From positions 1-62,264 of the forward strand of contig NZ_KB892765.1 of assembly GCF_000373925.1 (NCBI RefSeq): a DNA stretch of 62,264 nt. The letters are read 5' to 3'. The translations under genes were made by a program, and so were the position numbers. This document shows, one piece after another, positions 1 to 62,264 of the stretch (positions are counted from its first letter, which is position 1; every line of letters begins with the position of its first letter). A model generated the notes under the pieces. That model was not told the DNA's origin. It did not search any database and was given only the letters and a program-made list of their open reading frames with translations. This DNA is from Actinopolymorpha alba DSM 45243 (GTDB taxonomy: Bacteria; Actinomycetota; Actinomycetes; Propionibacteriales; Actinopolymorphaceae).

Positions 1-21
1 GCGGGCCGGCACCCGTTCTCG

Positions 22-1275
22 GTGCTGGTCGAACGGATACGTGTCCGCCTCGCCGAGGAGTCTGGTGCGCCGTTGTGGTCGACTCCAGGGGACGAGCTCA
101 CCGACCTGCTGGTCAGTCTTGAAGCTCTCTCGGCGCAGCTCGAGGCGGTCCAGCTGCAGGTGATCCGCGAGGCGGACCGGCGTGACCTGGGTGCCAGTGT
201 CGGTGCGACGGGTACGGCGGCGTTGTTGTCGTCGCTGCTGCGGATGCGCCCCGAACACGCGCGGGCGGCAGTGAAGCTGGCCAACGACCTGGACACCGTG
301 CTCCCGCTTGTGCAGTTGGCGTTGAACGCGGGCGAGATCAGCGCCGATCACGCCCGCGTGATCGCGAAGGCGATCCGCGATCTGCCGAAGGAAGCCGGCC
401 AGGAGACCCGGGCCGAGGCTGAGCAGGTGCCGGTCGAGCACGCCCGGGTCTTTGACCCCAAAGACCTTGCCGGCTTGGGCAAAGCGGTGTTGAACGCGGT
501 CGACCCGGAGCTGGCGGACAAGGTGTTGGCGAAGAAGCTCGCCGAAGAGGAAGCGAAGGCTGCCCGGCAGCGCGAACTCACCCTGTACGACGACCCCAAC
601 GGCTCCGGCACCCATATCCGCGGGAAGTTGGATCCGGTCACAGCGGACATGCTGCGCACCGCCCTCGAACCCTTGTCGAAGCCGCTGCCCACCACCGCCG
701 ACGGGCCGGATCCCCGCAGCGCGGCCCAGCGTAGAGGCGACGGGTTCGCCGAACTCATCCGCCGCTACCTCAACGCAGGTGTTTCGCCATCGCAGGGCGG
801 GGAGAAACCGCACATCGTCGTCACCATCACCGACACCGACCTGGTCAACGGCACCGGACTCGGCCGGCTGCTCCGCACCGGCACCTACGTCTCGGCTCGC
901 ACCGTGCAGGAGTGGGCGTGTGATGCCAAGATCAGCTGGTTCGGCATCCGCGACGGCGAAGTCGCCCTCTCCGACGGCACCCGCTTCTTCACCGGACGAC
1001 TCCGCAAGCTGCTGGAGCTACGAGATCGGGGCTGCGCCTTCCCCGGCTGCGACCGGCCACCGGCGTGGTGCGACGGGCACCACGTCAGGTCGTGGCTGGA
1101 AGGCGGGCCGACCACGCTGTCCAACGGGGCCCTGCTTTGCGGTCACCATCACCGCCTCATCCACCAAGACACCTGGCAAGTCCAGCTTGCAGCCGACGGG
1201 ATGCCTGAATTCATTCCCCCCGAATGGATCGACCAGCAACGCAACCCCATCCGCAACAACCGCCTCCGAACCTGA
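22..1275 (+). CDS. DUF222 / HNH endonuclease domain protein (5' end may lie outside window)
   Basis: The last ~90 residues carry a typical HNH nuclease motif (CAFPGCDRP, then WCDGHHVRSW, then LLCGHHHRLIH), preceded by a long helical DUF222 region. This is the 13E12-type family common, often in many copies, in actinobacteria; the biological role of the family is not settled, although the HNH fold implies DNA cleavage. The start given is a GTG, but the frame stays open to base 1, so the true start may be upstream of the window. About 417 residues is a normal length. It is followed by a strong hairpin terminator and stands alone. Confidence 0.85.
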   Translation: MLVERIRVRLAEESGAPLWSTPGDELTDLLVSLEALSAQLEAVQLQVIREADRRDLGASVGATGTAALLSSLLRMRPEHARAAVKLANDLDTVLPLVQLALNAGEISADHARVIAKAIRDLPKEAGQETRAEAEQVPVEHARVFDPKDLAGLGKAVLNAVDPELADKVLAKKLAEEEAKAARQRELTLYDDPNGSGTHIRGKLDPVTADMLRTALEPLSKPLPTTADGPDPRSAAQRRGDGFAELIRRYLNAGVSPSQGGEKPHIVVTITDTDLVNGTGLGRLLRTGTYVSARTVQEWACDAKISWFGIRDGEVALSDGTRFFTGRLRKLLELRDRGCAFPGCDRPPAWCDGHHVRSWLEGGPTTLSNGALLCGHHHRLIHQDTWQVQLAADGMPEFIPPEWIDQQRNPIRNNRLRT

Positions 1276-1300
1276 CAGGTAAGGAGCAGCAGAACTTCGC

Positions 1301-1328
1301 CCGACCGCGACCGGAGTTTCGCGGTCGG
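1301..1328 (+). terminator. Intrinsic terminator of the HNH gene
   Basis: A perfect 10-bp stem (CCGACCGCGA / TCGCGGTCGG) with an 8-nt loop lies 26 bases after the HNH stop codon. There is no clear T-tract, as is usual in GC-rich actinobacteria. Confidence 0.6.
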
Positions 1329-1480
1329 ACCCCATTCCGGCTGGTGGCGTTCAGACGTCGTGTGGCCGCGCCGCCACACCGGTGCGAAGCGGCGGTCGAG
1401 AGCCACCTGCGGCTGTGTAGTTTGAGGACATTGCTACCCCCTCACGTGTCGGCTGGGGGTAACGACCAACAGGAGGATCC

Positions 1481-1909
1481 ATGGCCACAACGCGAACGGC
1501 GAATGCCCATTGGGAGGGCTCCCTCATGCAGGGCGCTGGCCGTGTCTCGCTCGACTCGTCTGGACTCGGGACGTACGACGTCACCTGGGCGGCGCGTTCG
1601 GAGGAGAAGTCGGGCGGGAAGACCAGCCCCGAGGAGCTCATCGCCGCCGCGCACTCGACCTGCTTCTCGATGGCACTCTCGCACGGGCTCGCGCAGGCGG
1701 GCACCCCGCCGGAGACCGTCGACACCCGGGCGGACGTGACCTTCCAGCCGGGGGAGGGCATCACCGGTATCCACCTGACGGTCCGGGCCAAGATCCCGGG
1801 CATCGATGCCGACACGTTCGCCAAGGCGGCGGAGACCGCCAAGGCCAACTGCCCGGTCTCCAAGGCACTCGCCGGCACCACGATCACCCTCGACGCCGCC
1901 CTGGTCTGA
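1481..1909 (+). CDS. osmC: OsmC family peroxiredoxin
   Basis: 142 residues, the usual length of OsmC/Ohr proteins, which reduce organic hydroperoxides in the cytoplasm using two conserved cysteines. Both are present: C61 in the HSTCFSMAL motif and C124 in the ANCPVSKAL motif. The N-terminal KTSPEELIAAAH stretch is also typical. The ATG follows a good ribosome site (AGGAGG). Monocistronic; convergent with the mscS gene. Confidence 0.93.
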   Translation: MATTRTANAHWEGSLMQGAGRVSLDSSGLGTYDVTWAARSEEKSGGKTSPEELIAAAHSTCFSMALSHGLAQAGTPPETVDTRADVTFQPGEGITGIHLTVRAKIPGIDADTFAKAAETAKANCPVSKALAGTTITLDAALV

Positions 1910-2012
1910 AACCGCGGACGACACACCCGGTGCCGCAACCGCAGGACGCGACGGCGACCTGCCAGAGGAAAGCTTCCGAGCTGAGCCGCTGGCGGGTCGC
2001 CGTCCCCCTGAG

Positions 2013-2059
2013 CGGAGCGGGAACGCCTAACGGAGCGGGAAACGCCTAACGGAGCGGGG
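2013..2059. repeat. Short tandem repeat between osmC and mscS
   Basis: Two and a half copies of CGGAGCGGGAACGCCTAA (18 nt; second copy 19 nt with one extra A) run up to the stop of the mscS-like gene. Non-coding as far as I can see. Confidence 0.75.
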
Positions 2060-2064
2060 AGTGG

Positions 2065-3024
2065 CTAGCTGGGTACGTCGACCGCACCGGCCGCGCCCGC
2101 CGACTGGCCGGGCCAGAGCGGCGCGGGTACGCGAACACCCTCCCGGTCGAACACGTCCTTGAGCCGGAGCCGCAGCTCCCGCTGGACCCCGAACTGCTCG
2201 TTCGGAGCGCACCGGCCGACGACCCGGATCGTGACGGCCGCGCCGTTGATCTGCTCGAGCCCGACCACGTGCGGCGCCTCCAGGATCCGGTCGCGCCACT
2301 CCTCCTCGTCGGCCAGCGACCGGGCCACGTCGTTGATCAGCCCTTCCAGCCGCGGGATGTCCTCGTCGTAGGCGACTGAGACGTCGAGCACGAGGCTCGA
2401 CCAGCCCTGGCTGCGGTTGCCGACACGGATGATCTCGCCGTTGCGGACGTGCCAGAGGATGCCGTCACCGTCCCGGAGCCGGGTCACGCGCAGGCCGACG
2501 CCCTCCACGGTGCCGGTGGCCTGGCCCATGTCGATCACGTCGCCGACGCCGTACTGATCCTCCAGCAGCATGAACACGCCGGAGATGAAGTCCTTGACGA
2601 GGTTCTGGGCCCCGAACCCGAGGGCGACACCAACGACACCCGCGCTGGCGAGCACCGGCCCGAGTTGGAAGCTGAGTTCGTTCAGGACCATCAGCGCGAC
2701 CATGCCGCCGACGACGACGGTCGTGATGCTCTTGAAGAGCGAGCCGAGCGCTTGGGCCCGCTGGCCCCGGCGTTCGTTGTAGAGGGTGGAACTGTTGCCG
2801 ATGATCTGGGCCGCCCGCTTGCTGCCGAACAGATGCTTGGGCGGCGCGAGTCCCGCGGCCTTGGCGACGAGCCGGTCGATGACTCGTTGGACCACCAGCC
2901 GCAGCACGATGCCCATGACGATCAGGAACACGATGCGGGTGGGTGCTTCTGCCGCCTTGGCAAATTCGTCCCAGGTCAGTGCGGAAACCATCTGGCCATT
3001 CTGCACAGCCTGACCAAACCGCAC
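2065..3024 (-). CDS. MscS family mechanosensitive ion channel
   Basis: Membrane channel of the MscS family, which releases solutes on hypo-osmotic shock. A hydrophobic helix (RIVFLIVMGIVLRLVV) lies near residues 30-45. Two more follow around residues 100-140, then the pore-lining Gly/Ala-rich helix and the conserved stretch VGVALGFGAQNLVKDF. The cytoplasmic beta domain has the family features VEGVGLRVTRLRDGDG and RNGEIIRVGN. About 319 residues, normal for the short MscS class. The start is a GTG with AGGA upstream; an ATG at 2991 is an alternative. Confidence 0.9.
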   Translation of the reverse strand: MRFGQAVQNGQMVSALTWDEFAKAAEAPTRIVFLIVMGIVLRLVVQRVIDRLVAKAAGLAPPKHLFGSKRAAQIIGNSSTLYNERRGQRAQALGSLFKSITTVVVGGMVALMVLNELSFQLGPVLASAGVVGVALGFGAQNLVKDFISGVFMLLEDQYGVGDVIDMGQATGTVEGVGLRVTRLRDGDGILWHVRNGEIIRVGNRSQGWSSLVLDVSVAYDEDIPRLEGLINDVARSLADEEEWRDRILEAPHVVGLEQINGAAVTIRVVGRCAPNEQFGVQRELRLRLKDVFDREGVRVPAPLWPGQSAGAAGAVDVPS

Positions 3025-3257
3025 AGTCGTGGTCCTGCGGCTACCTGAAAGCGCGAAGGTGGTTCGTCACCTTCCTCCCTTGGTGTCCTGTCCGTGCCCC
3101 GTCCTACTCTGAGGTGGACCACGAAGGGAGCCCGCGTCGATGTCCACGCACACCACCATCCATCGCTCGGCGAGGGCCGGATGGTGCTGCTCGGCGACGT
3201 GCGTGGATCATTCGCGATCCCGGGTCGACCGCTGGAAGCAGGAGTGGAGTGGGTACG

Positions 3258-3665
3258 GTGTCGTTCGTGAAGAATGCTCAAGGGATGGTTGGCCGGGCCG
3301 TACGCCGGGCCCTCGTGCTCGGTGCCGCGACCGGCCTGGCCATGACGGCCATGGTTTCCGCTGCCGGAGCGGCGACGCCCGACAGCTGGGAGAAGGAAGA
3401 CCCGATGCCGATGATCGAGGTGCTCGGCATCTATGCCGGCATCCCGCTGGCGATGTTCGGTCTGATCACCCTTCTGGTCTTCACACCGTCCCTCATCCGC
3501 GGGTCCGGCAGCCGGCCTGGTGGCTCCTGGCAGGCGGAGTCCGAGTGGTTCGGTGCCCGGCCGGCCAGCGACTCCACCGGCGGCGAGGAATCCACGAGCG
3601 GGGCCAAGGCCTCGCTCGAGGCGCCCTCGAACCCAACCCAGGGGGGCGCGGGTGGCCAGTGGTGA
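3258..3665 (+). CDS. ctaJ: Probable aa3-type cytochrome oxidase accessory subunit CtaJ-like membrane protein
   Basis: Small membrane protein of 135 residues with a signal-like segment (RRALVLGAATGLAMTAMV, about residues 15-32) and a second transmembrane helix (LGIYAGIPLAMFGLITLLVF). The charged tail is rich in Gly and Ser. It is followed by, and overlaps by 14 bases, a DUF5130 gene. In mycobacteria the respiratory supercomplex contains CtaJ, encoded beside a DUF5130 protein; gene order and topology here suggest the same pair. The start is a GTG chosen because GTGGAG lies 8 bases upstream; GTG codons at 3249 and 3267 are alternatives. The function rests on context, not on a diagnostic motif. 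Confidence 0.6.
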   Translation: MSFVKNAQGMVGRAVRRALVLGAATGLAMTAMVSAAGAATPDSWEKEDPMPMIEVLGIYAGIPLAMFGLITLLVFTPSLIRGSGSRPGGSWQAESEWFGARPASDSTGGEESTSGAKASLEAPSNPTQGGAGGQW

Positions 3666-4041
3666 CACCTTCAGCCCGCGCGAGCGTGACGAGCTGGATC
3701 GGGCGGTCCGGGTCGCGGGGGAGTTCTCCGGCCTGAGCTTCTCGGCCTACGTCGGGGAGCCCGACGGAGACTTCCGCTCCTACGCCGAACACCTGCACGC
3801 CGCCCTCCCCAACGCCGCCCGTAGCGTCCTCGTCGCCGTCGATCCCAGGGGACGGCAGCTGGAGATCGTCACCGGCAAGGAAGCCCGTCGGGTGTTGAGT
3901 GACGCCGACTGCCAGCTGGTGATTCTCGGGATGCAGTCGGCCTTCGCCGGGGGCGACCTCGTGGGCGGCCTGGTCACCGGCATCCAGCAACTCGGTGAGC
4001 ACGCCCGGCAACCCCCGACCGTCCATACCGACGAGCCGTAA
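3652..4041 (+). CDS. DUF5130 family protein (TPM-like; respiratory supercomplex association factor in mycobacteria)
   Basis: 129 residues: FSPRERDELDRAV, then AYVGEPDGDFRSYAEHLH, then VLVAVDPRGRQLEIVTG, the DUF5130/TPM-like fold. In mycobacteria the homologue binds the bc1-aa3 supercomplex. The gene overlaps the upstream CtaJ-like gene, starting at a GTG after a G-rich ribosome site, so the two are probably translated together. Soluble by sequence (no helix long enough to cross a membrane). Confidence 0.8.
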   Translation: MASGDTFSPRERDELDRAVRVAGEFSGLSFSAYVGEPDGDFRSYAEHLHAALPNAARSVLVAVDPRGRQLEIVTGKEARRVLSDADCQLVILGMQSAFAGGDLVGGLVTGIQQLGEHARQPPTVHTDEP

Positions 4042-4055
4042 GGAGCGGGGTACCC

Positions 4056-4904
4056 GTGAGTGAGCTGTTCGTTGACCGGCAGCCCGCCGCACTGGGGCCG
4101 CTACCCGCCGGTTACCACCGTCTTTTCGCCCGGTTGCTTGACGTCGTGGAGCACGACGAACGGATCCGGGCGCTCTGGCTTTCGGGATCGCTGGCCCGTG
4201 GGGTCGCCGACGCCGGGTCGGATCTCGACATCATCCTCGCCGTTCGCGACGCGGACTTCGACACGTACGCCGCGACGTGGCGGGACTGGCTCGCCACGGT
4301 GACGCCTACCCTCCTGGCGCGGGAGTTGTCGTACGCCGCCGGCTGCTTCTACTCGACGACGACCGAGTGCCTGCGGCTCGACGTCGTAGCCGAACCCGTC
4401 AGCGGTCTGGGCGAGACGCCGCACCGTCGCCGGGTGGTGGTGCTCGACCGCGACGGCCTGGACGCACTGGTGCCGGAGCCGAAGCCTCGGCCGGGACCTG
4501 ACCCCGCTCGGATGGCCGGGCTGGTTGAGGAGTTCTACCGCCAGCTGGCAATCTTTCCGCCCGCCGTGGTCGCCCGCGCCGACTGGCTGCTCGGTGTGGT
4601 CGGCGTACAGGGAAACCGGCAGATGCTCTATGACCTGTTCGTCGAGGCGAACCAACCGCTGCCGCCGATGGGCGTCAAGCAGTGGAGCTCGAAGCTAACC
4701 CCCGAACAACGCGCCGCGCTCCAGGCCCTTCCTCCGCTGGACGCGCGGCCAGAGTCGTTGGTCGCGGCGATGCGGGCCACCGAGCAGGCGTGGCGTACGA
4801 CCGGCCGCGCCACTCTCGAAGCCGCTGGCGGCGCGTGGCCGGCGGAGCTGGCCGACGCCGCGACCGTGTACTTCGAACGCGAGGTCGGCCGCGGCCCTGA
4901 ATGA
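4056..4904 (+). CDS. Nucleotidyltransferase-domain protein
   Basis: 282 residues with the minimal nucleotidyltransferase signature GSLARGVADAGSDLDI near residues 44-60, i.e. the G-S..(D)LD metal-binding pair of the polymerase-beta-like fold. Family members transfer nucleotides to small molecules, proteins or aminoglycosides; the substrate cannot be told from sequence. The GTG start follows AAGGAG. Its last codons run into a 30-bp stem hairpin. Probably a single gene; 14 bases after the DUF5130 gene, so read-through is possible. Confidence 0.75.
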   Translation: MSELFVDRQPAALGPLPAGYHRLFARLLDVVEHDERIRALWLSGSLARGVADAGSDLDIILAVRDADFDTYAATWRDWLATVTPTLLARELSYAAGCFYSTTTECLRLDVVAEPVSGLGETPHRRRVVVLDRDGLDALVPEPKPRPGPDPARMAGLVEEFYRQLAIFPPAVVARADWLLGVVGVQGNRQMLYDLFVEANQPLPPMGVKQWSSKLTPEQRAALQALPPLDARPESLVAAMRATEQAWRTTGRATLEAAGGAWPAELADAATVYFEREVGRGPE

Positions 4905-4991
4905 TCACGTTTACGTGGTCATTACCTGCCTCACATGGCATCCATGCCATGCAAAGCGGACAATGACTACGTAAACGTGATCATTCAGGGC
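4894..4991. terminator. Long hairpin between convergent genes (shares core with the 26.8-kb hairpin)
   Basis: Inverted repeat with 30-nt arms (4894-4923 and 4962-4991), one mismatch, around a 38-nt loop that itself contains a small palindrome (ATGGCAT / ATGCCAT). The left arm covers the stop codon of the nucleotidyltransferase gene; the right arm ends 15 bases before the stop of pepN. The core AATGATCACGTTTACGTGG recurs with one change in the hairpin at 26772-26863. Position suggests bidirectional termination. Confidence 0.75.
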
Positions 4992-5006
4992 GGCTCGCGC
5001 GCCCCG

Positions 5007-7562
<2,556 letters not shown>

Positions 7563-7703
7563 GAGGCTCATCTTTGCACGGTGGCACGCGCGGTGAGCGG
7601 TCGTACGTGGCCGGATGCTGATCGCTTTCCGGCAGGGGCCGTGAGGACGGGAATGCGTGCGCGCACAGACGTTGTTGTCCTGCCAGGCGACTAAGGAGCG
7701 ATC

Positions 7704-8333
7704 ATGGCTGGGAAGCGGGAGACCGCCGATTTCTGGTTCGACCCGATCTGTCCGTGGGCGTGGATCACCTCCCGCTGGATGCTCGAGGTGGAGAAGGTAC
7801 GCCCGGTGGAAACCCGCTGGCACGTGATGAGCCTGGCGGTCCTCAACGCCGGACGTGACCTGCCCGAGGACTACAAGAAGTCGATGGAGACGGCGTGGGG
7901 TCCGGTCCGGATCGCGATCGCCGCCGCGCAGCGAGCCGAGCAGGCCGGGGAGGACCCGAGTCCGGTGCTCGGCCGCCTCTACACCGAACTCGGCACCCGC
8001 TTCCACCACGAGAAGAAACCCCGCGAGCGCGCGACGTACGAAGAGGCGCTCGAGGCGGCCGGCCTGCCCCGCGACCTCGCGGACGCCGCCGACGTCACCG
8101 ACCATGACGACGCGCTGCGCAAGAGCCACACCGAGGGCATGGACCAGGTGGGGTACGAGGTGGGTACGCCGGTGATCAGCGTGGCCGGCTCGGCGTTCTT
8201 CGGTCCGGTCCTGTCGCCGATCCCGCGCGGTGAAGACGCCGGCAAGCTCTGGGACGGCGTACGGCTCGTCGCGGGCACCGACGGCTTCTTCGAGCTGAAG
8301 CGCAGCCGTACCCGCGGGCCGGTCTTCGACTAG
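7704..8333 (+). CDS. DsbA-family thiol oxidoreductase of the Rv2466c (mycothiol-dependent) type, with monothiol active site
   Basis: 209 residues, colinear by inspection with the mycobacterial mycothiol-dependent reductase Rv2466c: [65 protein letters not shown]. In that family the thioredoxin-fold active site is CPWC. Here residues 16-19 are CPWA, so the resolving cysteine is absent, which suggests a monothiol mechanism that relies on mycothiol. The ATG is preceded by AAGGAG. The stop lies 8 bases from the stop of the convergent M36 gene. Confidence 0.9.
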
Positions 8334-8341
8334 GAGTCGGC

Positions 8342-11300
8342 TCAGTCCCACACCGCGTAGGGCAGCGGCGACCGGGCCGGGGCGGGATCAGAGCCGTAGA
8401 CCATGAACTCCGCGAGCGCGGCGTCGTCAACCTTGCCGGACGCCAGGCAGTTGGAGGTTGACAGCGGATCCGACTCCTGCTCGCCGTGGTAGGTGCTGTT
8501 GCCGGTGCACTGCGTGTCGAGGATGACCAGCCGTACGTCCGTGGCGGGCGTGTCGGGAACGTCGAACGCACGGAAGGTGAGGTCCGGCGTGATCGGACGC
8601 GGCCGCCCAGCGGGGAACGCATCGCCCGGCGAGGTGTAGATCCGCTGCCACTGTCCCGGCGCGTCGACGGCACAGGGGTTGGATGGGGCGCGGACGCAGG
8701 TCTCGATCGCGAACCTCCGGAGCGCGGCGAAGCGGTCGGCGGTGCGGGCACTCACCTTCACCGACCGCACCGTCCGGGGCGCGGACCCGGCGAGGTCGAC
8801 CGCGATGGCGCTGCCCCGCACGTCGGGAGTGGACCTGCTGACCGTCCAGCTCGACGCCTCGTTGTCGTCGATGAGGGCGGCCGGTCGCGTGCCGCCCGGG
8901 CTGGTCACCACGGTCGCGCCGTTGCTGGCTGAGGCGAGGTTACGGCTGAGGTGGAGCGTGAGATAGCGGGTACGCCCCGCCTTGATGGTGGTCGTCGTAC
9001 GCCCCATCCCGAAGCCCGGTGCCGACCAGGTGAGGTCGTAGGTCCCGGCCACCAGGGCGAGGTCGCGGGCCAGCGGGCTGCCGGGATCGGTGTCGACCAC
9101 CGGCGTCGAGGGCGCGGCGTACCTCCCCAGGTACACCGTGACGTTGATGGGTGTTCCGGTGTGGCGGTCGCGGGCGTCGACGATCAGGCGGCCCGACCGG
9201 ATGCGGGGAGTGAGGTCGGCCGGTGCGGTGAAATCCGGAACGCCGGGCCGGCGGCCGGCGGGTGGCTTCGCGTCCGGTCCGAGGCCCCGACGCGCGAAGG
9301 CCGCCCAGAGTTCGCTGGCGTTCGCGCCGTCGAAGCGCATCCGGTCGGCGGCGAGAAGCGCGTCGCGGGCATCCACCATCGTGACGCTGCTCTGCTGGAG
9401 CAGGAGCGAGTCGAACAGCAGCTGTATCCATCGCCGGTTGCCCGGACACCGTGCGACCGGGCGGTCGCCGCCGGCACACAGCTGCTGCGCGACCTTGTCT
9501 GATGCCGGGGCCTCGCCGTCGTACTTCCTGACCAGCGCCTGCCGGATGTCCCAGTTGATGGCGGACCAGATCTCGCCGTCGGCGGCTCGGTTCCCGGGGT
9601 CGAAGCCCGCGTTCGTGACATTGAGCGGGCTGGATCCGAGGCGGTAGTTGCGGACGCCGTGCCGTGGATTGCCGGCGACGTACGCTCCGATCGCGGTCGG
9701 CGGGCTGCCGTCGAGACTGCTGCCGCCGTACTCCAGGAGGAACTCCGCGGCCAGCAGGTCTGACCATGCCTCGCCGACCGGGTGTCCCTGCGTACCGATG
9801 ATCCCGGTGTCGGGTCCGCCGACCATCCGGTTGGTGACCGCGTGGGCGTACTCGTGCGCTACCACGGTGGCGTCGAAGGCGCTGTCGACACAGGGTCCGT
9901 ACCACCCGGCCGCCAACGGCTGGAAGAGATAGTGGCTGGCGATCGCGGGGAGGCCGTCCTGCAGGGTCACCTGGTTGGCGTTGTTGCGGCCGAGATAGGT
10001 CGGGTACCCACCGGTGAGGGCGCCGGCCTGGACATAGCCGATCTGCCGGTCCCCGCCCAGGCCCCCGTGCCCGGCGTCCTGCTGGAGGTTGTGGTTCGCC
10101 TCGGTGAAGCCGAGCCGATAGGTCCAGTCGTGCAGCTGGTTGTGGAGGTCGAAGACGTGCGCCGCCGCGATGGCGGCGTCGTTGCCGCCCGGCCGCAGGT
10201 TGGCGGCGTCGCATCGCGACCGCCGCCAGGCATTGCCGAACTCCCCGCCCACGGGCATCGGTTCGGCGGCTGACGACGCGCCGGCCCCGACGGCGAGTGG
10301 GCTGGTCCAGGCCGGTGAGGTGATCGCCTTGGAGTTCACGGTGAGGTGGGCGCCGGCCTGCTCGGTAAGGGTGAGGGTGCTGCCGTATGCACCGGCGTCC
10401 TCGCCGTAGGGTTCGCTCGGCCGGTAGATGAACGCCCACACGGGACCGGACGTGGTGGTGGTCCTGAGGAGAATTCCGCAGCCGGGGACGCACCCGGACG
10501 CGTCGGGGTCGAGGAGGCTCGGGTCGAGCAGGCTTGGGTCGAGCAGGTGGTCGACCCGGTCGTGGCGGATGAGGACGGCGCCGGTACCCGCGTCCACGAA
10601 CGACGTCGAGGCGGCCGCGGTGCCGTCCTGCACGTCGACGACGTTCGTTTCGTACGCCGGCCGCACCCCTCGGCCAGGTATCCCAACCGCGACGAGCCGG
10701 GCCTGCTGGGACTGTGCCATCCCCGCGACGGTGAACGTCGTCCAGTCCCGGAGATTGGCGGCTTGGTCAATGGGACCGACGGCGTTGGGGGACACCGGCT
10801 GCCCCACCGCCGTGGCCGCGCGCAGCCAGGCCTGGACGGCGCTCAGCCTGGGGGGTTCTGGTGCGGGCGCATCGCCGTACGCCGACGAGGAGACGTAGAC
10901 GACCGCGTCGTCGGCGACGCCCACGGTGATGAGGCCGCCGGCGCCGGCCGGCAGGTCCCCGAAGCGCTCGCGGAAGACGACCACGTGCGCACGGCGACCG
11001 CCGTCACCGGCACCGGCGGCGGCGAGGGCTCCGACGCTGAGCAGCTCGAGGCCGCGAACGCGGGCTGCCGTCATGTGGAAGAGCACGCGGTTGTCCTCGA
11101 CGAACCGGCGTGCGACGGCAGCGGGCGTCCCGCGAAGGTCGGACGCGAGTGTGCCGTCGGCGGGCAACACTGACGCGGCCGTGCCAAACCGGGTCCAGCG
11201 CGCGGTCGCTCCCAGCGCGCGGATCCGGCGGAGCTGCTGAGCGGACGGAGCCACCCGCCCTTCTCGTACGTCGATGTCTTTGTTGATGGCGGGACGGCTG

Positions 11301-11461
11301 AGCACGTCTGTCCTGCTCGCCTGACTTGAGCCCTCCTCGCCCTCGGCGACAGCCGAGGTGGCGGGCAGGGTGAGGCTGCCCGTCAGGGCGAGCATGGGTA
11401 CTCCCACGGCGGTCGCGGCCTGCCGAGCGATCCGCGTGACCCAGCTGCGCGGTGTCCGCAT
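8342..11461 (-). CDS. Secreted M36 (fungalysin-type) metalloprotease
   Basis: 1039 residues. A signal peptide covers about 1-40 (twin-basic start, hydrophobic core, cleavage near ATSAVAEG). The propeptide-like region is followed by the zinc site HEYAH at 536-540 and the downstream ligand E564 in GEAWSD, the M36 arrangement. The C-terminal third looks like carbohydrate-type beta domains: a carboxypeptidase-regulatory-like segment (VTVYLGRYAAPSTP) and a discoidin-like module (NGATVVTSPGGTRPAALIDD). A small internal repeat LLDPSLLDPSLLDPD occurs before the catalytic domain. Exported protease acting on extracellular protein. Confidence 0.9.
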   Translation of the reverse strand: MRTPRSWVTRIARQAATAVGVPMLALTGSLTLPATSAVAEGEEGSSQASRTDVLSRPAINKDIDVREGRVAPSAQQLRRIRALGATARWTRFGTAASVLPADGTLASDLRGTPAAVARRFVEDNRVLFHMTAARVRGLELLSVGALAAAGAGDGGRRAHVVVFRERFGDLPAGAGGLITVGVADDAVVYVSSSAYGDAPAPEPPRLSAVQAWLRAATAVGQPVSPNAVGPIDQAANLRDWTTFTVAGMAQSQQARLVAVGIPGRGVRPAYETNVVDVQDGTAAASTSFVDAGTGAVLIRHDRVDHLLDPSLLDPSLLDPDASGCVPGCGILLRTTTTSGPVWAFIYRPSEPYGEDAGAYGSTLTLTEQAGAHLTVNSKAITSPAWTSPLAVGAGASSAAEPMPVGGEFGNAWRRSRCDAANLRPGGNDAAIAAAHVFDLHNQLHDWTYRLGFTEANHNLQQDAGHGGLGGDRQIGYVQAGALTGGYPTYLGRNNANQVTLQDGLPAIASHYLFQPLAAGWYGPCVDSAFDATVVAHEYAHAVTNRMVGGPDTGIIGTQGHPVGEAWSDLLAAEFLLEYGGSSLDGSPPTAIGAYVAGNPRHGVRNYRLGSSPLNVTNAGFDPGNRAADGEIWSAINWDIRQALVRKYDGEAPASDKVAQQLCAGGDRPVARCPGNRRWIQLLFDSLLLQQSSVTMVDARDALLAADRMRFDGANASELWAAFARRGLGPDAKPPAGRRPGVPDFTAPADLTPRIRSGRLIVDARDRHTGTPINVTVYLGRYAAPSTPVVDTDPGSPLARDLALVAGTYDLTWSAPGFGMGRTTTTIKAGRTRYLTLHLSRNLASASNGATVVTSPGGTRPAALIDDNEASSWTVSRSTPDVRGSAIAVDLAGSAPRTVRSVKVSARTADRFAALRRFAIETCVRAPSNPCAVDAPGQWQRIYTSPGDAFPAGRPRPITPDLTFRAFDVPDTPATDVRLVILDTQCTGNSTYHGEQESDPLSTSNCLASGKVDDAALAEFMVYGSDPAPARSPLPYAVWD

Positions 11462-11633
11462 CGCACCCCTCCGGAGCCGATCCCGTCGTGCGGGACGAAG
11501 AAGAGATGGGTTCCTTACCGAAACGACCGTGCCACAGAGGGTTACACAATGAGACGAAATCGCCGAAAATTCTACGGAGAGTAGTCACTGAAGCTTTTGT
11601 GTGGTGCCCGTCCACGAACCCGCTGCCCACTCC

Positions 11634-11698
11634 CGTGATCATGATCGTGATCGTGAAGGCGGGAGGGGACATACGTCCCGATGGCCTTCATGATCATC
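11634..11698. repeat. Imperfect hairpin repeat, copy A
   Basis: GATCGTGAAGGC (11649-11660) pairs with GCCTTCATGATC (11684-11695), with an inner stem GGGAC-ATAC-GTCCC. The same layout and much of the sequence occurs again at 12357-12404. Confidence 0.65.
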
Positions 11699-11799
11699 GG
11701 CTTCGCGGGCTTCGCGGGCTTCGTCGGCGTTTCTCGCTCACTATCCGATACACCTGGGTGTACGCCATTCGAGACGGTTGCTGTATTCAGTGAGACCCT

Positions 11800-12021
11800 G
11801 AAGACTTCAGGGTGTTATAGAGCCTGTTGCTTAATGCGCGCCCTTTTGTAAAGAGTGGGGAAAGCCCGCGGATTCCAGCGTTGGACGAGCACTCAGTGGA
11901 ACCCTGCGCTCAGAGCAGCTCGCCTGCTGAGCGTGGGGCTGCGGCCTCCGGTAGACCTCAGGGATGAACATCGTTCTCATCTATCAAAAAGCAACAGGCT
12001 CTATAGCACCCCAAAATCTTC
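11800..12021. mobile_element. MITE-like inverted-repeat element (remnant)
   Basis: A perfect 17-bp inverted repeat, TATAGAGCCTGTTGCTT at 11816-11832 and its complement at 11989-12005, continues with imperfect matching outward for another ~16 bases on both sides (11800-11832 versus 11989-12021). The ~155-bp interior has no full gene. The shape suggests a small non-autonomous transposon or the fused ends of a deleted insertion sequence. TATA next to both tips could be a target duplication or part of the repeat. Confidence 0.5.
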
Positions 12022-12092
12022 ACGATCTGAGATGGCCCGCCCATCCGAGACTGCCGCGCCCGCCTGCTGCCGGACGTCGCGCGGCAGAGTTC

Positions 12093-12172
12093 CCTTGCAT
12101 GGTGGGAACTTCCGCGTTCCACCCCGGAGAAGGCGTAGACAAGTAGGCAAGGTGAGCCGCTACCCGCGGCGC
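12093..12172. repeat. ~80-bp intergenic repeat, copy 1 (copy 2 at 23630-23717)
   Basis: Similar over about 80 bases to 23630-23717. Shared blocks are CCTTGC.TGGTGGG.AC, then CACC..GAGAAGG.GTA, then GTGAG.CGC.ACCCGCGGC. Inside, GGTGGGAAC can pair with GTTCCACC, so an RNA or DNA hairpin is possible. Function unknown. Confidence 0.45.
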
Positions 12173-12356
12173 GACCGGTATGGCGGTCCAGGCCCGCCTG
12201 ATGCAGGGCGCCCACCGGCGGTTTCGAGTACCCACCGAAGAAGTTCGAATAACCCTCCACTGAGACCGAGTAGCCGCAGGTGGCAATTTCTCCACGCGGG
12301 TCCCCCTGATCATTTCCGCGTGCGAGCAGTTCTTCGGCTGTCTTGCTGACCTTCAA

Positions 12357-12404
12357 GATCATGAAGGCAAAGAGGGCTATATGTCCTGATGGCCTTAACG
12401 ATCA
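12357..12404. repeat. Imperfect hairpin repeat, copy B
   Basis: GATCATGAAGGC and GGCCTTAACGATC face each other around a loop with ..ATATGTCCTGATGG.., matching copy A at 11634-11698 in order and spacing. It runs into the CGATCA tandem array. Confidence 0.55.
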
Positions 12405-12428
12405 CGATCACGATCACGATCACGATCA
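12399..12428. repeat. Microsatellite (CGATCA) x5
   Basis: Five perfect tandem copies of a 6-nt unit directly after hairpin copy B. No spacers, so not a CRISPR. Confidence 0.9.
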
Positions 12429-12458
12429 CAGGGAGCGGTGATGGGATCGGGGGCGGGG

Positions 12459-13730
12459 TCAGGCGGGGATGCTCTGCTCTGCTTCCTCCGGGGATCGGCG
12501 GCGGGAGGTCGTGTGCTCACGCAGGACGAACCCGAGCACTGCGGCGATGGCGGCGAGAATGGCGATCGTGCTCAGGGCCGCCGGGAGTCCGAGCTGGTCC
12601 GCGAGGAACCCGATCAGCGGTGGCCCGGCGAGCATGCCGGTGTTGCCGATCGTCGAGGCCAGCCCAACCCCGCGCGGTCCGCCGATCGCCCCCGCCCGCG
12701 CGATCGCGATCGGGAACATGTTGGCGAGCCCGAACCCGACCGCGACCAACCCCGCGAACGCGAGACCGAGATCCTGCGCCCATGCCGCGACGAGAATGCC
12801 CGCACCCGCGATCAGCGCACCACCCGTGAGGACCCAGGTCTCCCCGGCGAGATTGATCAGCCGGCCGCCGATCAGGCGCCCCGCCGCGATCGCGACCGAG
12901 TACGCACCGAACCCGTACGCCGCCACGCCAGCCGCAGCGCCCAGGTCGTCGCGCAGATGCAGGGCGGCCCAGTCACCGACCGCGCCTTCGCCGTACGCCG
13001 TACACAATGCGACGACGCCGAACAGCACCACCACCAGGCTCACCGGGCGGCGTCCAGAGCGGCGTCCCGAACGGCGGTCCGCCGGCTCGGCTGGCGCGGG
13101 CTCCCCGGCATCCCCGTTGACGCCGGCAGCGCCCACACCGCCCAGGCTGGCAGCCGCGTCCGGGCGCAGCATCCGGCCTCCGACAAGCAAGGTGACCAGT
13201 ACGCCGGCAACCGCGATCAGGCTCAGGTGCTGCGGGGTGGACAACAGGTCTGCCAGGACGCCGCCGATCACCGCGCCCACCAGTCCGCCGAGGCTCCAGA
13301 GTCCGTGCAGCGGCGACATGATGGCGCGCCCGGTCGCGGCCTCGACCTCGACGGCCGCGCTGTTCAACGCGACCAGCAGGACGCCGTAGATCACCCCGAA
13401 GAGCAGGAGGATCGCCCCGAGCTGGACCACCGAACGCGCGAGTCCGGGCAGGATCAGCGCCGCACATACCAGGGGGAACGACGCCACCGTGACCGCGCGG
13501 GTGCCGAAGCGTTCGCAGAGTCCGCCGGCGAAGTACATCGACACCGCCGAGCTGAACGTCATGCAGAGCAGTGCGAACCCGAGGGCCGTGGCGGACGCGC
13601 CGACCTGCTCCTTGATCTCGGGTACCCGCACGACCCAGCTGGCGAACACCACGCCGTCGGCGGCGAAGAAGACCGTCAGTGGGTACAACCGGGTCACCGG
13701 ACGGTGGCTGCGCAGGCGTGCTCGGGTCAT
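12459..13730 (-). CDS. MFS transporter (second gene of a coupled pair)
   Basis: 423 residues with about 12 hydrophobic helices. Typical features are FAADGVVFASWVVRVPEIK at the first helix, LCERFGTRAVTVAS between helices 2 and 3 (MFS loop), and a Gly-rich second half. It resembles the YbjJ / sugar-permease branch of MFS. The ATG overlaps the stop of the upstream MFS gene (ATGA), so translation is coupled. The two proteins are similar throughout (both have WLVRVPDIK/WVVRVPEIK and LNSAAVE motifs), so this is a local duplication. Confidence 0.88.
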   Translation of the reverse strand: MTRARLRSHRPVTRLYPLTVFFAADGVVFASWVVRVPEIKEQVGASATALGFALLCMTFSSAVSMYFAGGLCERFGTRAVTVASFPLVCAALILPGLARSVVQLGAILLLFGVIYGVLLVALNSAAVEVEAATGRAIMSPLHGLWSLGGLVGAVIGGVLADLLSTPQHLSLIAVAGVLVTLLVGGRMLRPDAAASLGGVGAAGVNGDAGEPAPAEPADRRSGRRSGRRPVSLVVVLFGVVALCTAYGEGAVGDWAALHLRDDLGAAAGVAAYGFGAYSVAIAAGRLIGGRLINLAGETWVLTGGALIAGAGILVAAWAQDLGLAFAGLVAVGFGLANMFPIAIARAGAIGGPRGVGLASTIGNTGMLAGPPLIGFLADQLGLPAALSTIAILAAIAAVLGFVLREHTTSRRRSPEEAEQSIPA

Positions 13731-15055
13731 GCGGACCGTCCTTCGGTAGAAGCAGAAGCAGAAGCGGAAGCGGCGACCGGGGAGGGTGCGGGCGGTGCGG
13801 TGCTCCAGCGGCGCACCACCAGGGCGAGCACCGCGGCGCACACCGACAGGACGGTGACCGTCGAGAGGGCGGTCGGTAGGCCGTACCTGTCCGCGAGGAA
13901 CCCGATCAAAGGTGCCTGTCCGAGGACTCCGAGGCTCGAGATCACGGAGACCCGACTCACGCCCCTGGGTCCGCCGAGCACACCGCCGCGGGCGATCGCG
14001 ATCGGGAACACGTTGGCGAGACCAAGACCGACGACGACGTAGCCGGCGACCGCGAGTGGTAGGCCAGCGTGGGGGAGGTGGCCGGACCAGCTGGCCGCGA
14101 CCGAGCCGACCGCCGCCAGCGCGAAGCCGCCACTGAGCACAACGGTGTCGCCGAACCGGCGGATCAGCCGGGCGCCGAGGAACCGCCCGACAGCGATCGC
14201 GCACGCGTAGGCCGCGTAGCCGAAGCCCGCGACCGCGGCGGTGGTACCAAGGTCCTCGCGCAGGTGCAGGGCGGCCCAGTTGTTGCTCGCGTACTCACCG
14301 AACGCCGTACACAGGGCGATGACACCGAACGGCAGCACGATCCAGCGAGCAGCCCGCCAGTCTGGTACGAACGCCGCCGGCGTCGAGGTGGCCCGGTCCG
14401 TTGTGGTGACGCTGTCCGTCGTGGCGGCCCTGTCGGTCGTCGGCTGGGGCGAAGGGAGGGGACTGCGGAGCCGGGGTCCGAAACGAAGGGTCACCGCCAG
14501 TCCGAGGACCGCCATCAGCCCAAGGTGCGGTGCGGGTGCGAGATGGTCCGCGGCGAACCCACCGACCACGGCGCCGGCGAGCGCCCCGACGCTGTAGATG
14601 CCGTGCAGCGTAGGCACCATCGGGTTGCCGCTGGCGGCGGCGGCCTCGACGGCGGCGCTGTTGAGCGCGATGTTGAACGTGCTCTGGGCCAGGCCGTGCA
14701 CCACCAGCGCGACGCCGAGCCAGGCCACCGAGCCGGCCAGGGCGGGCAGGACCACGACGAGGCTGAGGAGGGTGGCGCCGGCGACGAGGACCTGCCGGGT
14801 CCCGAACTTCAGACAGAGCCGGCTGGCCAGCAGGGTCGCGGCGAGCCCGGCGAGCGAGCCGGTCAGCATGGCCAGCCCGAGGCCGCCGGCCGTCGCACCG
14901 ACCTGGGCCTTGATGTCGGGGACGCGGACGAGCCAGTTGGCGGGAAGGAAACCGACGAGGCCGAAGAAGACGGCCAAGGCGTACGGGCGGCGGGCTGGCC
15001 CGGGACCAGTCGGAGTGGCTGGCCGGGCAGGTTCGCCGCCCCGTCGTTCTGACAC
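13727..15055 (-). CDS. MFS transporter (first gene of a coupled pair)
   Basis: 442 residues, 12 predicted helices. FGLVGFLPANWLVRVPDIK begins helix 1; CLKFGTRQVLVAG is the MFS loop; LNSAAVEAAAASGNPMVPT is shared with the neighbouring paralogue. I chose the GTG at 15055 because AAGGAG sits 5 bases upstream. The gene is divergent from the ROK regulator, so its substrate may be a sugar or sugar derivative sensed by that regulator. Substrate unknown. Confidence 0.88.
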   Translation of the reverse strand: MSERRGGEPARPATPTGPGPARRPYALAVFFGLVGFLPANWLVRVPDIKAQVGATAGGLGLAMLTGSLAGLAATLLASRLCLKFGTRQVLVAGATLLSLVVVLPALAGSVAWLGVALVVHGLAQSTFNIALNSAAVEAAAASGNPMVPTLHGIYSVGALAGAVVGGFAADHLAPAPHLGLMAVLGLAVTLRFGPRLRSPLPSPQPTTDRAATTDSVTTTDRATSTPAAFVPDWRAARWIVLPFGVIALCTAFGEYASNNWAALHLREDLGTTAAVAGFGYAAYACAIAVGRFLGARLIRRFGDTVVLSGGFALAAVGSVAASWSGHLPHAGLPLAVAGYVVVGLGLANVFPIAIARGGVLGGPRGVSRVSVISSLGVLGQAPLIGFLADRYGLPTALSTVTVLSVCAAVLALVVRRWSTAPPAPSPVAASASASASTEGRSA

Positions 15056-15085
15056 AGGTGCTCCTTGGCAGGACGGGGGAGCGGG

Positions 15086-16414
15086 GTGAGAGGGGCGCCG
15101 GGACGAGGAACCGTCCTTGACCGTGCGCACCATCGGTCGTTACGGTCACAGAAACTAACAGGCAGGCTTCCTAATGAAAAGAGGCCGTCGATTCCTCATG
15201 CGGCCACACCCCGGACCGCCCGGCTGATCAACGACCGGGTGGCGTTCGAGTTGCTCCTTGACCGCGGCCCGCTCACCCGCCGCCAGCTGCGGTCGCTGAC
15301 CGGGCTGTCCGGCCCCACCGTCGCCGACCTGGTCCAGCGGCTCGAGGCCGCGGGACTGGTCGCGCCGGTGGGCGAGGCGGGCACCGAACGCCGGGGTCCC
15401 AACGCGACGTTGTACGGCGTGCTCGCCGAGCGGGCTCACGTGGCCGGCGTGGAGGTACGCCCTGACCGGGTCATCGCCGTCGTCACCGACGTCACCGGCG
15501 CGCCGGTCGGGGTCTCCGAGGTAGCGCAGGATCCGCGGATCGCACCGCACCAGTTGGTGTGCGCGGCCATCGACGGCGCGCTCGCTGACGCCGGGCTGGC
15601 CCCCGACCAGCTCCGCATGGTCGTCGTGGGAACGCCTGGACTGGTCGACCCGGCCAGCGGCGACGTGACGTTCGTGGCCAGCCTGCCGACCTGGCACGCC
15701 AACCTGCTGCCCGGACTTCGCGAGCGGTACGGCGACCGGGTCCTGCTGGAGAACGAAGTCAACCTTGTCGGCCTCGCCGAGCACCGGCTTGGTGCGGCTC
15801 GCGGTCGCGACACCTTCGCCCTGCTGTCTCTGTCGACCGGGATCGGCGTGGCGATCGTCCTCGGTGGCCGGCTGCACCGGGGTGCGTCGGGCGGCGCGGG
15901 CGAAGCGTCGTACATCCCGCTCGGCGCGCTCGGCAGCGGAACCTTCCAGGACCATGCCGGCGGTGATGCCATCGTGGCGCTGGCCCGCGAGCACTGCCTG
16001 GACGACCCCGACGGCGGTCTCGGTGCGCTCGTCAGCGCGGCGGTCGCTGACGGTCCGCGACACGAGGCGTTCCTCGACGCCATCGCCGACCGGATCAGCG
16101 TGGGCGCCGTTGCCATCTGCGCGGTCCTCGATCCGGGGGTCGTGGTGCTCGCGGGGGAGGTGGGGCTTGCTGGCGGCGCGGACCTCGCCTGCCGGGTGGC
16201 GGAGCGGCTCGCCGCGCGGATCCCGCTCCCGACCGAGGTCGTCCCCGGCGCCGTCGGCGTGGGCGGCTGGGGCGTGCCGGAGGGAGGCGTGGTCGGGCCC
16301 GGTGACGAGGCGCGCAGCGCGGTCGACGGCAACCCGGTGGTGCGCGGGGCCGTCCTCGTCGCGCTCGACCTGCTGCACCAGGAGACCTTCGGTGAACCAG
16401 CCGGGGGACGTTGA
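15086..16414 (+). CDS. ROK family transcriptional regulator
   Basis: An N-terminal winged helix (VAFELLLDRGPLTRRQLRSL, then GLSGPTVADLVQRLE) is followed by a ROK sugar-kinase-like domain: VVVGTPGLVDP, LENEVNLVGLAEH and SLSTGIGVAIVLGG. The cysteine-rich zinc motif of ROK kinases is absent, as is common in ROK repressors. Start uncertain: the GTG at 15086 has GGGAG upstream, TTG 15065 is an alternative, and only 30 bases separate it from the divergent MFS start. Either the promoters overlap the coding ends, or translation starts further in. Expected to control the MFS pair. Confidence 0.85.
   Translation: MRGAPGRGTVLDRAHHRSLRSQKLTGRLPNEKRPSIPHAATPRTARLINDRVAFELLLDRGPLTRRQLRSLTGLSGPTVADLVQRLEAAGLVAPVGEAGTERRGPNATLYGVLAERAHVAGVEVRPDRVIAVVTDVTGAPVGVSEVAQDPRIAPHQLVCAAIDGALADAGLAPDQLRMVVVGTPGLVDPASGDVTFVASLPTWHANLLPGLRERYGDRVLLENEVNLVGLAEHRLGAARGRDTFALLSLSTGIGVAIVLGGRLHRGASGGAGEASYIPLGALGSGTFQDHAGGDAIVALAREHCLDDPDGGLGALVSAAVADGPRHEAFLDAIADRISVGAVAICAVLDPGVVVLAGEVGLAGGADLACRVAERLAARIPLPTEVVPGAVGVGGWGVPEGGVVGPGDEARSAVDGNPVVRGAVLVALDLLHQETFGEPAGGR
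15150..15184. promoter_or_regulatory. Possible ROK operator half-sites (weak)
   Basis: On the minus strand, TTAGGAAG and TTAGTTTC lie 14 bases apart in the only AT-richer patch between the MFS and ROK coding cores. TTAG-type half-sites are typical of ROK repressors. Suggestive only. Confidence 0.25.
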
Positions 16415-16486
16415 CCTCGCGGACCTCGTGGCGACAGTGGGTGGGGACGTGTCGGGCAATCCATCCCAGCCTGGAAGACTGCCGCC

Positions 16487-16948
16487 ATGCGCGTGCATCT
16501 GGGATCGGACCACGCGGGCTACGAGCTCAAGCAGCACCTCGCCCGTTGGTTGGCCGAGCAGGGTTATGAGGTGGTCGACCACGGGCCGTCGGTGTACGAC
16601 CCCGAGGACGACTACCCGCCGTTCTGTCTGGCGACCGGACAGGGAGTGGTGGCTGACCCGGGGAGCCTCGGCGTCGTGATCGGAGGCTCGGGCAACGGCG
16701 AGCAGATCGCGGCCAACAAGGTCACTGGCGTGCGTGCCGCGCTGGCCTGGAACACCGACACCGCCCGGTTGGCCCGCCAGCACAACGACGCCAACGTGCT
16801 GTCAATCGGTGCCCGGATGCACACCACCGACGAGGCGACGGGCTTTGTCAACGAGTTCTTGACGACGGTGTTCTCCGGCGAAGCCCGCCACGCCCGCCGG
16901 ATCGCGATGCTCACCGCCTACGAGGAGTCCGGGACCATCGGCCTCTGA
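16487..16948 (+). CDS. rpiB: Ribose-5-phosphate isomerase B
   Basis: 153 residues. Interconverts ribose 5-phosphate and ribulose 5-phosphate in the pentose phosphate pathway. Motifs are GSDHAGYELK at the N-terminus, VVIGGSGNGEQIAANK with the likely catalytic E72 (the actinobacterial type, which uses Glu rather than Cys), and SIGARMH. It follows the ROK gene by 72 bases on the same strand, fitting a sugar-metabolism cluster. Confidence 0.93.
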   Translation: MRVHLGSDHAGYELKQHLARWLAEQGYEVVDHGPSVYDPEDDYPPFCLATGQGVVADPGSLGVVIGGSGNGEQIAANKVTGVRAALAWNTDTARLARQHNDANVLSIGARMHTTDEATGFVNEFLTTVFSGEARHARRIAMLTAYEESGTIGL

Positions 16949-16997
16949 CCCGGCCCTACCGGCGGTGCGTGGCTCCGACCTACCGGTGTCGAGCGCT

Positions 16998-18227
16998 CTA
17001 GAACGACGTGTCGAGCAGGGGTAGCGGGTCGTGAAGGAACGCCTGGGACACCGCGGCCAGGCTGCCCGCCGTGCGTTCCTCGATTAGGCCTGCACCGCCG
17101 GCCGCCTGGAGTGAGGGCCGGCCGAGGTATGCCGAGGCAAGGTCGCGAATGTCGAGCACCAGGTTGGGTTCGCGGGTGACCCGGCCACAGGAGGCCCCGG
17201 TGGCGTCGCCGGCCAGGTGCCAGCGTCCGGCGTTCCACGGACAGAACTCGTCCCGCACCTCGAGCACCACGTCGACAGGGCGGGTGTAGGTGCGGGAGCC
17301 GAGCGCCCGGCCGACCTCGACGAGCCGCACCCACAGGCTGTCGCGGAATCCGAGTGCGGCCTGGCGAATGTCGACGAGCCAGCGCAGGAGCGGGTCGTCC
17401 ATGGCGAGGCGGCGGTGGATGGTCGTGGCCATGAGGTCCTGGTCGAGCAGGAACCTCCACAGTGCGGCGTACGACGCGAGGTCGGTCGCCTGGACCCGCT
17501 GCACCGTGGTCCTGCCGGCGGGCCCGCGTTGCTCCCAGGACTGGCGGGTCTGGAAGTAGGCATAGCCGGTGGGCGCTCCGGAGCGTTCGGCGACCACGCA
17601 GCGCAGCGGCGAAGCGCCCCCGCGCATGCTCGGCGGGTCAGCGATCTCGCCGCGCGCCCATGGCTCGGTGTAACGGAACATCCCGGGACGCGTGGCCACG
17701 ACCGACTCGCGAATCGCGGTGCAGATGTCGAGCGACTTCTCGGCGTCGGCGTAGCGGATCGTCACCTCGTCGGTGCCCGGCACGGGGCGGAGGGCGCTGC
17801 CTACCTTGGGGATCTCGACGCTTGCCCAGTCGCTCGCGTGGCCGTATCCGAACCGGCCGTAGATCGCTGGCTCCGATGCGGTCAGGGCCGCGACCGGCTC
17901 GCCGCCGGTCTCGTGCAGCGCGGTGAGTTGGTGCCGCATGAGGGAACGAAGCACGCCACGACGGCGATGGGTGGGCAGGACGCCGACCATGCTGACGCCG
18001 GCCACGCCGAGCGGGCCGCCCGGGACCGTCATCGTGAAGGTGTAGGCGCCGGTGTGCCCCACCAGGTCGTCACCGTCGAAGGCGCCGATGCTGCGGTCGG
18101 CCTCGAACCGACGGCGCTCGACCTCCAGCGCGTCCTCGGGCCAGGCCTCGCCCCCGAAGGACAGCTCTATCAGCCTGATAGCTCGTTGCGACTCGTCCGC
18201 GCCGAGCGGGCGTACTTCGATCGTCAT
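16998..18227 (-). CDS. Eis-like GNAT N-acetyltransferase
   Basis: 409 residues, the size of the Eis family. The N-terminal GNAT domain holds the acetyl-CoA loop VGVLPTHRRRGVLRSLM (about 83-99) and SEPAIYGRFGYG. A second degenerate GNAT and a sterol-carrier-like C-terminal domain follow (VVLEVRDEFCPWNAGRW, LGRPSLQAAGGAGL). The protein ends in Phe, as Eis proteins do; in the family the C-terminal carboxylate acts in catalysis. Eis proteins acetylate amines such as aminoglycosides or peptide lysines; substrate here unknown. Confidence 0.9.
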   Translation of the reverse strand: MTIEVRPLGADESQRAIRLIELSFGGEAWPEDALEVERRRFEADRSIGAFDGDDLVGHTGAYTFTMTVPGGPLGVAGVSMVGVLPTHRRRGVLRSLMRHQLTALHETGGEPVAALTASEPAIYGRFGYGHASDWASVEIPKVGSALRPVPGTDEVTIRYADAEKSLDICTAIRESVVATRPGMFRYTEPWARGEIADPPSMRGGASPLRCVVAERSGAPTGYAYFQTRQSWEQRGPAGRTTVQRVQATDLASYAALWRFLLDQDLMATTIHRRLAMDDPLLRWLVDIRQAALGFRDSLWVRLVEVGRALGSRTYTRPVDVVLEVRDEFCPWNAGRWHLAGDATGASCGRVTREPNLVLDIRDLASAYLGRPSLQAAGGAGLIEERTAGSLAAVSQAFLHDPLPLLDTSF

Positions 18228-18494
18228 GCGGCCTGCCTATCAGAGGGCTCCGACCATCGACCATGGGATTTCGGGCGAGCAAACCTCCGACGCGTCGGCC
18301 ACCGCCGGGGAAAGCCCGATCTACGGGCTGCACCGGCTGGAGATCACGGCAGTGTCAGGCGCGGGCGAGAAATCCCAACGTTGACAGGCCGTTACGGCGC
18401 CTTTACGTTCAAGGGCCGGGGACGAAGGCCGGAGCGCACCCGGCCAGCAGGGCAGCTCTGCGGATCACATCCGCTGTCGAAAGGGCAGACCCTG

Positions 18495-19406
18495 GTGACC
18501 AACACAACCGTCCAGCATGATCCGGTCCAGCTCCGGGTCGGACTGCTCGGCGTCAACACCAGCCAGGCATCCGTGTTCGCGCGGATGCTGAACGCCGAAC
18601 GCGTGATCCCAGGTGCGCGCATCAGCTGGGTCTGGGGTGGTGAGCTGCGCCCTGACCAACCCGATGCCACCACGTTGGCAAGGACGTACGCCATCGAGGA
18701 GGTCGTCGGCGAGCCCACCGAAGCGCTCGCCGAGACCGATCTCGTGCTGGTGGTCGAAGGTTCCGACAACGGCGCCAACCACGTACCCCTGGCCCGTCCG
18801 TTCGTGGCGGCTGGCGTACCCACGTTCATCGACAAACCGATGAGCGCGGAGCTGGTCGAGGCGCGGATGCTCTTCCGGTTGGCGGCCGAGAGGGGCGTGC
18901 CCGTGACGAGCTCGTCGGCGTTGAGGTACGCCCGGGAACTCCGCGAGAACCGCGACCGCATCGCCCGCATGGGTCGGCTCTCGTCTGTCGTGAGCGTCGG
19001 GCCGGGGCGGTGGTTCTTCCACAGCATCCACGGACTGGAGCAACTCCACACGCTGCTCGGGCCCGGAGTCGAGTGGGTGCGGCGCTTCGCGTGGCCCGAC
19101 CGCGACGTCGCCGTGCTCGGCTATCCCGACGGGCGACCCAGCGCCGTGGTGCAGACGCTGCGCGACGCGGAGTACCGCTTCCATCTCACGATGTACGCGG
19201 AGAAGGGCTGGTACTCCCTGGAGACCAACGACTACGACGCCTTCTACAGAGGGCAGTTGCGGGCAGTGGTCGAGATGGCGCGGACCGGTATCCCGCCGGT
19301 GGCGCCGGAGGAAACCCTGGAGCTCTTGGCGATTCTTCACGCCGGTGTCCGGTCGGAGGAAGCGGGTGGGCAACCGGTCCGGGTCGCGGACGTCCTCGCG
19401 GAATAG
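18495..19406 (+). CDS. Gfo/Idh/MocA family oxidoreductase (divergent member)
   Basis: 303 residues. The Rossmann start is weakened: VGLLGVNTSQASVFARML instead of the usual G-x-G-xx-G. The family motif is kept in altered form as FIDKPMS (usual EKP) near residues 112-118. The C-terminal substrate domain is present (SVVSVGPGRWFFHSIHG). NAD(P)-dependent oxidation or reduction of sugars or polyols is the family role. GTG start with AAGGGC upstream. First of three family members on this strand. Confidence 0.82.
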   Translation: MTNTTVQHDPVQLRVGLLGVNTSQASVFARMLNAERVIPGARISWVWGGELRPDQPDATTLARTYAIEEVVGEPTEALAETDLVLVVEGSDNGANHVPLARPFVAAGVPTFIDKPMSAELVEARMLFRLAAERGVPVTSSSALRYARELRENRDRIARMGRLSSVVSVGPGRWFFHSIHGLEQLHTLLGPGVEWVRRFAWPDRDVAVLGYPDGRPSAVVQTLRDAEYRFHLTMYAEKGWYSLETNDYDAFYRGQLRAVVEMARTGIPPVAPEETLELLAILHAGVRSEEAGGQPVRVADVLAE

Positions 19407-19611
19407 GCGTTCGCGGAGTAGGCGTTCGCGCAGCGTTCCCGGGGGTGGCCGGGAGTAGCGTGCTCGCCGTCCGCAGGATGGACGGGGCTTCCGCTCGGGG
19501 GCCCGTGCGGCTATGAATATGGTCCGTACCAGATAGCGGTGACTGGCGCGCGGTTCGTGTGCGGGTCGCCGTGGTGGTACGCCACGAGAACGAAGCTGGA
19601 GGGTGACCCGG

Positions 19612-20637
19612 GTGAAGGTCTCACGCGTAGGGGTCGTCGGCCTCGGCGGCATTGGTCGCGTCCACATCGCCGGCCTGCGGCGGTTGGGTGTCCAGGTCCA
19701 CGGTTACGACGACATACCCGATGCGAGGTCCAAGGCCAACGAAGAGCTCGGGGTCGTGGTGCACCCCGATCTCGCCTCGCTCATCGATGCGGTGGATGTC
19801 GTCGACGTGTGCACGCCGACCGACACTCACGCCGCCGCGGCCCTCGCGGCGATCCGCGCCGGGCGTTCCGTCATCTGCGAGAAGCCGCTGGCCCGCACGT
19901 TGGGTGAGGCGGACGCGCTCATCGCGGCCGCCGACGAGGCCGGAGTGGCGCTGCACGTGGCGCACGTCGTGCGGTTCTTTCCGGAGTACGCCGCGGCGCG
20001 AGCGGCGGTCGCGGCAGGCCGGATCGGCCAGCCGGGTGTGCTCCGGCTCACCCGCGAGGGTGGCATGCCCAACCCCAACGGCTGGTACCACGACGTCGCC
20101 CGCTCCGCCGGGATCATCGGCGACGTCATGATCCACGACATCGACTTCGCCCGGTGGATCGCGGGCGACGTGGTCCGGGTCTATGCCCGCACGCTCCGGC
20201 CCGCGGGTCCATACAACGGCGCGACCCATGCGTACGCCCTCCTCACCCACGCGAGCGGAGCGATCAGTCACCTGACCGCCTCGTGGGCCCGCACCGGCGC
20301 GTCCTTCCGCACCAGCTTCGAGTTCTCCGGCAGTCAGGGGATGCTCGACTACGCCACCGACCAGCGGCCGTTGCTGCGCACCGCACCACCCGACCTGGCG
20401 CACGCGGGCGGGCCCATGCTCGACGAGGATCCCTGGGCGGCGGAGCTGCGGGAGTTCCTCGCCGCGATCGAGGGCGGCCCGACGCCCCGGGTGACTGCCC
20501 ACGACGGCCGGGCAGCGCTCGCCATCGCGCTGGCGGCGCTCGAGTCCGCCGAGACCGGCCGTGCGGTGGACCTGCCGCCCGCGGCGAACCCGTTCCCTGG
20601 AAGCGCCCCCTCGCCCGCGGAGGTCGTGTCGGTATGA
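19612..20637 (+). CDS. Gfo/Idh/MocA family oxidoreductase
   Basis: 341 residues with VGVVGLGGIGRVHIAGL (NAD-binding), CEKPLART (the conserved Lys of the EKP motif) and GIIGDVMIHDIDFARWIAG (the D..H substrate motif). Canonical member acting on a sugar or inositol-like substrate. The GTG at 19612 has GGAGGG 8 bases upstream; an earlier GTG at 19603 abuts the ribosome site and is less likely. The stop overlaps the start of the next family member (ATGA). Confidence 0.92.
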   Translation: MKVSRVGVVGLGGIGRVHIAGLRRLGVQVHGYDDIPDARSKANEELGVVVHPDLASLIDAVDVVDVCTPTDTHAAAALAAIRAGRSVICEKPLARTLGEADALIAAADEAGVALHVAHVVRFFPEYAAARAAVAAGRIGQPGVLRLTREGGMPNPNGWYHDVARSAGIIGDVMIHDIDFARWIAGDVVRVYARTLRPAGPYNGATHAYALLTHASGAISHLTASWARTGASFRTSFEFSGSQGMLDYATDQRPLLRTAPPDLAHAGGPMLDEDPWAAELREFLAAIEGGPTPRVTAHDGRAALAIALAALESAETGRAVDLPPAANPFPGSAPSPAEVVSV

Positions 20638-21689
20638 CCAGTCCTGAAAGCCCAGCCGCCGCGTCCGGTGAGGCGAGGCCGGTCAAGATCGGCATCATGT
20701 CGTTCGCGCACCTGCACGGCGCGGGCTACGCGGGTGTCCTCGCGGGGCGACCCGACATCGAGTTGCGGGCCGCCGACGAGAACGCCGACCGCGGCAAGCC
20801 GATCGCCGACGGCTTCGGGATCCCGTTCACCTCGTCGTACGCCGAACTCCTGGACTGGCAGCCCGACGCCGTCATCGTCTGTTCCGAGAACGCCCGGCAC
20901 CGGGTCCTGGTCGAGCAGGCCGCCGCGGCTGGTGCGCACGTCCTGTGCGAGAAGCCGCTGGCCACCTCGCTCGTGGACGGGCGCGCGATGATCGACGCCT
21001 GCGAGGCGGCCGGTGTCACGCTGATGACTGCGTTCCCCGTGCGGTTCGCCCGACCGGTGGTCGGTTTGGCGAAGCTCGCCCACGACGGCGCCCTCGGTCG
21101 CATCCACGGCGCCGCCGGGACCAACCCGGGCAGGATGCCGGGTGGGTGGTTCGTCGACCCGGACCTGGCCGGTGGCGGCGCGGTCATGGACCACACCGTG
21201 CACGTGGCCGACCTGCTCCGCTGGATCCTCGGAGTCGAGGCAGTAGAGGTCTACGCCCAGGTCAACCGCATCCTCTACCCCGACCTGCCGGTGGAGACGG
21301 CTGGGACGTTGGCGATCACCTTCGCGGACGGCACGGTCGCGACCATCGACTGCAGCTGGGGTCGCCCGAAGTCCTATCCGACGTGGGGCGGCGTGACCCT
21401 CGAACTCGTTGGTGAGCAGGGGATCGCGACCGCCGACGCGTTCGGCCAGACCATCAACTCCTACCACGACGGGCCGGGGCGTGCCGGCGGGCAGGATGTC
21501 GCCTGGTCGCCGTGGGGTGACAACCCCGATGCCAGCATGCTGGCGGAGTTCATCGCGGCGATTCGTGAGGGCCGGCAACCACGGCCTGACGGCTGGGACG
21601 GTTACCGCGCGACGGAGATCGCGTTCGGCGCCTACCTTTCCGCGGAGTCCGGCCAACCGGTGTCACTGCCGCTGCCGGTCGACGGTTAG
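20634..21689 (+). CDS. Gfo/Idh/MocA family oxidoreductase
   Basis: 351 residues. The nucleotide-binding N-terminus is unusual (IGIMSFAHLHGAGYAGVL, lacking the usual Gly triad). It has CEKPLATS, and GGGAVMDHTVHVADLLRWILG as the substrate/catalytic helix. It starts with an ATGA overlap on the previous gene, so the two are co-translated and likely act in one pathway for a sugar or cyclitol. Confidence 0.92.
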   Translation: MTSPESPAAASGEARPVKIGIMSFAHLHGAGYAGVLAGRPDIELRAADENADRGKPIADGFGIPFTSSYAELLDWQPDAVIVCSENARHRVLVEQAAAAGAHVLCEKPLATSLVDGRAMIDACEAAGVTLMTAFPVRFARPVVGLAKLAHDGALGRIHGAAGTNPGRMPGGWFVDPDLAGGGAVMDHTVHVADLLRWILGVEAVEVYAQVNRILYPDLPVETAGTLAITFADGTVATIDCSWGRPKSYPTWGGVTLELVGEQGIATADAFGQTINSYHDGPGRAGGQDVAWSPWGDNPDASMLAEFIAAIREGRQPRPDGWDGYRATEIAFGAYLSAESGQPVSLPLPVDG

Positions 21690-21732
21690 GGCGTGGCTGG
21701 CGTCCCGCGCGCCGGGTGCGAGACTGGGCGGC

Positions 21733-22506
21733 GTGCGGGAAGAGGTGTCGCCACGGGACCGGTTCGTCACCGTCTACGGCTTCCGGCCGGTGCTCGCGGC
21801 GCTGGCGGACGACCGGCTCTCCATCGACAAGGTGCTCGTCGCCGAGGGGGCGCGGGGCCCGTCCTTGCGCGAGATCGTCGCGGCTGCGGATGCGCGTGCG
21901 GTGCCGGTTCGCCGGGTCCCGCCGCACCGGCTCACGTTGCTGTCGGGCAACCCGCGCCATGACAACGGCGTACTCGCCGATGTGGTGGCGCCTCGGATGC
22001 GAACGCTGGCGACGGCACTCGAGGCGCGACCACACGAGCGGCCCCAGACCATTCTGGTCCTCGACGGCATCAAGACCCCGGCGAACGTCGGGATGATCCT
22101 GCGGACCGCGACCGCCGCTGGCCTCGACGGTGTGGTGGTGCCGCATCGCGGGGTCGCCGACCTCGACCCCCTGGTGGTGAAGGCGTCCGCGGGCGTGGCG
22201 TTCCACGCGCCGGTGCTGCGCTGCGACACCGCGGAGGAGGCGGCCGAGCGGTTGGTCGAGGCCGGCTACACCCTGGTGGGGCTCGCGGCCGACGGGTCGG
22301 AGTCACTCTTCGAGGCGGAGATCCCGAGCCCGGTGGCATTCTTCCTGGGGGGCGAGACCGACGGCGTGAGCCCGGCCGCGCGGGCGTACATCGGCGCATG
22401 GGTGAGCATCCCGATGCCGGGCGACGTGGAGTCGCTGAACGTCGCGAGTGCCGCGGCGGTCGTGGCGTTCGAGGTCGTCCGCCGCCGTCTCACGGTGCGC
22501 GCGTAG
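21733..22506 (+). CDS. SpoU/TrmH family RNA 2'-O-methyltransferase
   Basis: 257 residues. The three SpoU (SPOUT) motifs are present: motif 1 DGIKTPANVGMILRTATAAG, motif 2 FFLGGETDGVS and motif 3 SIPMPGDVESLNVASAAAVV. An N-terminal substrate-binding domain (VYGFRPVLAAL) indicates an rRNA or tRNA ribose methyltransferase. GTG start. The target nucleotide cannot be assigned. Confidence 0.92.
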   Translation: MREEVSPRDRFVTVYGFRPVLAALADDRLSIDKVLVAEGARGPSLREIVAAADARAVPVRRVPPHRLTLLSGNPRHDNGVLADVVAPRMRTLATALEARPHERPQTILVLDGIKTPANVGMILRTATAAGLDGVVVPHRGVADLDPLVVKASAGVAFHAPVLRCDTAEEAAERLVEAGYTLVGLAADGSESLFEAEIPSPVAFFLGGETDGVSPAARAYIGAWVSIPMPGDVESLNVASAAAVVAFEVVRRRLTVRA

Positions 22507-22546
22507 GGATACCGAGGGCTGAGCCGGTCGCTGTACGGTGCGACCG

Positions 22547-23308
22547 GTGGACAGCACTTCTGAGCACACGCGGCGGGCCAGCTCCTTCGGGGCGCAGGCG
22601 TCCGCGTACGCCGAGTACCGCCCGAGCTATCCCGACCAGGCTGTCCGGTGGGCGCTGGAACCCGTCACCGACCGGGAGCAGGTGCGTGTCTGCGACCTGG
22701 CGGCGGGCACCGGAAAGCTCGCCGAGGTGGTTGCCCGGCAGGGGTACGACGTTCTGGCGGTGGAGCCTGACCTGGCCATGCTGGCGGAGCTGCGCCGGCG
22801 GCTGCCGGGCGTACCCGCGTTGAACGGCCGCGCCGAGGAGATCCCGCTGCCGGACGGGAGTGTCGACGCGGTCGTGGTCGGCCAGGCGTTCCATTGGTTC
22901 GACGTCGACCGGGCACTGGGGGAGATCGCGCGCGTGCTCAGGCCGGGCGGCGTCGTCGCCGGGCTCTGGAACTTCGAGGACGACCAGGAGGATTGGGTCG
23001 CCGGCCTGGCGGCGGTGTACGGGCGCCTCGGGTCCATCGGGCAGTGGCGCGGCGATCGGACCTTCCCTGCGCACGAGAGGTTCGGCGCGTCGGAGAGCGC
23101 GGAGTTCGCGTACGTCGAACGCCGGACCACCGAGTCGCTGGTCGGGGCGATCAGCACCCAGTCGACAATGCTGGTGATGCCGGACGGCGATCGCGCCCGG
23201 CTGCTCGGGCTGATCCGGGACTACCTTCGCGGCCGACCCGAAACCGCATCCGGGGAATTCGGCGTTCCGATTATCGCCGGCGTCATTCGGGCCGTCCGCC
23301 TTTCCTGA
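22547..23308 (+). CDS. Class I SAM-dependent methyltransferase
   Basis: 253 residues. Motif I is VCDLAAGTGKLAEVVARQG, then the acidic post-I VEPDLAML, motif II DGSVDAVVVGQAFHWFD and motif III LRPGGVVAGLWN. The N-terminal SFGAQASAYAEYRPSYP is typical of Methyltransf_11 proteins of actinobacteria. The start is a GTG at 22547 (or 22538); no strong ribosome site is visible, so a leaderless message is possible. Substrate unknown. Confidence 0.88.
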   Translation: MDSTSEHTRRASSFGAQASAYAEYRPSYPDQAVRWALEPVTDREQVRVCDLAAGTGKLAEVVARQGYDVLAVEPDLAMLAELRRRLPGVPALNGRAEEIPLPDGSVDAVVVGQAFHWFDVDRALGEIARVLRPGGVVAGLWNFEDDQEDWVAGLAAVYGRLGSIGQWRGDRTFPAHERFGASESAEFAYVERRTTESLVGAISTQSTMLVMPDGDRARLLGLIRDYLRGRPETASGEFGVPIIAGVIRAVRLS

Positions 23309-23800
23309 AAAGGACCTCGGTCTCCTGCGCGGGTGGCGCGTGCGTCGACGTTGGTGGCCGATTTCTGCACGTTGATCATGAACGAGCTGACCACGAGTTT
23401 CGAATAGGCCTCCAGCGGGGGCCCGCATGTCTCGGCATTCGGATAGACGAGGCTGCGCGGCGTACAACACCAGTCCGGACGCGGTTTCACCGGGCGCGGG
23501 GGCCTGGTGAAACCACTGGAAGGCCCGTGGTGGGCAGGCCATCTCAGATAATGAGAAACCAGCCTTCTGTCTCACATTGTGTACACCCTTTGCTGGACCT
23601 CACGCGCCAATTCCCCACCCCGCTAGGTGAATTTGCCTTGCCTGGTGGGGACATACCCTGCCTCGCACCTGAGAAGGTGTACGCAATGTGAGGCGCCACC
23701 CGCGGCTCGCCCCGACTTGGCGGAGGTATGCCGGTTTCTTTCCCGAAACAGCTCCACCGGGCGGAAGGAAGCGCCAGCGGACGGGTCATACGCTGCGCGG
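23309..23800. other. Gene-free interval between methyltransferase and Nudix genes
   Basis: About 490 bases with no credible gene. It contains copy 2 of an ~80-bp repeat (23630-23717). The stretch just upstream of the Nudix start is likely its promoter and leader. No clear operator seen. Confidence 0.55.
23630..23717. repeat. ~80-bp intergenic repeat, copy 2 (copy 1 at 12093-12172)
   Basis: See copy 1. Shared order of blocks, with GGTGGGGAC and CACC able to pair in this copy too. Both copies lie in gene-free DNA. Confidence 0.45.
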
Positions 23801-24298
23801 ATGGGTTTCGAGGATTCTTATCTGGGGCGGCTCCGGCAGCGGGTCGGCCACGACCTTCTTCTGGTCCCCGGCGCGCAGGTGCTCGTGTTCGATGACAGCG
23901 ATCGGCTTCTGCTCGTCCGCCGCACCGATACCGACACGTGGGGAGTGATCGCGGGTAGCGCCGAGGAGGGTTTGTCGTTCGTGGGGACGGCGCTCGCTGA
24001 GCTTGCCGAAGAGGCAGGGCTCACCGCAACACCCGCGGACCTCGAGCCGTTCGCGTGCACCTCCAACCCGGCCGATGTTCTGACCTATCCGAACGGCGAC
24101 CGGGTGCACGCGTTCGCGATGTGTTTTGCCGTACGACGCTGGACCGGAGTTCCGCGCCCCGACGGCGTTGAAAGCAAGGCGGTCGCTTTCTTCGGTACAG
24201 GCGCAGGCGAGCTACCCGAGAGCCGGCACCCCGAGGTGGACATTGCGCTCCGCCTGTGGCGGGCCTACCAGGCGAGCGGAACCTTCCAGGCCGGCTGA
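23801..24298 (+). CDS. Nudix hydrolase-like protein with degenerate Nudix box
   Basis: 165 residues with the Nudix fold: QVLVFDDSDRLLLVRRTDTDTW leads into the box region GSAEEGLSFVGTALAELAEE. The metal-binding E..EE core is kept, but the first Glu of the consensus is Leu and the Arg of RE is Ala, so activity may be altered or absent. The family hydrolyses nucleoside diphosphates linked to another group. The ATG is the first start after the repeat region. Convergent with the ABC exporter gene, 29 bases apart. Confidence 0.8.
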   Translation: MGFEDSYLGRLRQRVGHDLLLVPGAQVLVFDDSDRLLLVRRTDTDTWGVIAGSAEEGLSFVGTALAELAEEAGLTATPADLEPFACTSNPADVLTYPNGDRVHAFAMCFAVRRWTGVPRPDGVESKAVAFFGTGAGELPESRHPEVDIALRLWRAYQASGTFQAG

Positions 24299-24327
24299 TC
24301 GCTCGCCCGACCTTCAGGTCCTCCCGA

Positions 24328-26220
24328 TCATGAGGGAAGGACCTCGGCCTGGGGTTCGAACTGCGTGCGGTAGAGCTCGGAGTAGAGCCCGCCCGCGTCG
24401 ACGAGTTCCTCGTGCGTGCCGCGTTCGACCAGCTGGCCCTGATCCAGCACGAGGATGGTGTCGGCGTTGCGGACCGTCGAGAGCCGGTGTGCGATGACGA
24501 GGGAGGTCCGGCCCTCGAGTGCGGTGGCAAGTGCGCGTTGCACCGCCGCCTCGGACTCGGAGTCCAGGTGGGCCGTGGCCTCGTCCAGAATCACGATCGA
24601 GGGCGCCTTGAGGAGAAGTCGGGCGATGGAGAGTCGCTGGCGTTCGCCTCCCGAAAGCCGGTAGCCGCGATCACCCACGACGGTGTCGAGCCCATCGGGA
24701 AGGGCTGCCACGAACTCACCGATCTGGGCGGCGTCGAGCGCGTCGAGGAGTTCCGGGTCGGTCGCGCCCGGACGGGCCATCAGCAGGTTGGCGCGGATCG
24801 TGTCGTGGTACATGTGCGAGTCCTGGGTCACGACACCGATCACCGCCCGCAGGGACTCCTGCGTCACCTCACGTACGTCCCGATCGCCGACGAGCACCGC
24901 ACCGTCCGTCACGTCGTACAGCCGGGAGACCAGCGAGGCGAGCGTGCTCTTGCCCGCACCTGACGGGCCCACGAGCGCGACCATCTGGCCAGGTTCGACG
25001 CGGAAGCTCACGTCCCCCACGACGTCGACACCCGTCTCGGTGGACAGGATCGCGGTCGACTCCAGCGAGGCGAGTGAGACCTCTGACGCGGCTGGATAGT
25101 GGAAGCGCACATGGTCGAACTCCACGGAAGGCCGCACGTCCTTCGGCAGCGTCCGGGCGCCCGGCAGGTTGGCGACCATCGGTGGTAGGTCGAGGACCTC
25201 GAGGACGCGTTCGAAGCTGACCAGGGTCGTCATGACGTCGACCTGCAGGTTGGAGAGTGCGGTCAGCGGCCCGTAGAGCCTGGTGAGGTAGGCCGTCAGG
25301 GCGACCACGGTCCCGATGCCCAACGCGCCGCCGACCGCGAACACTCCACCGACGCCGTACACCAGCGCCACCGCGAGGGCTGCGACCAACGTGAGGGAGA
25401 CGCGGAAGATGCCGGCGTACATCGCGGTCGTGACGCCGATGTCGCGCACCCGAGCGGCCTTCCCGGCGAACTCGCCGGAGGAATCCTGGGACCGGCCGAA
25501 AATCTTGGCCAAGGTGGCACCGGCGACGTTGAACCGTTCGGTCATCGTCTGGGCCATGTCAGCGTTGAGGCGATAACCCTCTGCCGTCGCGGCCCGCAGC
25601 CGGCCGGCCATGAGTCGCGCCGGCAGGACGAACAACGGCAGCAACGCCAGCGCCAGCAGGGTGATCTGCCAGGACATCACAAACATCGCTCCGAGCACGA
25701 GCACCACACTGAGCAGGTTGCTGACCACGTTGGACAGCGTGGACGTGAACGCCTGCTGGGCGCCGAGCACGTCGCCGTTGAGTCGCTGGATGAGCGCGCC
25801 GGTCTGCGTACGACTGAAGAACGCCACCGGCATGCTCTGCACGTGGTCGAAGACGGCGGTGCGCAGGTCGAGGACGAGTCCCTCCCCGATCCGGGCCGAG
25901 AACCACCGCTGGGCGAGCGTCGCGCCGGCAGACGCGAGCGCGAGTGCCGCGACACCGAGCGAAAGAGCGACCACGACGTCGGTCCGGCCGCGCGCGATCC
26001 CGCGGTCGATGATGTCGCGGAAGAGCAGGGGAGTGGCGGCACCGATCGCGGCGTCGATCGCGACCAGGAGCAGGAAGATCGCCAGAAAACCCTTGTAGGG
26101 AACGGCGAACGACAGGATGCGACGGGCGGTGCCGGGGGCCAGCTTGTGGCCCTTGACCGAGGAATCCTGCAGGAACGACCGCATCGCGCGACCGCCACCC
26201 GCGCCGCGAAGCATCGACAT
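24328..26220 (-). CDS. ABC exporter, fused membrane and ATPase domains
   Basis: 630 residues. Six transmembrane helices lie in the first ~330 residues (for example FLAIFLLLVAIDAAIGAATP). The ATPase follows, with Walker A GPSGAGKST (K424), Q-loop VVTQDSHMYHD, signature LSGGERQRLS, Walker B IVILDEATAHLD and the H-switch IAHRLSTV. Half-transporter of the MsbA/LmrA type that works as a dimer to export lipids, drugs or peptides. The ATG has GGGGAGG upstream. It faces a MarR regulator across a clear palindrome, so it is probably induced by its substrate. Confidence 0.93.
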   Translation of the reverse strand: MSMLRGAGGGRAMRSFLQDSSVKGHKLAPGTARRILSFAVPYKGFLAIFLLLVAIDAAIGAATPLLFRDIIDRGIARGRTDVVVALSLGVAALALASAGATLAQRWFSARIGEGLVLDLRTAVFDHVQSMPVAFFSRTQTGALIQRLNGDVLGAQQAFTSTLSNVVSNLLSVVLVLGAMFVMSWQITLLALALLPLFVLPARLMAGRLRAATAEGYRLNADMAQTMTERFNVAGATLAKIFGRSQDSSGEFAGKAARVRDIGVTTAMYAGIFRVSLTLVAALAVALVYGVGGVFAVGGALGIGTVVALTAYLTRLYGPLTALSNLQVDVMTTLVSFERVLEVLDLPPMVANLPGARTLPKDVRPSVEFDHVRFHYPAASEVSLASLESTAILSTETGVDVVGDVSFRVEPGQMVALVGPSGAGKSTLASLVSRLYDVTDGAVLVGDRDVREVTQESLRAVIGVVTQDSHMYHDTIRANLLMARPGATDPELLDALDAAQIGEFVAALPDGLDTVVGDRGYRLSGGERQRLSIARLLLKAPSIVILDEATAHLDSESEAAVQRALATALEGRTSLVIAHRLSTVRNADTILVLDQGQLVERGTHEELVDAGGLYSELYRTQFEPQAEVLPS

Positions 26221-26265
26221 CCGGGTCCTCCCCTCCGCGCCGTCCTGGGCAGACGCGCGATTTAG

Positions 26266-26294
26266 AGAGGTTACCTCCCTATGAGGTAGCCTCT
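26266..26294. promoter_or_regulatory. Operator palindrome between ABC exporter and MarR gene
   Basis: AGAGGTTACCTC, spacer CCTAT, GAGGTAGCCTCT: 12-bp arms with one mismatch, centred 60 bases from the exporter start and 43 from the MarR start. This is the normal size for a MarR-dimer site. Confidence 0.75.
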
Positions 26295-26322
26295 CAACCA
26301 GTGGCCGGCGTACGCTGTCCGC

Positions 26323-26769
26323 GTGCGGAAGAAGGACGACTCGGCGGAGCGGATCGCCGCGTTGTTGGAAGGGATCGTGCGCCGGCAACGGCGGGCGTCG
26401 TGGGAGCAGCTGGGTGCGCTGGACGTCACGCCCGCTCAGGTGCGGGTGCTGCGTACCCTCCACCATGCCGGCGCGGCCATCCGGGTGAGCGACCTCGCCG
26501 CCCGGTTGGGGATCGTCCCCCGCTCAGCCACGTCTGTGGTCGATGACCTGGAGACCGCGGGGTTGGTACGCAGGGCAGCCGATCCGGGTGATCGCCGCGC
26601 GACGCTCGTCTCCATGACGGCCAAGGGTGCTCGGGTGCTTGCCGCGGTACGCCGGAGCAAGCGGGACGCCACCGTGGCGCTGGTCGAGCGGCTTGATCGG
26701 AGCGAGCGGGAGCAGTTGCTGTCCCTGCTCGCGCGGCTGGCGCCCGATGACGCGGTCGAGGATCGGTGA
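26323..26769 (+). CDS. MarR family transcriptional regulator
   Basis: 148 residues. The winged helix-turn-helix is VTPAQVRVLRTLH, then IRVSDLAARLGIVPRSATSV, then the wing DPGDRRATLVSMTAKG. Such dimers release DNA on binding small phenolic or drug-like ligands. Divergent from the ABC exporter, with a palindrome in between, so it most likely represses that exporter and itself. Its stop is directly followed by a long hairpin. Confidence 0.92.
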   Translation: MRKKDDSAERIAALLEGIVRRQRRASWEQLGALDVTPAQVRVLRTLHHAGAAIRVSDLAARLGIVPRSATSVVDDLETAGLVRRAADPGDRRATLVSMTAKGARVLAAVRRSKRDATVALVERLDRSEREQLLSLLARLAPDDAVEDR

Positions 26770-26771
26770 CG

Positions 26772-26863
26772 GGGAATGATCACGTTTGCGTGGTCATTCC
26801 CCACGATGCGCGGCAAATTGAGCTTGCTTCGTAGGGAATGACCACGCAAACGTGATCATTCCC
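26772..26863. terminator. Long perfect hairpin between convergent genes
   Basis: Perfect 30-nt inverted repeat (26772-26801 and 26834-26863) around a 32-nt loop, between the MarR and SWIM genes that end here. The core AATGATCACGTTTGCGTGG is the same as in the 4894-4991 hairpin except for one base. Bidirectional terminator by position. Confidence 0.8.
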
Positions 26864-26874
26864 GGCTCGAAAGG

Positions 26875-27786
26875 TTATGCGTCCGCTTCGCCTTCATGAT
26901 CAGGATCACCGGGGGTTGCGGTCGCCAGCTGCCATGCGCGGTGGGCCGCGGCGGTGGCGAGGGCGCGTAGCACTTCGGGATCGATCCCTGACTCAGGTGG
27001 CGGGTCGAACGCCACGGTGACCGGGTGCCCGGGGCGCTCCGGGGGTAGGGGAGGGGCCGGGAGTTCGGGCCGGGGTTCGGACGCACCGGCGTACGCGTCG
27101 CGGGCCACGACTCCCTCCGCGCTGCTGCCGGCGAGTCCGGCGCTCGGTCCCGCGGACGAGCCGGGCCCGGGGGTGCGCCGGGCGCGCAGGGCACTCAACA
27201 CGTCGGCACGGGACTTACCGCGCAGCCGCAGCAGGGTGAAGGGGTCCTTGTCCAACGCGTCCGCGACCAGGTAGCAGACCGCGGCGGCATGCTTGCACGG
27301 ATCACCCCAGTCTGGGCAGGAACACCGGGGCTGGATCTCGCCGGCGCCGGGAAGCAGGTCGAGTCCGGCCGCGGCGACGTCCGACACGACCTCGGGCGGG
27401 AGCTCGCCATCGAGCAGGGCGGCGGTACGCCCGATCTGCGCGGCGATCGCGTCGAGAACCCGCTCCCAGTCGTCGCGCCGAAACCTCGGAACCCGCACGG
27501 TCACGGTGTAGGGGACCGCCCGGCTGCCCTGAACCGCCGCCATCACCAACCCCGGCGCGACGTCCATCTGGCCCACCGCGCCGCGTCGGGCGTAGGAGCG
27601 CCCTCGGGAGAGGCGACCGGGATCGAGGGCCGCCCGGTGTTCGAGCGCGTCGACCCAGGCTCGCCCCCACCAGGTCTGTCCGAAGCCGCGCCGGCTTCCG
27701 CGCCCTCGGGCGGCAGGAGGCCGGTGGTTCTCTTCCGTCTCGTCGGACCACCAGTCGCCGGACGTACGCCGACCAGCGGGACTCAT
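26875..27786 (-). CDS. SWIM zinc-finger protein
   Basis: 303 residues with the SWIM motif C-x-C-x(n)-C-x-H as CSCPDWGDPCKH near residues 160-171. SWIM domains bind nucleic acid or protein. The N-terminal part (FGQTWWGRAWVDALE) is typical of the actinobacterial proteins encoded next to SNF2 helicases. The start codon overlaps the stop of the helicase gene (ATGA), so the two form one translational unit and probably one complex. The C-terminal half is Pro/Ala-rich and poorly conserved. Confidence 0.9.
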   Translation of the reverse strand: MSPAGRRTSGDWWSDETEENHRPPAARGRGSRRGFGQTWWGRAWVDALEHRAALDPGRLSRGRSYARRGAVGQMDVAPGLVMAAVQGSRAVPYTVTVRVPRFRRDDWERVLDAIAAQIGRTAALLDGELPPEVVSDVAAAGLDLLPGAGEIQPRCSCPDWGDPCKHAAAVCYLVADALDKDPFTLLRLRGKSRADVLSALRARRTPGPGSSAGPSAGLAGSSAEGVVARDAYAGASEPRPELPAPPLPPERPGHPVTVAFDPPPESGIDPEVLRALATAAAHRAWQLATATPGDPDHEGEADA

Positions 27787-30752
27787 GTCGGGCTCCCCAG
27801 AGCGACGAGATCGGCGAGCTCGGCGTCGGACAGCTCGGTCAGCCACGCCTCACCCGACCCGACGACCGCGTCGGCCAGGTCCCGCTTGGCGCGCATCAGG
27901 TCGGCGATCCGGTCTTCGAGGGTGCCTTCGGTGACCAGCCGGTGGACCTGCACGGGACGGTCCTGCCCGATGCGGTAGGCCCGGTCGGTCGCCTGGTCTT
28001 CGACGGCGGGGTTCCACCACCGGTCGAAGTGGACGACGTGGGTGGCCTGGGTGAGGGTCAGCCCGACCCCGCCCGCCTTGAGAGACAGCAGGAACACCGG
28101 AGCCTCGCCGGCCTGGAACGCCGTCACGAGTTGTTCGCGTTTCTTCGCTCCGACACCGCCGTGCAGGAAGAGTGTCCGGACTCCACGCGCGTCAAGGTGA
28201 CCTTGCAGCAGCTGGCACATCTCGACGTACTGGCTGAACACCAGCACCGACTCGCCCTCGGCGAGGATCACGTCGAGCAGCTCGTCGAGGGCGGCCAGCT
28301 TGCCCGAACGCCCGGGCAGCGGACCGGCCTCGTGGAGGTACTGCGCGGGGTGGTTGCACACCTGCTTCAGCGCGGTGAGCAAAGCGAGGACGAGCCCGCG
28401 CCGGGCCATGCCCTCCGAACTCCTGATCTCCTCCATCACCTCGTCGACGACGGCCTTGTAGAGCGTGGCCTGCTCCGTCGTGAGTGGGACGACCACGTCG
28501 CTTTCGGTCTTGGGTGGCAACTCGGGCGCGATCCCGGGGTCGGACTTACGTCGCCGCAACAGGAACGGCCGGCTCAGCCTGCCCAGCCGGGCAGTCGCGT
28601 CGGGGTCGCGGTAGCGCTCGATGGGCACCGCCAGCCGACGCCGGAAACGGTCCAGCGAGCCCAGGATGCCGGGTGTCGTCCAGTCGAGGATCGACCAGAG
28701 TTCAGTGAGGTGGTTCTCGACCGGGGTGCCGGTGAGCGCGACCCGGGTGGCCGAGGGGATGGAACGCAGGGCCCGGGCCGTGCGGGCGAGGGGGTTCTTC
28801 GCGTGTTGGGCCTCGTCGGCGACGACCATCCCCCAGGTGGCGGTGGCGAGCTCGTCGTGGTCGCGGCGTACGACGCCGTATGTCGTCAACACCACCTCGT
28901 CGGGGGCCGTCTCGTCGAGGTGCCGGCCCGCACCGTGGAACCGCCGGACCGGGATCGTCGGGGCGAACTTCGCGAGCTCGCGCTGCCAGGTGCCGAGCAG
29001 GGACGTCGGGCAGACCACCAGGGTGGGTCCCTGCCCGAGCGGACGGCGGTGCAGGTGGAGGGCGATGAGCTGCAGAGTCTTTCCGAGCCCCATGTCGTCG
29101 GCGAGGCAGCCGCCCAGGCCGAGGCCGGTCAGGTGGGCCAGCCAGGCCAGACCGCGTTGCTGGTAAGGGCGCAGCGTGGCCTGGAGATCGGCGGGCGTCG
29201 AGATCGCGAGATCCGACTCGGCGGCCCTGAGCCGCTCCGCGAGTTGGGCGACCGGGCCCTCGGCCGTGAACTCCACCCGCTCCTCGTCCACCTCCAGCTC
29301 TCCGGTGAGCGCCGCCGCCAACGCCTCCGCCGCACCCAGCGTGCGGGGGGTACGCCGCCGCAGCCGAGCGAGAACGTCCCGGTCGACCTTGACCCACCGG
29401 CCGCGAAGCCACAGGAACGGGCGCTTGGCCTCGGCGAGCGCGGCGATCTCGTCGTCGGTCAGCGCTTCGCCGTCGATGGTCGGCTGCCAGCGGAACGTCA
29501 GCAGGTCCCGCATCGAGAACGTGGGTTGGGCGGCACCGGCTGGGGTGGGCGTGGCGGCGCGGGCCCGGAGCTTGAGTCCGGTACCGAAAAGCTCGGTCGG
29601 CCACAGCACCTCGATCCCCGCACCATCGAGCGCTTCGGCACCCCGGGTCAGCAGGTCCTCGAGGTCGTCGTCGCCGAGGTCGACGCCGGTGGGGGTCGCG
29701 GCCGTCAGGGCGGTGCCGAGCGGGGGCCAGGCGCGCGCGCCGCGGCGCAGTGCGAGCAGCAGGTCGGTTTCGGCCTGGGCGCCGAGCCGGGTGAGTACGG
29801 CGGCCGGCGCGGTCCACAGGTCGGCGACGTCGACGAGCAGGCTCGGGTCGGTGGTGCTCCGCAGCCGGAGGAGGCCGCGGAAGGAGCCCGCCTCGGTGTC
29901 GACGGGTTCGGGCTCCTCGTCGACGGGTTCGACCTCGTCGACGCCGCCGCTCGGGGGTTCGATGCGCAGCACCAGGCGGGCGCCCGCGCGCTCGAACTGC
30001 TCGATCTCGTCGAGCCAGTCGGTCGGGCCATCGAGACGGGCGGGATCGGGGAGCGCGAATGGCTCGGCCTTCGCGGCGAGGGGTCTGGGGCTCGTCCGGG
30101 TCCTGGCGTTCGTGAGTGTGTCGGCGTACGCGCCGTCTGGGCGGGCCAGCGTGTCCGCGATCGCGTCCCAGAATGCCCGGATCAGACCTTCCGCGGTGTG
30201 GATGCGTACCGGCCGGCTGCCCGTGATCGGCACGGCGTGCGCGAGGGGTGGCATCGCCGCCGCCAGCTCCCGGAGCCAGGCATGGTCGGCCGGATCGAGC
30301 GGGCCGACCCGCCAGGCGCCGAACCCCTGTGGGGATCGCGCGGGCGCCAGCTTGCCGTGCGCGACCAGCCCGAGTCCGGCGAGAGCGGCGGCACCCCAGG
30401 CGCGGTGCGAGACCGGAGCCATCGGGTCGGGCTCGGCAGTGAAGTGATCGATCGCCTCGGCGATGGTGAGCAGTCGTGCCGGCACCACCGACCGGCGTAC
30501 CCGCGAACCTGCGGGCAGCACCACCTCGACCGTCGCGTCGCCCCCGCTGCCAGCCGCGTTGCCAGAACCGCTGCCCGCCCGCGAGGGCTCCCAGAGCGCG
30601 ATCGTGCCCGTCCGCGGAGGGTCCGCGGGAACGAAGACGGCCTCGACTCCTACTGGCTCGAACCCCACCGGCACCTGCGGCACGTTACTCGGTCTCACCG
30701 ACAGACCCACCGGCACCTGCGGCACGTTACTCCGTCTCACCGACAGACCCAC
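27783..30752 (-). CDS. SNF2-family DEAD/DEAH helicase with SNF2-associated domain
   Basis: About 989 residues. The N-terminal half is the bacterial SNF2-associated region. The ATPase core has GLGGCLADDMGLGKTLQ (motif I), VADEAQHAKN (II), LTGTPVENHLTELWS (III), then ESVLVFSQYVEM and KAGGVGLTLTQATHVV (IV-V) and DRAYRIGQ (VI). A nucleic-acid-dependent ATPase likely working with the coupled SWIM protein in DNA repair or remodelling. The start is uncertain: the first 28 codons are an in-frame 42-base tandem duplication, and starts after it would give ~960 residues. Confidence 0.9.
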   Translation of the reverse strand: MGLSVRRSNVPQVPVGLSVRPSNVPQVPVGFEPVGVEAVFVPADPPRTGTIALWEPSRAGSGSGNAAGSGGDATVEVVLPAGSRVRRSVVPARLLTIAEAIDHFTAEPDPMAPVSHRAWGAAALAGLGLVAHGKLAPARSPQGFGAWRVGPLDPADHAWLRELAAAMPPLAHAVPITGSRPVRIHTAEGLIRAFWDAIADTLARPDGAYADTLTNARTRTSPRPLAAKAEPFALPDPARLDGPTDWLDEIEQFERAGARLVLRIEPPSGGVDEVEPVDEEPEPVDTEAGSFRGLLRLRSTTDPSLLVDVADLWTAPAAVLTRLGAQAETDLLLALRRGARAWPPLGTALTAATPTGVDLGDDDLEDLLTRGAEALDGAGIEVLWPTELFGTGLKLRARAATPTPAGAAQPTFSMRDLLTFRWQPTIDGEALTDDEIAALAEAKRPFLWLRGRWVKVDRDVLARLRRRTPRTLGAAEALAAALTGELEVDEERVEFTAEGPVAQLAERLRAAESDLAISTPADLQATLRPYQQRGLAWLAHLTGLGLGGCLADDMGLGKTLQLIALHLHRRPLGQGPTLVVCPTSLLGTWQRELAKFAPTIPVRRFHGAGRHLDETAPDEVVLTTYGVVRRDHDELATATWGMVVADEAQHAKNPLARTARALRSIPSATRVALTGTPVENHLTELWSILDWTTPGILGSLDRFRRRLAVPIERYRDPDATARLGRLSRPFLLRRRKSDPGIAPELPPKTESDVVVPLTTEQATLYKAVVDEVMEEIRSSEGMARRGLVLALLTALKQVCNHPAQYLHEAGPLPGRSGKLAALDELLDVILAEGESVLVFSQYVEMCQLLQGHLDARGVRTLFLHGGVGAKKREQLVTAFQAGEAPVFLLSLKAGGVGLTLTQATHVVHFDRWWNPAVEDQATDRAYRIGQDRPVQVHRLVTEGTLEDRIADLMRAKRDLADAVVGSGEAWLTELSDAELADLVALGSPT
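30669..30752. repeat. 42-bp tandem duplication at the 5' end of the SNF2 gene
   Basis: Two copies (30711-30752 and 30669-30710 on the minus strand) of 14 codons reading VGLSVRRSNVPQVP and VGLSVRPSNVPQVP. It either codes for the protein start or is a leader duplication, depending on which GTG is used. Confidence 0.8.
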
Positions 30753-30818
30753 CGGCGACGCGGCCGGTGAGCGTGCCGCGCTGGCGACGGGCCGCGCCCG
30801 GGCGAGGCAGCCAGGTCC

Positions 30819-31370
30819 TCAGGCGACGAGCTCGGCGGGAGTCAGGCTGAGTGGGTACGGCATGGCGGCGTGGAACGTCTCCTCGGCCTTGACCTCGGCG
30901 GCCTCGACGTAGCTGCCGTCGCGCAACTCCAGCGCGAGTATCGAAGGGACCTCAGGATCGATGAGCCAGTACGACGGGCAACCCGCGCTCTCGTAGCGGT
31001 TGCGCTTTGACACCAGGTCGATGCCGCGGTTGCCAGGCGAGAGCACCTCGACGGCGAGGAGCGGTGGGACAAGGACGAGGCCTCGGTCGGTCAGATCAGA
31101 TCGGCGGGCAACGATGAGATCCGGCTGCACCAGGGTGTCGTTCGCAAGTCGGACATCGACCGGTGCCACGAGGGCCTCGAACTCGGGTGGACACGCGTCA
31201 GTAAGTTTTCGTACGAGCTGCACGACTACCCGTTGGTGAAGCGGTCGCGGGGCCGGGCTCACGATCAGTACCCCGTCGATGAGCTCGTAGCGGTGCCCGT
31301 CATCGGGTGCCGACTCGAGATCGACCCAGGTGAGCGGTCGGCCGTACGGCAGGCGCATCACGGAACTCAT
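30819..31370 (-). CDS. Uma2 family (DUF820) nuclease-fold protein
   Basis: 183 residues with the PD-(D/E)XK-like pattern of the Uma2 family: YELIDGVLIVSPAPRPLHQ, VQPDLIVARRSDL, LAVEVLSPGNRGIDLVSKRNRYESAG and YWLIDPEV. These proteins are numerous in cyanobacteria and actinobacteria. Endonuclease activity is assumed from the fold; the biological role is unknown. ATG start. Lies between the SNF2 and DUF1841 genes on the same strand. Confidence 0.88.
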   Translation of the reverse strand: MSSVMRLPYGRPLTWVDLESAPDDGHRYELIDGVLIVSPAPRPLHQRVVVQLVRKLTDACPPEFEALVAPVDVRLANDTLVQPDLIVARRSDLTDRGLVLVPPLLAVEVLSPGNRGIDLVSKRNRYESAGCPSYWLIDPEVPSILALELRDGSYVEAAEVKAEETFHAAMPYPLSLTPAELVA

Positions 31371-31453
31371 CGTGCCTCCTCGTCGCCATGCCGTCCAATA
31401 CTGGCCGATCCGGATGGCGCGCCGTCGCGTCTATCCACAGGCAGTGGAGGCCC

Positions 31454-33109
31454 TCACTTGTCGCCGGCGAAGGTGCTCTCCCACGAACCCGGCAAGGCGT
31501 CCAGCGCTGCGCGATAGGCCGCTGGATCATGGGGTTCCTGATCTTCCAGGCTGCCCCACACCTGCTGGGACAGCACGAACGTCAACGCGTGCAGGACGTT
31601 GTGCCGGTCGTAGCCGGCGTCAAGGAGACGTTGCGCGGTGGTCCACACCTCGGGCGGATCGTTGAACCACAGCTGCCGTGCCACCGCGGTGTGCATCGCC
31701 ACGTGCAGTCGCGGGTCGACGCCATCGACCACCGGGCGGGCGTTGGGGTTCGTCAGGTATCCGGCGTACTCCGGGTGCTCCTCCTCGACCAGCTGCGCGA
31801 AGCTCTTCTCGTCATCGGCGTCGAAGCCAGGCTCGGGCACCTGCCCGACGGCGAACATCCGCCGGGCGAATACCTCGTCCGCGTCCTCCTCGTCCGGATC
31901 CAGATCGGCCAGCAGCGACTCCACGGCGGCGCGCGCGGAACCCCAGAGGGAGGTGTCGTCGTACGCGTCGGCGAACTTCGGCGCCAAAACGTCGACCGCC
32001 CCCAGGGTCTCGTCCAGTGATGCCTGGGAGAGCTGGGTACGCCGGGCCACGTATCGCACCCAGGCCGGCAGGACGTCCGGCACCTGGTCGACGTACGCCC
32101 GATCCAGGAGTCCGGTCTGCGGAAGCCAGTTGAGCAGGAGGATCTCCAGCTTGGCGGGGCTGACCCGCAACGGCTGTCCGTGGTCCTGCTCGCAGCCGTA
32201 GCTCACCAGCTCCAGGGCGACACCGCGCGCGGCGTCCTCGGGCAGCTCCGCGGCTTCGGGACTGGCGAGGAAGTCCTCGATCAGCTCCGTCTGCTCGTCC
32301 TGCGTCCATGGCTCGGCCTCGGCGCGTACGCCACCGTCGGGCAAGCCGCGGACCCGGGCGAGGGCCAGTGCACGGGTATGCCGGAAGGTGTCGTGGACCG
32401 GCGGGTCGACCACCTGGTCGGTGGCGGCGAACGCGTCGTCGAGCGCCACCTTGAGCGCGGCAGGGGATGCCTCAGAGAGGGAGAGGGTCGGGTCGCCGGC
32501 GACCGTCTCGCGCACCTGCGCGAGGAGTTCGGCCGCGTCGCCAGTCGCCCAGGTGTCGCGAGCGAGGCCGCCGAGATTGTGGTCGACGAGCACCACCAAC
32601 GCGTGCGGTGGCTCGGCGGCATAGGTGAACGACATGATCACCTGGGTCGCGTCGCCAAGCTCCTCGTCGACTGCGAAGCAGTCCCCGACGCTCACGCGTC
32701 CGGCGACCTCCGCCCACTGCGGCGGCGCGAGCTCCAGCCTGGCCGCGAGGTCCGCGAACGCGGCGCGTGCCTGCTCGGCGAGCACCGGGTCGCCGATCGC
32801 CGCCAGCCCGTTGAGCAGTGCGACCGCTTCGGGGCTCTCGGCCCGCTGCGCACCGGCCACCAGCGCCGGACCGAACGCCACGGACTCGGACGGCTGCTGC
32901 CACCAGGTGCCGATCACGCTGGAGACGAAGGCCTCGGCGTCAAGCGGCGAATCGAGGGTGAGGAGCTCGGTCGACGCGCGGAGAACGTCGGTGACGAAGG
33001 ACGCGGTGCGGTCGTCTTTTCGCGTACGCGTGGTGGCACGGTGCTGGGATCTCCGCCGGTCGGAAGGGCGGCGCCTGTCGCCGCGCCGGCCTCGGCTCCT
33101 CGGACTCAT
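31454..33109 (-). CDS. DUF1841-containing conserved protein
   Basis: 551 residues. The basic N-terminus (RSRGRRGDRRRPSDRRRSQH) is probably disordered. The central region is alpha-helical and acidic. The C-terminal ~110 residues match DUF1841: PRLHVAMHTAVARQLWFND, then AQRLLDAGYDRHNVLHAL. Function unknown; many relatives are actinobacterial. Monocistronic as far as spacing shows. Confidence 0.75.
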   Translation of the reverse strand: MSPRSRGRRGDRRRPSDRRRSQHRATTRTRKDDRTASFVTDVLRASTELLTLDSPLDAEAFVSSVIGTWWQQPSESVAFGPALVAGAQRAESPEAVALLNGLAAIGDPVLAEQARAAFADLAARLELAPPQWAEVAGRVSVGDCFAVDEELGDATQVIMSFTYAAEPPHALVVLVDHNLGGLARDTWATGDAAELLAQVRETVAGDPTLSLSEASPAALKVALDDAFAATDQVVDPPVHDTFRHTRALALARVRGLPDGGVRAEAEPWTQDEQTELIEDFLASPEAAELPEDAARGVALELVSYGCEQDHGQPLRVSPAKLEILLLNWLPQTGLLDRAYVDQVPDVLPAWVRYVARRTQLSQASLDETLGAVDVLAPKFADAYDDTSLWGSARAAVESLLADLDPDEEDADEVFARRMFAVGQVPEPGFDADDEKSFAQLVEEEHPEYAGYLTNPNARPVVDGVDPRLHVAMHTAVARQLWFNDPPEVWTTAQRLLDAGYDRHNVLHALTFVLSQQVWGSLEDQEPHDPAAYRAALDALPGSWESTFAGDK

Positions 33110-33208
33110 GGGGCGAAGCCTCTCACGACCGGTTGGCTGCTGTCCGGCATAGCGCTTGGCGTACTCCTCGGCGTCGGAGTCCGCTCCACAGGCGATCGTT
33201 TGCCATGC

Positions 33209-33886
33209 TCATCTCCCTTCCTTCGCACGGCCGCCGCGTTCCTGTCGTGATGTTGACCCGGGACGCGGCTTGGCCGGTGCGTCGGCGGGGAGCAGGCCGA
33301 CCTGCCGGTAGAGCTCTCGAAGGTAGCGTCGCATCTCCGCTGTGTCGGGCGGATCTGGCTGGAGTACGCGGTAGATGACAGCGCCGGCCATCATGTCGAT
33401 CAGTACGTCAAGGTCGGCGTCGGCTGGCAGTCTGCCCGCCCGTTTCGCCTGGTCGAGCATCGCGCTCGCGGCTTCCCGCCGCGGCACGATGTAGTGCTTC
33501 CAGTACGTCGCCATCAGCGCGGGGTGGCTCACGCTGGACCCGAGGATGCGCGCGACCAACGCGCGGAACTCCTGGCTCGCGGCCAGCTCGGCCGACTCGT
33601 CCAGCATGCTCTCCAAGAGTTGTCTCGGCTCCGCGCGTTCCATTTCGGCGTTCGAGGGCCAGTCGCGGTGATCCTCGATCATCCACTCGATGGCGTGTGC
33701 GGCGAGCACCTCCTTCGACGCCCACCGCCGGTACACAGTCAGCTTGCCGACTCCGGCTCGCTTGGCGACCTGCTCGATGCTCATGCCCTCGACGCCCCGC
33801 TCGATGAACAGCTCCAACGCGGCCCGCAGGATCGCTCGGTCGACCTCCGGATCGCGAGGGCGACCGCGGCCACGCGGCTGTGTCAC
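33209..33886 (-). CDS. TetR family regulator, coupled to the FAD monooxygenase
   Basis: 225 residues. The helix-turn-helix is ILRAALELFIERGVEGMSIE, then QVAKRAGVGKLTVYRRW near residues 17-55. The C-terminal ligand domain is of the TetR_C class with EFRALVARIL. The GTG start overlaps the stop of the monooxygenase gene (GTGA), so both come from one message. It probably represses its own operon; AT-rich inverted repeats lie upstream of the monooxygenase. Confidence 0.9.
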   Translation of the reverse strand: MTQPRGRGRPRDPEVDRAILRAALELFIERGVEGMSIEQVAKRAGVGKLTVYRRWASKEVLAAHAIEWMIEDHRDWPSNAEMERAEPRQLLESMLDESAELAASQEFRALVARILGSSVSHPALMATYWKHYIVPRREAASAMLDQAKRAGRLPADADLDVLIDMMAGAVIYRVLQPDPPDTAEMRRYLRELYRQVGLLPADAPAKPRPGSTSRQERGGRAKEGR

Positions 33887-35391
33887 TGGGAGACCTGCCC
33901 ACGCTGTAACGCGGTCTTCAGCCAACGGTCCAGGCTGGCCACATCGCTGCCACGCCAGGCCAGGTGGGCGTCCGGCCGTACGAGCATGGTCTGCTCGTCG
34001 TCGTGTCGAAGCATGCCGACATGATCGCCGAGTCGTTGCCGGACGGCGGTTTGGAGGTCGTCCCCAGCGGCGCGGGCCATCAAGAGTGCCCAGCGCCCGC
34101 CAAGCTCGGCGTGCAGCCGAGAGGCGCTGCCGTCCGCGCATACGACCGCGAGATCGGGTACGCGATCGCCCGGCCGAGGCTTGGCGCCGCGGCCGCCCAG
34201 CGGCCCCTTGCGGTAGCTCACCCACAGCTGCGATGTGGTGTAAGTCGCCCAGCGTTGGATGCTCGGCAGGTTGAACAGCCGCACGATCATGCGGTCCCGC
34301 AGGAACCGCCCGATCGGGCTGCTGGCGATGTTTACCTTGGTGACGTTCGCGGTGCCGCGCAGCACATCGGTCGCGAGTGGGCGCCGTTCGGCTTCGTAGG
34401 AGTTGAGCAGTGCCGCGTCCGCCTTGCCTTGGACGACGAGCGCGAGCTTCCAGGCGAGGTTCTCCGCGTCGCCTACGCCGGTGAGCATGCCCTGGCCACC
34501 GAACGGCGCGTGTGCGTGCGCAGCGTCGCCCGCGAGGAAGATGCGCCCGTGCCTGTAGCGGTCGGCCAGCCGACGGTGGATGGTGAACAGCGAGAGCCAT
34601 TCGGCCTCGCAGATGTGCACTTGCTTGCCGCTGCGTTCCGGCAGGATCTGCCGGAACCGGTCGAGGATCTCCTGCTCACTGGGCTTGTCGCCGTTGCCAC
34701 GCCCTGGGTCGTAGGCAATCAGCCGCCACAGGTCGTCGCGGCCGCTCGCGGGGGCGGGCATCGGCATCGCGCCGAGCATGCCGCTCGGGTGAATCCAGCC
34801 GCTGGTTCCGGTGCGGTCGAGGTCCCAGTCAAGACGCAGGTCGGCCAGCAGGAAACGCTCGCTGAGCTTGACGCCGGGAAAGCCGATGCCCGCCAGCTTG
34901 CGGGTTGTGCTTCCGGTGCCGTCGCAGCCGATCACCCAGCCGGCGCGCACTACCTGTCCGTCGCTCAGTGAGACGGTGATGCCGTCGGCGTCCTGGTCGA
35001 CGTCGACGAGCGCCGTCTTCCACTCGGGTACGCCGCCGAGCTGGGCCAGACGGTCTCGCAGGGCGGCTTCGACCTTCGCCTGGGACACCACCATCGGCGG
35101 TGCGGCTGTCTGGTGGCCCGGGTCGCCGAACTTCAGCTTCATGATCGGACGGTCGCCCAGATAGGTGGTGACCTGCGTGGCCCGCAGAGACTCCTCGGGC
35201 AAGGCGCCGAGCGCGCCCAGCCGGTCGAGCACCTCCGAGCCGCGAGCATGCAGAAAGTTGGCCCGGGACGTGGTGGCCGGTCCAGGCGCCCGGTCGACTA
35301 CACGGACAGGAACACCGTGCAGAAGCAGCCCACATGCCAGCGCGAGTCCGGTCGGTCCGGCGCCGACCACCAGAACTTGGGTGGAATCCAA
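33883..35391 (-). CDS. FAD-dependent aromatic-type monooxygenase
   Basis: 502 residues of the PheA/TfdB/RIFMO group (class A flavoprotein hydroxylases). VLVVGAGPTGLALACGLLLH is the FAD-binding GxGxxG; CDGTGSTTRK is the DG motif; GRIFLAGDAAHAHAPFGGQG is the second FAD motif. The C-terminal thioredoxin-like domain is present. NAD(P)H-dependent hydroxylation of an aromatic compound or antibiotic is expected. I chose the TTG at 35391 since AAGGAG lies at the right distance; the GTG at 35397 overlaps the ribosome site. Its partner TetR suggests substrate-induced expression. Confidence 0.88.
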   Translation of the reverse strand: MDSTQVLVVGAGPTGLALACGLLLHGVPVRVVDRAPGPATTSRANFLHARGSEVLDRLGALGALPEESLRATQVTTYLGDRPIMKLKFGDPGHQTAAPPMVVSQAKVEAALRDRLAQLGGVPEWKTALVDVDQDADGITVSLSDGQVVRAGWVIGCDGTGSTTRKLAGIGFPGVKLSERFLLADLRLDWDLDRTGTSGWIHPSGMLGAMPMPAPASGRDDLWRLIAYDPGRGNGDKPSEQEILDRFRQILPERSGKQVHICEAEWLSLFTIHRRLADRYRHGRIFLAGDAAHAHAPFGGQGMLTGVGDAENLAWKLALVVQGKADAALLNSYEAERRPLATDVLRGTANVTKVNIASSPIGRFLRDRMIVRLFNLPSIQRWATYTTSQLWVSYRKGPLGGRGAKPRPGDRVPDLAVVCADGSASRLHAELGGRWALLMARAAGDDLQTAVRQRLGDHVGMLRHDDEQTMLVRPDAHLAWRGSDVASLDRWLKTALQRGQVSQ

Positions 35392-35399
35392 CGTCACTC

Positions 35400-35445
35400 C
35401 TTTTATTTACGAACCGGTATCGATATGTAAATGTACCGTAATCCC
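35400..35445. promoter_or_regulatory. AT-rich operator/promoter region of the monooxygenase-tetR operon
   Basis: Contains TTTAC..GTAAA (35406-35410 and 35427-35431) and CGGTA..TACCG (35415-35419 and 35434-35438) inverted pairs plus TATCGATA, in an AT-rich island directly upstream of the operon. Candidate TetR site; the exact centre is unclear. Confidence 0.4.
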
Positions 35446-35576
35446 TTCAGCTCGTCATCGGTCGACGCCACCACAGTGCGGCCGGGAGAACTACGGGCTG
35501 GCGTCGGATCCCTGGCCTCTGACAGCGTGCTGAACGGGAGCGCTGGCTGGCGCCATCGATGCGCTACCCTGACCGC

Positions 35577-35612
35577 ATGCGAGTGGCTCTGCTCCTTACC
35601 GAGCCGCGCTGA
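35577..35612 (+). CDS. Leucine leader peptide MRVALLLTEPR upstream of leuS (editing type)
   Basis: Eleven codons with three consecutive Leu codons (CTG CTC CTT) at positions 5-7. TACCCT at 35565-35570 is a plausible -10 box placing the transcript start at or next to the ATG, so the message may be leaderless. It is followed at once by a stem structure and an intrinsic terminator, then leuS. Classic layout of a ribosome-mediated attenuator sensing charged tRNA-Leu. Confidence 0.75.
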   Translation: MRVALLLTEPR

Positions 35613-35648
35613 CCACCAACGGGTGCGGACGCACCGCGTCGGCGCGGC
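35603..35648 (+). promoter_or_regulatory. Attenuator stem P1/P2 after the first leader peptide
   Basis: P1 pairs GCCGCGC (35603-35609, the last leader codons) with GCGCGGC (35642-35648). Nested P2 pairs GGTGC (35622-35626) with GCACC (35631-35635). The block GCACCGCGTCGGCG is identical in the second leader, and P1 there has a G-U in place of a G-C, which supports a selected RNA structure. Confidence 0.65.
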
Positions 35649-35675
35649 AACCCCTCCTGCGTGAGGGGTTTTTTG
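35649..35675 (+). terminator. Attenuator terminator upstream of leuS
   Basis: AACCCCTC / GAGGGGTT stem with a 6-nt loop followed by six T's (35669-35674). Strong intrinsic terminator for this genome. It lies between the leader peptide and the leuS start, so it can stop transcription of leuS. Confidence 0.85.
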
Positions 35676-35759
35676 GTACTCCGGGGGTTCCGGGGGTCGC
35701 CCCCTCGGGCCACTCAGATTGAGCCACCTTCCGCCACAGTCCTCGACGGAGCAGGAACG

Positions 35760-38261
<2,502 letters not shown>

Positions 38262-38300
38262 GAACGCCAGCGGCCTTGACTCCGGTTGGGGCTCCGCACT

Positions 38301-38358
38301 TGTTAAGGAGTGGAGACTTTCCCGTGTCCGAACACGGGAAAGTCTCCACTCCTTAACA
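38301..38358. terminator. Perfect 27-bp hairpin after leuS
   Basis: Arms 38301-38327 and 38332-38358 are exact complements (27 bp) with a 4-nt loop CCGA. It follows leuS by 39 bases and probably ends its transcript before the second, separately regulated leuS gene. Confidence 0.8.
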
Positions 38359-38400
38359 TTGGCCTTCCACTGCGTCCCAATACGCCGGTAGTCTTGGTTT

Positions 38401-38430
38401 GTGCGCATGGGTCGCCTCCTTCTTAGGTAG
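38401..38430 (+). CDS. Leucine leader peptide MRMGRLLLR upstream of the second leuS
   Basis: Nine codons from GTG (or MGRLLLR from the ATG at 38407) with three consecutive Leu codons CTC CTT CTT, then AGG TAG. TAGTCT at 38390-38395 is a possible -10 box, so the transcript may start at the GTG itself. No terminator follows; instead the Leu codons are complementary to the ribosome site of the next gene. Confidence 0.75.
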   Translation: MRMGRLLLR

Positions 38431-38518
38431 CCGCGCCGATCTTCAGCGGGTGCTCTCAGCACCGCGTCGGCGTGGCTCTTACGCATGCCGACCAGGATGC
38501 TTTCCTAAGAAGACGAGG
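38415..38518 (+). promoter_or_regulatory. Translational attenuator: leader Leu codons pair with the leuS2 ribosome site
   Basis: CCTC-CTTCTTAGG (38415-38427, the Leu codons) is complementary to CCTAAGAAG-ac-GAGG (38504-38518), with a 2-nt bulge. This includes the GAGG Shine-Dalgarno of leuS2, 7-8 bases before its ATG. A ribosome stalled at the Leu codons would break this helix and free the site. Inside the loop lies the conserved P1 (38430-38436 / 38470-38476) and P2 (38449-38453 / 38459-38463) structure shared with the first leader. Confidence 0.7.
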
Positions 38519-38526
38519 GCCCCATC

Positions 38527-40815
38527 ATGTCCGACACATCGTCTGCGGTCTCCCATCGTTACACCGGGGAGTTGGCCGCCACGATCGAGGCGCGCTGGCA
38601 AAAGTACTGGCGCGAGCACGGCGCCTTCCACACAGCCAATCCCGTCGGCTCGCTCAGCGCGCAAGGCGACGTTGACAGACAGGCAGTTGCCGAGAAGCCG
38701 AAGTTCTACGTACTCGACATGTTCATCGGGCCGTCGGGCACGATGCACGTCGGCCATCCGCTTGGATACGTCGCGACTGACGTCTACGGCAGGTACCTCC
38801 GCATGCGCGGCCACCAGGTGCTGCACGCGTTCGGCTATGACGCGTTCGGACTGCCGGCGGAGCAGTACGCCGTCCAGACCGGCCAGCATCCGCGGATCAC
38901 CACCGAAGAGAACATCGCCACCATCGCGGGCCAGTTGCGCCGTCTGGGGCTGGCGCATGACGAGCGGCGTACGGTCGCGACCACCGACGTCGGCTTCTAC
39001 CGCTGGACGCAGTGGATCTTCCTGAAGATCTTCCACGCGTGGTACGACACCAAGCAGGACAGGGCCCGGCCGATCGCCGACCTGGTGGCGGCGTTCGAGT
39101 CCGGCGAGCGTGCGACCCCTGATGGCCGGCCGTGGTCGACGCTGACGGAAGGCGAACGCCGGCGGCTCATCGACGCGCACCGGCTGGCCTACCTCGACGA
39201 CGTGACCGTGAACTGGTGCCCAGGGCTTGGCACCGTCCTGGCCAACGAGGAGGTCACCGCCGAAGGCCGCAGCGAGCGCGGCAACTTTCCGGTGTATCCG
39301 CGCACGATGCGGCAGTGGATGCTGCGCATCACCGCGTACGCCCACCGGCTGCTCGCCGACCTGGACCTGCTGGACTGGCCCGAGTCGATCAAGGCGCAGC
39401 AGCGCAACTGGATCGGCCGTTCTGAAACAGTTCCGAACGAAGGCGAAGGCGAAGGCGAGGCAGGCAAGGGCACATTGACATACCAGCTGCGCGACTGGGT
39501 GTTCAGCCGGCAGAGGTACTGGGGTGAGCCGTTCCCGATCGTCTACGACGAGCATGGCCCGGTCGCGTTGCCCGAGTCGATGCTGCCGGTCGTGCTGCCC
39601 GAGACGACGGACTTCGCGCCGCGCACGTACGACCCCGAGGACGCGGGTTCGGAGCCAGAGGCGCCACTGGCTCGCCTCCGGGAGTGGGTTTCGGTGCGGT
39701 TGGACCTGGGTGACGGGCCGAAGGACTACCGCAGGGAGACGCACACGATGCCGCAGTGGGCCGGCTCGTGCTGGTACGAACTCCGCTACCTCGACCCCAC
39801 CAACGACGAAGCCTTCTGCGATCCCGCCAACGAGCGTTACTGGATGGGCCCGCAAGGTGACCTTGACGGTGGCGGTGTCGACCTCTATGTCGGTGGCGTC
39901 GAGCATGCGGTGCTCCATCTGTTGTACGCACGCTTCTGGCACAAGGTGCTCCATGACCTCGGCTACGTGTCGAGCCGGGAGCCGTTCCGCCGCCTGGTCA
40001 ACAACGGCTACATCCAGGCGTACTCCTACACCGATGCCCGAGGTGTGTACGTTCCCGCGGCGGAGGTGGAGGAACGCGACGGCGGCTACTACTGGCGGGG
40101 CGAACTGGTACGCCGCAGCCTCGGCAAGATGGGCAAGAGCCTGCGCAACATGGTGACGCCCGACGAGATGTGCGACGAGTACGGCGCCGACACGTTCCGG
40201 GTCTACGTAATGTCAACCGGACCTTTACACGCCTCGCGTCCGTGGGACCCGCACGGCATCGTCGGCGCGCACCGGTTCCTGCAGCGGGTGTGGCGGGCGC
40301 TTGTCGACGAGGAGTCCGGCGCGCTCCGGGTGACCGACTCGCCGGCCGACGACGCGACCAGACGCCTTCTCCACAAGACGATCGACGCGGTACGCCAGGA
40401 CCTGGACGACCTGGCGTTCAACACCGCGATCGCGCGGCTGATGGAATTGGTGCGGGGTGTCGTGGCGTTCGAGGCGGTGCCGCGCGAGGTGGCCGGGCCG
40501 CTGGTCCTCCTGTTGGCGCCGTTCGCACCACACCTGGCCGAGGAGCTGTGGTCGCGGCTCGGGTCGGCTGACTCGCTGGCGTACCTGCCTTATCCGCAAG
40601 CCGATCCGGCGTACCTCACCGAGGATCTGGTGACCTGTGTCGTCCAGGTGGCGGGCCGGGTGCGGGACCGGCTGGAGGTGCCGGCGGCGATCGCGGAGGA
40701 GGCGCTGCGTCAACGCGCCCTTGCGTCGGAGAAGGTACGTGCGGCGCTGGCCGGCCGTGGCGTCCGCACGGTGATCGTACGGGCCCCCAGGCTGGTCAAC
40801 GTCGTCCCTGGCTGA
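38527..40815 (+). CDS. Second leucyl-tRNA synthetase lacking the CP1 editing domain
   Basis: 762 residues. Sequence style follows the long streptomycete/mycobacterial LeuRS ([72 protein letters not shown]), not the neighbouring leuS. HVGH (74-77) and KMGKS (534-538) are kept. After NWIGRSE (294-300) the ~185-residue editing domain is missing; a Gly/Glu linker of about 17 residues leads straight to [19 protein letters not shown] (from 317). So it should activate leucine but be unable to edit. The usual FPYPSG is FIGPSG. The frame is intact and has its own leader peptide, so it is not a decaying copy. Confidence 0.92.
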
Positions 40816-40844
40816 CGCCGCGTTCTCCCGTCCCAATCGGGGTC

Positions 40845-40860
40845 TTGAGCGACCGCTCAA
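40845..40860. promoter_or_regulatory. TetR-type operator 1
   Basis: Palindrome TTGAGCGACCGCTCAA, one central mismatch away from operator 2 at 40891-40906; centres 46 bases apart. Upstream of the SRPBCC-DUF4166-tetR operon. Confidence 0.8.
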
Positions 40861-40890
40861 ATCGGCGGTACGCTCACGGCCAGCGGTCGA

Positions 40891-40906
40891 TTGAGCGATC
40901 GCTCAA
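40891..40906. promoter_or_regulatory. TetR-type operator 2
   Basis: Perfect palindrome TTGAGCGATCGCTCAA, 24 bases before the first start codon of the operon, placed to block transcription or the start of the message. Confidence 0.82.
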
Positions 40907-40930
40907 ACTGTGTGGGATCCGGAGGCGGAC

Positions 40931-41665
40931 ATGGGAGAACGGATCTATGTCGAGGTCGAGATCAACACTGACCTTGACCAGGTGTGGCAGGCAACCCAGG
41001 ATCCATCGGCGCACCAGCAGTGGGACGCGCGGTTCGGCGAGATCACCTACCTGCCGAAGGATCCGGAGGACGCGGCCGCACCGCAGCGGTTCCGGTACGC
41101 CACCCGGGCGCTGCCGGGGCTGACCATCGACGGCGTGGGCATCAGCGCGGGCGAACGCCAGCGCCCGGACGGCACCCGTACGTCAGCCCTGCGGTTCGCC
41201 TCTGACCATTCGCTCAGCCTGATCCGCTCGGGTGCGGGCTACTGGCGCTACGTCCCGGTCCACGGCGGAGGCGTGCGGTTCCTCACCGGTTACGACTACG
41301 AGCCCGGTTGGGACCGGCTCGGCCCGTATGCCGACAAGGTGTTCCGGCCGCTCTTCGGATGGCTCACCGCGTGGTCGTTCGACCGGCTCCGGCTGTGGCT
41401 CGAGCGCGGGATCACGCCTCGACGAGCGCGCCGCACCGCGCTGGCCGACGCCGGAGCGAGGGTGGCGGCCGTGTTTGTGGCCGTGCTGTTGACCCGCGAC
41501 CTACCGGCCGCCTTGACCCTGGGGGCAGCCGCGGCGTTGGCGGTGGCCGGCGTACTCCTGCCGCCCTCACCCGTCACTCCGGCCGCCCGCCGTTGCCGGC
41601 GGAGGCCATCGGAAGGCCGTGGCGCGGTCGCGCCCGCCACGCTCGCGCGGTTGGAGCGACCATGA
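40931..41665 (+). CDS. SRPBCC-type lipid/ligand-binding protein with C-terminal membrane helices
   Basis: 244 residues. The N-terminal START-like domain (IYVEVEINTDLDQVWQATQD, PSAHQQWDARFGEITYL) is followed by two hydrophobic helices (ARVAAVFVAVLLTRDL and LTLGAAAALAVAGVLLPP) and a basic tail. Such proteins bind hydrophobic ligands. First gene of an operon with DUF4166 and a TetR regulator; ATG after GGAGG. The stop overlaps the next start (ATGA). Confidence 0.82.
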   Translation: MGERIYVEVEINTDLDQVWQATQDPSAHQQWDARFGEITYLPKDPEDAAAPQRFRYATRALPGLTIDGVGISAGERQRPDGTRTSALRFASDHSLSLIRSGAGYWRYVPVHGGGVRFLTGYDYEPGWDRLGPYADKVFRPLFGWLTAWSFDRLRLWLERGITPRRARRTALADAGARVAAVFVAVLLTRDLPAALTLGAAAALAVAGVLLPPSPVTPAARRCRRRPSEGRGAVAPATLARLERP

Positions 41666-42345
41666 CCTCGATCTTCGCGCGCGCCCTCGGCCCCGACTTC
41701 GGCCAGCTTCACCCCGAACTCCAGCGGAGGTTCGGGTTCGACAGCACCGATGGCGCCGCCTGCGTGGGCACTGGGGTGATGGACGAGGTGTGGCGGGGTG
41801 GGGCGTTCACCCTGCCGTTCCTCTACCTGGGGACGACCCGGCACATCCTGTTCCCCGAGCGGGGGAGGAACGTACCTTTCTCGATCGAGAATTTCGCCTA
41901 CCGGGACTCTTTCGGGCGCGAGACCGTGACGTTCGTCCGCACCTTCGACCTGGCGCCGGGGATGCGCCGGCGCTTCGACGCCACCATGGTCTACAGCCCA
42001 CCGCGTGGCCGGATCGTCGACTACCTCGGCACCCACCAGCACCTGGCCGTCGACCTCGACCTTCGGGTCGACAGCGGAGGCGGGCTTCAGATACGTACCG
42101 GCAGCCAGCGGTGCTATGCGGGGTTCCTCGGCGTCCGCCTCCCGTCCGGGATGACCGGAAGTGCGCGCGTACGCGAGTGGTACGACGAAGCGGCCCGACG
42201 TTTCCGGATCGAGGTGGCGGTCGGCAACAAGAGGTTCGGCCCGCTCTTCGGCTATCGGGGCAGCTTCACGGTCGCGTACGTCGACACCAGGCGGCACGTC
42301 GTACCCGCGTCGGTACGCCCGCTGCGGGAGAACCCCCGGGTCTGA
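41662..42345 (+). CDS. DUF4166 protein
   Basis: 227 residues: FARALGPDFGQLHPELQRRF at the N-terminus, then FGRETVTFVRTFDL and RIVDYLGTHQHLAVDLDL, the pattern of DUF4166. Function of the family is unknown; it is often found fused or adjacent to oxidoreductases or SRPBCC proteins. Coupled to the preceding gene by ATGA overlap. Confidence 0.82.
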   Translation: MTSIFARALGPDFGQLHPELQRRFGFDSTDGAACVGTGVMDEVWRGGAFTLPFLYLGTTRHILFPERGRNVPFSIENFAYRDSFGRETVTFVRTFDLAPGMRRRFDATMVYSPPRGRIVDYLGTHQHLAVDLDLRVDSGGGLQIRTGSQRCYAGFLGVRLPSGMTGSARVREWYDEAARRFRIEVAVGNKRFGPLFGYRGSFTVAYVDTRRHVVPASVRPLRENPRV

Positions 42346-42430
42346 GAGGGTCGTGGCGCGCGACCCGCGTCGCACCACCGAGCGGACGACCAAGCGCACG
42401 ACCAACCGCACCACCAGCTGAGGAGCTCGA

Positions 42431-43060
42431 TTGGCGGACACCAGGCAGCGCCTGCTCGACGGCGCGATCAGCACCATCCGCAGCCACGGCATCGCGGGTG
42501 TGTCCGCCCGGACCATCGCCGCCACCGCGGGCGTCAACCAGGCGCTGGTCTTCTATCACTACGGCAGCGTCGACGCGTTGCTGGTGGCGGCCTGCGAGGC
42601 CGCCACCGCCGATCGGCTCTCGGCGTACACCGAGCGGCTCGCGAAGGTGACCACGCTGCGCGAGTTGCTCGACGTGGGGCAGGCGCTGCACGCCGAGGAG
42701 CGGGAACGCGGCAACGTGGGTGTGCTCGCGCAGATGCTCGCCGGCGGCCAGCAGGACGAGAAGCTCGCCAGTGCCACCGCGGGCGCGCTGCGGCTGTGGA
42801 CCGACGAGATCGAGTCCGTACTGCGAAGGGTGCTGGCGGGATCGCCGTTCGCCGAGATCGCCGACATCCCTGGGCTCGCCCGTGCGGCGTCGGCCGCTTT
42901 CATCGGCTTGGAGCTTTATGAAGGCGTGGACGCCCCAGGGGCGCAGCGGGCGCTTGCGGCGCTCGAGCAACTGGCCGTGCTGGTGGAGGTCGTGGACGAC
43001 CTTGGTCCGGTCGCCCGCCGGGCGCTCCGCTCCAGGGTGGCTAAGAGGTCGCGCAGATAG
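42431..43060 (+). CDS. TetR family regulator of the SRPBCC-DUF4166 operon
   Basis: 209 residues. The helix-turn-helix LLDGAISTIRSHGIAGVSAR, then TIAATAGVNQALVFYHYGS, lies in the first 50 residues. The TTG start is preceded by GAGGAG. Because two matching palindromes sit before the first gene of the operon, it most likely represses the three genes, itself included. The gene end is inside a long terminator stem. Confidence 0.9.
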   Translation: MADTRQRLLDGAISTIRSHGIAGVSARTIAATAGVNQALVFYHYGSVDALLVAACEAATADRLSAYTERLAKVTTLRELLDVGQALHAEERERGNVGVLAQMLAGGQQDEKLASATAGALRLWTDEIESVLRRVLAGSPFAEIADIPGLARAASAAFIGLELYEGVDAPGAQRALAALEQLAVLVEVVDDLGPVARRALRSRVAKRSRR

Positions 43061-43095
43061 GCGCTCGCTCTCCGCGCCCCTGTCTGCGCGACCTC
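43045..43095. terminator. Long hairpin terminator between tetR and the FMN-binding gene
   Basis: Arms 43045-43064 and 43074-43095 (GAGGTCGCGCAGATAGG.. against ..CCTGTCTGCGCGACCTC), nearly complementary. The left arm includes the last codons of tetR. Serves the two convergent genes. Confidence 0.75.
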
Positions 43096-43136
43096 CCAAG
43101 AAGGCGACCCGTCGCCGCTGAGCGGAGGGTGCACTG

Positions 43137-43664
43137 TCAGGTCGAGATGCCCGCCTGATCGAGCATCTTCGCCGGGTCGGCGGCGTACGCGACCATCCAG
43201 TGCGGCACCACCCGCATATAGACGATGTTCTCGCCCCAGGTGGTCGGCGAGTTGCCATAGTGGCGGATCAGATGCGCGTCGATCTCCGGCCAGTCGGGAT
43301 GGTCCTGCGGCAGGAACTCCACCGTCCCGTGGGTGAAGACGCCGAGGTCATCGCCACGGATGTGGGCGACGCTGACCGCCGGTCGGGCTCGCAGGTGCCG
43401 GGTCTTTGCCGCCGTACCATCCGTGCCGAACACCCACCGCCCGTGCAGGAAGTGACCGTCGACCCCGCTGATCCGCGGCTCGCCCTTGGCGGTCACGGTG
43501 GCCGCCGAGAGCGTGCACATCCCGGTGAGGACTCCGGCCAGTTGGCGGGCCGAAAGTGTGCGCTCGCCCGGCTTGACGATCGAACGCAGGTGCTCCGTCG
43601 ATCGACCGAGCGAGGCGTCGAGGAGGCGCTGAAGGTCATCGAACTCGGTGTCGGTCTCGTACAT
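43137..43664 (-). CDS. Pyridoxamine 5'-phosphate oxidase family (FMN-binding) protein
   Basis: 175 residues with the split-barrel FMN fold: GMCTLSAATVTAKGEPRISG, HGRWVFGTDGTAAKTRHLRA, RPAVSVAHIRGDDLGVFTHG. Members use FMN or F420 to reduce small molecules; the substrate is unknown. The ATG (MYETDTEF) was chosen over an upstream frame extension that lacks a ribosome site. Single gene, divergent from degV by 86 bases. Confidence 0.85.
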   Translation of the reverse strand: MYETDTEFDDLQRLLDASLGRSTEHLRSIVKPGERTLSARQLAGVLTGMCTLSAATVTAKGEPRISGVDGHFLHGRWVFGTDGTAAKTRHLRARPAVSVAHIRGDDLGVFTHGTVEFLPQDHPDWPEIDAHLIRHYGNSPTTWGENIVYMRVVPHWMVAYAADPAKMLDQAGIST

Positions 43665-43750
43665 GCCGCCCACTCTGCAGCAGACCACCGACACAGGTGC
43701 GAAGTTCCGCGCCCGGCCCGGCGCCACCGAGCAGGTCATAGCCTCGTCGT

Positions 43751-44626
43751 GTGGGCCCCCGGGTAGCGCTGGTCACCGACTCCACGGCGTACCTCGCCGC
43801 CGAGGAGGCCGCGGCGTACTCCATCTCGGTCGTACCCCTGCGGGTCGTCGTGGGCGACACGACGTACGCCGAAGGCCCGCCGTCCGTGACGCGCCTGGTG
43901 AGCGAGGCCCTGCGGGTCGGCGAGCGGGTCACCACCTCACGCCCGTCGCCACTGGACTTCCTGGAGGTCTACCGCGCGGCCGCCGACGCGGGTACGCGGG
44001 CGGTGGTCTCGGTCCACCTCTCGGGTGAGCTGTCGGGCACCAGGGACGCCGCCCGACTCGGCGCGCTGCAGGCGCCGCTCCCCGTCACCGTCGTCGACTC
44101 GCGCCAGGTCGGCATGGGTCTGGGGTTCGCGGTGCTCGCGGCGGCGGGTGCGCGCGACCGCGGGGCCGCCGCCGACGAGGTGGCGGAGACGGCGCGCCGC
44201 CGGGCCGCGCGCACCCGGACCCTGCTGTACGTCGACACCCTCGAACACCTCCGCAAGGGTGGGCGGATCGGTGCTCCGCAGGCGGTCCTCGGGTCGGCGC
44301 TGGCCGTCAAGCCGATCCTGCACCTGGTGGACGGCCGGCTGAGCCTGCTGGCGAAGGTGCACACGGCCGGCCGTGCGCTGGCCGAGCTCGAACGGCGTAC
44401 GGTCGCCTACGCGGGGGACCAGGACGTCGAGGTCGCGGTCCACCATCTCGGGAACCCCGGCCGCGCCGAGGAGCTCGCGACCCGGCTGCGGGACCGCATA
44501 CCTCGACTCGCCGGCAGCGTCGTGCGTGAGGCGGGGAGTGTCATCGGCGCGCATGTCGGACCCGGGATGATCGCGGTCGTGGTGTCCCCGCTGGAGGCCG
44601 GCGTTCAGCGGGTCACGGGGGAGTAG
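43751..44626 (+). CDS. DegV family protein (fatty-acid binding)
   Basis: 291 residues. Typical features are VALVTDSTAYLA at the N-terminus, TSRPSPLDFLEVYR, VSVHLSGELSGTRDAARL, TLEHLRKGGRIG, AVKPILHLVDG, and the C-terminal VIGAHVGPGMIAVVV. DegV proteins bind fatty acids and, in some bacteria, hand them to a fatty-acid kinase; no kinase gene is nearby. GTG start. Confidence 0.93.
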   Translation: MGPRVALVTDSTAYLAAEEAAAYSISVVPLRVVVGDTTYAEGPPSVTRLVSEALRVGERVTTSRPSPLDFLEVYRAAADAGTRAVVSVHLSGELSGTRDAARLGALQAPLPVTVVDSRQVGMGLGFAVLAAAGARDRGAAADEVAETARRRAARTRTLLYVDTLEHLRKGGRIGAPQAVLGSALAVKPILHLVDGRLSLLAKVHTAGRALAELERRTVAYAGDQDVEVAVHHLGNPGRAEELATRLRDRIPRLAGSVVREAGSVIGAHVGPGMIAVVVSPLEAGVQRVTGE

Positions 44627-44688
44627 CTGAGGAGGTCTCGTCGCGGTGACGAGCCCTGGCGTGCCTTGTTGCCCTACTCTTTGCGACC

Positions 44689-45636
44689 GTGAGCCTGGGT
44701 GGGGAATCACGACGAGAGACGCTGACCGCGATCGCCGACCGGTACCAAATTCCGTTCGAGGACATCGCGCTCGCGCCGGCGCCTGGGAGCGCCAACGACG
44801 TCTACTTCCTGGGAGAGCACCTGGTGCTCCGCATCCCTCGAGGTGCCGGTGCGCGGTACGCCGAGCTGGCCAAGGAGGCCACGGTCATACCGGTCGCCCG
44901 GCGAGCGGGCGTACGAACCCCCGCCGTCGCGACATACGACGACAGCTGCACGGTCGTGGGCGTTCCTTACCTGGTGGTCGAGCGGGTACGCGGCCGCGAC
45001 CTCGCGGCACTCGGCACGCCGCCGGCCTTCGCCGCGGACGCCTACGAGGAGGTCGGCCGGTCCCTGGCGCGGCTGCACCAGCTCACCCGGCGGTTGACGG
45101 GGCCACTGCCTGGCGTCGGCGTCATGGACGAGGACGACCCGCGGCCCGCGGTGGCGAGCCTGGCCGAGGAGGGATACATCGACCTGGACGCGGCCCGCTG
45201 GCTGCTCGGGTGGTTCGACCGGCTGGCCGGCTGGCGCCCACCCGACGTCGAGCCGGTGGTCCTCCACGGCGACGCGTCGCCCACCAACATCGTGGTCGAA
45301 GGTACGTCGGGAAGGCTCGCCGGGCTGGTCGACTGGGGTGACGCGGCCTGGGGAGATCCGGCCCTCGACTTCGCCAAGCTGCCGTTGCGGGCGGTGCCGT
45401 TCGCTCTCGACGGCTACCTGGCCGGGGTTCCTGATCGGGTCCGGGATGACGCCGTACGGGCCTGGTCGGCGCGGGTGCTGTGGTACCACCTGGCGTGGGC
45501 ACTGCACCGGCTTCCGCAGGACCCGGGTGCTCGTCGTTCCGAGCGGGTCTGGACAGCGCCTCCGGCGAGCCGGCTCCTGGAGATCCTGCGGTTCTTCGCG
45601 GAGTCGCCGCCTGAGCCCTGGCCCTCGCTGGCCTGA
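44689..45636 (+). CDS. Phosphotransferase of the aminoglycoside phosphotransferase (APH) family
   Basis: 315 residues. Kinase-like fold with the N-lobe VYFLGEHLVLRIPRG, the hinge YLVVERVRGRDL, the catalytic Brenner-type motif VVLHGDASPTNIV and the metal motif LVDWGDAAWGDPALDFAKL. Such proteins phosphorylate small alcohols, choline, sugars or antibiotics; substrate unknown. GTG start without a clear ribosome site; possibly leaderless. Confidence 0.88.
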   Translation: MSLGGESRRETLTAIADRYQIPFEDIALAPAPGSANDVYFLGEHLVLRIPRGAGARYAELAKEATVIPVARRAGVRTPAVATYDDSCTVVGVPYLVVERVRGRDLAALGTPPAFAADAYEEVGRSLARLHQLTRRLTGPLPGVGVMDEDDPRPAVASLAEEGYIDLDAARWLLGWFDRLAGWRPPDVEPVVLHGDASPTNIVVEGTSGRLAGLVDWGDAAWGDPALDFAKLPLRAVPFALDGYLAGVPDRVRDDAVRAWSARVLWYHLAWALHRLPQDPGARRSERVWTAPPASRLLEILRFFAESPPEPWPSLA

Positions 45637-45825
45637 CTCTCGATGGTCTGGTCCTCGCTGGCCTGACTCACCTCGGCCTGATTCTGCTGGTCTGGCTGGC
45701 GCTGGCTGTTGGCCTGCCCCTGGTCCGTGCCGCGGATTTGTCCACAGAAGGCGAAGTGGTGGATCTATCCACAGCCTGAGCTCGACGCCCGCCGAGCCGG
45801 GTCCTCGCTTCGTAGCGTCGACCTC
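45637..45825. other. Low-complexity spacer with two DnaA-box-like sequences upstream of comEA
   Basis: First 90 bases: irregular repeats of CTGGCCTGACTC-like units. Then TTGTCCACA (45738-45746) and CTATCCACA (45765-45773), both close to the actinobacterial DnaA box, 27 bases apart. No gene seen here. Confidence 0.4.
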
Positions 45826-46734
45826 GTGTTTCGTCGCCGTCACCCTCGCCATCGGGCCCATCCCGAGGACACCGCGCTGGCCGAACGCCGGGTGCGGGCA
45901 CTGCGCCGACCATCACCCCCACTTCGCGTGGGCGGATGGGTGCCGCGGCGTGACGCCTCGGCGATGACGGGTTCGCGCGCGACGGGGCAGCCGACGGAGG
46001 TGGAGACGCGGCGACCGGAGGAGCCGATGGAGGTTGGGGCGCGAGAGCCCGAAGGAAAGCTGTTCGGCCGTCCAGGTGAGGCGCTGGCCGCTGCCTGGGG
46101 TCTGCGGCGCGGGCACGTGGTGGTCGTCGCCGGCCTGCTGCTGCTCGCCGTGATCGGTGCGGGCGTCATGGTGCTTCGTGCCCGGCCCGTGCGCGAAGGC
46201 GCGCCTCCTACTCCGGCCGCGACAGTGGCGGCCGGTCGACCGGTGACGTCTCCCGCCGCGTCGGCGCAGGCGTCATCAAGCCCGTCGACGCTGGTGGTGC
46301 ACGTCGCCGGCAAGGTCCGCAAGCCCGGCGTCGTCCACCTCCAGTCGGGCGCGCGGGTGATTGACGCGGTGTCCGCGTCGGGTGGTGCGCTTGCCGGGGT
46401 GGACCTCGGCACACTCAACCTCGCGCGCCCACTCGCCGACGGGGAGCAGGTGCTCGTCGGGATCACTCCGCCGCCCGGTGCCGTGCCGCCGGACGCGGCG
46501 GGTCCCGGCAGCCCTCAGGCGGCGGGAGCTTCAGCCGGGGCGCTGCTCGACCTCAACACCGCGACTCTCGCGCAGCTTGAGGAGCTACCCGGGGTCGGCC
46601 CGGTCCTCGCCCAGCGGATCAGCGACTTCCGTTCCGATCACGGGCGCTTCACCAGCGTCGACGAACTCCGGGAAGTCACGGGGATCGGCGAACGCAAGTT
46701 CTCCGACCTGCGCCCCCGGGTCACGGTCCGGTGA
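45826..46734 (+). CDS. comEA: ComEA family DNA-uptake protein
   Basis: 302 residues. Cytoplasmic basic N-terminus, one transmembrane helix (VVVVAGLLLLAVIGAGVMVL near residue 105-124), an SLBB domain (VVHVAGKVRKPGVVHLQSG) and a C-terminal double helix-hairpin-helix (LNTATLAQLEELPGVGPV, then VTGIGERKFSDLRP) that binds DNA. In competent bacteria it hands DNA to ComEC at the membrane. Directly followed by comEC. GTG start. Confidence 0.92.
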   Translation: MFRRRHPRHRAHPEDTALAERRVRALRRPSPPLRVGGWVPRRDASAMTGSRATGQPTEVETRRPEEPMEVGAREPEGKLFGRPGEALAAAWGLRRGHVVVVAGLLLLAVIGAGVMVLRARPVREGAPPTPAATVAAGRPVTSPAASAQASSSPSTLVVHVAGKVRKPGVVHLQSGARVIDAVSASGGALAGVDLGTLNLARPLADGEQVLVGITPPPGAVPPDAAGPGSPQAAGASAGALLDLNTATLAQLEELPGVGPVLAQRISDFRSDHGRFTSVDELREVTGIGERKFSDLRPRVTVR

Positions 46735-46741
46735 GCCGAGC

Positions 46742-49003
46742 ATGGACCGTGGGAGTTCCGAGCCGTCGCGGGACCCGACTCCGCCCGAGTTTGCGCCCGA
46801 GCCCGGGCCAGACGCGCGGCTGGTGCCACTCGCCGCGACGTCATGGCTCTTCGCGCTGGTCGTCCCCGTCATACCGCCACCGATCGCGGTCGTGGCCGCG
46901 GTCGCCCTGGGCGTGCTCGCGCTGCTTGTCCTGGCCTTCGGCGGGCGGTTCGTACGCACCGCCGGCGTCTCGGCTGTCGCGGTGGTCTGCCTGGGTGGGG
47001 CCGTCTCGGCAACCGTGGCCACGCTGCATGTGGTCGCATCGCGGAGCGGGCCGGTTCCCTCGCTGGCGGAGCAGGCCGCCGTCGCCACCGTCGAGCTACG
47101 GATCACCAGCGACCCAAGGCTCCGCGAGCGCCGCGGACACCGTCCGCCTTACGTCGTCCTCGACGGCGACGTCCTGCGAATCACCGGGAGGGGAGAGACG
47201 TCGCGGGTGACGACCCCGGTGGTGGTGACAGCGCCCACGTCATGGGCGCGGGTCCAGCCGGGAGCGCGGATGCGTGCGGTGGCCCGGCTGGCGGCGACGG
47301 GCCGCGGAGATCGTGCGGCGGCGGTCCTGGCCGTGCGGTCCCCGCCCGTGGAGCTCGAGCGCCCGGGCCGACTCGACCGCGGTGCGAGCCGGCTCCGTGC
47401 GGGGCTGCGCGCGGCCGTCGCTGGACTGCCGCCGAACGAACGAGGCCTCGTGCCCGCGCTGGTGGTCGGAGACGTCTCGCGCCTACCCGAAAAGCTGGTC
47501 GATGACTTCCGGACCGCGGGGCTGTCCCACCTCACCGCGGTCTCGGGCACCAACTTCACGATCCTTCTGGCGTTCGTACTCGGCGCGGCTCGCTGGTTGG
47601 GCGTCCGGTCGTGGGGGCTACCAGTCCTCGGTGCGGTCTGCGCCCTGGGCTTCGTGCTCCTGGCCCGGCCGGAGCCGAGCGTCCTCAGGGCGGCGGCGAT
47701 GGGACTCGTCGGTCTCGCGGGCCTGGCGACCGGCTCGCGGCGGCACGGCATTCCGGCGTTGGCGCTGGCCGTCATCGTCCTGCTGCAGGTTGATCCGTGG
47801 CTTGGCCGCACCTATGGCTTCGCACTGTCCGTGCTGGCGACCGCCGGGATCCTGGTCCTCGCGCCCCGCTTCACCGAGCCATTGAAGCGGTGGCTTCCGG
47901 GGTTCGTGGCGACGGCTCTGGCGGTGTCCCTGGCGGCGCAGCTCGCCTGCACACCGGTAGTGGCGATGCTGTCGGGGTCAGTGAGCCTGGTCGCCGTGCT
48001 CGCCAACCTGGTGGCGGCGCCGGCTGTCATCCCGGCGACGGTCCTCGGGATCGCCGCGACCCTCGTCGCGCCATGGAGCGTCACCCTGGCGTCCGTGCCC
48101 GGTCACCTTGCGGGGTACTCCGCGCGTTGGATCGTCGAGGTCGGCACCAGATCCGCGGACGCGCAGGGAGCGAGTCTGTCGTGGTCGGCGGATGGCCCGG
48201 ACATCGCCGTTCTGACCCTGTGGTGCGCGGTGGTGGCGGCCACCGCGCCCTGGCTGCTGCGCCGGCGCGGCCTCACCGTGCTGGTGGCAGCCATGGTGAC
48301 GGTCTGGATCATCCGCCCCATCAGCACGCCGCTGCCCCTCAGCTGGGTGACCGGATGGCCGCCCAGGGACTGGACCGTCGTCGCCTGCGATGTGGGGCAG
48401 GGTGATGCCCTGGTCATACGTGCCGGCCCGCGGGCAGGAGTCGTCGTCGACACGGGACCCGATCCGGTGGCGGTCGACCGTTGCCTGTCCGATCTGGGGA
48501 TCCGGCGGGTGCCCTATCTCCTGCTGACGCACTTCCATGCCGACCACGTGTCCGGTCTTCCTGGAGTTCTGCGTGGCCGGACCATCGGCGAGATCGCGGT
48601 GGGTCCGCTCGACTCGCCGCCGGGCCAGGTCAGTCTCGTACGCGCCTGGGCCGGCGAGGCGGGGGTTCCCGTGCGCCGCGTCGGCGTGGGGGAGCAGCGC
48701 CAGATCGGTGAGCTGCGTTGGACGGTGATCGGACCGCCTGCGGCGGGTGCCGCGGACTCACCCGCTCTCCGCTCCGACGCCCCGGTTGAGGGTGGCGAGG
48801 AAGGCTCGCCTGAAAATGACGCGAGTGTGGTGATCATGGCGGAGGTCCGCGGGGTGCGCATCCTGCTGACCGGTGACATCGAGCCACCAGCACAGGAGGC
48901 ACTCCTGCGAGCGGGTGCTGATCTCCATGCCGATGTGCTCAAGGTCCCCCACGGTGCCTTCACTTGGGACACACTGTCGGCCAGGTGTTGCCCGGCGCCT
49001 TGA
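46742..49003 (+). CDS. comEC: ComEC/Rec2 competence membrane protein, 3' end cut off
   Basis: 753 residues; starts 7 bases after comEA. The DUF4131 region, the competence membrane core (LTAVSGTNFTILLAFVLG, RTYGFALSVLATAGIL) and the metallo-beta-lactamase domain (WTVVACDVGQGDALVI, LLTHFHADHVSG) are present. The usual final motif KVPHHGS plus ~60 residues is missing: after LKVPH the frame turns into an unrelated tail (GAFTWDTLSARCCPAP) and stops. Everything downstream is accessory DNA. So the gene was split by an insertion. Whether the truncated protein works is doubtful, since the lost part completes the nuclease-like domain. Confidence 0.9.
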   Translation: MDRGSSEPSRDPTPPEFAPEPGPDARLVPLAATSWLFALVVPVIPPPIAVVAAVALGVLALLVLAFGGRFVRTAGVSAVAVVCLGGAVSATVATLHVVASRSGPVPSLAEQAAVATVELRITSDPRLRERRGHRPPYVVLDGDVLRITGRGETSRVTTPVVVTAPTSWARVQPGARMRAVARLAATGRGDRAAAVLAVRSPPVELERPGRLDRGASRLRAGLRAAVAGLPPNERGLVPALVVGDVSRLPEKLVDDFRTAGLSHLTAVSGTNFTILLAFVLGAARWLGVRSWGLPVLGAVCALGFVLLARPEPSVLRAAAMGLVGLAGLATGSRRHGIPALALAVIVLLQVDPWLGRTYGFALSVLATAGILVLAPRFTEPLKRWLPGFVATALAVSLAAQLACTPVVAMLSGSVSLVAVLANLVAAPAVIPATVLGIAATLVAPWSVTLASVPGHLAGYSARWIVEVGTRSADAQGASLSWSADGPDIAVLTLWCAVVAATAPWLLRRRGLTVLVAAMVTVWIIRPISTPLPLSWVTGWPPRDWTVVACDVGQGDALVIRAGPRAGVVVDTGPDPVAVDRCLSDLGIRRVPYLLLTHFHADHVSGLPGVLRGRTIGEIAVGPLDSPPGQVSLVRAWAGEAGVPVRRVGVGEQRQIGELRWTVIGPPAAGAADSPALRSDAPVEGGEEGSPENDASVVIMAEVRGVRILLTGDIEPPAQEALLRAGADLHADVLKVPHGAFTWDTLSARCCPAP

Positions 49004-49079
49004 CGGCCACCACGTCGGGCACTTTGCTGAGGATCTCTCACTGCGGGCGGCCCGCCGCTCACACCGAGTGGAGGGCGTG

Positions 49080-49448
49080 ATGACCACAGCGCTTCTTATC
49101 CCGGCCGAAACGTACAAGCCGGCCCAGCCGCTCGACCTGACACCAGACGTGTTCGGCACATTCTGGAACGCCAGCACATGGCGCAAACGGATCCAGCCAG
49201 TAGGCGCCTACTGGTACGCCTACCTTGACGAGGACGCCGAGGCGACGAGTCAGCCCGCCAACACCCGAGCCACGTCCATGATGAAACGGCTTGGCTGGCA
49301 TGGGGGGATGCTGTACGGGCCTGTCGTATTCCTCGCCGACGAGCCCAGCGACTTCGCTCACCCATTGATGGACAAGATGTTCACAGTCGGCGCCGAACTG
49401 CCCGCGGAGGTGCTCGAAGCGGCAAGGCAGGTAGGGATCGACCTTTAG
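49080..49448 (+). CDS. Hypothetical protein at the left edge of the element
   Basis: 122 residues, no motif I recognise. MTTALLIPAETYKPAQPLDL at the N-terminus, aromatic-rich middle, FLADEPSDFAHPLMDKMF towards the end. Soluble. ATG (or GTG one codon earlier) after GAGGG. Overlaps the convergent XRE gene by four bases. First gene after the comEC break. Confidence 0.6.
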   Translation: MTTALLIPAETYKPAQPLDLTPDVFGTFWNASTWRKRIQPVGAYWYAYLDEDAEATSQPANTRATSMMKRLGWHGGMLYGPVVFLADEPSDFAHPLMDKMFTVGAELPAEVLEAARQVGIDL

Positions 49449-50296
49449 GCGAGCAGCCTGTAATCCGACCCGATCCGCGCCAACTCCCGCCGAGCGTCCT
49501 CACCGAACGACGCGACCGCCTCCAGCCGGGCGAACGCCCGCTCGTACGACTCCACGTCCGCCGGGTCGCCGAAGGGCACCGAGTTGGCCTCCGTGCCCAC
49601 CACCGCCGCTGTCGAGTCGTAGATGTCGAACGAGTGGGTGCAGAACGTCGTCATCGGCCGCATCCACGGGATGATGCCGATGGCGACGTTGGGCATCCGC
49701 GACGCCTCGGCGATCGCCTCGATCTGCTCCACCATCACCGCCGGTGCGCCGAGCAGCCAGCGCAGTGCACCTTCGGTCATGACAAGCCGGAACCTGCGGC
49801 CCTCATTGCCCAGCGCCGCCTTCCGCCGGATTCTCGCCGCGACTGCCTCGTCCAGGTCGTCGCCTGACAGCGCGGTCGCCATGATCTCCCGCGTGTACGC
49901 CGGGGTCTGCAAGATGCCGAGCACCACCGCCGGCGAGAACGACCGGACCAGGCTCGCCGTCCGCTCCATCCGCCCGATGTGTGACTGCAGCTGCGCAGCG
50001 CCACGCGGCATCACCACACGAGACCGCTTGGACACCTCCAGGATGTCGGCCGCCAGCCTTATCAGGGCCTCCTGCTCTGACGGGGAGGCGTTGTAAACCG
50101 CGCACAGGGTGCGGATGTCGTCGAGGTTCGGGAGCCGGCTGGCACTCTCCAGCCGACTGATCTTCGACTGGCTCATGCCTGCCCGGCGCCCGGCCTCGAT
50201 GCCGGACAGGCCAGCGCGGTGGCGAAGTTCGAGCAGCATCTCGCCGAGGCGCGCCTGGTCGTGTGCGACGCGTCGGGCGGGTGCCGATGGGCCCAT
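49445..50296 (-). CDS. XRE family regulator with DUF5753
   Basis: 283 residues. The helix-turn-helix covers about 17-60: LGEMLLELRHRAGLSGIEAG and MSQSKISRLESASRLP. DUF5753 follows (LGILQTPAYTREIM, MTEGALRWLLGAP, VAIGIIPWM). Such regulators in actinobacteria sit with small partner proteins. Last gene of a minus-strand set after the 66-residue and DUF6879 genes. Ribosome site GAGGTGAG before the ATG. Confidence 0.92.
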   Translation of the reverse strand: MGPSAPARRVAHDQARLGEMLLELRHRAGLSGIEAGRRAGMSQSKISRLESASRLPNLDDIRTLCAVYNASPSEQEALIRLAADILEVSKRSRVVMPRGAAQLQSHIGRMERTASLVRSFSPAVVLGILQTPAYTREIMATALSGDDLDEAVAARIRRKAALGNEGRRFRLVMTEGALRWLLGAPAVMVEQIEAIAEASRMPNVAIGIIPWMRPMTTFCTHSFDIYDSTAAVVGTEANSVPFGDPADVESYERAFARLEAVASFGEDARRELARIGSDYRLLA

Positions 50297-50313
50297 TACT
50301 CACCTCATTGGGT

Positions 50314-50862
50314 TCAGGCGGCCATCCTGTTGGTCCGCCATTCTTCGGGGTGTCTGGCCCACCAGGTCGTGAAGTCTTCGCTCGCGGCGATTGCGGCGTC
50401 CCGCGCGGCCCGGTATGGGATCGGGTCGTCGACGGGCTCGCCGCCGATGAAGGCGCCGCCGTCGTCGTAATGCATGACTATGACGTGGGCGTCGTCGAGG
50501 AGCCAGAACTCCTCGGACGGCACCTCGTCTGGCCTAGGGGTCTCCGATAGGTCGAGGATGCGGATGTCCTCGCCGGCGGCGACGTTCGGCGCGTACCCCC
50601 ACTCGCACTCGTAGCGGAGGTAGTCGTTGAGGGGTGTGCGGAGGACGTGCACTCGGTGCCGGCGCTTCCCGGCCGCCTTTTCGTCCCGCAGTAGTTGTAG
50701 CCATTGGTCCTTGAACCCGGGTTCCGGGTCTTCGCCGGCGAGGTAGCGGCGGTACTCGTCGCCGTCGGACTCCACGTCGTAGCGGTCGAGCGTCTCCAGC
50801 CGGAACGCCGTGCGGGTGAAGTGCCGGGCGAAATAGTCGACCGTCTCGTCCAGGGACAGCAT
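50314..50862 (-). CDS. DUF6879 protein
   Basis: 182 residues: FARHFTRTAFRLETLDRYDV, RRYLAGEDPEPGFKDQWLQL, YECEWGYAPNVAAGEDIRIL, FWLLDDAHVIVMHYDDGGAF, the pattern of DUF6879. Usually found next to XRE/DUF5753 regulators in actinobacteria, as here (17 bases upstream of it). TGATG overlap with the preceding small gene. Function unknown. Confidence 0.8.
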   Translation of the reverse strand: MLSLDETVDYFARHFTRTAFRLETLDRYDVESDGDEYRRYLAGEDPEPGFKDQWLQLLRDEKAAGKRRHRVHVLRTPLNDYLRYECEWGYAPNVAAGEDIRILDLSETPRPDEVPSEEFWLLDDAHVIVMHYDDGGAFIGGEPVDDPIPYRAARDAAIAASEDFTTWWARHPEEWRTNRMAA

Positions 50863-51062
50863 CAGCGTGCGTCCCACATGGTGCGGGGGATGCGAACGAG
50901 GGTCTCGTGTTCGGGGATGTCGGAGAGCCCGATGTCGCCGGCGGTGGTGGTTGTGCCCTGCACGTAGACGTGGTCGGGGTCGCCGTTGTCCCAAACACCT
51001 GGGCAGGTGACGCCGTTCGAGCAGTCTCCTCCGACTGCGGCGATCTTGATCGGCTGGTGCAT
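50862..51062 (-). CDS. Small protein partner of the DUF6879/XRE module
   Basis: 66 residues: MHQPIKIAAVGGDCSNGVTC, then DPDHVYVQGTTTTAGDIGL. Two cysteines near residue 14-20 and a VQG turn are typical of small proteins encoded before DUF6879 genes. The stop overlaps the DUF6879 start. Function unknown. Confidence 0.65.
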   Translation of the reverse strand: MHQPIKIAAVGGDCSNGVTCPGVWDNGDPDHVYVQGTTTTAGDIGLSDIPEHETLVRIPRTMWDAR

Positions 51063-51131
51063 GGTGTGCCCCCTGTGGTCGCGGCTCTGGCGGTCCCAGG
51101 ATAGGCCCCGCTGGCATAGCGGTGGAATAGG

Positions 51132-51192
51132 TGACCGTTTTTCGGTCAGTCGCCCCCGCGAAGATTCTGCTTATGCCACTTCGAGTGGCATA
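51132..51192. promoter_or_regulatory. Two perfect inverted repeats in the divergent promoter region of the element
   Basis: TGACCG-ttttt-CGGTCA (51132-51148) and TATGCCACT-tcg-AGTGGCATA (51172-51192). They lie between the minus-strand XRE operon and the plus-strand transfer operon. TGGCATAG also occurs as a loose half-site at ~51112. Natural candidates for the XRE binding site controlling both sides. Confidence 0.6.
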
Positions 51193-51279
51193 GTTGCCAT
51201 AGGCGGAGCGGCCAGGCCTCGCTCTGGCCCCCGAACCTGGCCGCTCCACCACACCGCCAACATCGCGCCGGAGGTGCCA

Positions 51280-51480
51280 ATGCCGCTCTACAGCCCATGC
51301 CACTCCGCCCCCTGCAACGGAGGCCCAGGCACCGTCACATGCAGCGAATGCGGCACCACTCACCCCGCCGATCTCGTCGCGCTGGCCAACATCGCCGCCG
51401 GCTATCCCATACCGATACCGGCGGCTCGGCCCCACCTTTCGCTCGTCCCGCCGCTCACGGAGGTTCAGGAGGCGTCATAG
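51280..51480 (+). CDS. Small zinc-ribbon-like protein
   Basis: 66 residues with four cysteines (C7, C12, C21, C24; CHSAPC..CSEC) that could bind zinc. First gene of the plus-strand transfer operon, ATG after GGAGG. Stop TAG lies inside the ribosome-site region of the FtsK-like gene. Function unknown. Confidence 0.6.
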   Translation: MPLYSPCHSAPCNGGPGTVTCSECGTTHPADLVALANIAAGYPIPIPAARPHLSLVPPLTEVQEAS

Positions 51481-51488
51481 ACGGCAAC

Positions 51489-53654
51489 GTGATCCAGTTC
51501 CCCGGCCCAACGAAGGAAGGGCCGGGGACTCATGCTGCCCAGGAGCCGAGCGAAACCCCGAACCTTCCCGCCGTCATTGAACCCACCTCCGTCGAGTTCG
51601 CCCCGATCCCTGCCGGCTTCGAACGGCCCCGACCCACGAAACGGCTACAGCGGCCCTCGTGGCTTGGGATCCACGCCGAGCACCGCGCGGCCGCCGTCGA
51701 CGCCGTCCGCCGCGGCGCCTCAGCCGCCTTCGGCCGGCTCATGTTCGAGATCTGCAAGGGGATCCCGACCCGGCTGTGGCTCCTCATCCGCTGGTTCTTC
51801 CTCGGCATCCCCGGCTGGCTCGCCCTCATCATCTGGGTGTTCGCCGTGAAGGAACGCGACGACGTCGCCGCCCCCGCGACACCGCAGCGTGGGAAGAGGG
51901 GCGGTCGGGCAGTGTCGGCCGGCCGTAACGCGGACCGGCTGTCCTGGTGGCGCGGCGGTGTCGTCGTCGTTCCGCACCTGCTGCTGTTCTTCGCGATCCG
52001 CCACTACTTCGACGACCGGCTGCAGTGGCTGGCCTTCGCCCCTGCCGTCATCGCCACCATCGTCTACGGCGCGGTGCACGACACCAAGCCGGCGCCGGCG
52101 ATGGCCGCGCCGCGCAAGCGGACCGACATCACGATCGAGTCGGTCAACGCGGCTCTGCGGGCGGTTGGCATCCTCGACAAGCCCACGGCGCAGCGACCAG
52201 ACCCCGAGGGCATCACGCTGTCCCGCCTGCCCCGGTGGGTCGGCGGCGGCCTCGAGGTCGTATTCGACCTGCCAGCCTCGGTGAAGTTCGAGGCCGTCGA
52301 CGTGGTCAAGCAGCGCGGCCGGCTGGCCGCATCATTCGCCACCCCGCTGCCGCAGCTGCAGGTTGAACAGGGCGCCCACCCTGGGCAGGTCGTGGTGTGG
52401 CAGGCGCCGCACGACCCGTTCACGGCGAAGCCGAAGGAACACCCCCTGCTGGACGAGCAGTCCTGGTCGGTGTTCGACCCGGTGCCGTTCGGTACGGACG
52501 CCCGGACCCGACCCACGGCGGTACCTCTCGTGGGCACCCACTTCCTCGTCGGTGCGCTACCCAACGCCGGCAAGACGATGGCGGCGCGGATCCTGTCCGC
52601 CGGCGTCATCCTCGACCCGTACGCCGAGCTGCACCTCTTCGACGGGAAGCAAGGCAAGGACTGGTCGGCGGCCGAGCCGTTCGCCATCACCTACCAAGCC
52701 GGCGCCATCCGCGACCAGGCCGAGCATCTGCGTGACCTGCTGAAGACGTTCATTGCTGATGGTGACGCCCGGTTCGCGGCGATGCGTGGCATGTCCGACG
52801 AGGAGTGCCCGGAGAACAAGCTCACGTCGGCGATGGCGGCGAATGGGATGCCGTTCCGGTGGCTGGTGATCGACGAGGGGCACCGCCACATCGCCGACGA
52901 GAAGCACGGCGACGAGATCCTCCAACTCCTCATCGACTACGTGAAGGGGTACCGGGCGGTCGGGTTCGGGCTGTTGTTCTGCACGCAGGATGCCGACTCG
53001 GCGCTGGCCGAGAAGTTCACGTCGCTACGCCGGGTGATCGGCTCCCGGTTCGCGTTGCGGGTCATGGACTGGCAGGCGTCGAACATGATCCTCGGTGACC
53101 AGATGAACACCCGCGGGTTCAACGCCGCTGAGATCCTGACCTCCCAGCAGGGCACCGGGATCCTGCGTGGTGACGCGGACGCGGACGGGCAGACCGACGC
53201 GGTGGCGCGGCTGGTCCGCACCTACTACATGAACAACGCGCAGTGGTCCGCGCTGTGCGACGTCGGCCGGCAGCTGCGCGGCGGCTCGCCGCTAGCACTC
53301 CCTGCCGCGAAGGCCGAGCCGGTGTACGCGACGCCGGCCGACCTGTTCGCGCTGCTCGCCGAGCGGGCGCTGGACGTGCTCGGTTCGGTTGGCGCCAGCA
53401 ACGCGCACGAGATGGGGATGCGGCTCCCAATCAAGACCGAGGACAAGAAGGTCGGCCGCCGCCGCGTCTACGAGCTGCGCCGCGTCGAGGTGACTCTCGG
53501 CCTGGCTCTTGGCTGCCTCACGGCCGACACCGAGGTGCCTCCGGACGGTGGGGGAGTCGCCCCCGAGTCAGGTGCGAGGCAGCTCGGTGGCAGCCGGCGA
53601 GACAGCTCTGAGGCACCCCAGAAGTCACCCACCACTACAGGAACGGAGAACTGA
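51489..53654 (+). CDS. FtsK/SpoIIIE-type DNA translocase (TraB/TraSA-like)
   Basis: 721 residues from the GTG at 51489. Two membrane segments lie at about residues 95-125 and 150-200 (LWLLIRWFFLGIPGWLALII, VVVPHLLLFFAIRHYF). The ATPase follows, with Walker A GALPNAGKTMA (K362) and Walker B FRWLVIDEGH (D462, E463). In actinomycete elements such proteins pump double-stranded DNA between cells during conjugation. Start uncertain: AGGAGG sits 4 bases before an ATA codon (51477) that overlaps the previous stop as ATAG; GTG 51489 is the first normal start but is distant from it. Confidence 0.85.
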   Translation: MIQFPGPTKEGPGTHAAQEPSETPNLPAVIEPTSVEFAPIPAGFERPRPTKRLQRPSWLGIHAEHRAAAVDAVRRGASAAFGRLMFEICKGIPTRLWLLIRWFFLGIPGWLALIIWVFAVKERDDVAAPATPQRGKRGGRAVSAGRNADRLSWWRGGVVVVPHLLLFFAIRHYFDDRLQWLAFAPAVIATIVYGAVHDTKPAPAMAAPRKRTDITIESVNAALRAVGILDKPTAQRPDPEGITLSRLPRWVGGGLEVVFDLPASVKFEAVDVVKQRGRLAASFATPLPQLQVEQGAHPGQVVVWQAPHDPFTAKPKEHPLLDEQSWSVFDPVPFGTDARTRPTAVPLVGTHFLVGALPNAGKTMAARILSAGVILDPYAELHLFDGKQGKDWSAAEPFAITYQAGAIRDQAEHLRDLLKTFIADGDARFAAMRGMSDEECPENKLTSAMAANGMPFRWLVIDEGHRHIADEKHGDEILQLLIDYVKGYRAVGFGLLFCTQDADSALAEKFTSLRRVIGSRFALRVMDWQASNMILGDQMNTRGFNAAEILTSQQGTGILRGDADADGQTDAVARLVRTYYMNNAQWSALCDVGRQLRGGSPLALPAAKAEPVYATPADLFALLAERALDVLGSVGASNAHEMGMRLPIKTEDKKVGRRRVYELRRVEVTLGLALGCLTADTEVPPDGGGVAPESGARQLGGSRRDSSEAPQKSPTTTGTEN

Positions 53655-53657
53655 ATC

Positions 53658-54263
53658 ATGCTCGTCTGGTGGATCGCCGGCGGCGCCGTGGCTCTGCTCA
53701 CCGGGATCGGCAGCCTGATCTGTTGGAAGTCACCCAAGGCGCGACGCGGGTTGAAGCGGGCTCGGGCCAAAACGTGGCGGAAGGTCAAGGGCGTCACCCG
53801 GTCAGCGTGGGTGGCCAACAAGCAGGCCCGCGCAGCGACGGCTCGAGGACAGCTGCGGGCCAAGCGTGCCCAGCAACCGCACCGGATGACATTCGGGCAC
53901 CGCCGCACCGATGACGACCCGACCCTGACCAGGCGTGCTGCCAGGGGCGCGGGACGGACGGCGAAGGCCAAGGCGTCCGGTCTGGTCGCGAAGGTTCGGC
54001 TGGCACGGATGAACAAGAAGGCGTCCCGTCCCGAGAAGCCGAAGGTGCTGGAGCTGGTCGCCACGAAGATGGCGTCGTCCCCGCCGAGGAGGACACCGCC
54101 GGGTGGTGCGTCCCAGCCTGCAGGTGACTTGCGGTACACGTGCAACGCCACCACCCAGGACGGGACCGGCTGCCAGAACATGCAAACCGTCCGGTCCGAC
54201 GGGACGAGGGCGGGCGCCTGCTGGATTCCGTCCCACCAGCGCCAGGTCCAGAAGGCAGGCTGA
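53658..54263 (+). CDS. Basic membrane-anchored hypothetical protein of the transfer operon
   Basis: 201 residues. One N-terminal membrane helix (WWIAGGAVALLTGIGSLICW), then a long Arg/Lys-rich stretch (RRGLKRARAKTWRKVKG..), and a C-terminal part with three cysteines (CNATTQDGTGCQNM, GACW) like a small metal site. Three bases after the FtsK-like gene. Possibly part of the DNA-transfer machinery, by context only. Confidence 0.6.
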   Translation: MLVWWIAGGAVALLTGIGSLICWKSPKARRGLKRARAKTWRKVKGVTRSAWVANKQARAATARGQLRAKRAQQPHRMTFGHRRTDDDPTLTRRAARGAGRTAKAKASGLVAKVRLARMNKKASRPEKPKVLELVATKMASSPPRRTPPGGASQPAGDLRYTCNATTQDGTGCQNMQTVRSDGTRAGACWIPSHQRQVQKAG

Positions 54264-54264
54264 C

Positions 54265-55029
54265 GTGCTCGCCCTCGGACACACCCTGTCCGGCGCGGCC
54301 GCCGGTCTTGCCACGCTGCCCGTCCTCGAGGGTCGGTCGGTGGGGGAGAAGGCCGCCTGGGTCGCCGTGTGGGCAGGGTGCGCCCTGCTCCCCGACCTCG
54401 ACGCGCAGGGGACGAAGGTCACCCGCATGTGGGGGCCGCTCACCGGAGGCGTCCACGTGAAGTTCTGGCGTGGGGGACGGCGCCACCGAATCGTCCCCGG
54501 CATCACCGACATCGTGGGGACGGTCGCAGGCGGGCACCGCCGGGGTACCCATTCGGTCCTGGGGCTGCTCGCCGTCCTCGTCCTGGTGTGGGTGGCGTCG
54601 TGGTCCCGGGTCGGGACGGGCATCGTCCTGGCCGTCTGCATCGGGCTGGGACTGGCGGCGGCCGCCGTCGTCCTGCCGGGACGTCAGCCGCAGGACTACT
54701 GGCCCGTGAATCTCGGCGTCTCCGTCCTCGGCGCGGCCGTCCTCGTCGAGCGGGGGACGACGCTGCCGGGGTGGCTGGCGTTCGCGATGGCAGGTGGTGC
54801 GGCGGTGCACATCCTCGGCGACATGATCACGGTTCAGGGCTGCCCGCTCGGCTGGCCGACCGGCACGCACCGTGTCTCGCTGCTGCCGCTGAGGGCGGAC
54901 GGTTTCGTGTGCCGGTGTGTCATCACACCGCTGCTCGGTGTCTGGTGTTTCGTGATCGCGGCGGATCTCGCCGGTTACGACCCGCTCGGCGCCTTCTTCA
55001 CCGCCCTATTCAGCGCTTGGAGGATCTGA
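54265..55029 (+). CDS. YdjM-like (DUF457) membrane metal-dependent hydrolase
   Basis: 254 residues: LALGHTLSGAAAGL at the start, the LLPDLDAQGTKV acidic motif, HRRGTHSVLGLLAVLVL, and GGAAVHILGDMIT, i.e. His/Asp residues between membrane helices as in the YdjM family. GTG directly after the preceding stop. The stop overlaps the next start (TGATG). Role in the element unknown; the family is frequent in integrative elements. Confidence 0.8.
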   Translation: MLALGHTLSGAAAGLATLPVLEGRSVGEKAAWVAVWAGCALLPDLDAQGTKVTRMWGPLTGGVHVKFWRGGRRHRIVPGITDIVGTVAGGHRRGTHSVLGLLAVLVLVWVASWSRVGTGIVLAVCIGLGLAAAAVVLPGRQPQDYWPVNLGVSVLGAAVLVERGTTLPGWLAFAMAGGAAVHILGDMITVQGCPLGWPTGTHRVSLLPLRADGFVCRCVITPLLGVWCFVIAADLAGYDPLGAFFTALFSAWRI

Positions 55030-55736
55030 TGACCTGGCGTCGAATCGCCTTCCTGCTCGTGCTCGCGCCCGCCGCCGCGGTGGCTTCTGCGACCGCGTTG
55101 GCTTCGCTGGCCCGTGCGACGGCGTGGGCTGGCTGGTCGTCGTGGCTGCTGCCGGTCAGCCTCGACGTGCTGGCAGCGTTCGCAGTGTTCGAGTGGGCAT
55201 CGAAGTCGACACCGGATGTGGCCCGGGCGTACGCCCGTGTCCTGGCAGTTGCTGCGTTGGGTGTGTCCGTCCTCGGCAACGCGGTCTCACACCTGGTGTC
55301 GGCTGGGATCGTCCGTCCCGGCTGGCTGTTGGTCGTCCTGGTGGGTGCGATCCCGCCGGCGGCGTTGGGGACGGCGGTGCACCTGGCGGTTCTGGCGTCG
55401 GCGCCGGTGCAGTCCCGCCGCTCTGGCCGACGAACCGTCCCGGCGGCGGCTGCGGAGAATTCTGTCCCCGTCGACAAGGGTGCGCGGCCGTCGACGAAGT
55501 CGTCCGCCACGGCTGTCCGGTCGCCCCGTCCTGAGCTGTCACCGAGGCCGGCGCCCGTGCAGCTGCGACCGGTGCCGTCGGGGGACGACGAAGAGCTCGT
55601 GACGAGGGTGCGGCAGCTTGACGAGCAGCACCGCGTCGAGCACGGCCGGCCGATCAGCAGGGACAAGCTGAGGGCGGCGCTGGGCTGCAACAACGAGCGG
55701 GCCGGGCGGCTGCTGAAGGCGGCGAGGGCAGCGTGA
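55029..55736 (+). CDS. DUF2637 membrane protein with C-terminal helix-turn-helix-like tail
   Basis: 235 residues. About four membrane helices (AFLLVLAPAAAVASATAL, SWLLPVSLDVLAAFAVFEWA, ARVLAVAALGVSVLGNAVS, WLLVVLVGAIPPAALGTAV) match DUF2637, the Spd-like family of conjugative plasmids. After a variable linker the tail RPISRDKLRAALGCNNERAG looks like a DNA-binding helix-turn-helix. Coupled to both neighbours by overlapping stop/start codons. Confidence 0.85.
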   Translation: MTWRRIAFLLVLAPAAAVASATALASLARATAWAGWSSWLLPVSLDVLAAFAVFEWASKSTPDVARAYARVLAVAALGVSVLGNAVSHLVSAGIVRPGWLLVVLVGAIPPAALGTAVHLAVLASAPVQSRRSGRRTVPAAAAENSVPVDKGARPSTKSSATAVRSPRPELSPRPAPVQLRPVPSGDDEELVTRVRQLDEQHRVEHGRPISRDKLRAALGCNNERAGRLLKAARAA

Positions 55737-55987
55737 TGCGGCCGCGGGTGTTTGCGCTGTACCGCAGCGAGGACGTGTCGGGTGTCTCGGGGACGGGTCT
55801 GGTGGCGTGGGGTTGTGTGTTCCCGAATGGGAAGGCGGTCCTGACGTGGAACAGCGGCGTGATGTCGGTGGGGGTTTACGACAGCGTGGAGGAGTTGGAG
55901 GCGATCCATGGGCATGGTGGGTCGACTCGGATCGTGTGGGTTTCCGATATTGACAACTCCTCTTCTGTTGCCCAAACTGACAACTGA
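55733..55987 (+). CDS. Hypothetical small protein
   Basis: 84 residues, MMRPRVFALYRSEDVSGVSG, then WGCVFPNGKAVLTWNSGVMS. Predicted beta-rich. GTG (or the adjacent ATG) overlaps the preceding stop. A similar protein type often follows DUF2637 genes, but function is unknown. Confidence 0.55.
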   Translation: MMRPRVFALYRSEDVSGVSGTGLVAWGCVFPNGKAVLTWNSGVMSVGVYDSVEELEAIHGHGGSTRIVWVSDIDNSSSVAQTDN

Positions 55988-56006
55988 CGCATACGTCAAA
56001 CGGCAA
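55946..56006. promoter_or_regulatory. Candidate promoter/operator before the small-gene cluster
   Basis: TGACG-CATA-CGTCA (55985-55998) is a small palindrome, flanked by GATATTG and CAATATC, and TGACAACT occurs twice just before. AT-rich compared with surroundings. Confidence 0.4.
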
Positions 56007-56028
56007 TATCAGGTGGAGGGATCGCGAC

Positions 56029-56220
56029 ATGTTGTCTCCGTGGAAGCGCTACAAGGACGAGCTGGAACGCGCGAACCGTGAGTGGGAGCGTCAGCAGAAT
56101 GCCGCCCGCGACGTCATGCGGAAGTACGGCAAGGACAGCTCCCAGTACCGCCAGGCGGACAGGCGGGCGCTGGAGGCTGCCCGTGCGGCAGGTCGGATCA
56201 GCCGCAAGATCTTCCGGTAG
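56029..56220 (+). CDS. Small helical hypothetical protein
   Basis: 63 residues, highly charged, helical (MLSPWKRYKDELERANREWE..). ATG preceded by GGTGGAGGG. No recognised domain. Confidence 0.6.
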   Translation: MLSPWKRYKDELERANREWERQQNAARDVMRKYGKDSSQYRQADRRALEAARAAGRISRKIFR

Positions 56221-56405
56221 CCGACCGACAGGCGAAACGGCCGGCGCCGATGATGCCGCCCGAGCCGCCTGGATCCCGGCAGACAGCTACGCCGCCCTCG
56301 TGGCAGCCCTCAACACGCAGTACGGCGGCACCATCTTCGCCTCTCACGTAGACATCCTCCGTGGCTCTCTCTGACGAAGTCCCCAAAGAAGAAAGGGAAA
56401 AGATC

Positions 56406-56690
56406 ATGGGTTGGTTCAGTAGCAACAGCAGCAATACCGACCAGCAGCAGCGGCAGGCGCGGCAACTGGCAGAGGCACGGCGTAGGGCGGTCCGGGACGC
56501 AGAGCGACGCCGACAGGAACAGTCTGTGCGGGAACATAACCGGCAGATGCAGCGGCAGGCAGAGACACGGCTGCAGGCCGAACGGGAGGCACGGCGGCAA
56601 GCCGAACGGGAGGCGGAGCGGCGGCGGCAGGAACAGCGGCGACAGGCACAGCGGCAGGCAATGAGGGCGTACAGGGGGCGGTTCATGTGA
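56406..56690 (+). CDS. Arg/Gln-rich coiled-coil protein
   Basis: 94 residues. After a short start (MGWFSSNSSNTDQQQ) nearly the whole chain is Arg, Gln, Glu and Ala in heptad-like order (RQAEREAERRRQEQRRQAQ), a long charged helix. ATG after AAGAAAGGGAAAAG. The stop overlaps the next GTG (GTGA). Function unknown; perhaps a nucleic-acid or membrane-associated helix. Confidence 0.6.
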   Translation: MGWFSSNSSNTDQQQRQARQLAEARRRAVRDAERRRQEQSVREHNRQMQRQAETRLQAEREARRQAEREAERRRQEQRRQAQRQAMRAYRGRFM

Positions 56691-56875
56691 CCGATTCAGC
56701 GGCCGACCGGGATGCCTACGCGGGCAGCAGCAACGACCGGCATGAGGTGGAAATCTCCTACACGGACGGACAGACGGTGCACAAGTCCGTGTCTGCCTCA
56801 GAGGCTCGGCGGATCGAAAAGGAGTTCGAGCGGAACAAGGACATCACCGTGATCCGGGTTACCCCAGCGAAGTGA
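56687..56875 (+). CDS. Small hypothetical protein
   Basis: 62 residues, VEISYTDGQTVHKSVSASEA, RRIEKEFERNKDITVIRV. GTG overlapping the upstream stop. Ends just before a strong terminator, so it is the last gene of this set. Confidence 0.6.
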   Translation: MTDSAADRDAYAGSSNDRHEVEISYTDGQTVHKSVSASEARRIEKEFERNKDITVIRVTPAK

Positions 56876-56881
56876 GGGAGT

Positions 56882-56918
56882 GGTGGGCCCCGGCATGGAG
56901 TAGATGCCGGGGCCCACC
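56882..56918. terminator. Strong hairpin terminator closing the small-gene cluster
   Basis: Perfect 15-bp stem, GGTGGGCCCCGGCAT / ATGCCGGGGCCCACC, 7-nt loop GGAGTAG. Six bases after the stop of the previous gene. Confidence 0.85.
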
Positions 56919-57035
56919 CGGATTGTCAACCAACCAGCCGTCCGGCTACCCCCGTGAGCATCTGTCCGAGCCGCCTCGACGCCGCCATGATGTTGATCAC
57001 CATCACCGCTGCTCGCAGAAAGGAACCACCCGCCC

Positions 57036-57503
57036 ATGACCGCACGTCCCGGGACTTCGTACGACCTGCTTGTGGACCGGCTCCGTCTGTGGGCCAGAGG
57101 TGAGGACCCCCACGTGCCGGCGGCGCTGGAGCTGCTGATCGGTAACGACTTTTGGCTACGGCAGGACGCCCTGGTCAGGGAACGCGTCCGGATGGAACCG
57201 CGCCCCCGGTTGAGCTTCGAGGCCCTGGAGCGGTTCGCGGATCAGCATCGGCGACTGGGATCGCTGAACGAGCAGATCGTCCTCCGCTACGCGATCATCC
57301 TCGGTCGCGACCGGTTCCGGTTCGTCAAGCTGGACTCTCACAACGCGCGGCTGGTCGCCGAGGCCACCGTCCGGGCCCTCGGCTGGGACGGGATGGCTAT
57401 GGAACAGCGCAGTACCCAGAGGTGTGTTCAGTGCGGTGACCATTGGGCCGCCGAGTATTCGGAGCTGTGTGACAGGTGCATGGACGATCGGTCGTGCTGG
57501 TGA
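57036..57503 (+). CDS. Hypothetical protein with C-terminal zinc ribbon
   Basis: 155 residues. Helical N-terminal part, middle FADQHRRLGSLNEQIVLRYA, and C-terminal CVQCG and CDRC pair (12-14 residues apart) that could bind zinc. ATG after AAAGGA. The stop overlaps the start of a ribbon-helix-helix gene. Function unknown. Confidence 0.65.
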   Translation: MTARPGTSYDLLVDRLRLWARGEDPHVPAALELLIGNDFWLRQDALVRERVRMEPRPRLSFEALERFADQHRRLGSLNEQIVLRYAIILGRDRFRFVKLDSHNARLVAEATVRALGWDGMAMEQRSTQRCVQCGDHWAAEYSELCDRCMDDRSCW

Positions 57504-57700
57504 TGTCCGGTCGACAGTCAACGAATCGCGGTGGCCGGCCCAGGGTCGGCCCCACGATCAGCACTGCGTTCACTGCTGAGCAGCTCGCCCAGGTCGATGC
57601 GTGGGCAGAGGTCAACGGCATGACGCGTGCAGCCACGATCCGGCACATGGTCGCCGACTTCCTCGCCTGCGGGCGACGCACACGCAGTAGGTCAGGCTGA
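57503..57700 (+). CDS. Ribbon-helix-helix DNA-binding protein
   Basis: 65 residues: GRPRVGPTISTAFTAEQLAQ and VDAWAEVNGMTRAATIRHMV, the strand-helix-helix of small CopG/Arc-type repressors. TGATG overlap with the zinc-ribbon gene. Probable element-encoded regulator or antitoxin-like factor; no toxin partner is evident. Confidence 0.7.
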   Translation: MSGRQSTNRGGRPRVGPTISTAFTAEQLAQVDAWAEVNGMTRAATIRHMVADFLACGRRTRSRSG

Positions 57701-58017
57701 TGGGTCCCTGACCGTACGCGAAGAGGCACCCCGACCGGCGGCTCATGGCCGGTCGCCGGCCGGGGCCACCACCTTCACTACTTGGTGGGGTAGATGAAAG
57801 TGCAATCCCACATACCCCACCCGTATCGCGGGTCGAACCCTCCCAGCATCGTGAGCATGCTCGCCCGCGAGGACGACCTTGACGACCTGGCCTAGAGCTG
57901 TCGCACGAGACCGAGTCAGAGGATCGGCTCGACCTGCGCATGAATGCCTGATGCGAGATGCAACCGCGAACACCGCTGGAGAGTGATCAGGCAACACAGC
58001 TTGATATGGGGGAACAC
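57701..58017. other. Gene-free interval with two hairpins
   Basis: CGACCGGC-8 nt-GCCGGTCG (57732-57755) probably ends the ribbon-helix-helix transcript. GGTGGGGTA-20 nt-TACCCCACC (57784-57821) is a second inverted repeat. No gene or known site recognised beyond these. Confidence 0.5.
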
Positions 58018-58815
58018 TTGAAGCTCAAACATGCCTTGGCATGCGTCGCGATCGTTGCGGCATCCGCCTGCTCGCCGGCGGTCACTGGGGAGACGTCGGA
58101 CCAGACGAGCGCTTCGCTAGAGCCGACGACACCTGCCTCGAGGGCGACACCATCCGCGAGCCCGACCCGCGCAACCACTACGGCTACGCCAACGACCCAA
58201 CCAGCCGCGGCGACCTGGCTCACCGTCGTCGAGGTGGTGGATGGTGACACCATCAAAGTCCAGCGCGGCGCGACGACGGAAACGGTCCGTTTGATCGGGC
58301 TCGACACCCCGGAGACCAAGGACCCGCGCAAGGGCGTGCAGTGCTATGGCCCGGAGGCGTCGAACCAAGCCCACAAGCTTCTCGACGGCCGCGACGTACG
58401 CCTGGAGATCGACCCATCCCAAGGAACGGTAGACAAGTACGGGCGCGCACTTGCCTACGTCTGGTTTGGTGACGGACAGCTGTTCAACGAAGTCATGATC
58501 CGCGCCGGCTTCGGACGCGAATACACCTACGACACCCACTACCGCTACCGCGACCGCTTCATTGCCGCCCAGGAGGCCGCACGCAGCGCCAAAGCTGGGC
58601 TCTGGAAGGCATGCGCGGTCACGCCAAAACCAGATCCAAAGGCCGAACCAGCCCCTAAGCCGAAGCCCAAGCCGGCACCGAAGGCGACCGATCCGCGGTT
58701 CGGTACCTGCAAGGAAGCCATCGCCGCCGGCTATGGCCCGTACCAACGCGGCGTCGACCCTGAGTACGACTGGTACCGCGACCGCGATGGCGACGGCGTG
58801 GTGTGCGAACGGTGA
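58018..58815 (+). CDS. Thermonuclease-family lipoprotein with excalibur domain
   Basis: 265 residues. Lipoprotein signal (MKLKHALACVAIVAASACSP, Cys at the lipobox AASAC), a Thr/Pro-rich stalk, the staphylococcal nuclease domain (VVDGDTIKVQRG, RLIGLDTPET, YGRALAYVWF, YDTHYRYRDRF) and a C-terminal excalibur calcium-binding domain (DRDGDGVVCER). A secreted, membrane-anchored nuclease. The TTG start at 58018 has GGGGGA upstream; ATG 58006 is an alternative. Confidence 0.9.
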   Translation: MKLKHALACVAIVAASACSPAVTGETSDQTSASLEPTTPASRATPSASPTRATTTATPTTQPAAATWLTVVEVVDGDTIKVQRGATTETVRLIGLDTPETKDPRKGVQCYGPEASNQAHKLLDGRDVRLEIDPSQGTVDKYGRALAYVWFGDGQLFNEVMIRAGFGREYTYDTHYRYRDRFIAAQEAARSAKAGLWKACAVTPKPDPKAEPAPKPKPKPAPKATDPRFGTCKEAIAAGYGPYQRGVDPEYDWYRDRDGDGVVCER

Positions 58816-58827
58816 CGAGGGCCCGGG

Positions 58828-59220
58828 ATGCCGCCTAGTTCGCTCGGCCGGGTCTTTAAGAAAGCCATCGGGTTGGTGCTGGTAGTCGGATACGTGTTCA
58901 TTGCAATAGTCGGAGTGGTTGTTTGGGTCACCGATAGCCCCGGTCCCAGTCCTGCTGCTACTCCAACGGCTACACCCACCTCGACAGTCCCAGATTGGTA
59001 TCTCACAGTGAGATGGACTTATCAGGGCCTTGGTTGCGCCGATGGATGGCCGTCTCCATCCATCGGGCGGCGAGGTGCCTGTAGCCATCATGGTGGCGTC
59101 GTCTCCATCTGGGAGGGTCACGACGGGACGGAGTTGCGGTGCCGCCGTGGTATGCCTCCAGACACCGCCGAGGAACAATACGAACAGCTACAGCGGCTCG
59201 GTCGTCTCTACTGTTCGTAG
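58828..59220 (+). CDS. Membrane-anchored DUF3761-like protein
   Basis: 130 residues. One transmembrane helix (GLVLVVGYVFIAIVGVVVWV), a Pro/Thr-rich linker and an extracellular part containing GRRGACSHHGGV, the hallmark of DUF3761. Function unknown. Follows the nuclease by 12 bases on the same strand. Confidence 0.7.
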   Translation: MPPSSLGRVFKKAIGLVLVVGYVFIAIVGVVVWVTDSPGPSPAATPTATPTSTVPDWYLTVRWTYQGLGCADGWPSPSIGRRGACSHHGGVVSIWEGHDGTELRCRRGMPPDTAEEQYEQLQRLGRLYCS

Positions 59221-59280
59221 GGAAGGTGTACCGGCCGCCACCGGCTGCCGGCTGTCGACACGCAGGATTACCATTCGAAC

Positions 59281-59517
59281 ATGAGTGCTACGGAGTGGGA
59301 GTACCTCGCCGGCCGAGACGAGTACGGCGACGAGCGGTGGGTCGTGGGCAAGGTCGAGCGTCGTGAGCAGCGTGACGACGGTGAGTGGTGCTGGTGCGTG
59401 CCTGCATACAGAGGCTCCGGCGTGGGCATGCCGGAGCCGATGTGGGTGCACGCCGACCAGGTACGGCCGTACGAGCGGCCGACGTACGGGCGTCGTGCCG
59501 GCCGCTGCCGGCGGTGA
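59281..59517 (+). CDS. Small hypothetical protein
   Basis: 78 residues, charged, rich in Trp, Arg and Glu (MSATEWEYLAGRDEYGDERW), no signal, no recognised domain. Weak ribosome site. Faces the sulfatase pair. Confidence 0.5.
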   Translation: MSATEWEYLAGRDEYGDERWVVGKVERREQRDDGEWCWCVPAYRGSGVGMPEPMWVHADQVRPYERPTYGRRAGRCRR

Positions 59518-59560
59518 GCTACCTACCCCAGTCAGGCTCAATGGGAACGAAAGCGAGATG

Positions 59561-60931
59561 CTAGCCGTATCGACGTGCGCGGTCGGCCTGTAGCGCAGCG
59601 TCAAAGTCCTGCAGGCGGCGAACCAGTTGTTGGGTGAGGTCAGGTTGATGCTCTGACAGGTCGTAGCATTCACCCTCGTCTACGCTGAGATCAAAGAGCT
59701 GTGGCATCTCGGCGGTAGCAGACCAGCCGACTCTGCCGGGCGTCGGTGGGTTAAGGACTCGTCGGACGTGGACCTTCCACCGCCCGAAGCGCATGGCGTT
59801 TAGACTGTTGATGCGGTAGTAGGCGACTGGTTTGGTCTCGACGGGGCGTCCGGACTGGAGTGCTTGCAGGATGCTTGTGCCATCGTATGTGCGTTGAGTG
59901 TTGATTGGCACGTTCGCCGCTTCGCAGAAGGTGGGAAGTAGATCGACGACAGAAGCGGGATGTTCGTAGGCCAGCCCCTTCCGCCGCATCATCTCGGGCC
60001 ACTCGACTATGCACGGTGCGCGCATCCCGCCCTCGTAGGTTTCAAACTTGCGTCCAAGGAACGGGCCGGAGTCACCACTGTCCTGCCACGAGGGGCCGTT
60101 GTCGCTGGTGAAGATCACACATGTGTTGTCGCGAAGTCCATTGCGGTCGAGAGCGGCAAGCAGCCTGCCCACGTGGAAGTCGATCTCCTCTACCGAGTCG
60201 CCGTAGGCGCCGCCGGCAGACCTACCATGGAACTCGGATGCGATGGGCCCATGCGGCTGCGACGTGGCAAGGTAAAGGAAGAATGGTTCATTGGCGTGCA
60301 TGTCGATGAACTCGACAGCCTTCTCCGTAAACTCGCGTGTGAGGGAGTCCTGATTGTCTGAGGGTCCCTCAATGGTGCGAACAATTTCCTCGTCGTCGTA
60401 GATCGGGACCGGCCACTGGTCGTTGGACCATGGGATCCCGTACCAGCGGTCGAAGCCGTACTGGAACGGATGATAGGTGTTCGGCGTTCCAAGGTGCCAC
60501 TTGCCGAAGATGCCGCTGGTGTATCCGGCCTCCTTGAGGTACGCCGGGATTAGTGTTTCCTGTGTGTAGGACAGTCCGTCGGAAGCGTCTGGTCCTAGGA
60601 CATCAGGCAGGTTGACCCGCGGAGCCCACATGCCAGTCATCATCGACGCTCGCGATGGTGTGCAGACTGGGTTACCCGCGTAGAAGCTGGTAAGACGCAT
60701 GCCGCGCGCGGCCATGCCGTCGAGGACTGGAGTTCGAGTCAGCGGTGCCCCGAAGCAGCTGATGTCGGCATAGCCCATGTCGTCGACGTAGATGACGACA
60801 AAGTTCGGCAGTCGCGAACGAGTTGGGATCTGGCGCCTCCCATAGGTTAAGCCAGCGGTGACGGCCAGCACACCTGCGGCGCCGGAAGCAGCGATTATGT
60901 CGCGGCGGGTCAGAGGCATTCCTGCACACAT
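59561..60931 (-). CDS. Exported sulfatase with intact formylglycine site
   Basis: 456 residues. A Tat-type signal (LTRRDIIAASGAAGVLAVTA) exports a folded enzyme. YVDDMGYADISCFG binds calcium; C90 in CTPSRASMMTG is the residue converted to formylglycine; GKWHLG and TSDNGPSW complete the active site. It should hydrolyse sulfate esters outside the membrane. Downstream of a second sulfatase gene by 15 bases, so probably co-transcribed. Confidence 0.93.
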   Translation of the reverse strand: MCAGMPLTRRDIIAASGAAGVLAVTAGLTYGRRQIPTRSRLPNFVVIYVDDMGYADISCFGAPLTRTPVLDGMAARGMRLTSFYAGNPVCTPSRASMMTGMWAPRVNLPDVLGPDASDGLSYTQETLIPAYLKEAGYTSGIFGKWHLGTPNTYHPFQYGFDRWYGIPWSNDQWPVPIYDDEEIVRTIEGPSDNQDSLTREFTEKAVEFIDMHANEPFFLYLATSQPHGPIASEFHGRSAGGAYGDSVEEIDFHVGRLLAALDRNGLRDNTCVIFTSDNGPSWQDSGDSGPFLGRKFETYEGGMRAPCIVEWPEMMRRKGLAYEHPASVVDLLPTFCEAANVPINTQRTYDGTSILQALQSGRPVETKPVAYYRINSLNAMRFGRWKVHVRRVLNPPTPGRVGWSATAEMPQLFDLSVDEGECYDLSEHQPDLTQQLVRRLQDFDAALQADRARRYG

Positions 60932-60946
60932 CTGAGCGCGGCTCCC

Positions 60947-62158
60947 TTACCGGTCCGTTGTAGTTGGCGTGGAGAGGCCTGCCTCCGCACTCACGTCAGC
61001 TCGGAGTGCCTCGATCCGGCTAGCAAGATCACTCGCAACCTCAGGCTGGAACTCAGTTAGGCTGCAAGACTCTCGGGTGTCGATGGAGACGTCATAAAGC
61101 GCCGGCAGCCTTCTCCGGACATCGTTGCCGTAGGCATAGTGCAGCTTCCATCGATCGCTGCGAACGGCGTTGAGCCATCGATTGAAGAACAGGTATACCG
61201 GACCCCGAGGAGTGGGCTCGCCGCCTGCCAGCATGCTGGCCATGCTCTCGCCGTCCAGGTCGTTCGGTGGCTGCACGTCTGCCAGCTCCAAGAACGAAGG
61301 AACGATGTCTAGCAGTGAGCGGGGCGTCGGGTCCCGTCGCCAGCGACCTCGGCCCTGCCATGAGGCTATGAAGGGGACACGCACACCGCCGTCCATTAGC
61401 TCGGGTTTCTTGCCGCGACGACCCTGATTGCTGCCTTCGTAGTAGGGACCATTGTCGCTGGTTAGGACAATGAGCGTGTCGTTCGCTAGCTTTGCCGTCA
61501 GCCGGCGAAGGTGATAATCAATGGACTCGACCACATCTCCGTACTTTCCGGCCGCCGACCTGCCACGAAAGGCGACTTCCGGGCTGAAGGGAGCATGCAC
61601 ACCAAGGTGAGCGAGGATGAGCAGGAAGGGAGTTCGCCTGTCCTGGTTATGCAAGAACTGGATGGCCTCATCAGTGATTCGGGCTGCCGCGAACGCGGGG
61701 TCGAAGTTCTCCTCCGCGATCGACCCTTGCTTGTACCAGGCAAGCGGGGAAACGTCGGTGCCGTAGAGAGTGCCGCCAAAGTGGTCGAAGCCATGGTCCT
61801 GTGGTAACGAGCCGGGCCGGTCACCGAGGCGCCACTGGCCGAAGAGGGCGGTGGAGTACCCGGCGGGCTTCAGAAGTGACGCGATGGTTTGCGCACTGCC
61901 AGGCAGCATGAAGTTTTCGCTCGGTGGCAGGTTTGGCCTGTGGGACGCGGGCAGTCGGTAGCGTGCGCCGTAGCGGCCCACCAGAATTCCCGCCCGCGAG
62001 GGAGTGTCGGTCGCCGCCGCCGCGTACATCGCATCACATATCGTGCCTTTCCGGGCGAGGCGGTCGATCTCAGGCGTACGGATGAGGCGGCCGTCGTAGG
62101 CTGCCAGATCTCCGACGCCTAGGTCATCGACGAGGACTAGCACAAAGTTTGGTCGCAT
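60947..62158 (-). CDS. Sulfatase-fold protein without the formylglycine Cys (likely inactive or altered)
   Basis: 403 residues, same fold (VLVDDLGVGDLAAYDG at the N-terminus, LTSDNGPYYEG, the C-terminal subdomain). The active-site motif C-x-P-S-R is D51-T-P-S-R, so no formylglycine can form, and GKWHLG is replaced by GQWRLG. No export signal is seen, unlike its partner. Upstream of and co-oriented with the active sulfatase. May be a regulator, a partner subunit, or a phosphodiesterase-type enzyme. The ATG at 62158 follows the stop of the preceding gene by 8 bases. Confidence 0.88.
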   Translation of the reverse strand: MRPNFVLVLVDDLGVGDLAAYDGRLIRTPEIDRLARKGTICDAMYAAAATDTPSRAGILVGRYGARYRLPASHRPNLPPSENFMLPGSAQTIASLLKPAGYSTALFGQWRLGDRPGSLPQDHGFDHFGGTLYGTDVSPLAWYKQGSIAEENFDPAFAAARITDEAIQFLHNQDRRTPFLLILAHLGVHAPFSPEVAFRGRSAAGKYGDVVESIDYHLRRLTAKLANDTLIVLTSDNGPYYEGSNQGRRGKKPELMDGGVRVPFIASWQGRGRWRRDPTPRSLLDIVPSFLELADVQPPNDLDGESMASMLAGGEPTPRGPVYLFFNRWLNAVRSDRWKLHYAYGNDVRRRLPALYDVSIDTRESCSLTEFQPEVASDLASRIEALRADVSAEAGLSTPTTTDR

Positions 62159-62166
62159 CCTGGGAC

Positions 62167-62264
62167 CTATGCCTGGTGCTGCTCGGGATCGGACCAGAAG
62201 TAGCACTCGGGGTCATAGACCGCTGGCGTTGGATGAATCCACGGTCCGGCGAACCCTTCCTGCG
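62167..62264 (-). CDS. 3' end of an unidentified gene (runs off the right edge)
   Basis: Last 31 codons of a frame on the minus strand ending at TAG 62167-62169; the readable tail includes GFAGPWIHPTPAVYDPECYF. The spacing (8 bases to the next start) and shared direction suggest the same operon as the sulfatases. Too short to identify. Confidence 0.5.
   Translation of the reverse strand, partial: QEGFAGPWIHPTPAVYDPECYFWSDPEQHQA

Follow-up and report, generated by a model that had tools for sequence, protein, structure and literature searches.

Actinopolymorpha alba DSM 45243 carries, next to an ordinary leucyl-tRNA synthetase (LeuRS) gene, a second LeuRS gene whose product has lost the entire CP1 editing domain. 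Because both genes have leucine leaders and close relatives keep the pair, the second LeuRS looks like a working, specialised enzyme and not a broken copy, to judge from its sequence. The window, that is, the whole stretch of DNA that was analysed, comprises 62,264 nt of this genome (NZ_KB892765.1, positions 1-62,264; assembly GCF_000373925.1), and all coordinates count within it (Table 1). We refer to the CP1-less gene and its protein as leuS2 and LeuRS2 and to the adjacent ordinary ones as leuS1 and LeuRS1, and residue positions prefixed Ec, as well as those of conserved active-site residues, follow E. coli LeuRS numbering.

Table 1. Positions within the window of the two leuS genes, their leaders and the sites discussed in the text
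Feature	Position	Strand	Basis
leuS2, CP1-less LeuRS, 762 aa	38527..40815	+	ORF, Pfam, NCBIfam; full-length homologues in 6 other genomes
Linker (residues 301-316) replacing the CP1 editing domain	39427..39474	+	pLDDT <50 for residues 300-315
HVGH, HIGH-type motif, residues 74-77	38746..38757	+	sequence, alignment
KMGKS, KMSKS-type motif, residues 534-538	40126..40140	+	sequence, alignment
Codon 68, Gly at the Ec Tyr43 position	38728..38730	+	Gly in 7/7 LeuRS2; Tyr in 105/105 other rows (100 distinct) and E. coli
Codon 493, Asn at the Ec Gln566 position	40003..40005	+	Asn in 6/7, Val in 1/7 (G007) LeuRS2; Gln in 105/105 other rows and E. coli
leuS1, ordinary LeuRS with CP1, 833 aa	35760..38261	+	Pfam, NCBIfam; start codon picked by eye
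CP1 editing domain (PF13603) of leuS1	36471..37022	+	profile match
leuS2 leader ORF, from GTG, V-R-M-G-R-L-L-L-R, inner ATG at 38407	38401..38430	+	start read by eye
Three Leu codons of the leuS2 leader	38416-38424	+	sequence
-10-like TAGTCT before the leuS2 leader	38389-38394	+	by eye
Core stem-loop of the leuS2 leader, common to the leuS1 leader	38430..38476	+	11 outer pairs in 15/15 leaders
CCTAAGAAG, pairing with CTTCTTAGG of the Leu-codon run (38419-38427)	38504..38512	+	9-bp helix; in the MFE fold
SD-like GAGG adjoining CCTAAGAAG	38515-38518	+	sequence
leuS1 leader ORF, MRVALLLTEPR	35577..35612	+	sequence
Terminator-like hairpin with T run, leader to leuS1	35649..35675	+	sequence, fold

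An earlier note, made from the sequence alone, had described leuS2 as an open frame from which CP1 is wholly lost, and both descriptions were borne out. The frame runs from an ATG to a TGA (762 amino acids) with no internal stop. NWIGRSE (residues 294-300) and LTYQLRDW (residues 317-324) are separated by 16 residues in LeuRS2, against a segment of 186 residues between NWIGRSE and TYRLRDW in LeuRS1, and the Pfam profile PF13603 matched LeuRS1 with 210 bits and left LeuRS2 unmatched. Both proteins scored above the cut-off (548.4 bits) of the NCBIfam model TIGR00396 (leuS_bact): LeuRS2 reached 671.6 bits and LeuRS1, scored as the frame from 35661, reached 945.7 bits. A CP1 domain placed elsewhere in the chain, the possibility against which the earlier note had cautioned, left no sign, either by Pfam or in the alignment, where the LeuRS2 chain aligns along its length to LeuRS. 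Similarly, no separate editing-domain protein was identified with PF13603 in eight genomes of the family: each genome gave LeuRS1 plus a single partial match, 57-58 positions long, which in A. alba is ValRS. On these grounds, relocation of CP1 within the chain or, in A. alba, to a separate protein was rejected. At the level of single residues, 36 of the 45 conserved positions within Ec 224-416 deviate in all seven LeuRS2 sequences of the family; the remaining nine comprise the flank residues 224, 225 and 227 and six positions at which a linker letter happens to match in some of the sequences, at times in a single one.

The family set consisted of eight Actinopolymorphaceae genomes, namely A. 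alba, five congeners (G001-G005), one member of a second genus (G007) and one of a third (G006). Searches of 38 genomes and of these eight found the leuS1-leuS2 pair in seven of the eight, with matches unbroken across the CP1 junction. Since six further genomes thus carry leuS2 near leuS1, with linkers of other lengths, the missing domain is no assembly or sequencing error, as the earlier note had feared it might prove to be. LeuRS2 is 74-77% identical to the A. alba copy in the five congeners and 69% identical in G007; in G002 and G004 the match ends near residue 680 and resumes beyond an insertion. Between QQR[N/Q]WI and the conserved DW, A. alba has 26 residues and G003 has 27, whereas G007 has 4 and the four other genomes have 14. 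The spacing between the two genes is short in most genomes and about 4 kb in G001 and G004. G006 is without leuS2, and its next conserved gene starts about 160 bases after leuS1.

We then compared the seven LeuRS2 with E. coli LeuRS and 105 CP1-containing rows (100 of them distinct, as five rows duplicate a gene); 92 of these rows are the candidate frames, out of 104 from fetched loci, that passed a coverage filter, and 13 came from the family and the order. The statement that LeuRS2 kept its catalytic core, also made in the earlier note, holds in part. The HVGH and KMGKS motifs are intact, as claimed, in all seven LeuRS2, and are what long-type LeuRS ordinarily have (Ec50 is Val in 97 of 105 rows, Ec621 is Gly in all 35 long-type rows). 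All seven also keep Asp80, Glu532, His533, His537 and the two lysines of KMSKS, as well as Phe41, Tyr499 and Tyr527. However, Tyr43 and Gln566 are changed in every one of the seven, and they are the only positions to do so among the 140 that are near-invariant (at least 95% conserved, outside Ec 224-416); 123 of the 140 are retained in all seven. Fifteen more deviate in some LeuRS2, chiefly Pro42, Arg418 and Asn723 (five of seven each), with His replacing both Arg418 and Asn723 in five of the seven. In G007, moreover, Met40 is replaced by Gln, and Val-Val stands in place of Asn-Gln before Gly567.

The register at Tyr43 is made certain by an M/Q-F-x-G-P-S-G motif, and the loop before the HIGH motif is one residue shorter in LeuRS2 than in other long types and equal in length to that of E. 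coli. Tyr43 has been called invariant in all LeuRSs; it is described as rotating by about 103 degrees to stack on the leucine N-CA-C plane, and has been proposed to open and so give room to the 3′ adenosine of the tRNA (PMC9424281). Because a residue called invariant and stacking on leucine is gone, leucine activation may be crippled in LeuRS2. The change is not a necessary consequence of losing CP1, since the LeuRS of Mycoplasma mobile retains the tyrosine.

An AlphaFold2 model of LeuRS2 built with 32 sequences (mean pLDDT 85.7, pTM 0.84) is predicted to have the fold of a LeuRS, which speaks to the identity of the protein and not to its activity. The pLDDT fell below 50 at residues 1-4, 73-76 (the active-site loop) and 300-315 (the linker). 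When the model was compared with known structures using VIA-align 2, the top 49 rows were all LeuRS (Z 31.9-35.0) and row 50 was a ValRS (Z 27.4). The model matched the E. coli aminoacylation complex 4aq7 with Z 34.4 and rmsd 2.9 (644 aligned) and the M. mobile LeuRS 3ziu with Z 33.3 and rmsd 2.9 (551 aligned); the latter, 3ZIU, was also the best PDB sequence match.

LeuRS1 and LeuRS2 of A. alba are 42% identical over 658 aligned positions, which rules out a recent duplication of leuS, and the value is 41-43% in the four genomes compared, LeuRS1 being of another type. These identities and a tree agree with two further points of the earlier note, that the pair is not a recent duplication and that LeuRS2 is of the long, streptomycete-like type and its neighbour of a different one. 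In a tree of 48 rows built quickly under LG+G4, in which two outgroup rows drew long-branch warnings, the LeuRS2 of the seven genomes form one clade (SH-aLRT 99) among the actinobacterial long-type LeuRS, sister (join support 94) to a set of 25 that includes long-type LeuRS from five further genomes of this order. A. alba LeuRS2 is 63-70% identical to three long-type LeuRS, and in many genomes of the order the short type alone was observed. The grouping of LeuRS2 with CP1-containing actinobacterial LeuRS, in a tree without M. mobile, speaks for a loss of CP1 separate from that of M. mobile. As the simplest history we infer a single loss of CP1 before the genera split, followed by loss of the gene in G006, because LeuRS1 of G006 is closer to that of A. 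alba (82% identity) than is LeuRS1 of G007 (79%). LeuRS2 is under purifying selection that is slightly weaker than that on LeuRS1: dN/dS, calculated by the Nei-Gojobori method over the conserved part of the gene, was 0.139-0.277 for LeuRS2 (16 pairs, including one with G007) and 0.083-0.255 for LeuRS1 (15 pairs, without G007), and was higher in LeuRS2 in all 15 matched pairs. GC3 is 0.87-0.91 in LeuRS2 and 0.93-0.96 in LeuRS1.

The occurrence of such enzymes outside the family was assessed in several overlapping samples, at strict thresholds that would miss a distant CP1-less LeuRS. In the order, seven of 391 genomes matched at 1e-199, all within Actinopolymorphaceae. Among the matches listed for a sample of 394 genomes of the class, only that of A. 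alba crosses the CP1 junction, and in the phylum sample a single genome of 396, A. alba itself, matched at 1e-215. In the phylum of a Terribacillus genome one of 398 genomes matched at 1e-80, with a LeuRS that has CP1; the test has little power in Bacillota, because there the leucine-specific domain interrupts alignments as well. Seventy-eight plasmid records matched, and the 15 of the 78 that were listed all align in two pieces. Of 104 LeuRS loci fetched otherwise, 103 have CP1 and one (L105) is cut by a contig edge. A literature search in which subscription journals were thinly covered found no description of a pair made up of a CP1-less and an editing LeuRS. CP1-less LeuRS as such are known, and what appears to be new is one that serves as a second, probably regulated enzyme beside an editing LeuRS.

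To our knowledge, the LeuRS of M. mobile is the only one of its reduced genome, whereas LeuRS2 is encoded by a second gene, next to that of an editing LeuRS, and the genomes concerned measure 6.4-10.6 Mb. Both enzymes are bacterial, with CP1 naturally swapped for a short linker at the same place, but the M. mobile enzyme retains the tyrosine of its MFPYPSG motif where LeuRS2 has Gly; MmLeuRS is described as naturally lacking CP1 (PMC3834818). Sulfolobaceae LeuRS-I and halobacterial LeuRS2 are likewise duplicated LeuRS, in which the editing domain is disrupted or activity is very low (PMC9437257); judged by their description they stand apart, being archaeal, and CP1 in LeuRS-I is disrupted and not absent. 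AgnB2 of Agrobacterium K84 is an extra, self-immunity LeuRS that resists an adenylate-like inhibitor (PMC5059758), but it has KQSKS and belongs to an antibiotic system, whereas LeuRS2 has KMGKS, is without CP1 and has no conserved antibiotic cluster nearby. In bacterial IleRS, a pocket tyrosine before the HIGH motif is reported to control transfer and adenylate hydrolysis and to be replaced in the second, mupirocin-resistant type (IleRS2), and the griseus enzyme is highly mupirocin-resistant (PMC4861432). From the motif spacing, this residue, Tyr59, would be equivalent to LeuRS Tyr43; in contrast to LeuRS2, which has Gly, IleRS2 has Phe or Thr there and keeps editing.

Each of the 15 leuS genes of the eight genomes (eight leuS1 and seven leuS2) is preceded by a short ORF that contains a run of three or four Leu codons; the leuS2 leader peptide of G001, for instance, reads MSVVLLLTGPR. 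By eye, the leaders of A. alba start 6 bases after -10-like elements, TAGTCT for leuS2 and likewise TACCCT for leuS1, an arrangement that would fit the leaderless leader transcript of S. lividans leuL2, MRAVRLLLSEPR (PMC8079986). A stem of 11 outer pairs is present in all 15 leaders, and its pairs 20:60, 24:56 and 27:53 vary yet remain paired; an inner stem is present in 13-14 of the 15, the leuS1 leader of G007 being without it. By reading of the sequences and folds, a CCCCTC..GAGGGG-type hairpin with a T-rich tail follows in 13 of the 15 leaders. The leuS2 leaders of A. alba and G007 are without this terminator hairpin, and in these two the Leu-codon run pairs with the ribosome-binding-site segment in 9-bp helices; the pairing between Leu run and SD is 5-6 bp in the other five leuS2 leaders. 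Among 5000 base shuffles of the 28-base target, 47 (A. alba) and 8 (G007) reached a 9-bp helix. Since this test followed sight of the helix, and two sequences are few, we take the pairing in A. alba and G007 as a hint. The A. alba leuS2 leader as a whole has a better fold than every one of its 200 shuffles (z -3.88), and no T-box or other Rfam element reached gathering score in the window.

These leaders resemble known elements. Attenuators of leuS have been predicted in Streptomyces, with a Leu-run leader peptide and a terminator, and in the leuA LEU element the Leu run pairs with the SD box (PMC1262725, PMC8079986); leuS2 differs in that both forms are seen, the terminator in G001-G005 and the Leu-run:SD pairing in A. 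alba and G007. Mutations in the S. coelicolor leuA leader, as described, did not fit classical attenuation (PMC1262725). Taken from the sequences, both leuS genes likely carry a predicted leucine attenuator that would induce them on shortage of Leu-tRNA. Because leaders of this kind are customary for leuS genes, that of leuS2 may have been inherited without a special role. In five further genomes of the order, the same pattern found no such leader in the 900 bases upstream of the long-type leuS, so the leader cannot be called general in the order.

All 46 tRNA hits of the A. alba genome, which is about 96% complete, were scanned; they include one tRNA-Leu each with TAG, CAG, GAG, TAA and CAA and no dedicated extra tRNA-Leu. 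A tRNA-Pro called by ARAGORN at 22392-22489 was rejected, having no Rfam match and a fold no better than shuffles (z -1.21). Up to about 19 kb from the pair, the conserved neighbours comprise PNPOx, DegV, APH-fold and competence genes. A. alba alone additionally has, nearby, an FAD ring hydroxylase-like gene, a gene with weak Polyketide_cyc2 similarity and a TetR gene. In the stretches compared across genomes, no conserved antibiotic or biosynthetic gene cluster surrounds the pair.

We put at about even the chance that leuS2 encodes an auxiliary LeuRS which is raised at Leu-tRNA shortage and charges tRNA-Leu without post-transfer editing; that LeuRS2 charges tRNA-Leu with leucine is, taken by itself, rather probable. 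From the gene itself, its conservation, its residue changes, its leader sequences and its selection, we would predict induction, charging, lack of editing and resistance as follows. A long-type (streptomycete-like) LeuRS would have lost CP1, in the simplest case by a single event that preceded the divergence of genera g1 and g3 of the family, and would have been retained alongside an editing LeuRS of the short type to which it is distantly related. When Leu-tRNA falls, through leucine shortage or a blocked LeuRS1, ribosomes would stall at the Leu codons of the leader and the downstream gene would be turned on, by escape from the terminator in G001-G005 and by release of the ribosome-binding site from the Leu-codon run in A. 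alba and G007. LeuRS2 would charge the ordinary five tRNA-Leu without post-transfer editing, and LeuRS1, with its CP1 kept, may clear some of the mischarged tRNA. The change of Tyr43 to Gly would remove a leucine-stacking lid that otherwise must swing away for the tRNA end, and may thereby help transfer in an enzyme that has no CP1, or weaken inhibitors resembling leucyl-adenylate. The benefit would be a back-up enzyme that stays active when LeuRS is inhibited by way of CP1 or of the leucine pocket. Such a back-up role seems the likeliest, because inhibitors that dock in CP1 would find no site on LeuRS2, and adenylate mimics may bind less well once Tyr43 is gone; insensitivity to inhibitors as the main benefit is nevertheless a tentative proposal, to which we give somewhat less than an even chance. 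The leucine leader fits all three benefits that the earlier note had put forward, namely tolerance of leucine analogues, escape from inhibitors that dock in CP1, and regulated mistranslation. Against the auxiliary enzyme count the partial drift at Pro42, Arg418 and Asn723, the existence of G006 without leuS2, the lack of a conserved antibiotic cluster near the pair and the dN/dS values above those of LeuRS1.

The same features could serve a regulated loss of fidelity, in which leucine limitation would raise an editing-free LeuRS accepting norvaline, isoleucine or methionine, so that statistical proteins are made and LeuRS1 removes some of the mischarged tRNA. LeuRS2 has neither CP1 nor an identified separate editing domain, its leader reads leucine, and the lid residue of its pocket is lost. 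A LeuRS with a deleted editing domain is found in a eukaryote, reportedly a microsporidium. There, and in mycoplasmas, editing-deficient LeuRS is described as misincorporating at Leu codons (PMC7373986). But leuS1 has the same leader, and the editing enzyme should therefore rise simultaneously; there is no sign of selection for relaxed selectivity, and the altered pocket could equally be more selective, so that we regard deliberate mistranslation as unlikely. The pocket could, on the other hand, handle another amino acid or analogue, either for tRNA-Leu or as an adenylate used outside translation. This would make sense of a protein in which only two near-invariant positions outside CP1 change throughout (Tyr43 to Gly, Gln566 to Asn or Val), one of them the tyrosine that stacks on leucine (PMC9424281), and of the Gln in place of Met40 in G007, and Sulfolobaceae LeuRS-I is reported to form the adenylate without charging tRNA (PMC9437257). 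Yet Phe41, Asp80, Tyr499, Tyr527, His533 and His537 are constant in the seven, the leader reads leucine codons, and the stretches compared hold no conserved biosynthetic cluster adjoining the pair; a changed substrate strikes us as distinctly unlikely.

LeuRS2 might finally be what remains of an older, long-type LeuRS after the short type took its place, and be on its way to loss. Its absence from G006, the differing linker lengths, the higher dN/dS and the many genomes of the order with the short type only would all be expected of a decaying relic. However, leuS2 is open in all seven genomes, despite up to 0.47 synonymous differences per site between congeners and 0.51 in the comparison with G007, the 123 near-invariant positions have been held in every copy, and the gene has kept and even remodelled its own leader. 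We consider decay very unlikely.

LeuRS is both a model for proofreading and a drug target, and benzoxaboroles bind together with tRNA in its editing site. A CP1-less LeuRS paired with an editing one makes it possible to ask directly why CP1 and Tyr43 are required, whether a cell that has an editing enzyme can tolerate charging without editing, and whether bacteria of this kind have a ready escape route from LeuRS inhibitors. The loss of an 'invariant' tyrosine and the leucine leaders raise the interest of LeuRS2 beyond that of the bare loss of CP1. It is quite improbable, in our estimate, that this proofreading-free LeuRS, under the control of leucine starvation and with its re-shaped pocket, loads an amino acid other than leucine, or a mixture, onto tRNA-Leu on demand; if it does, leucine codons would have a naturally switchable meaning across most of an actinobacterial family.

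In two genomes of the same genus (G001 and G004), the ordinary leucyl-tRNA synthetase gene, leuS1, and the CP1-less leuS2 lie about 4 kb apart, and the intervening sequences are 45% identical to each other in one frame. In the window, the gap between the two genes contains a perfect 26-bp palindrome. This element is a copy of a dispersed repeat found at 22 distinct genomic sites, the window copy included (42 matches when both strands are counted). Immediately 5′ of the leuS1 leader, on the opposite strand, lies an FAD ring hydroxylase-like gene; no such gene was seen among the ORFs conserved in relatives.

Coordinates of features at the leuS loci
Feature	Sequence	Positions	Strand or location
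Intervening sequence, G001	L027	9571-13187	leuS1-leuS2 gap
Intervening sequence, G004	L030	9746-13750	leuS1-leuS2 gap
FAD ring hydroxylase-like gene (FAD_binding_3, Rng_hyd_C)	window	33886-35397	opposite to leuS1 leader
Perfect 26-bp palindrome	window	38302-38357	leuS1-leuS2 gap
Weak Polyketide_cyc2-like gene, DUF4166 gene and TetR regulator	window	40910-43057	leuS2 to PNPOx-like gene interval

ARAGORN also called a 98-base tRNA-Pro at 22392-22489 of the window; this is probably a false call, because Rfam returned no match there and the predicted fold of the segment was unremarkable. The same program gave the tRNA-Leu(CAA) of this genome (L190, 45-121) just 77 bases, a low length for a tRNA class whose variable arm is long.

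Downstream, leuS2 is followed directly by a PNPOx or DegV gene in all five congeneric genomes (G001-G005), whereas approximately 5.6 kb intervene in G007, a member of a second genus of the family. The G007 leuS2 product (locus L032) has a CP1 junction of only four residues and carries additional active-site changes, with Met40 replaced by Gln and both Asn565 and Gln566 by Val (E. coli numbering).
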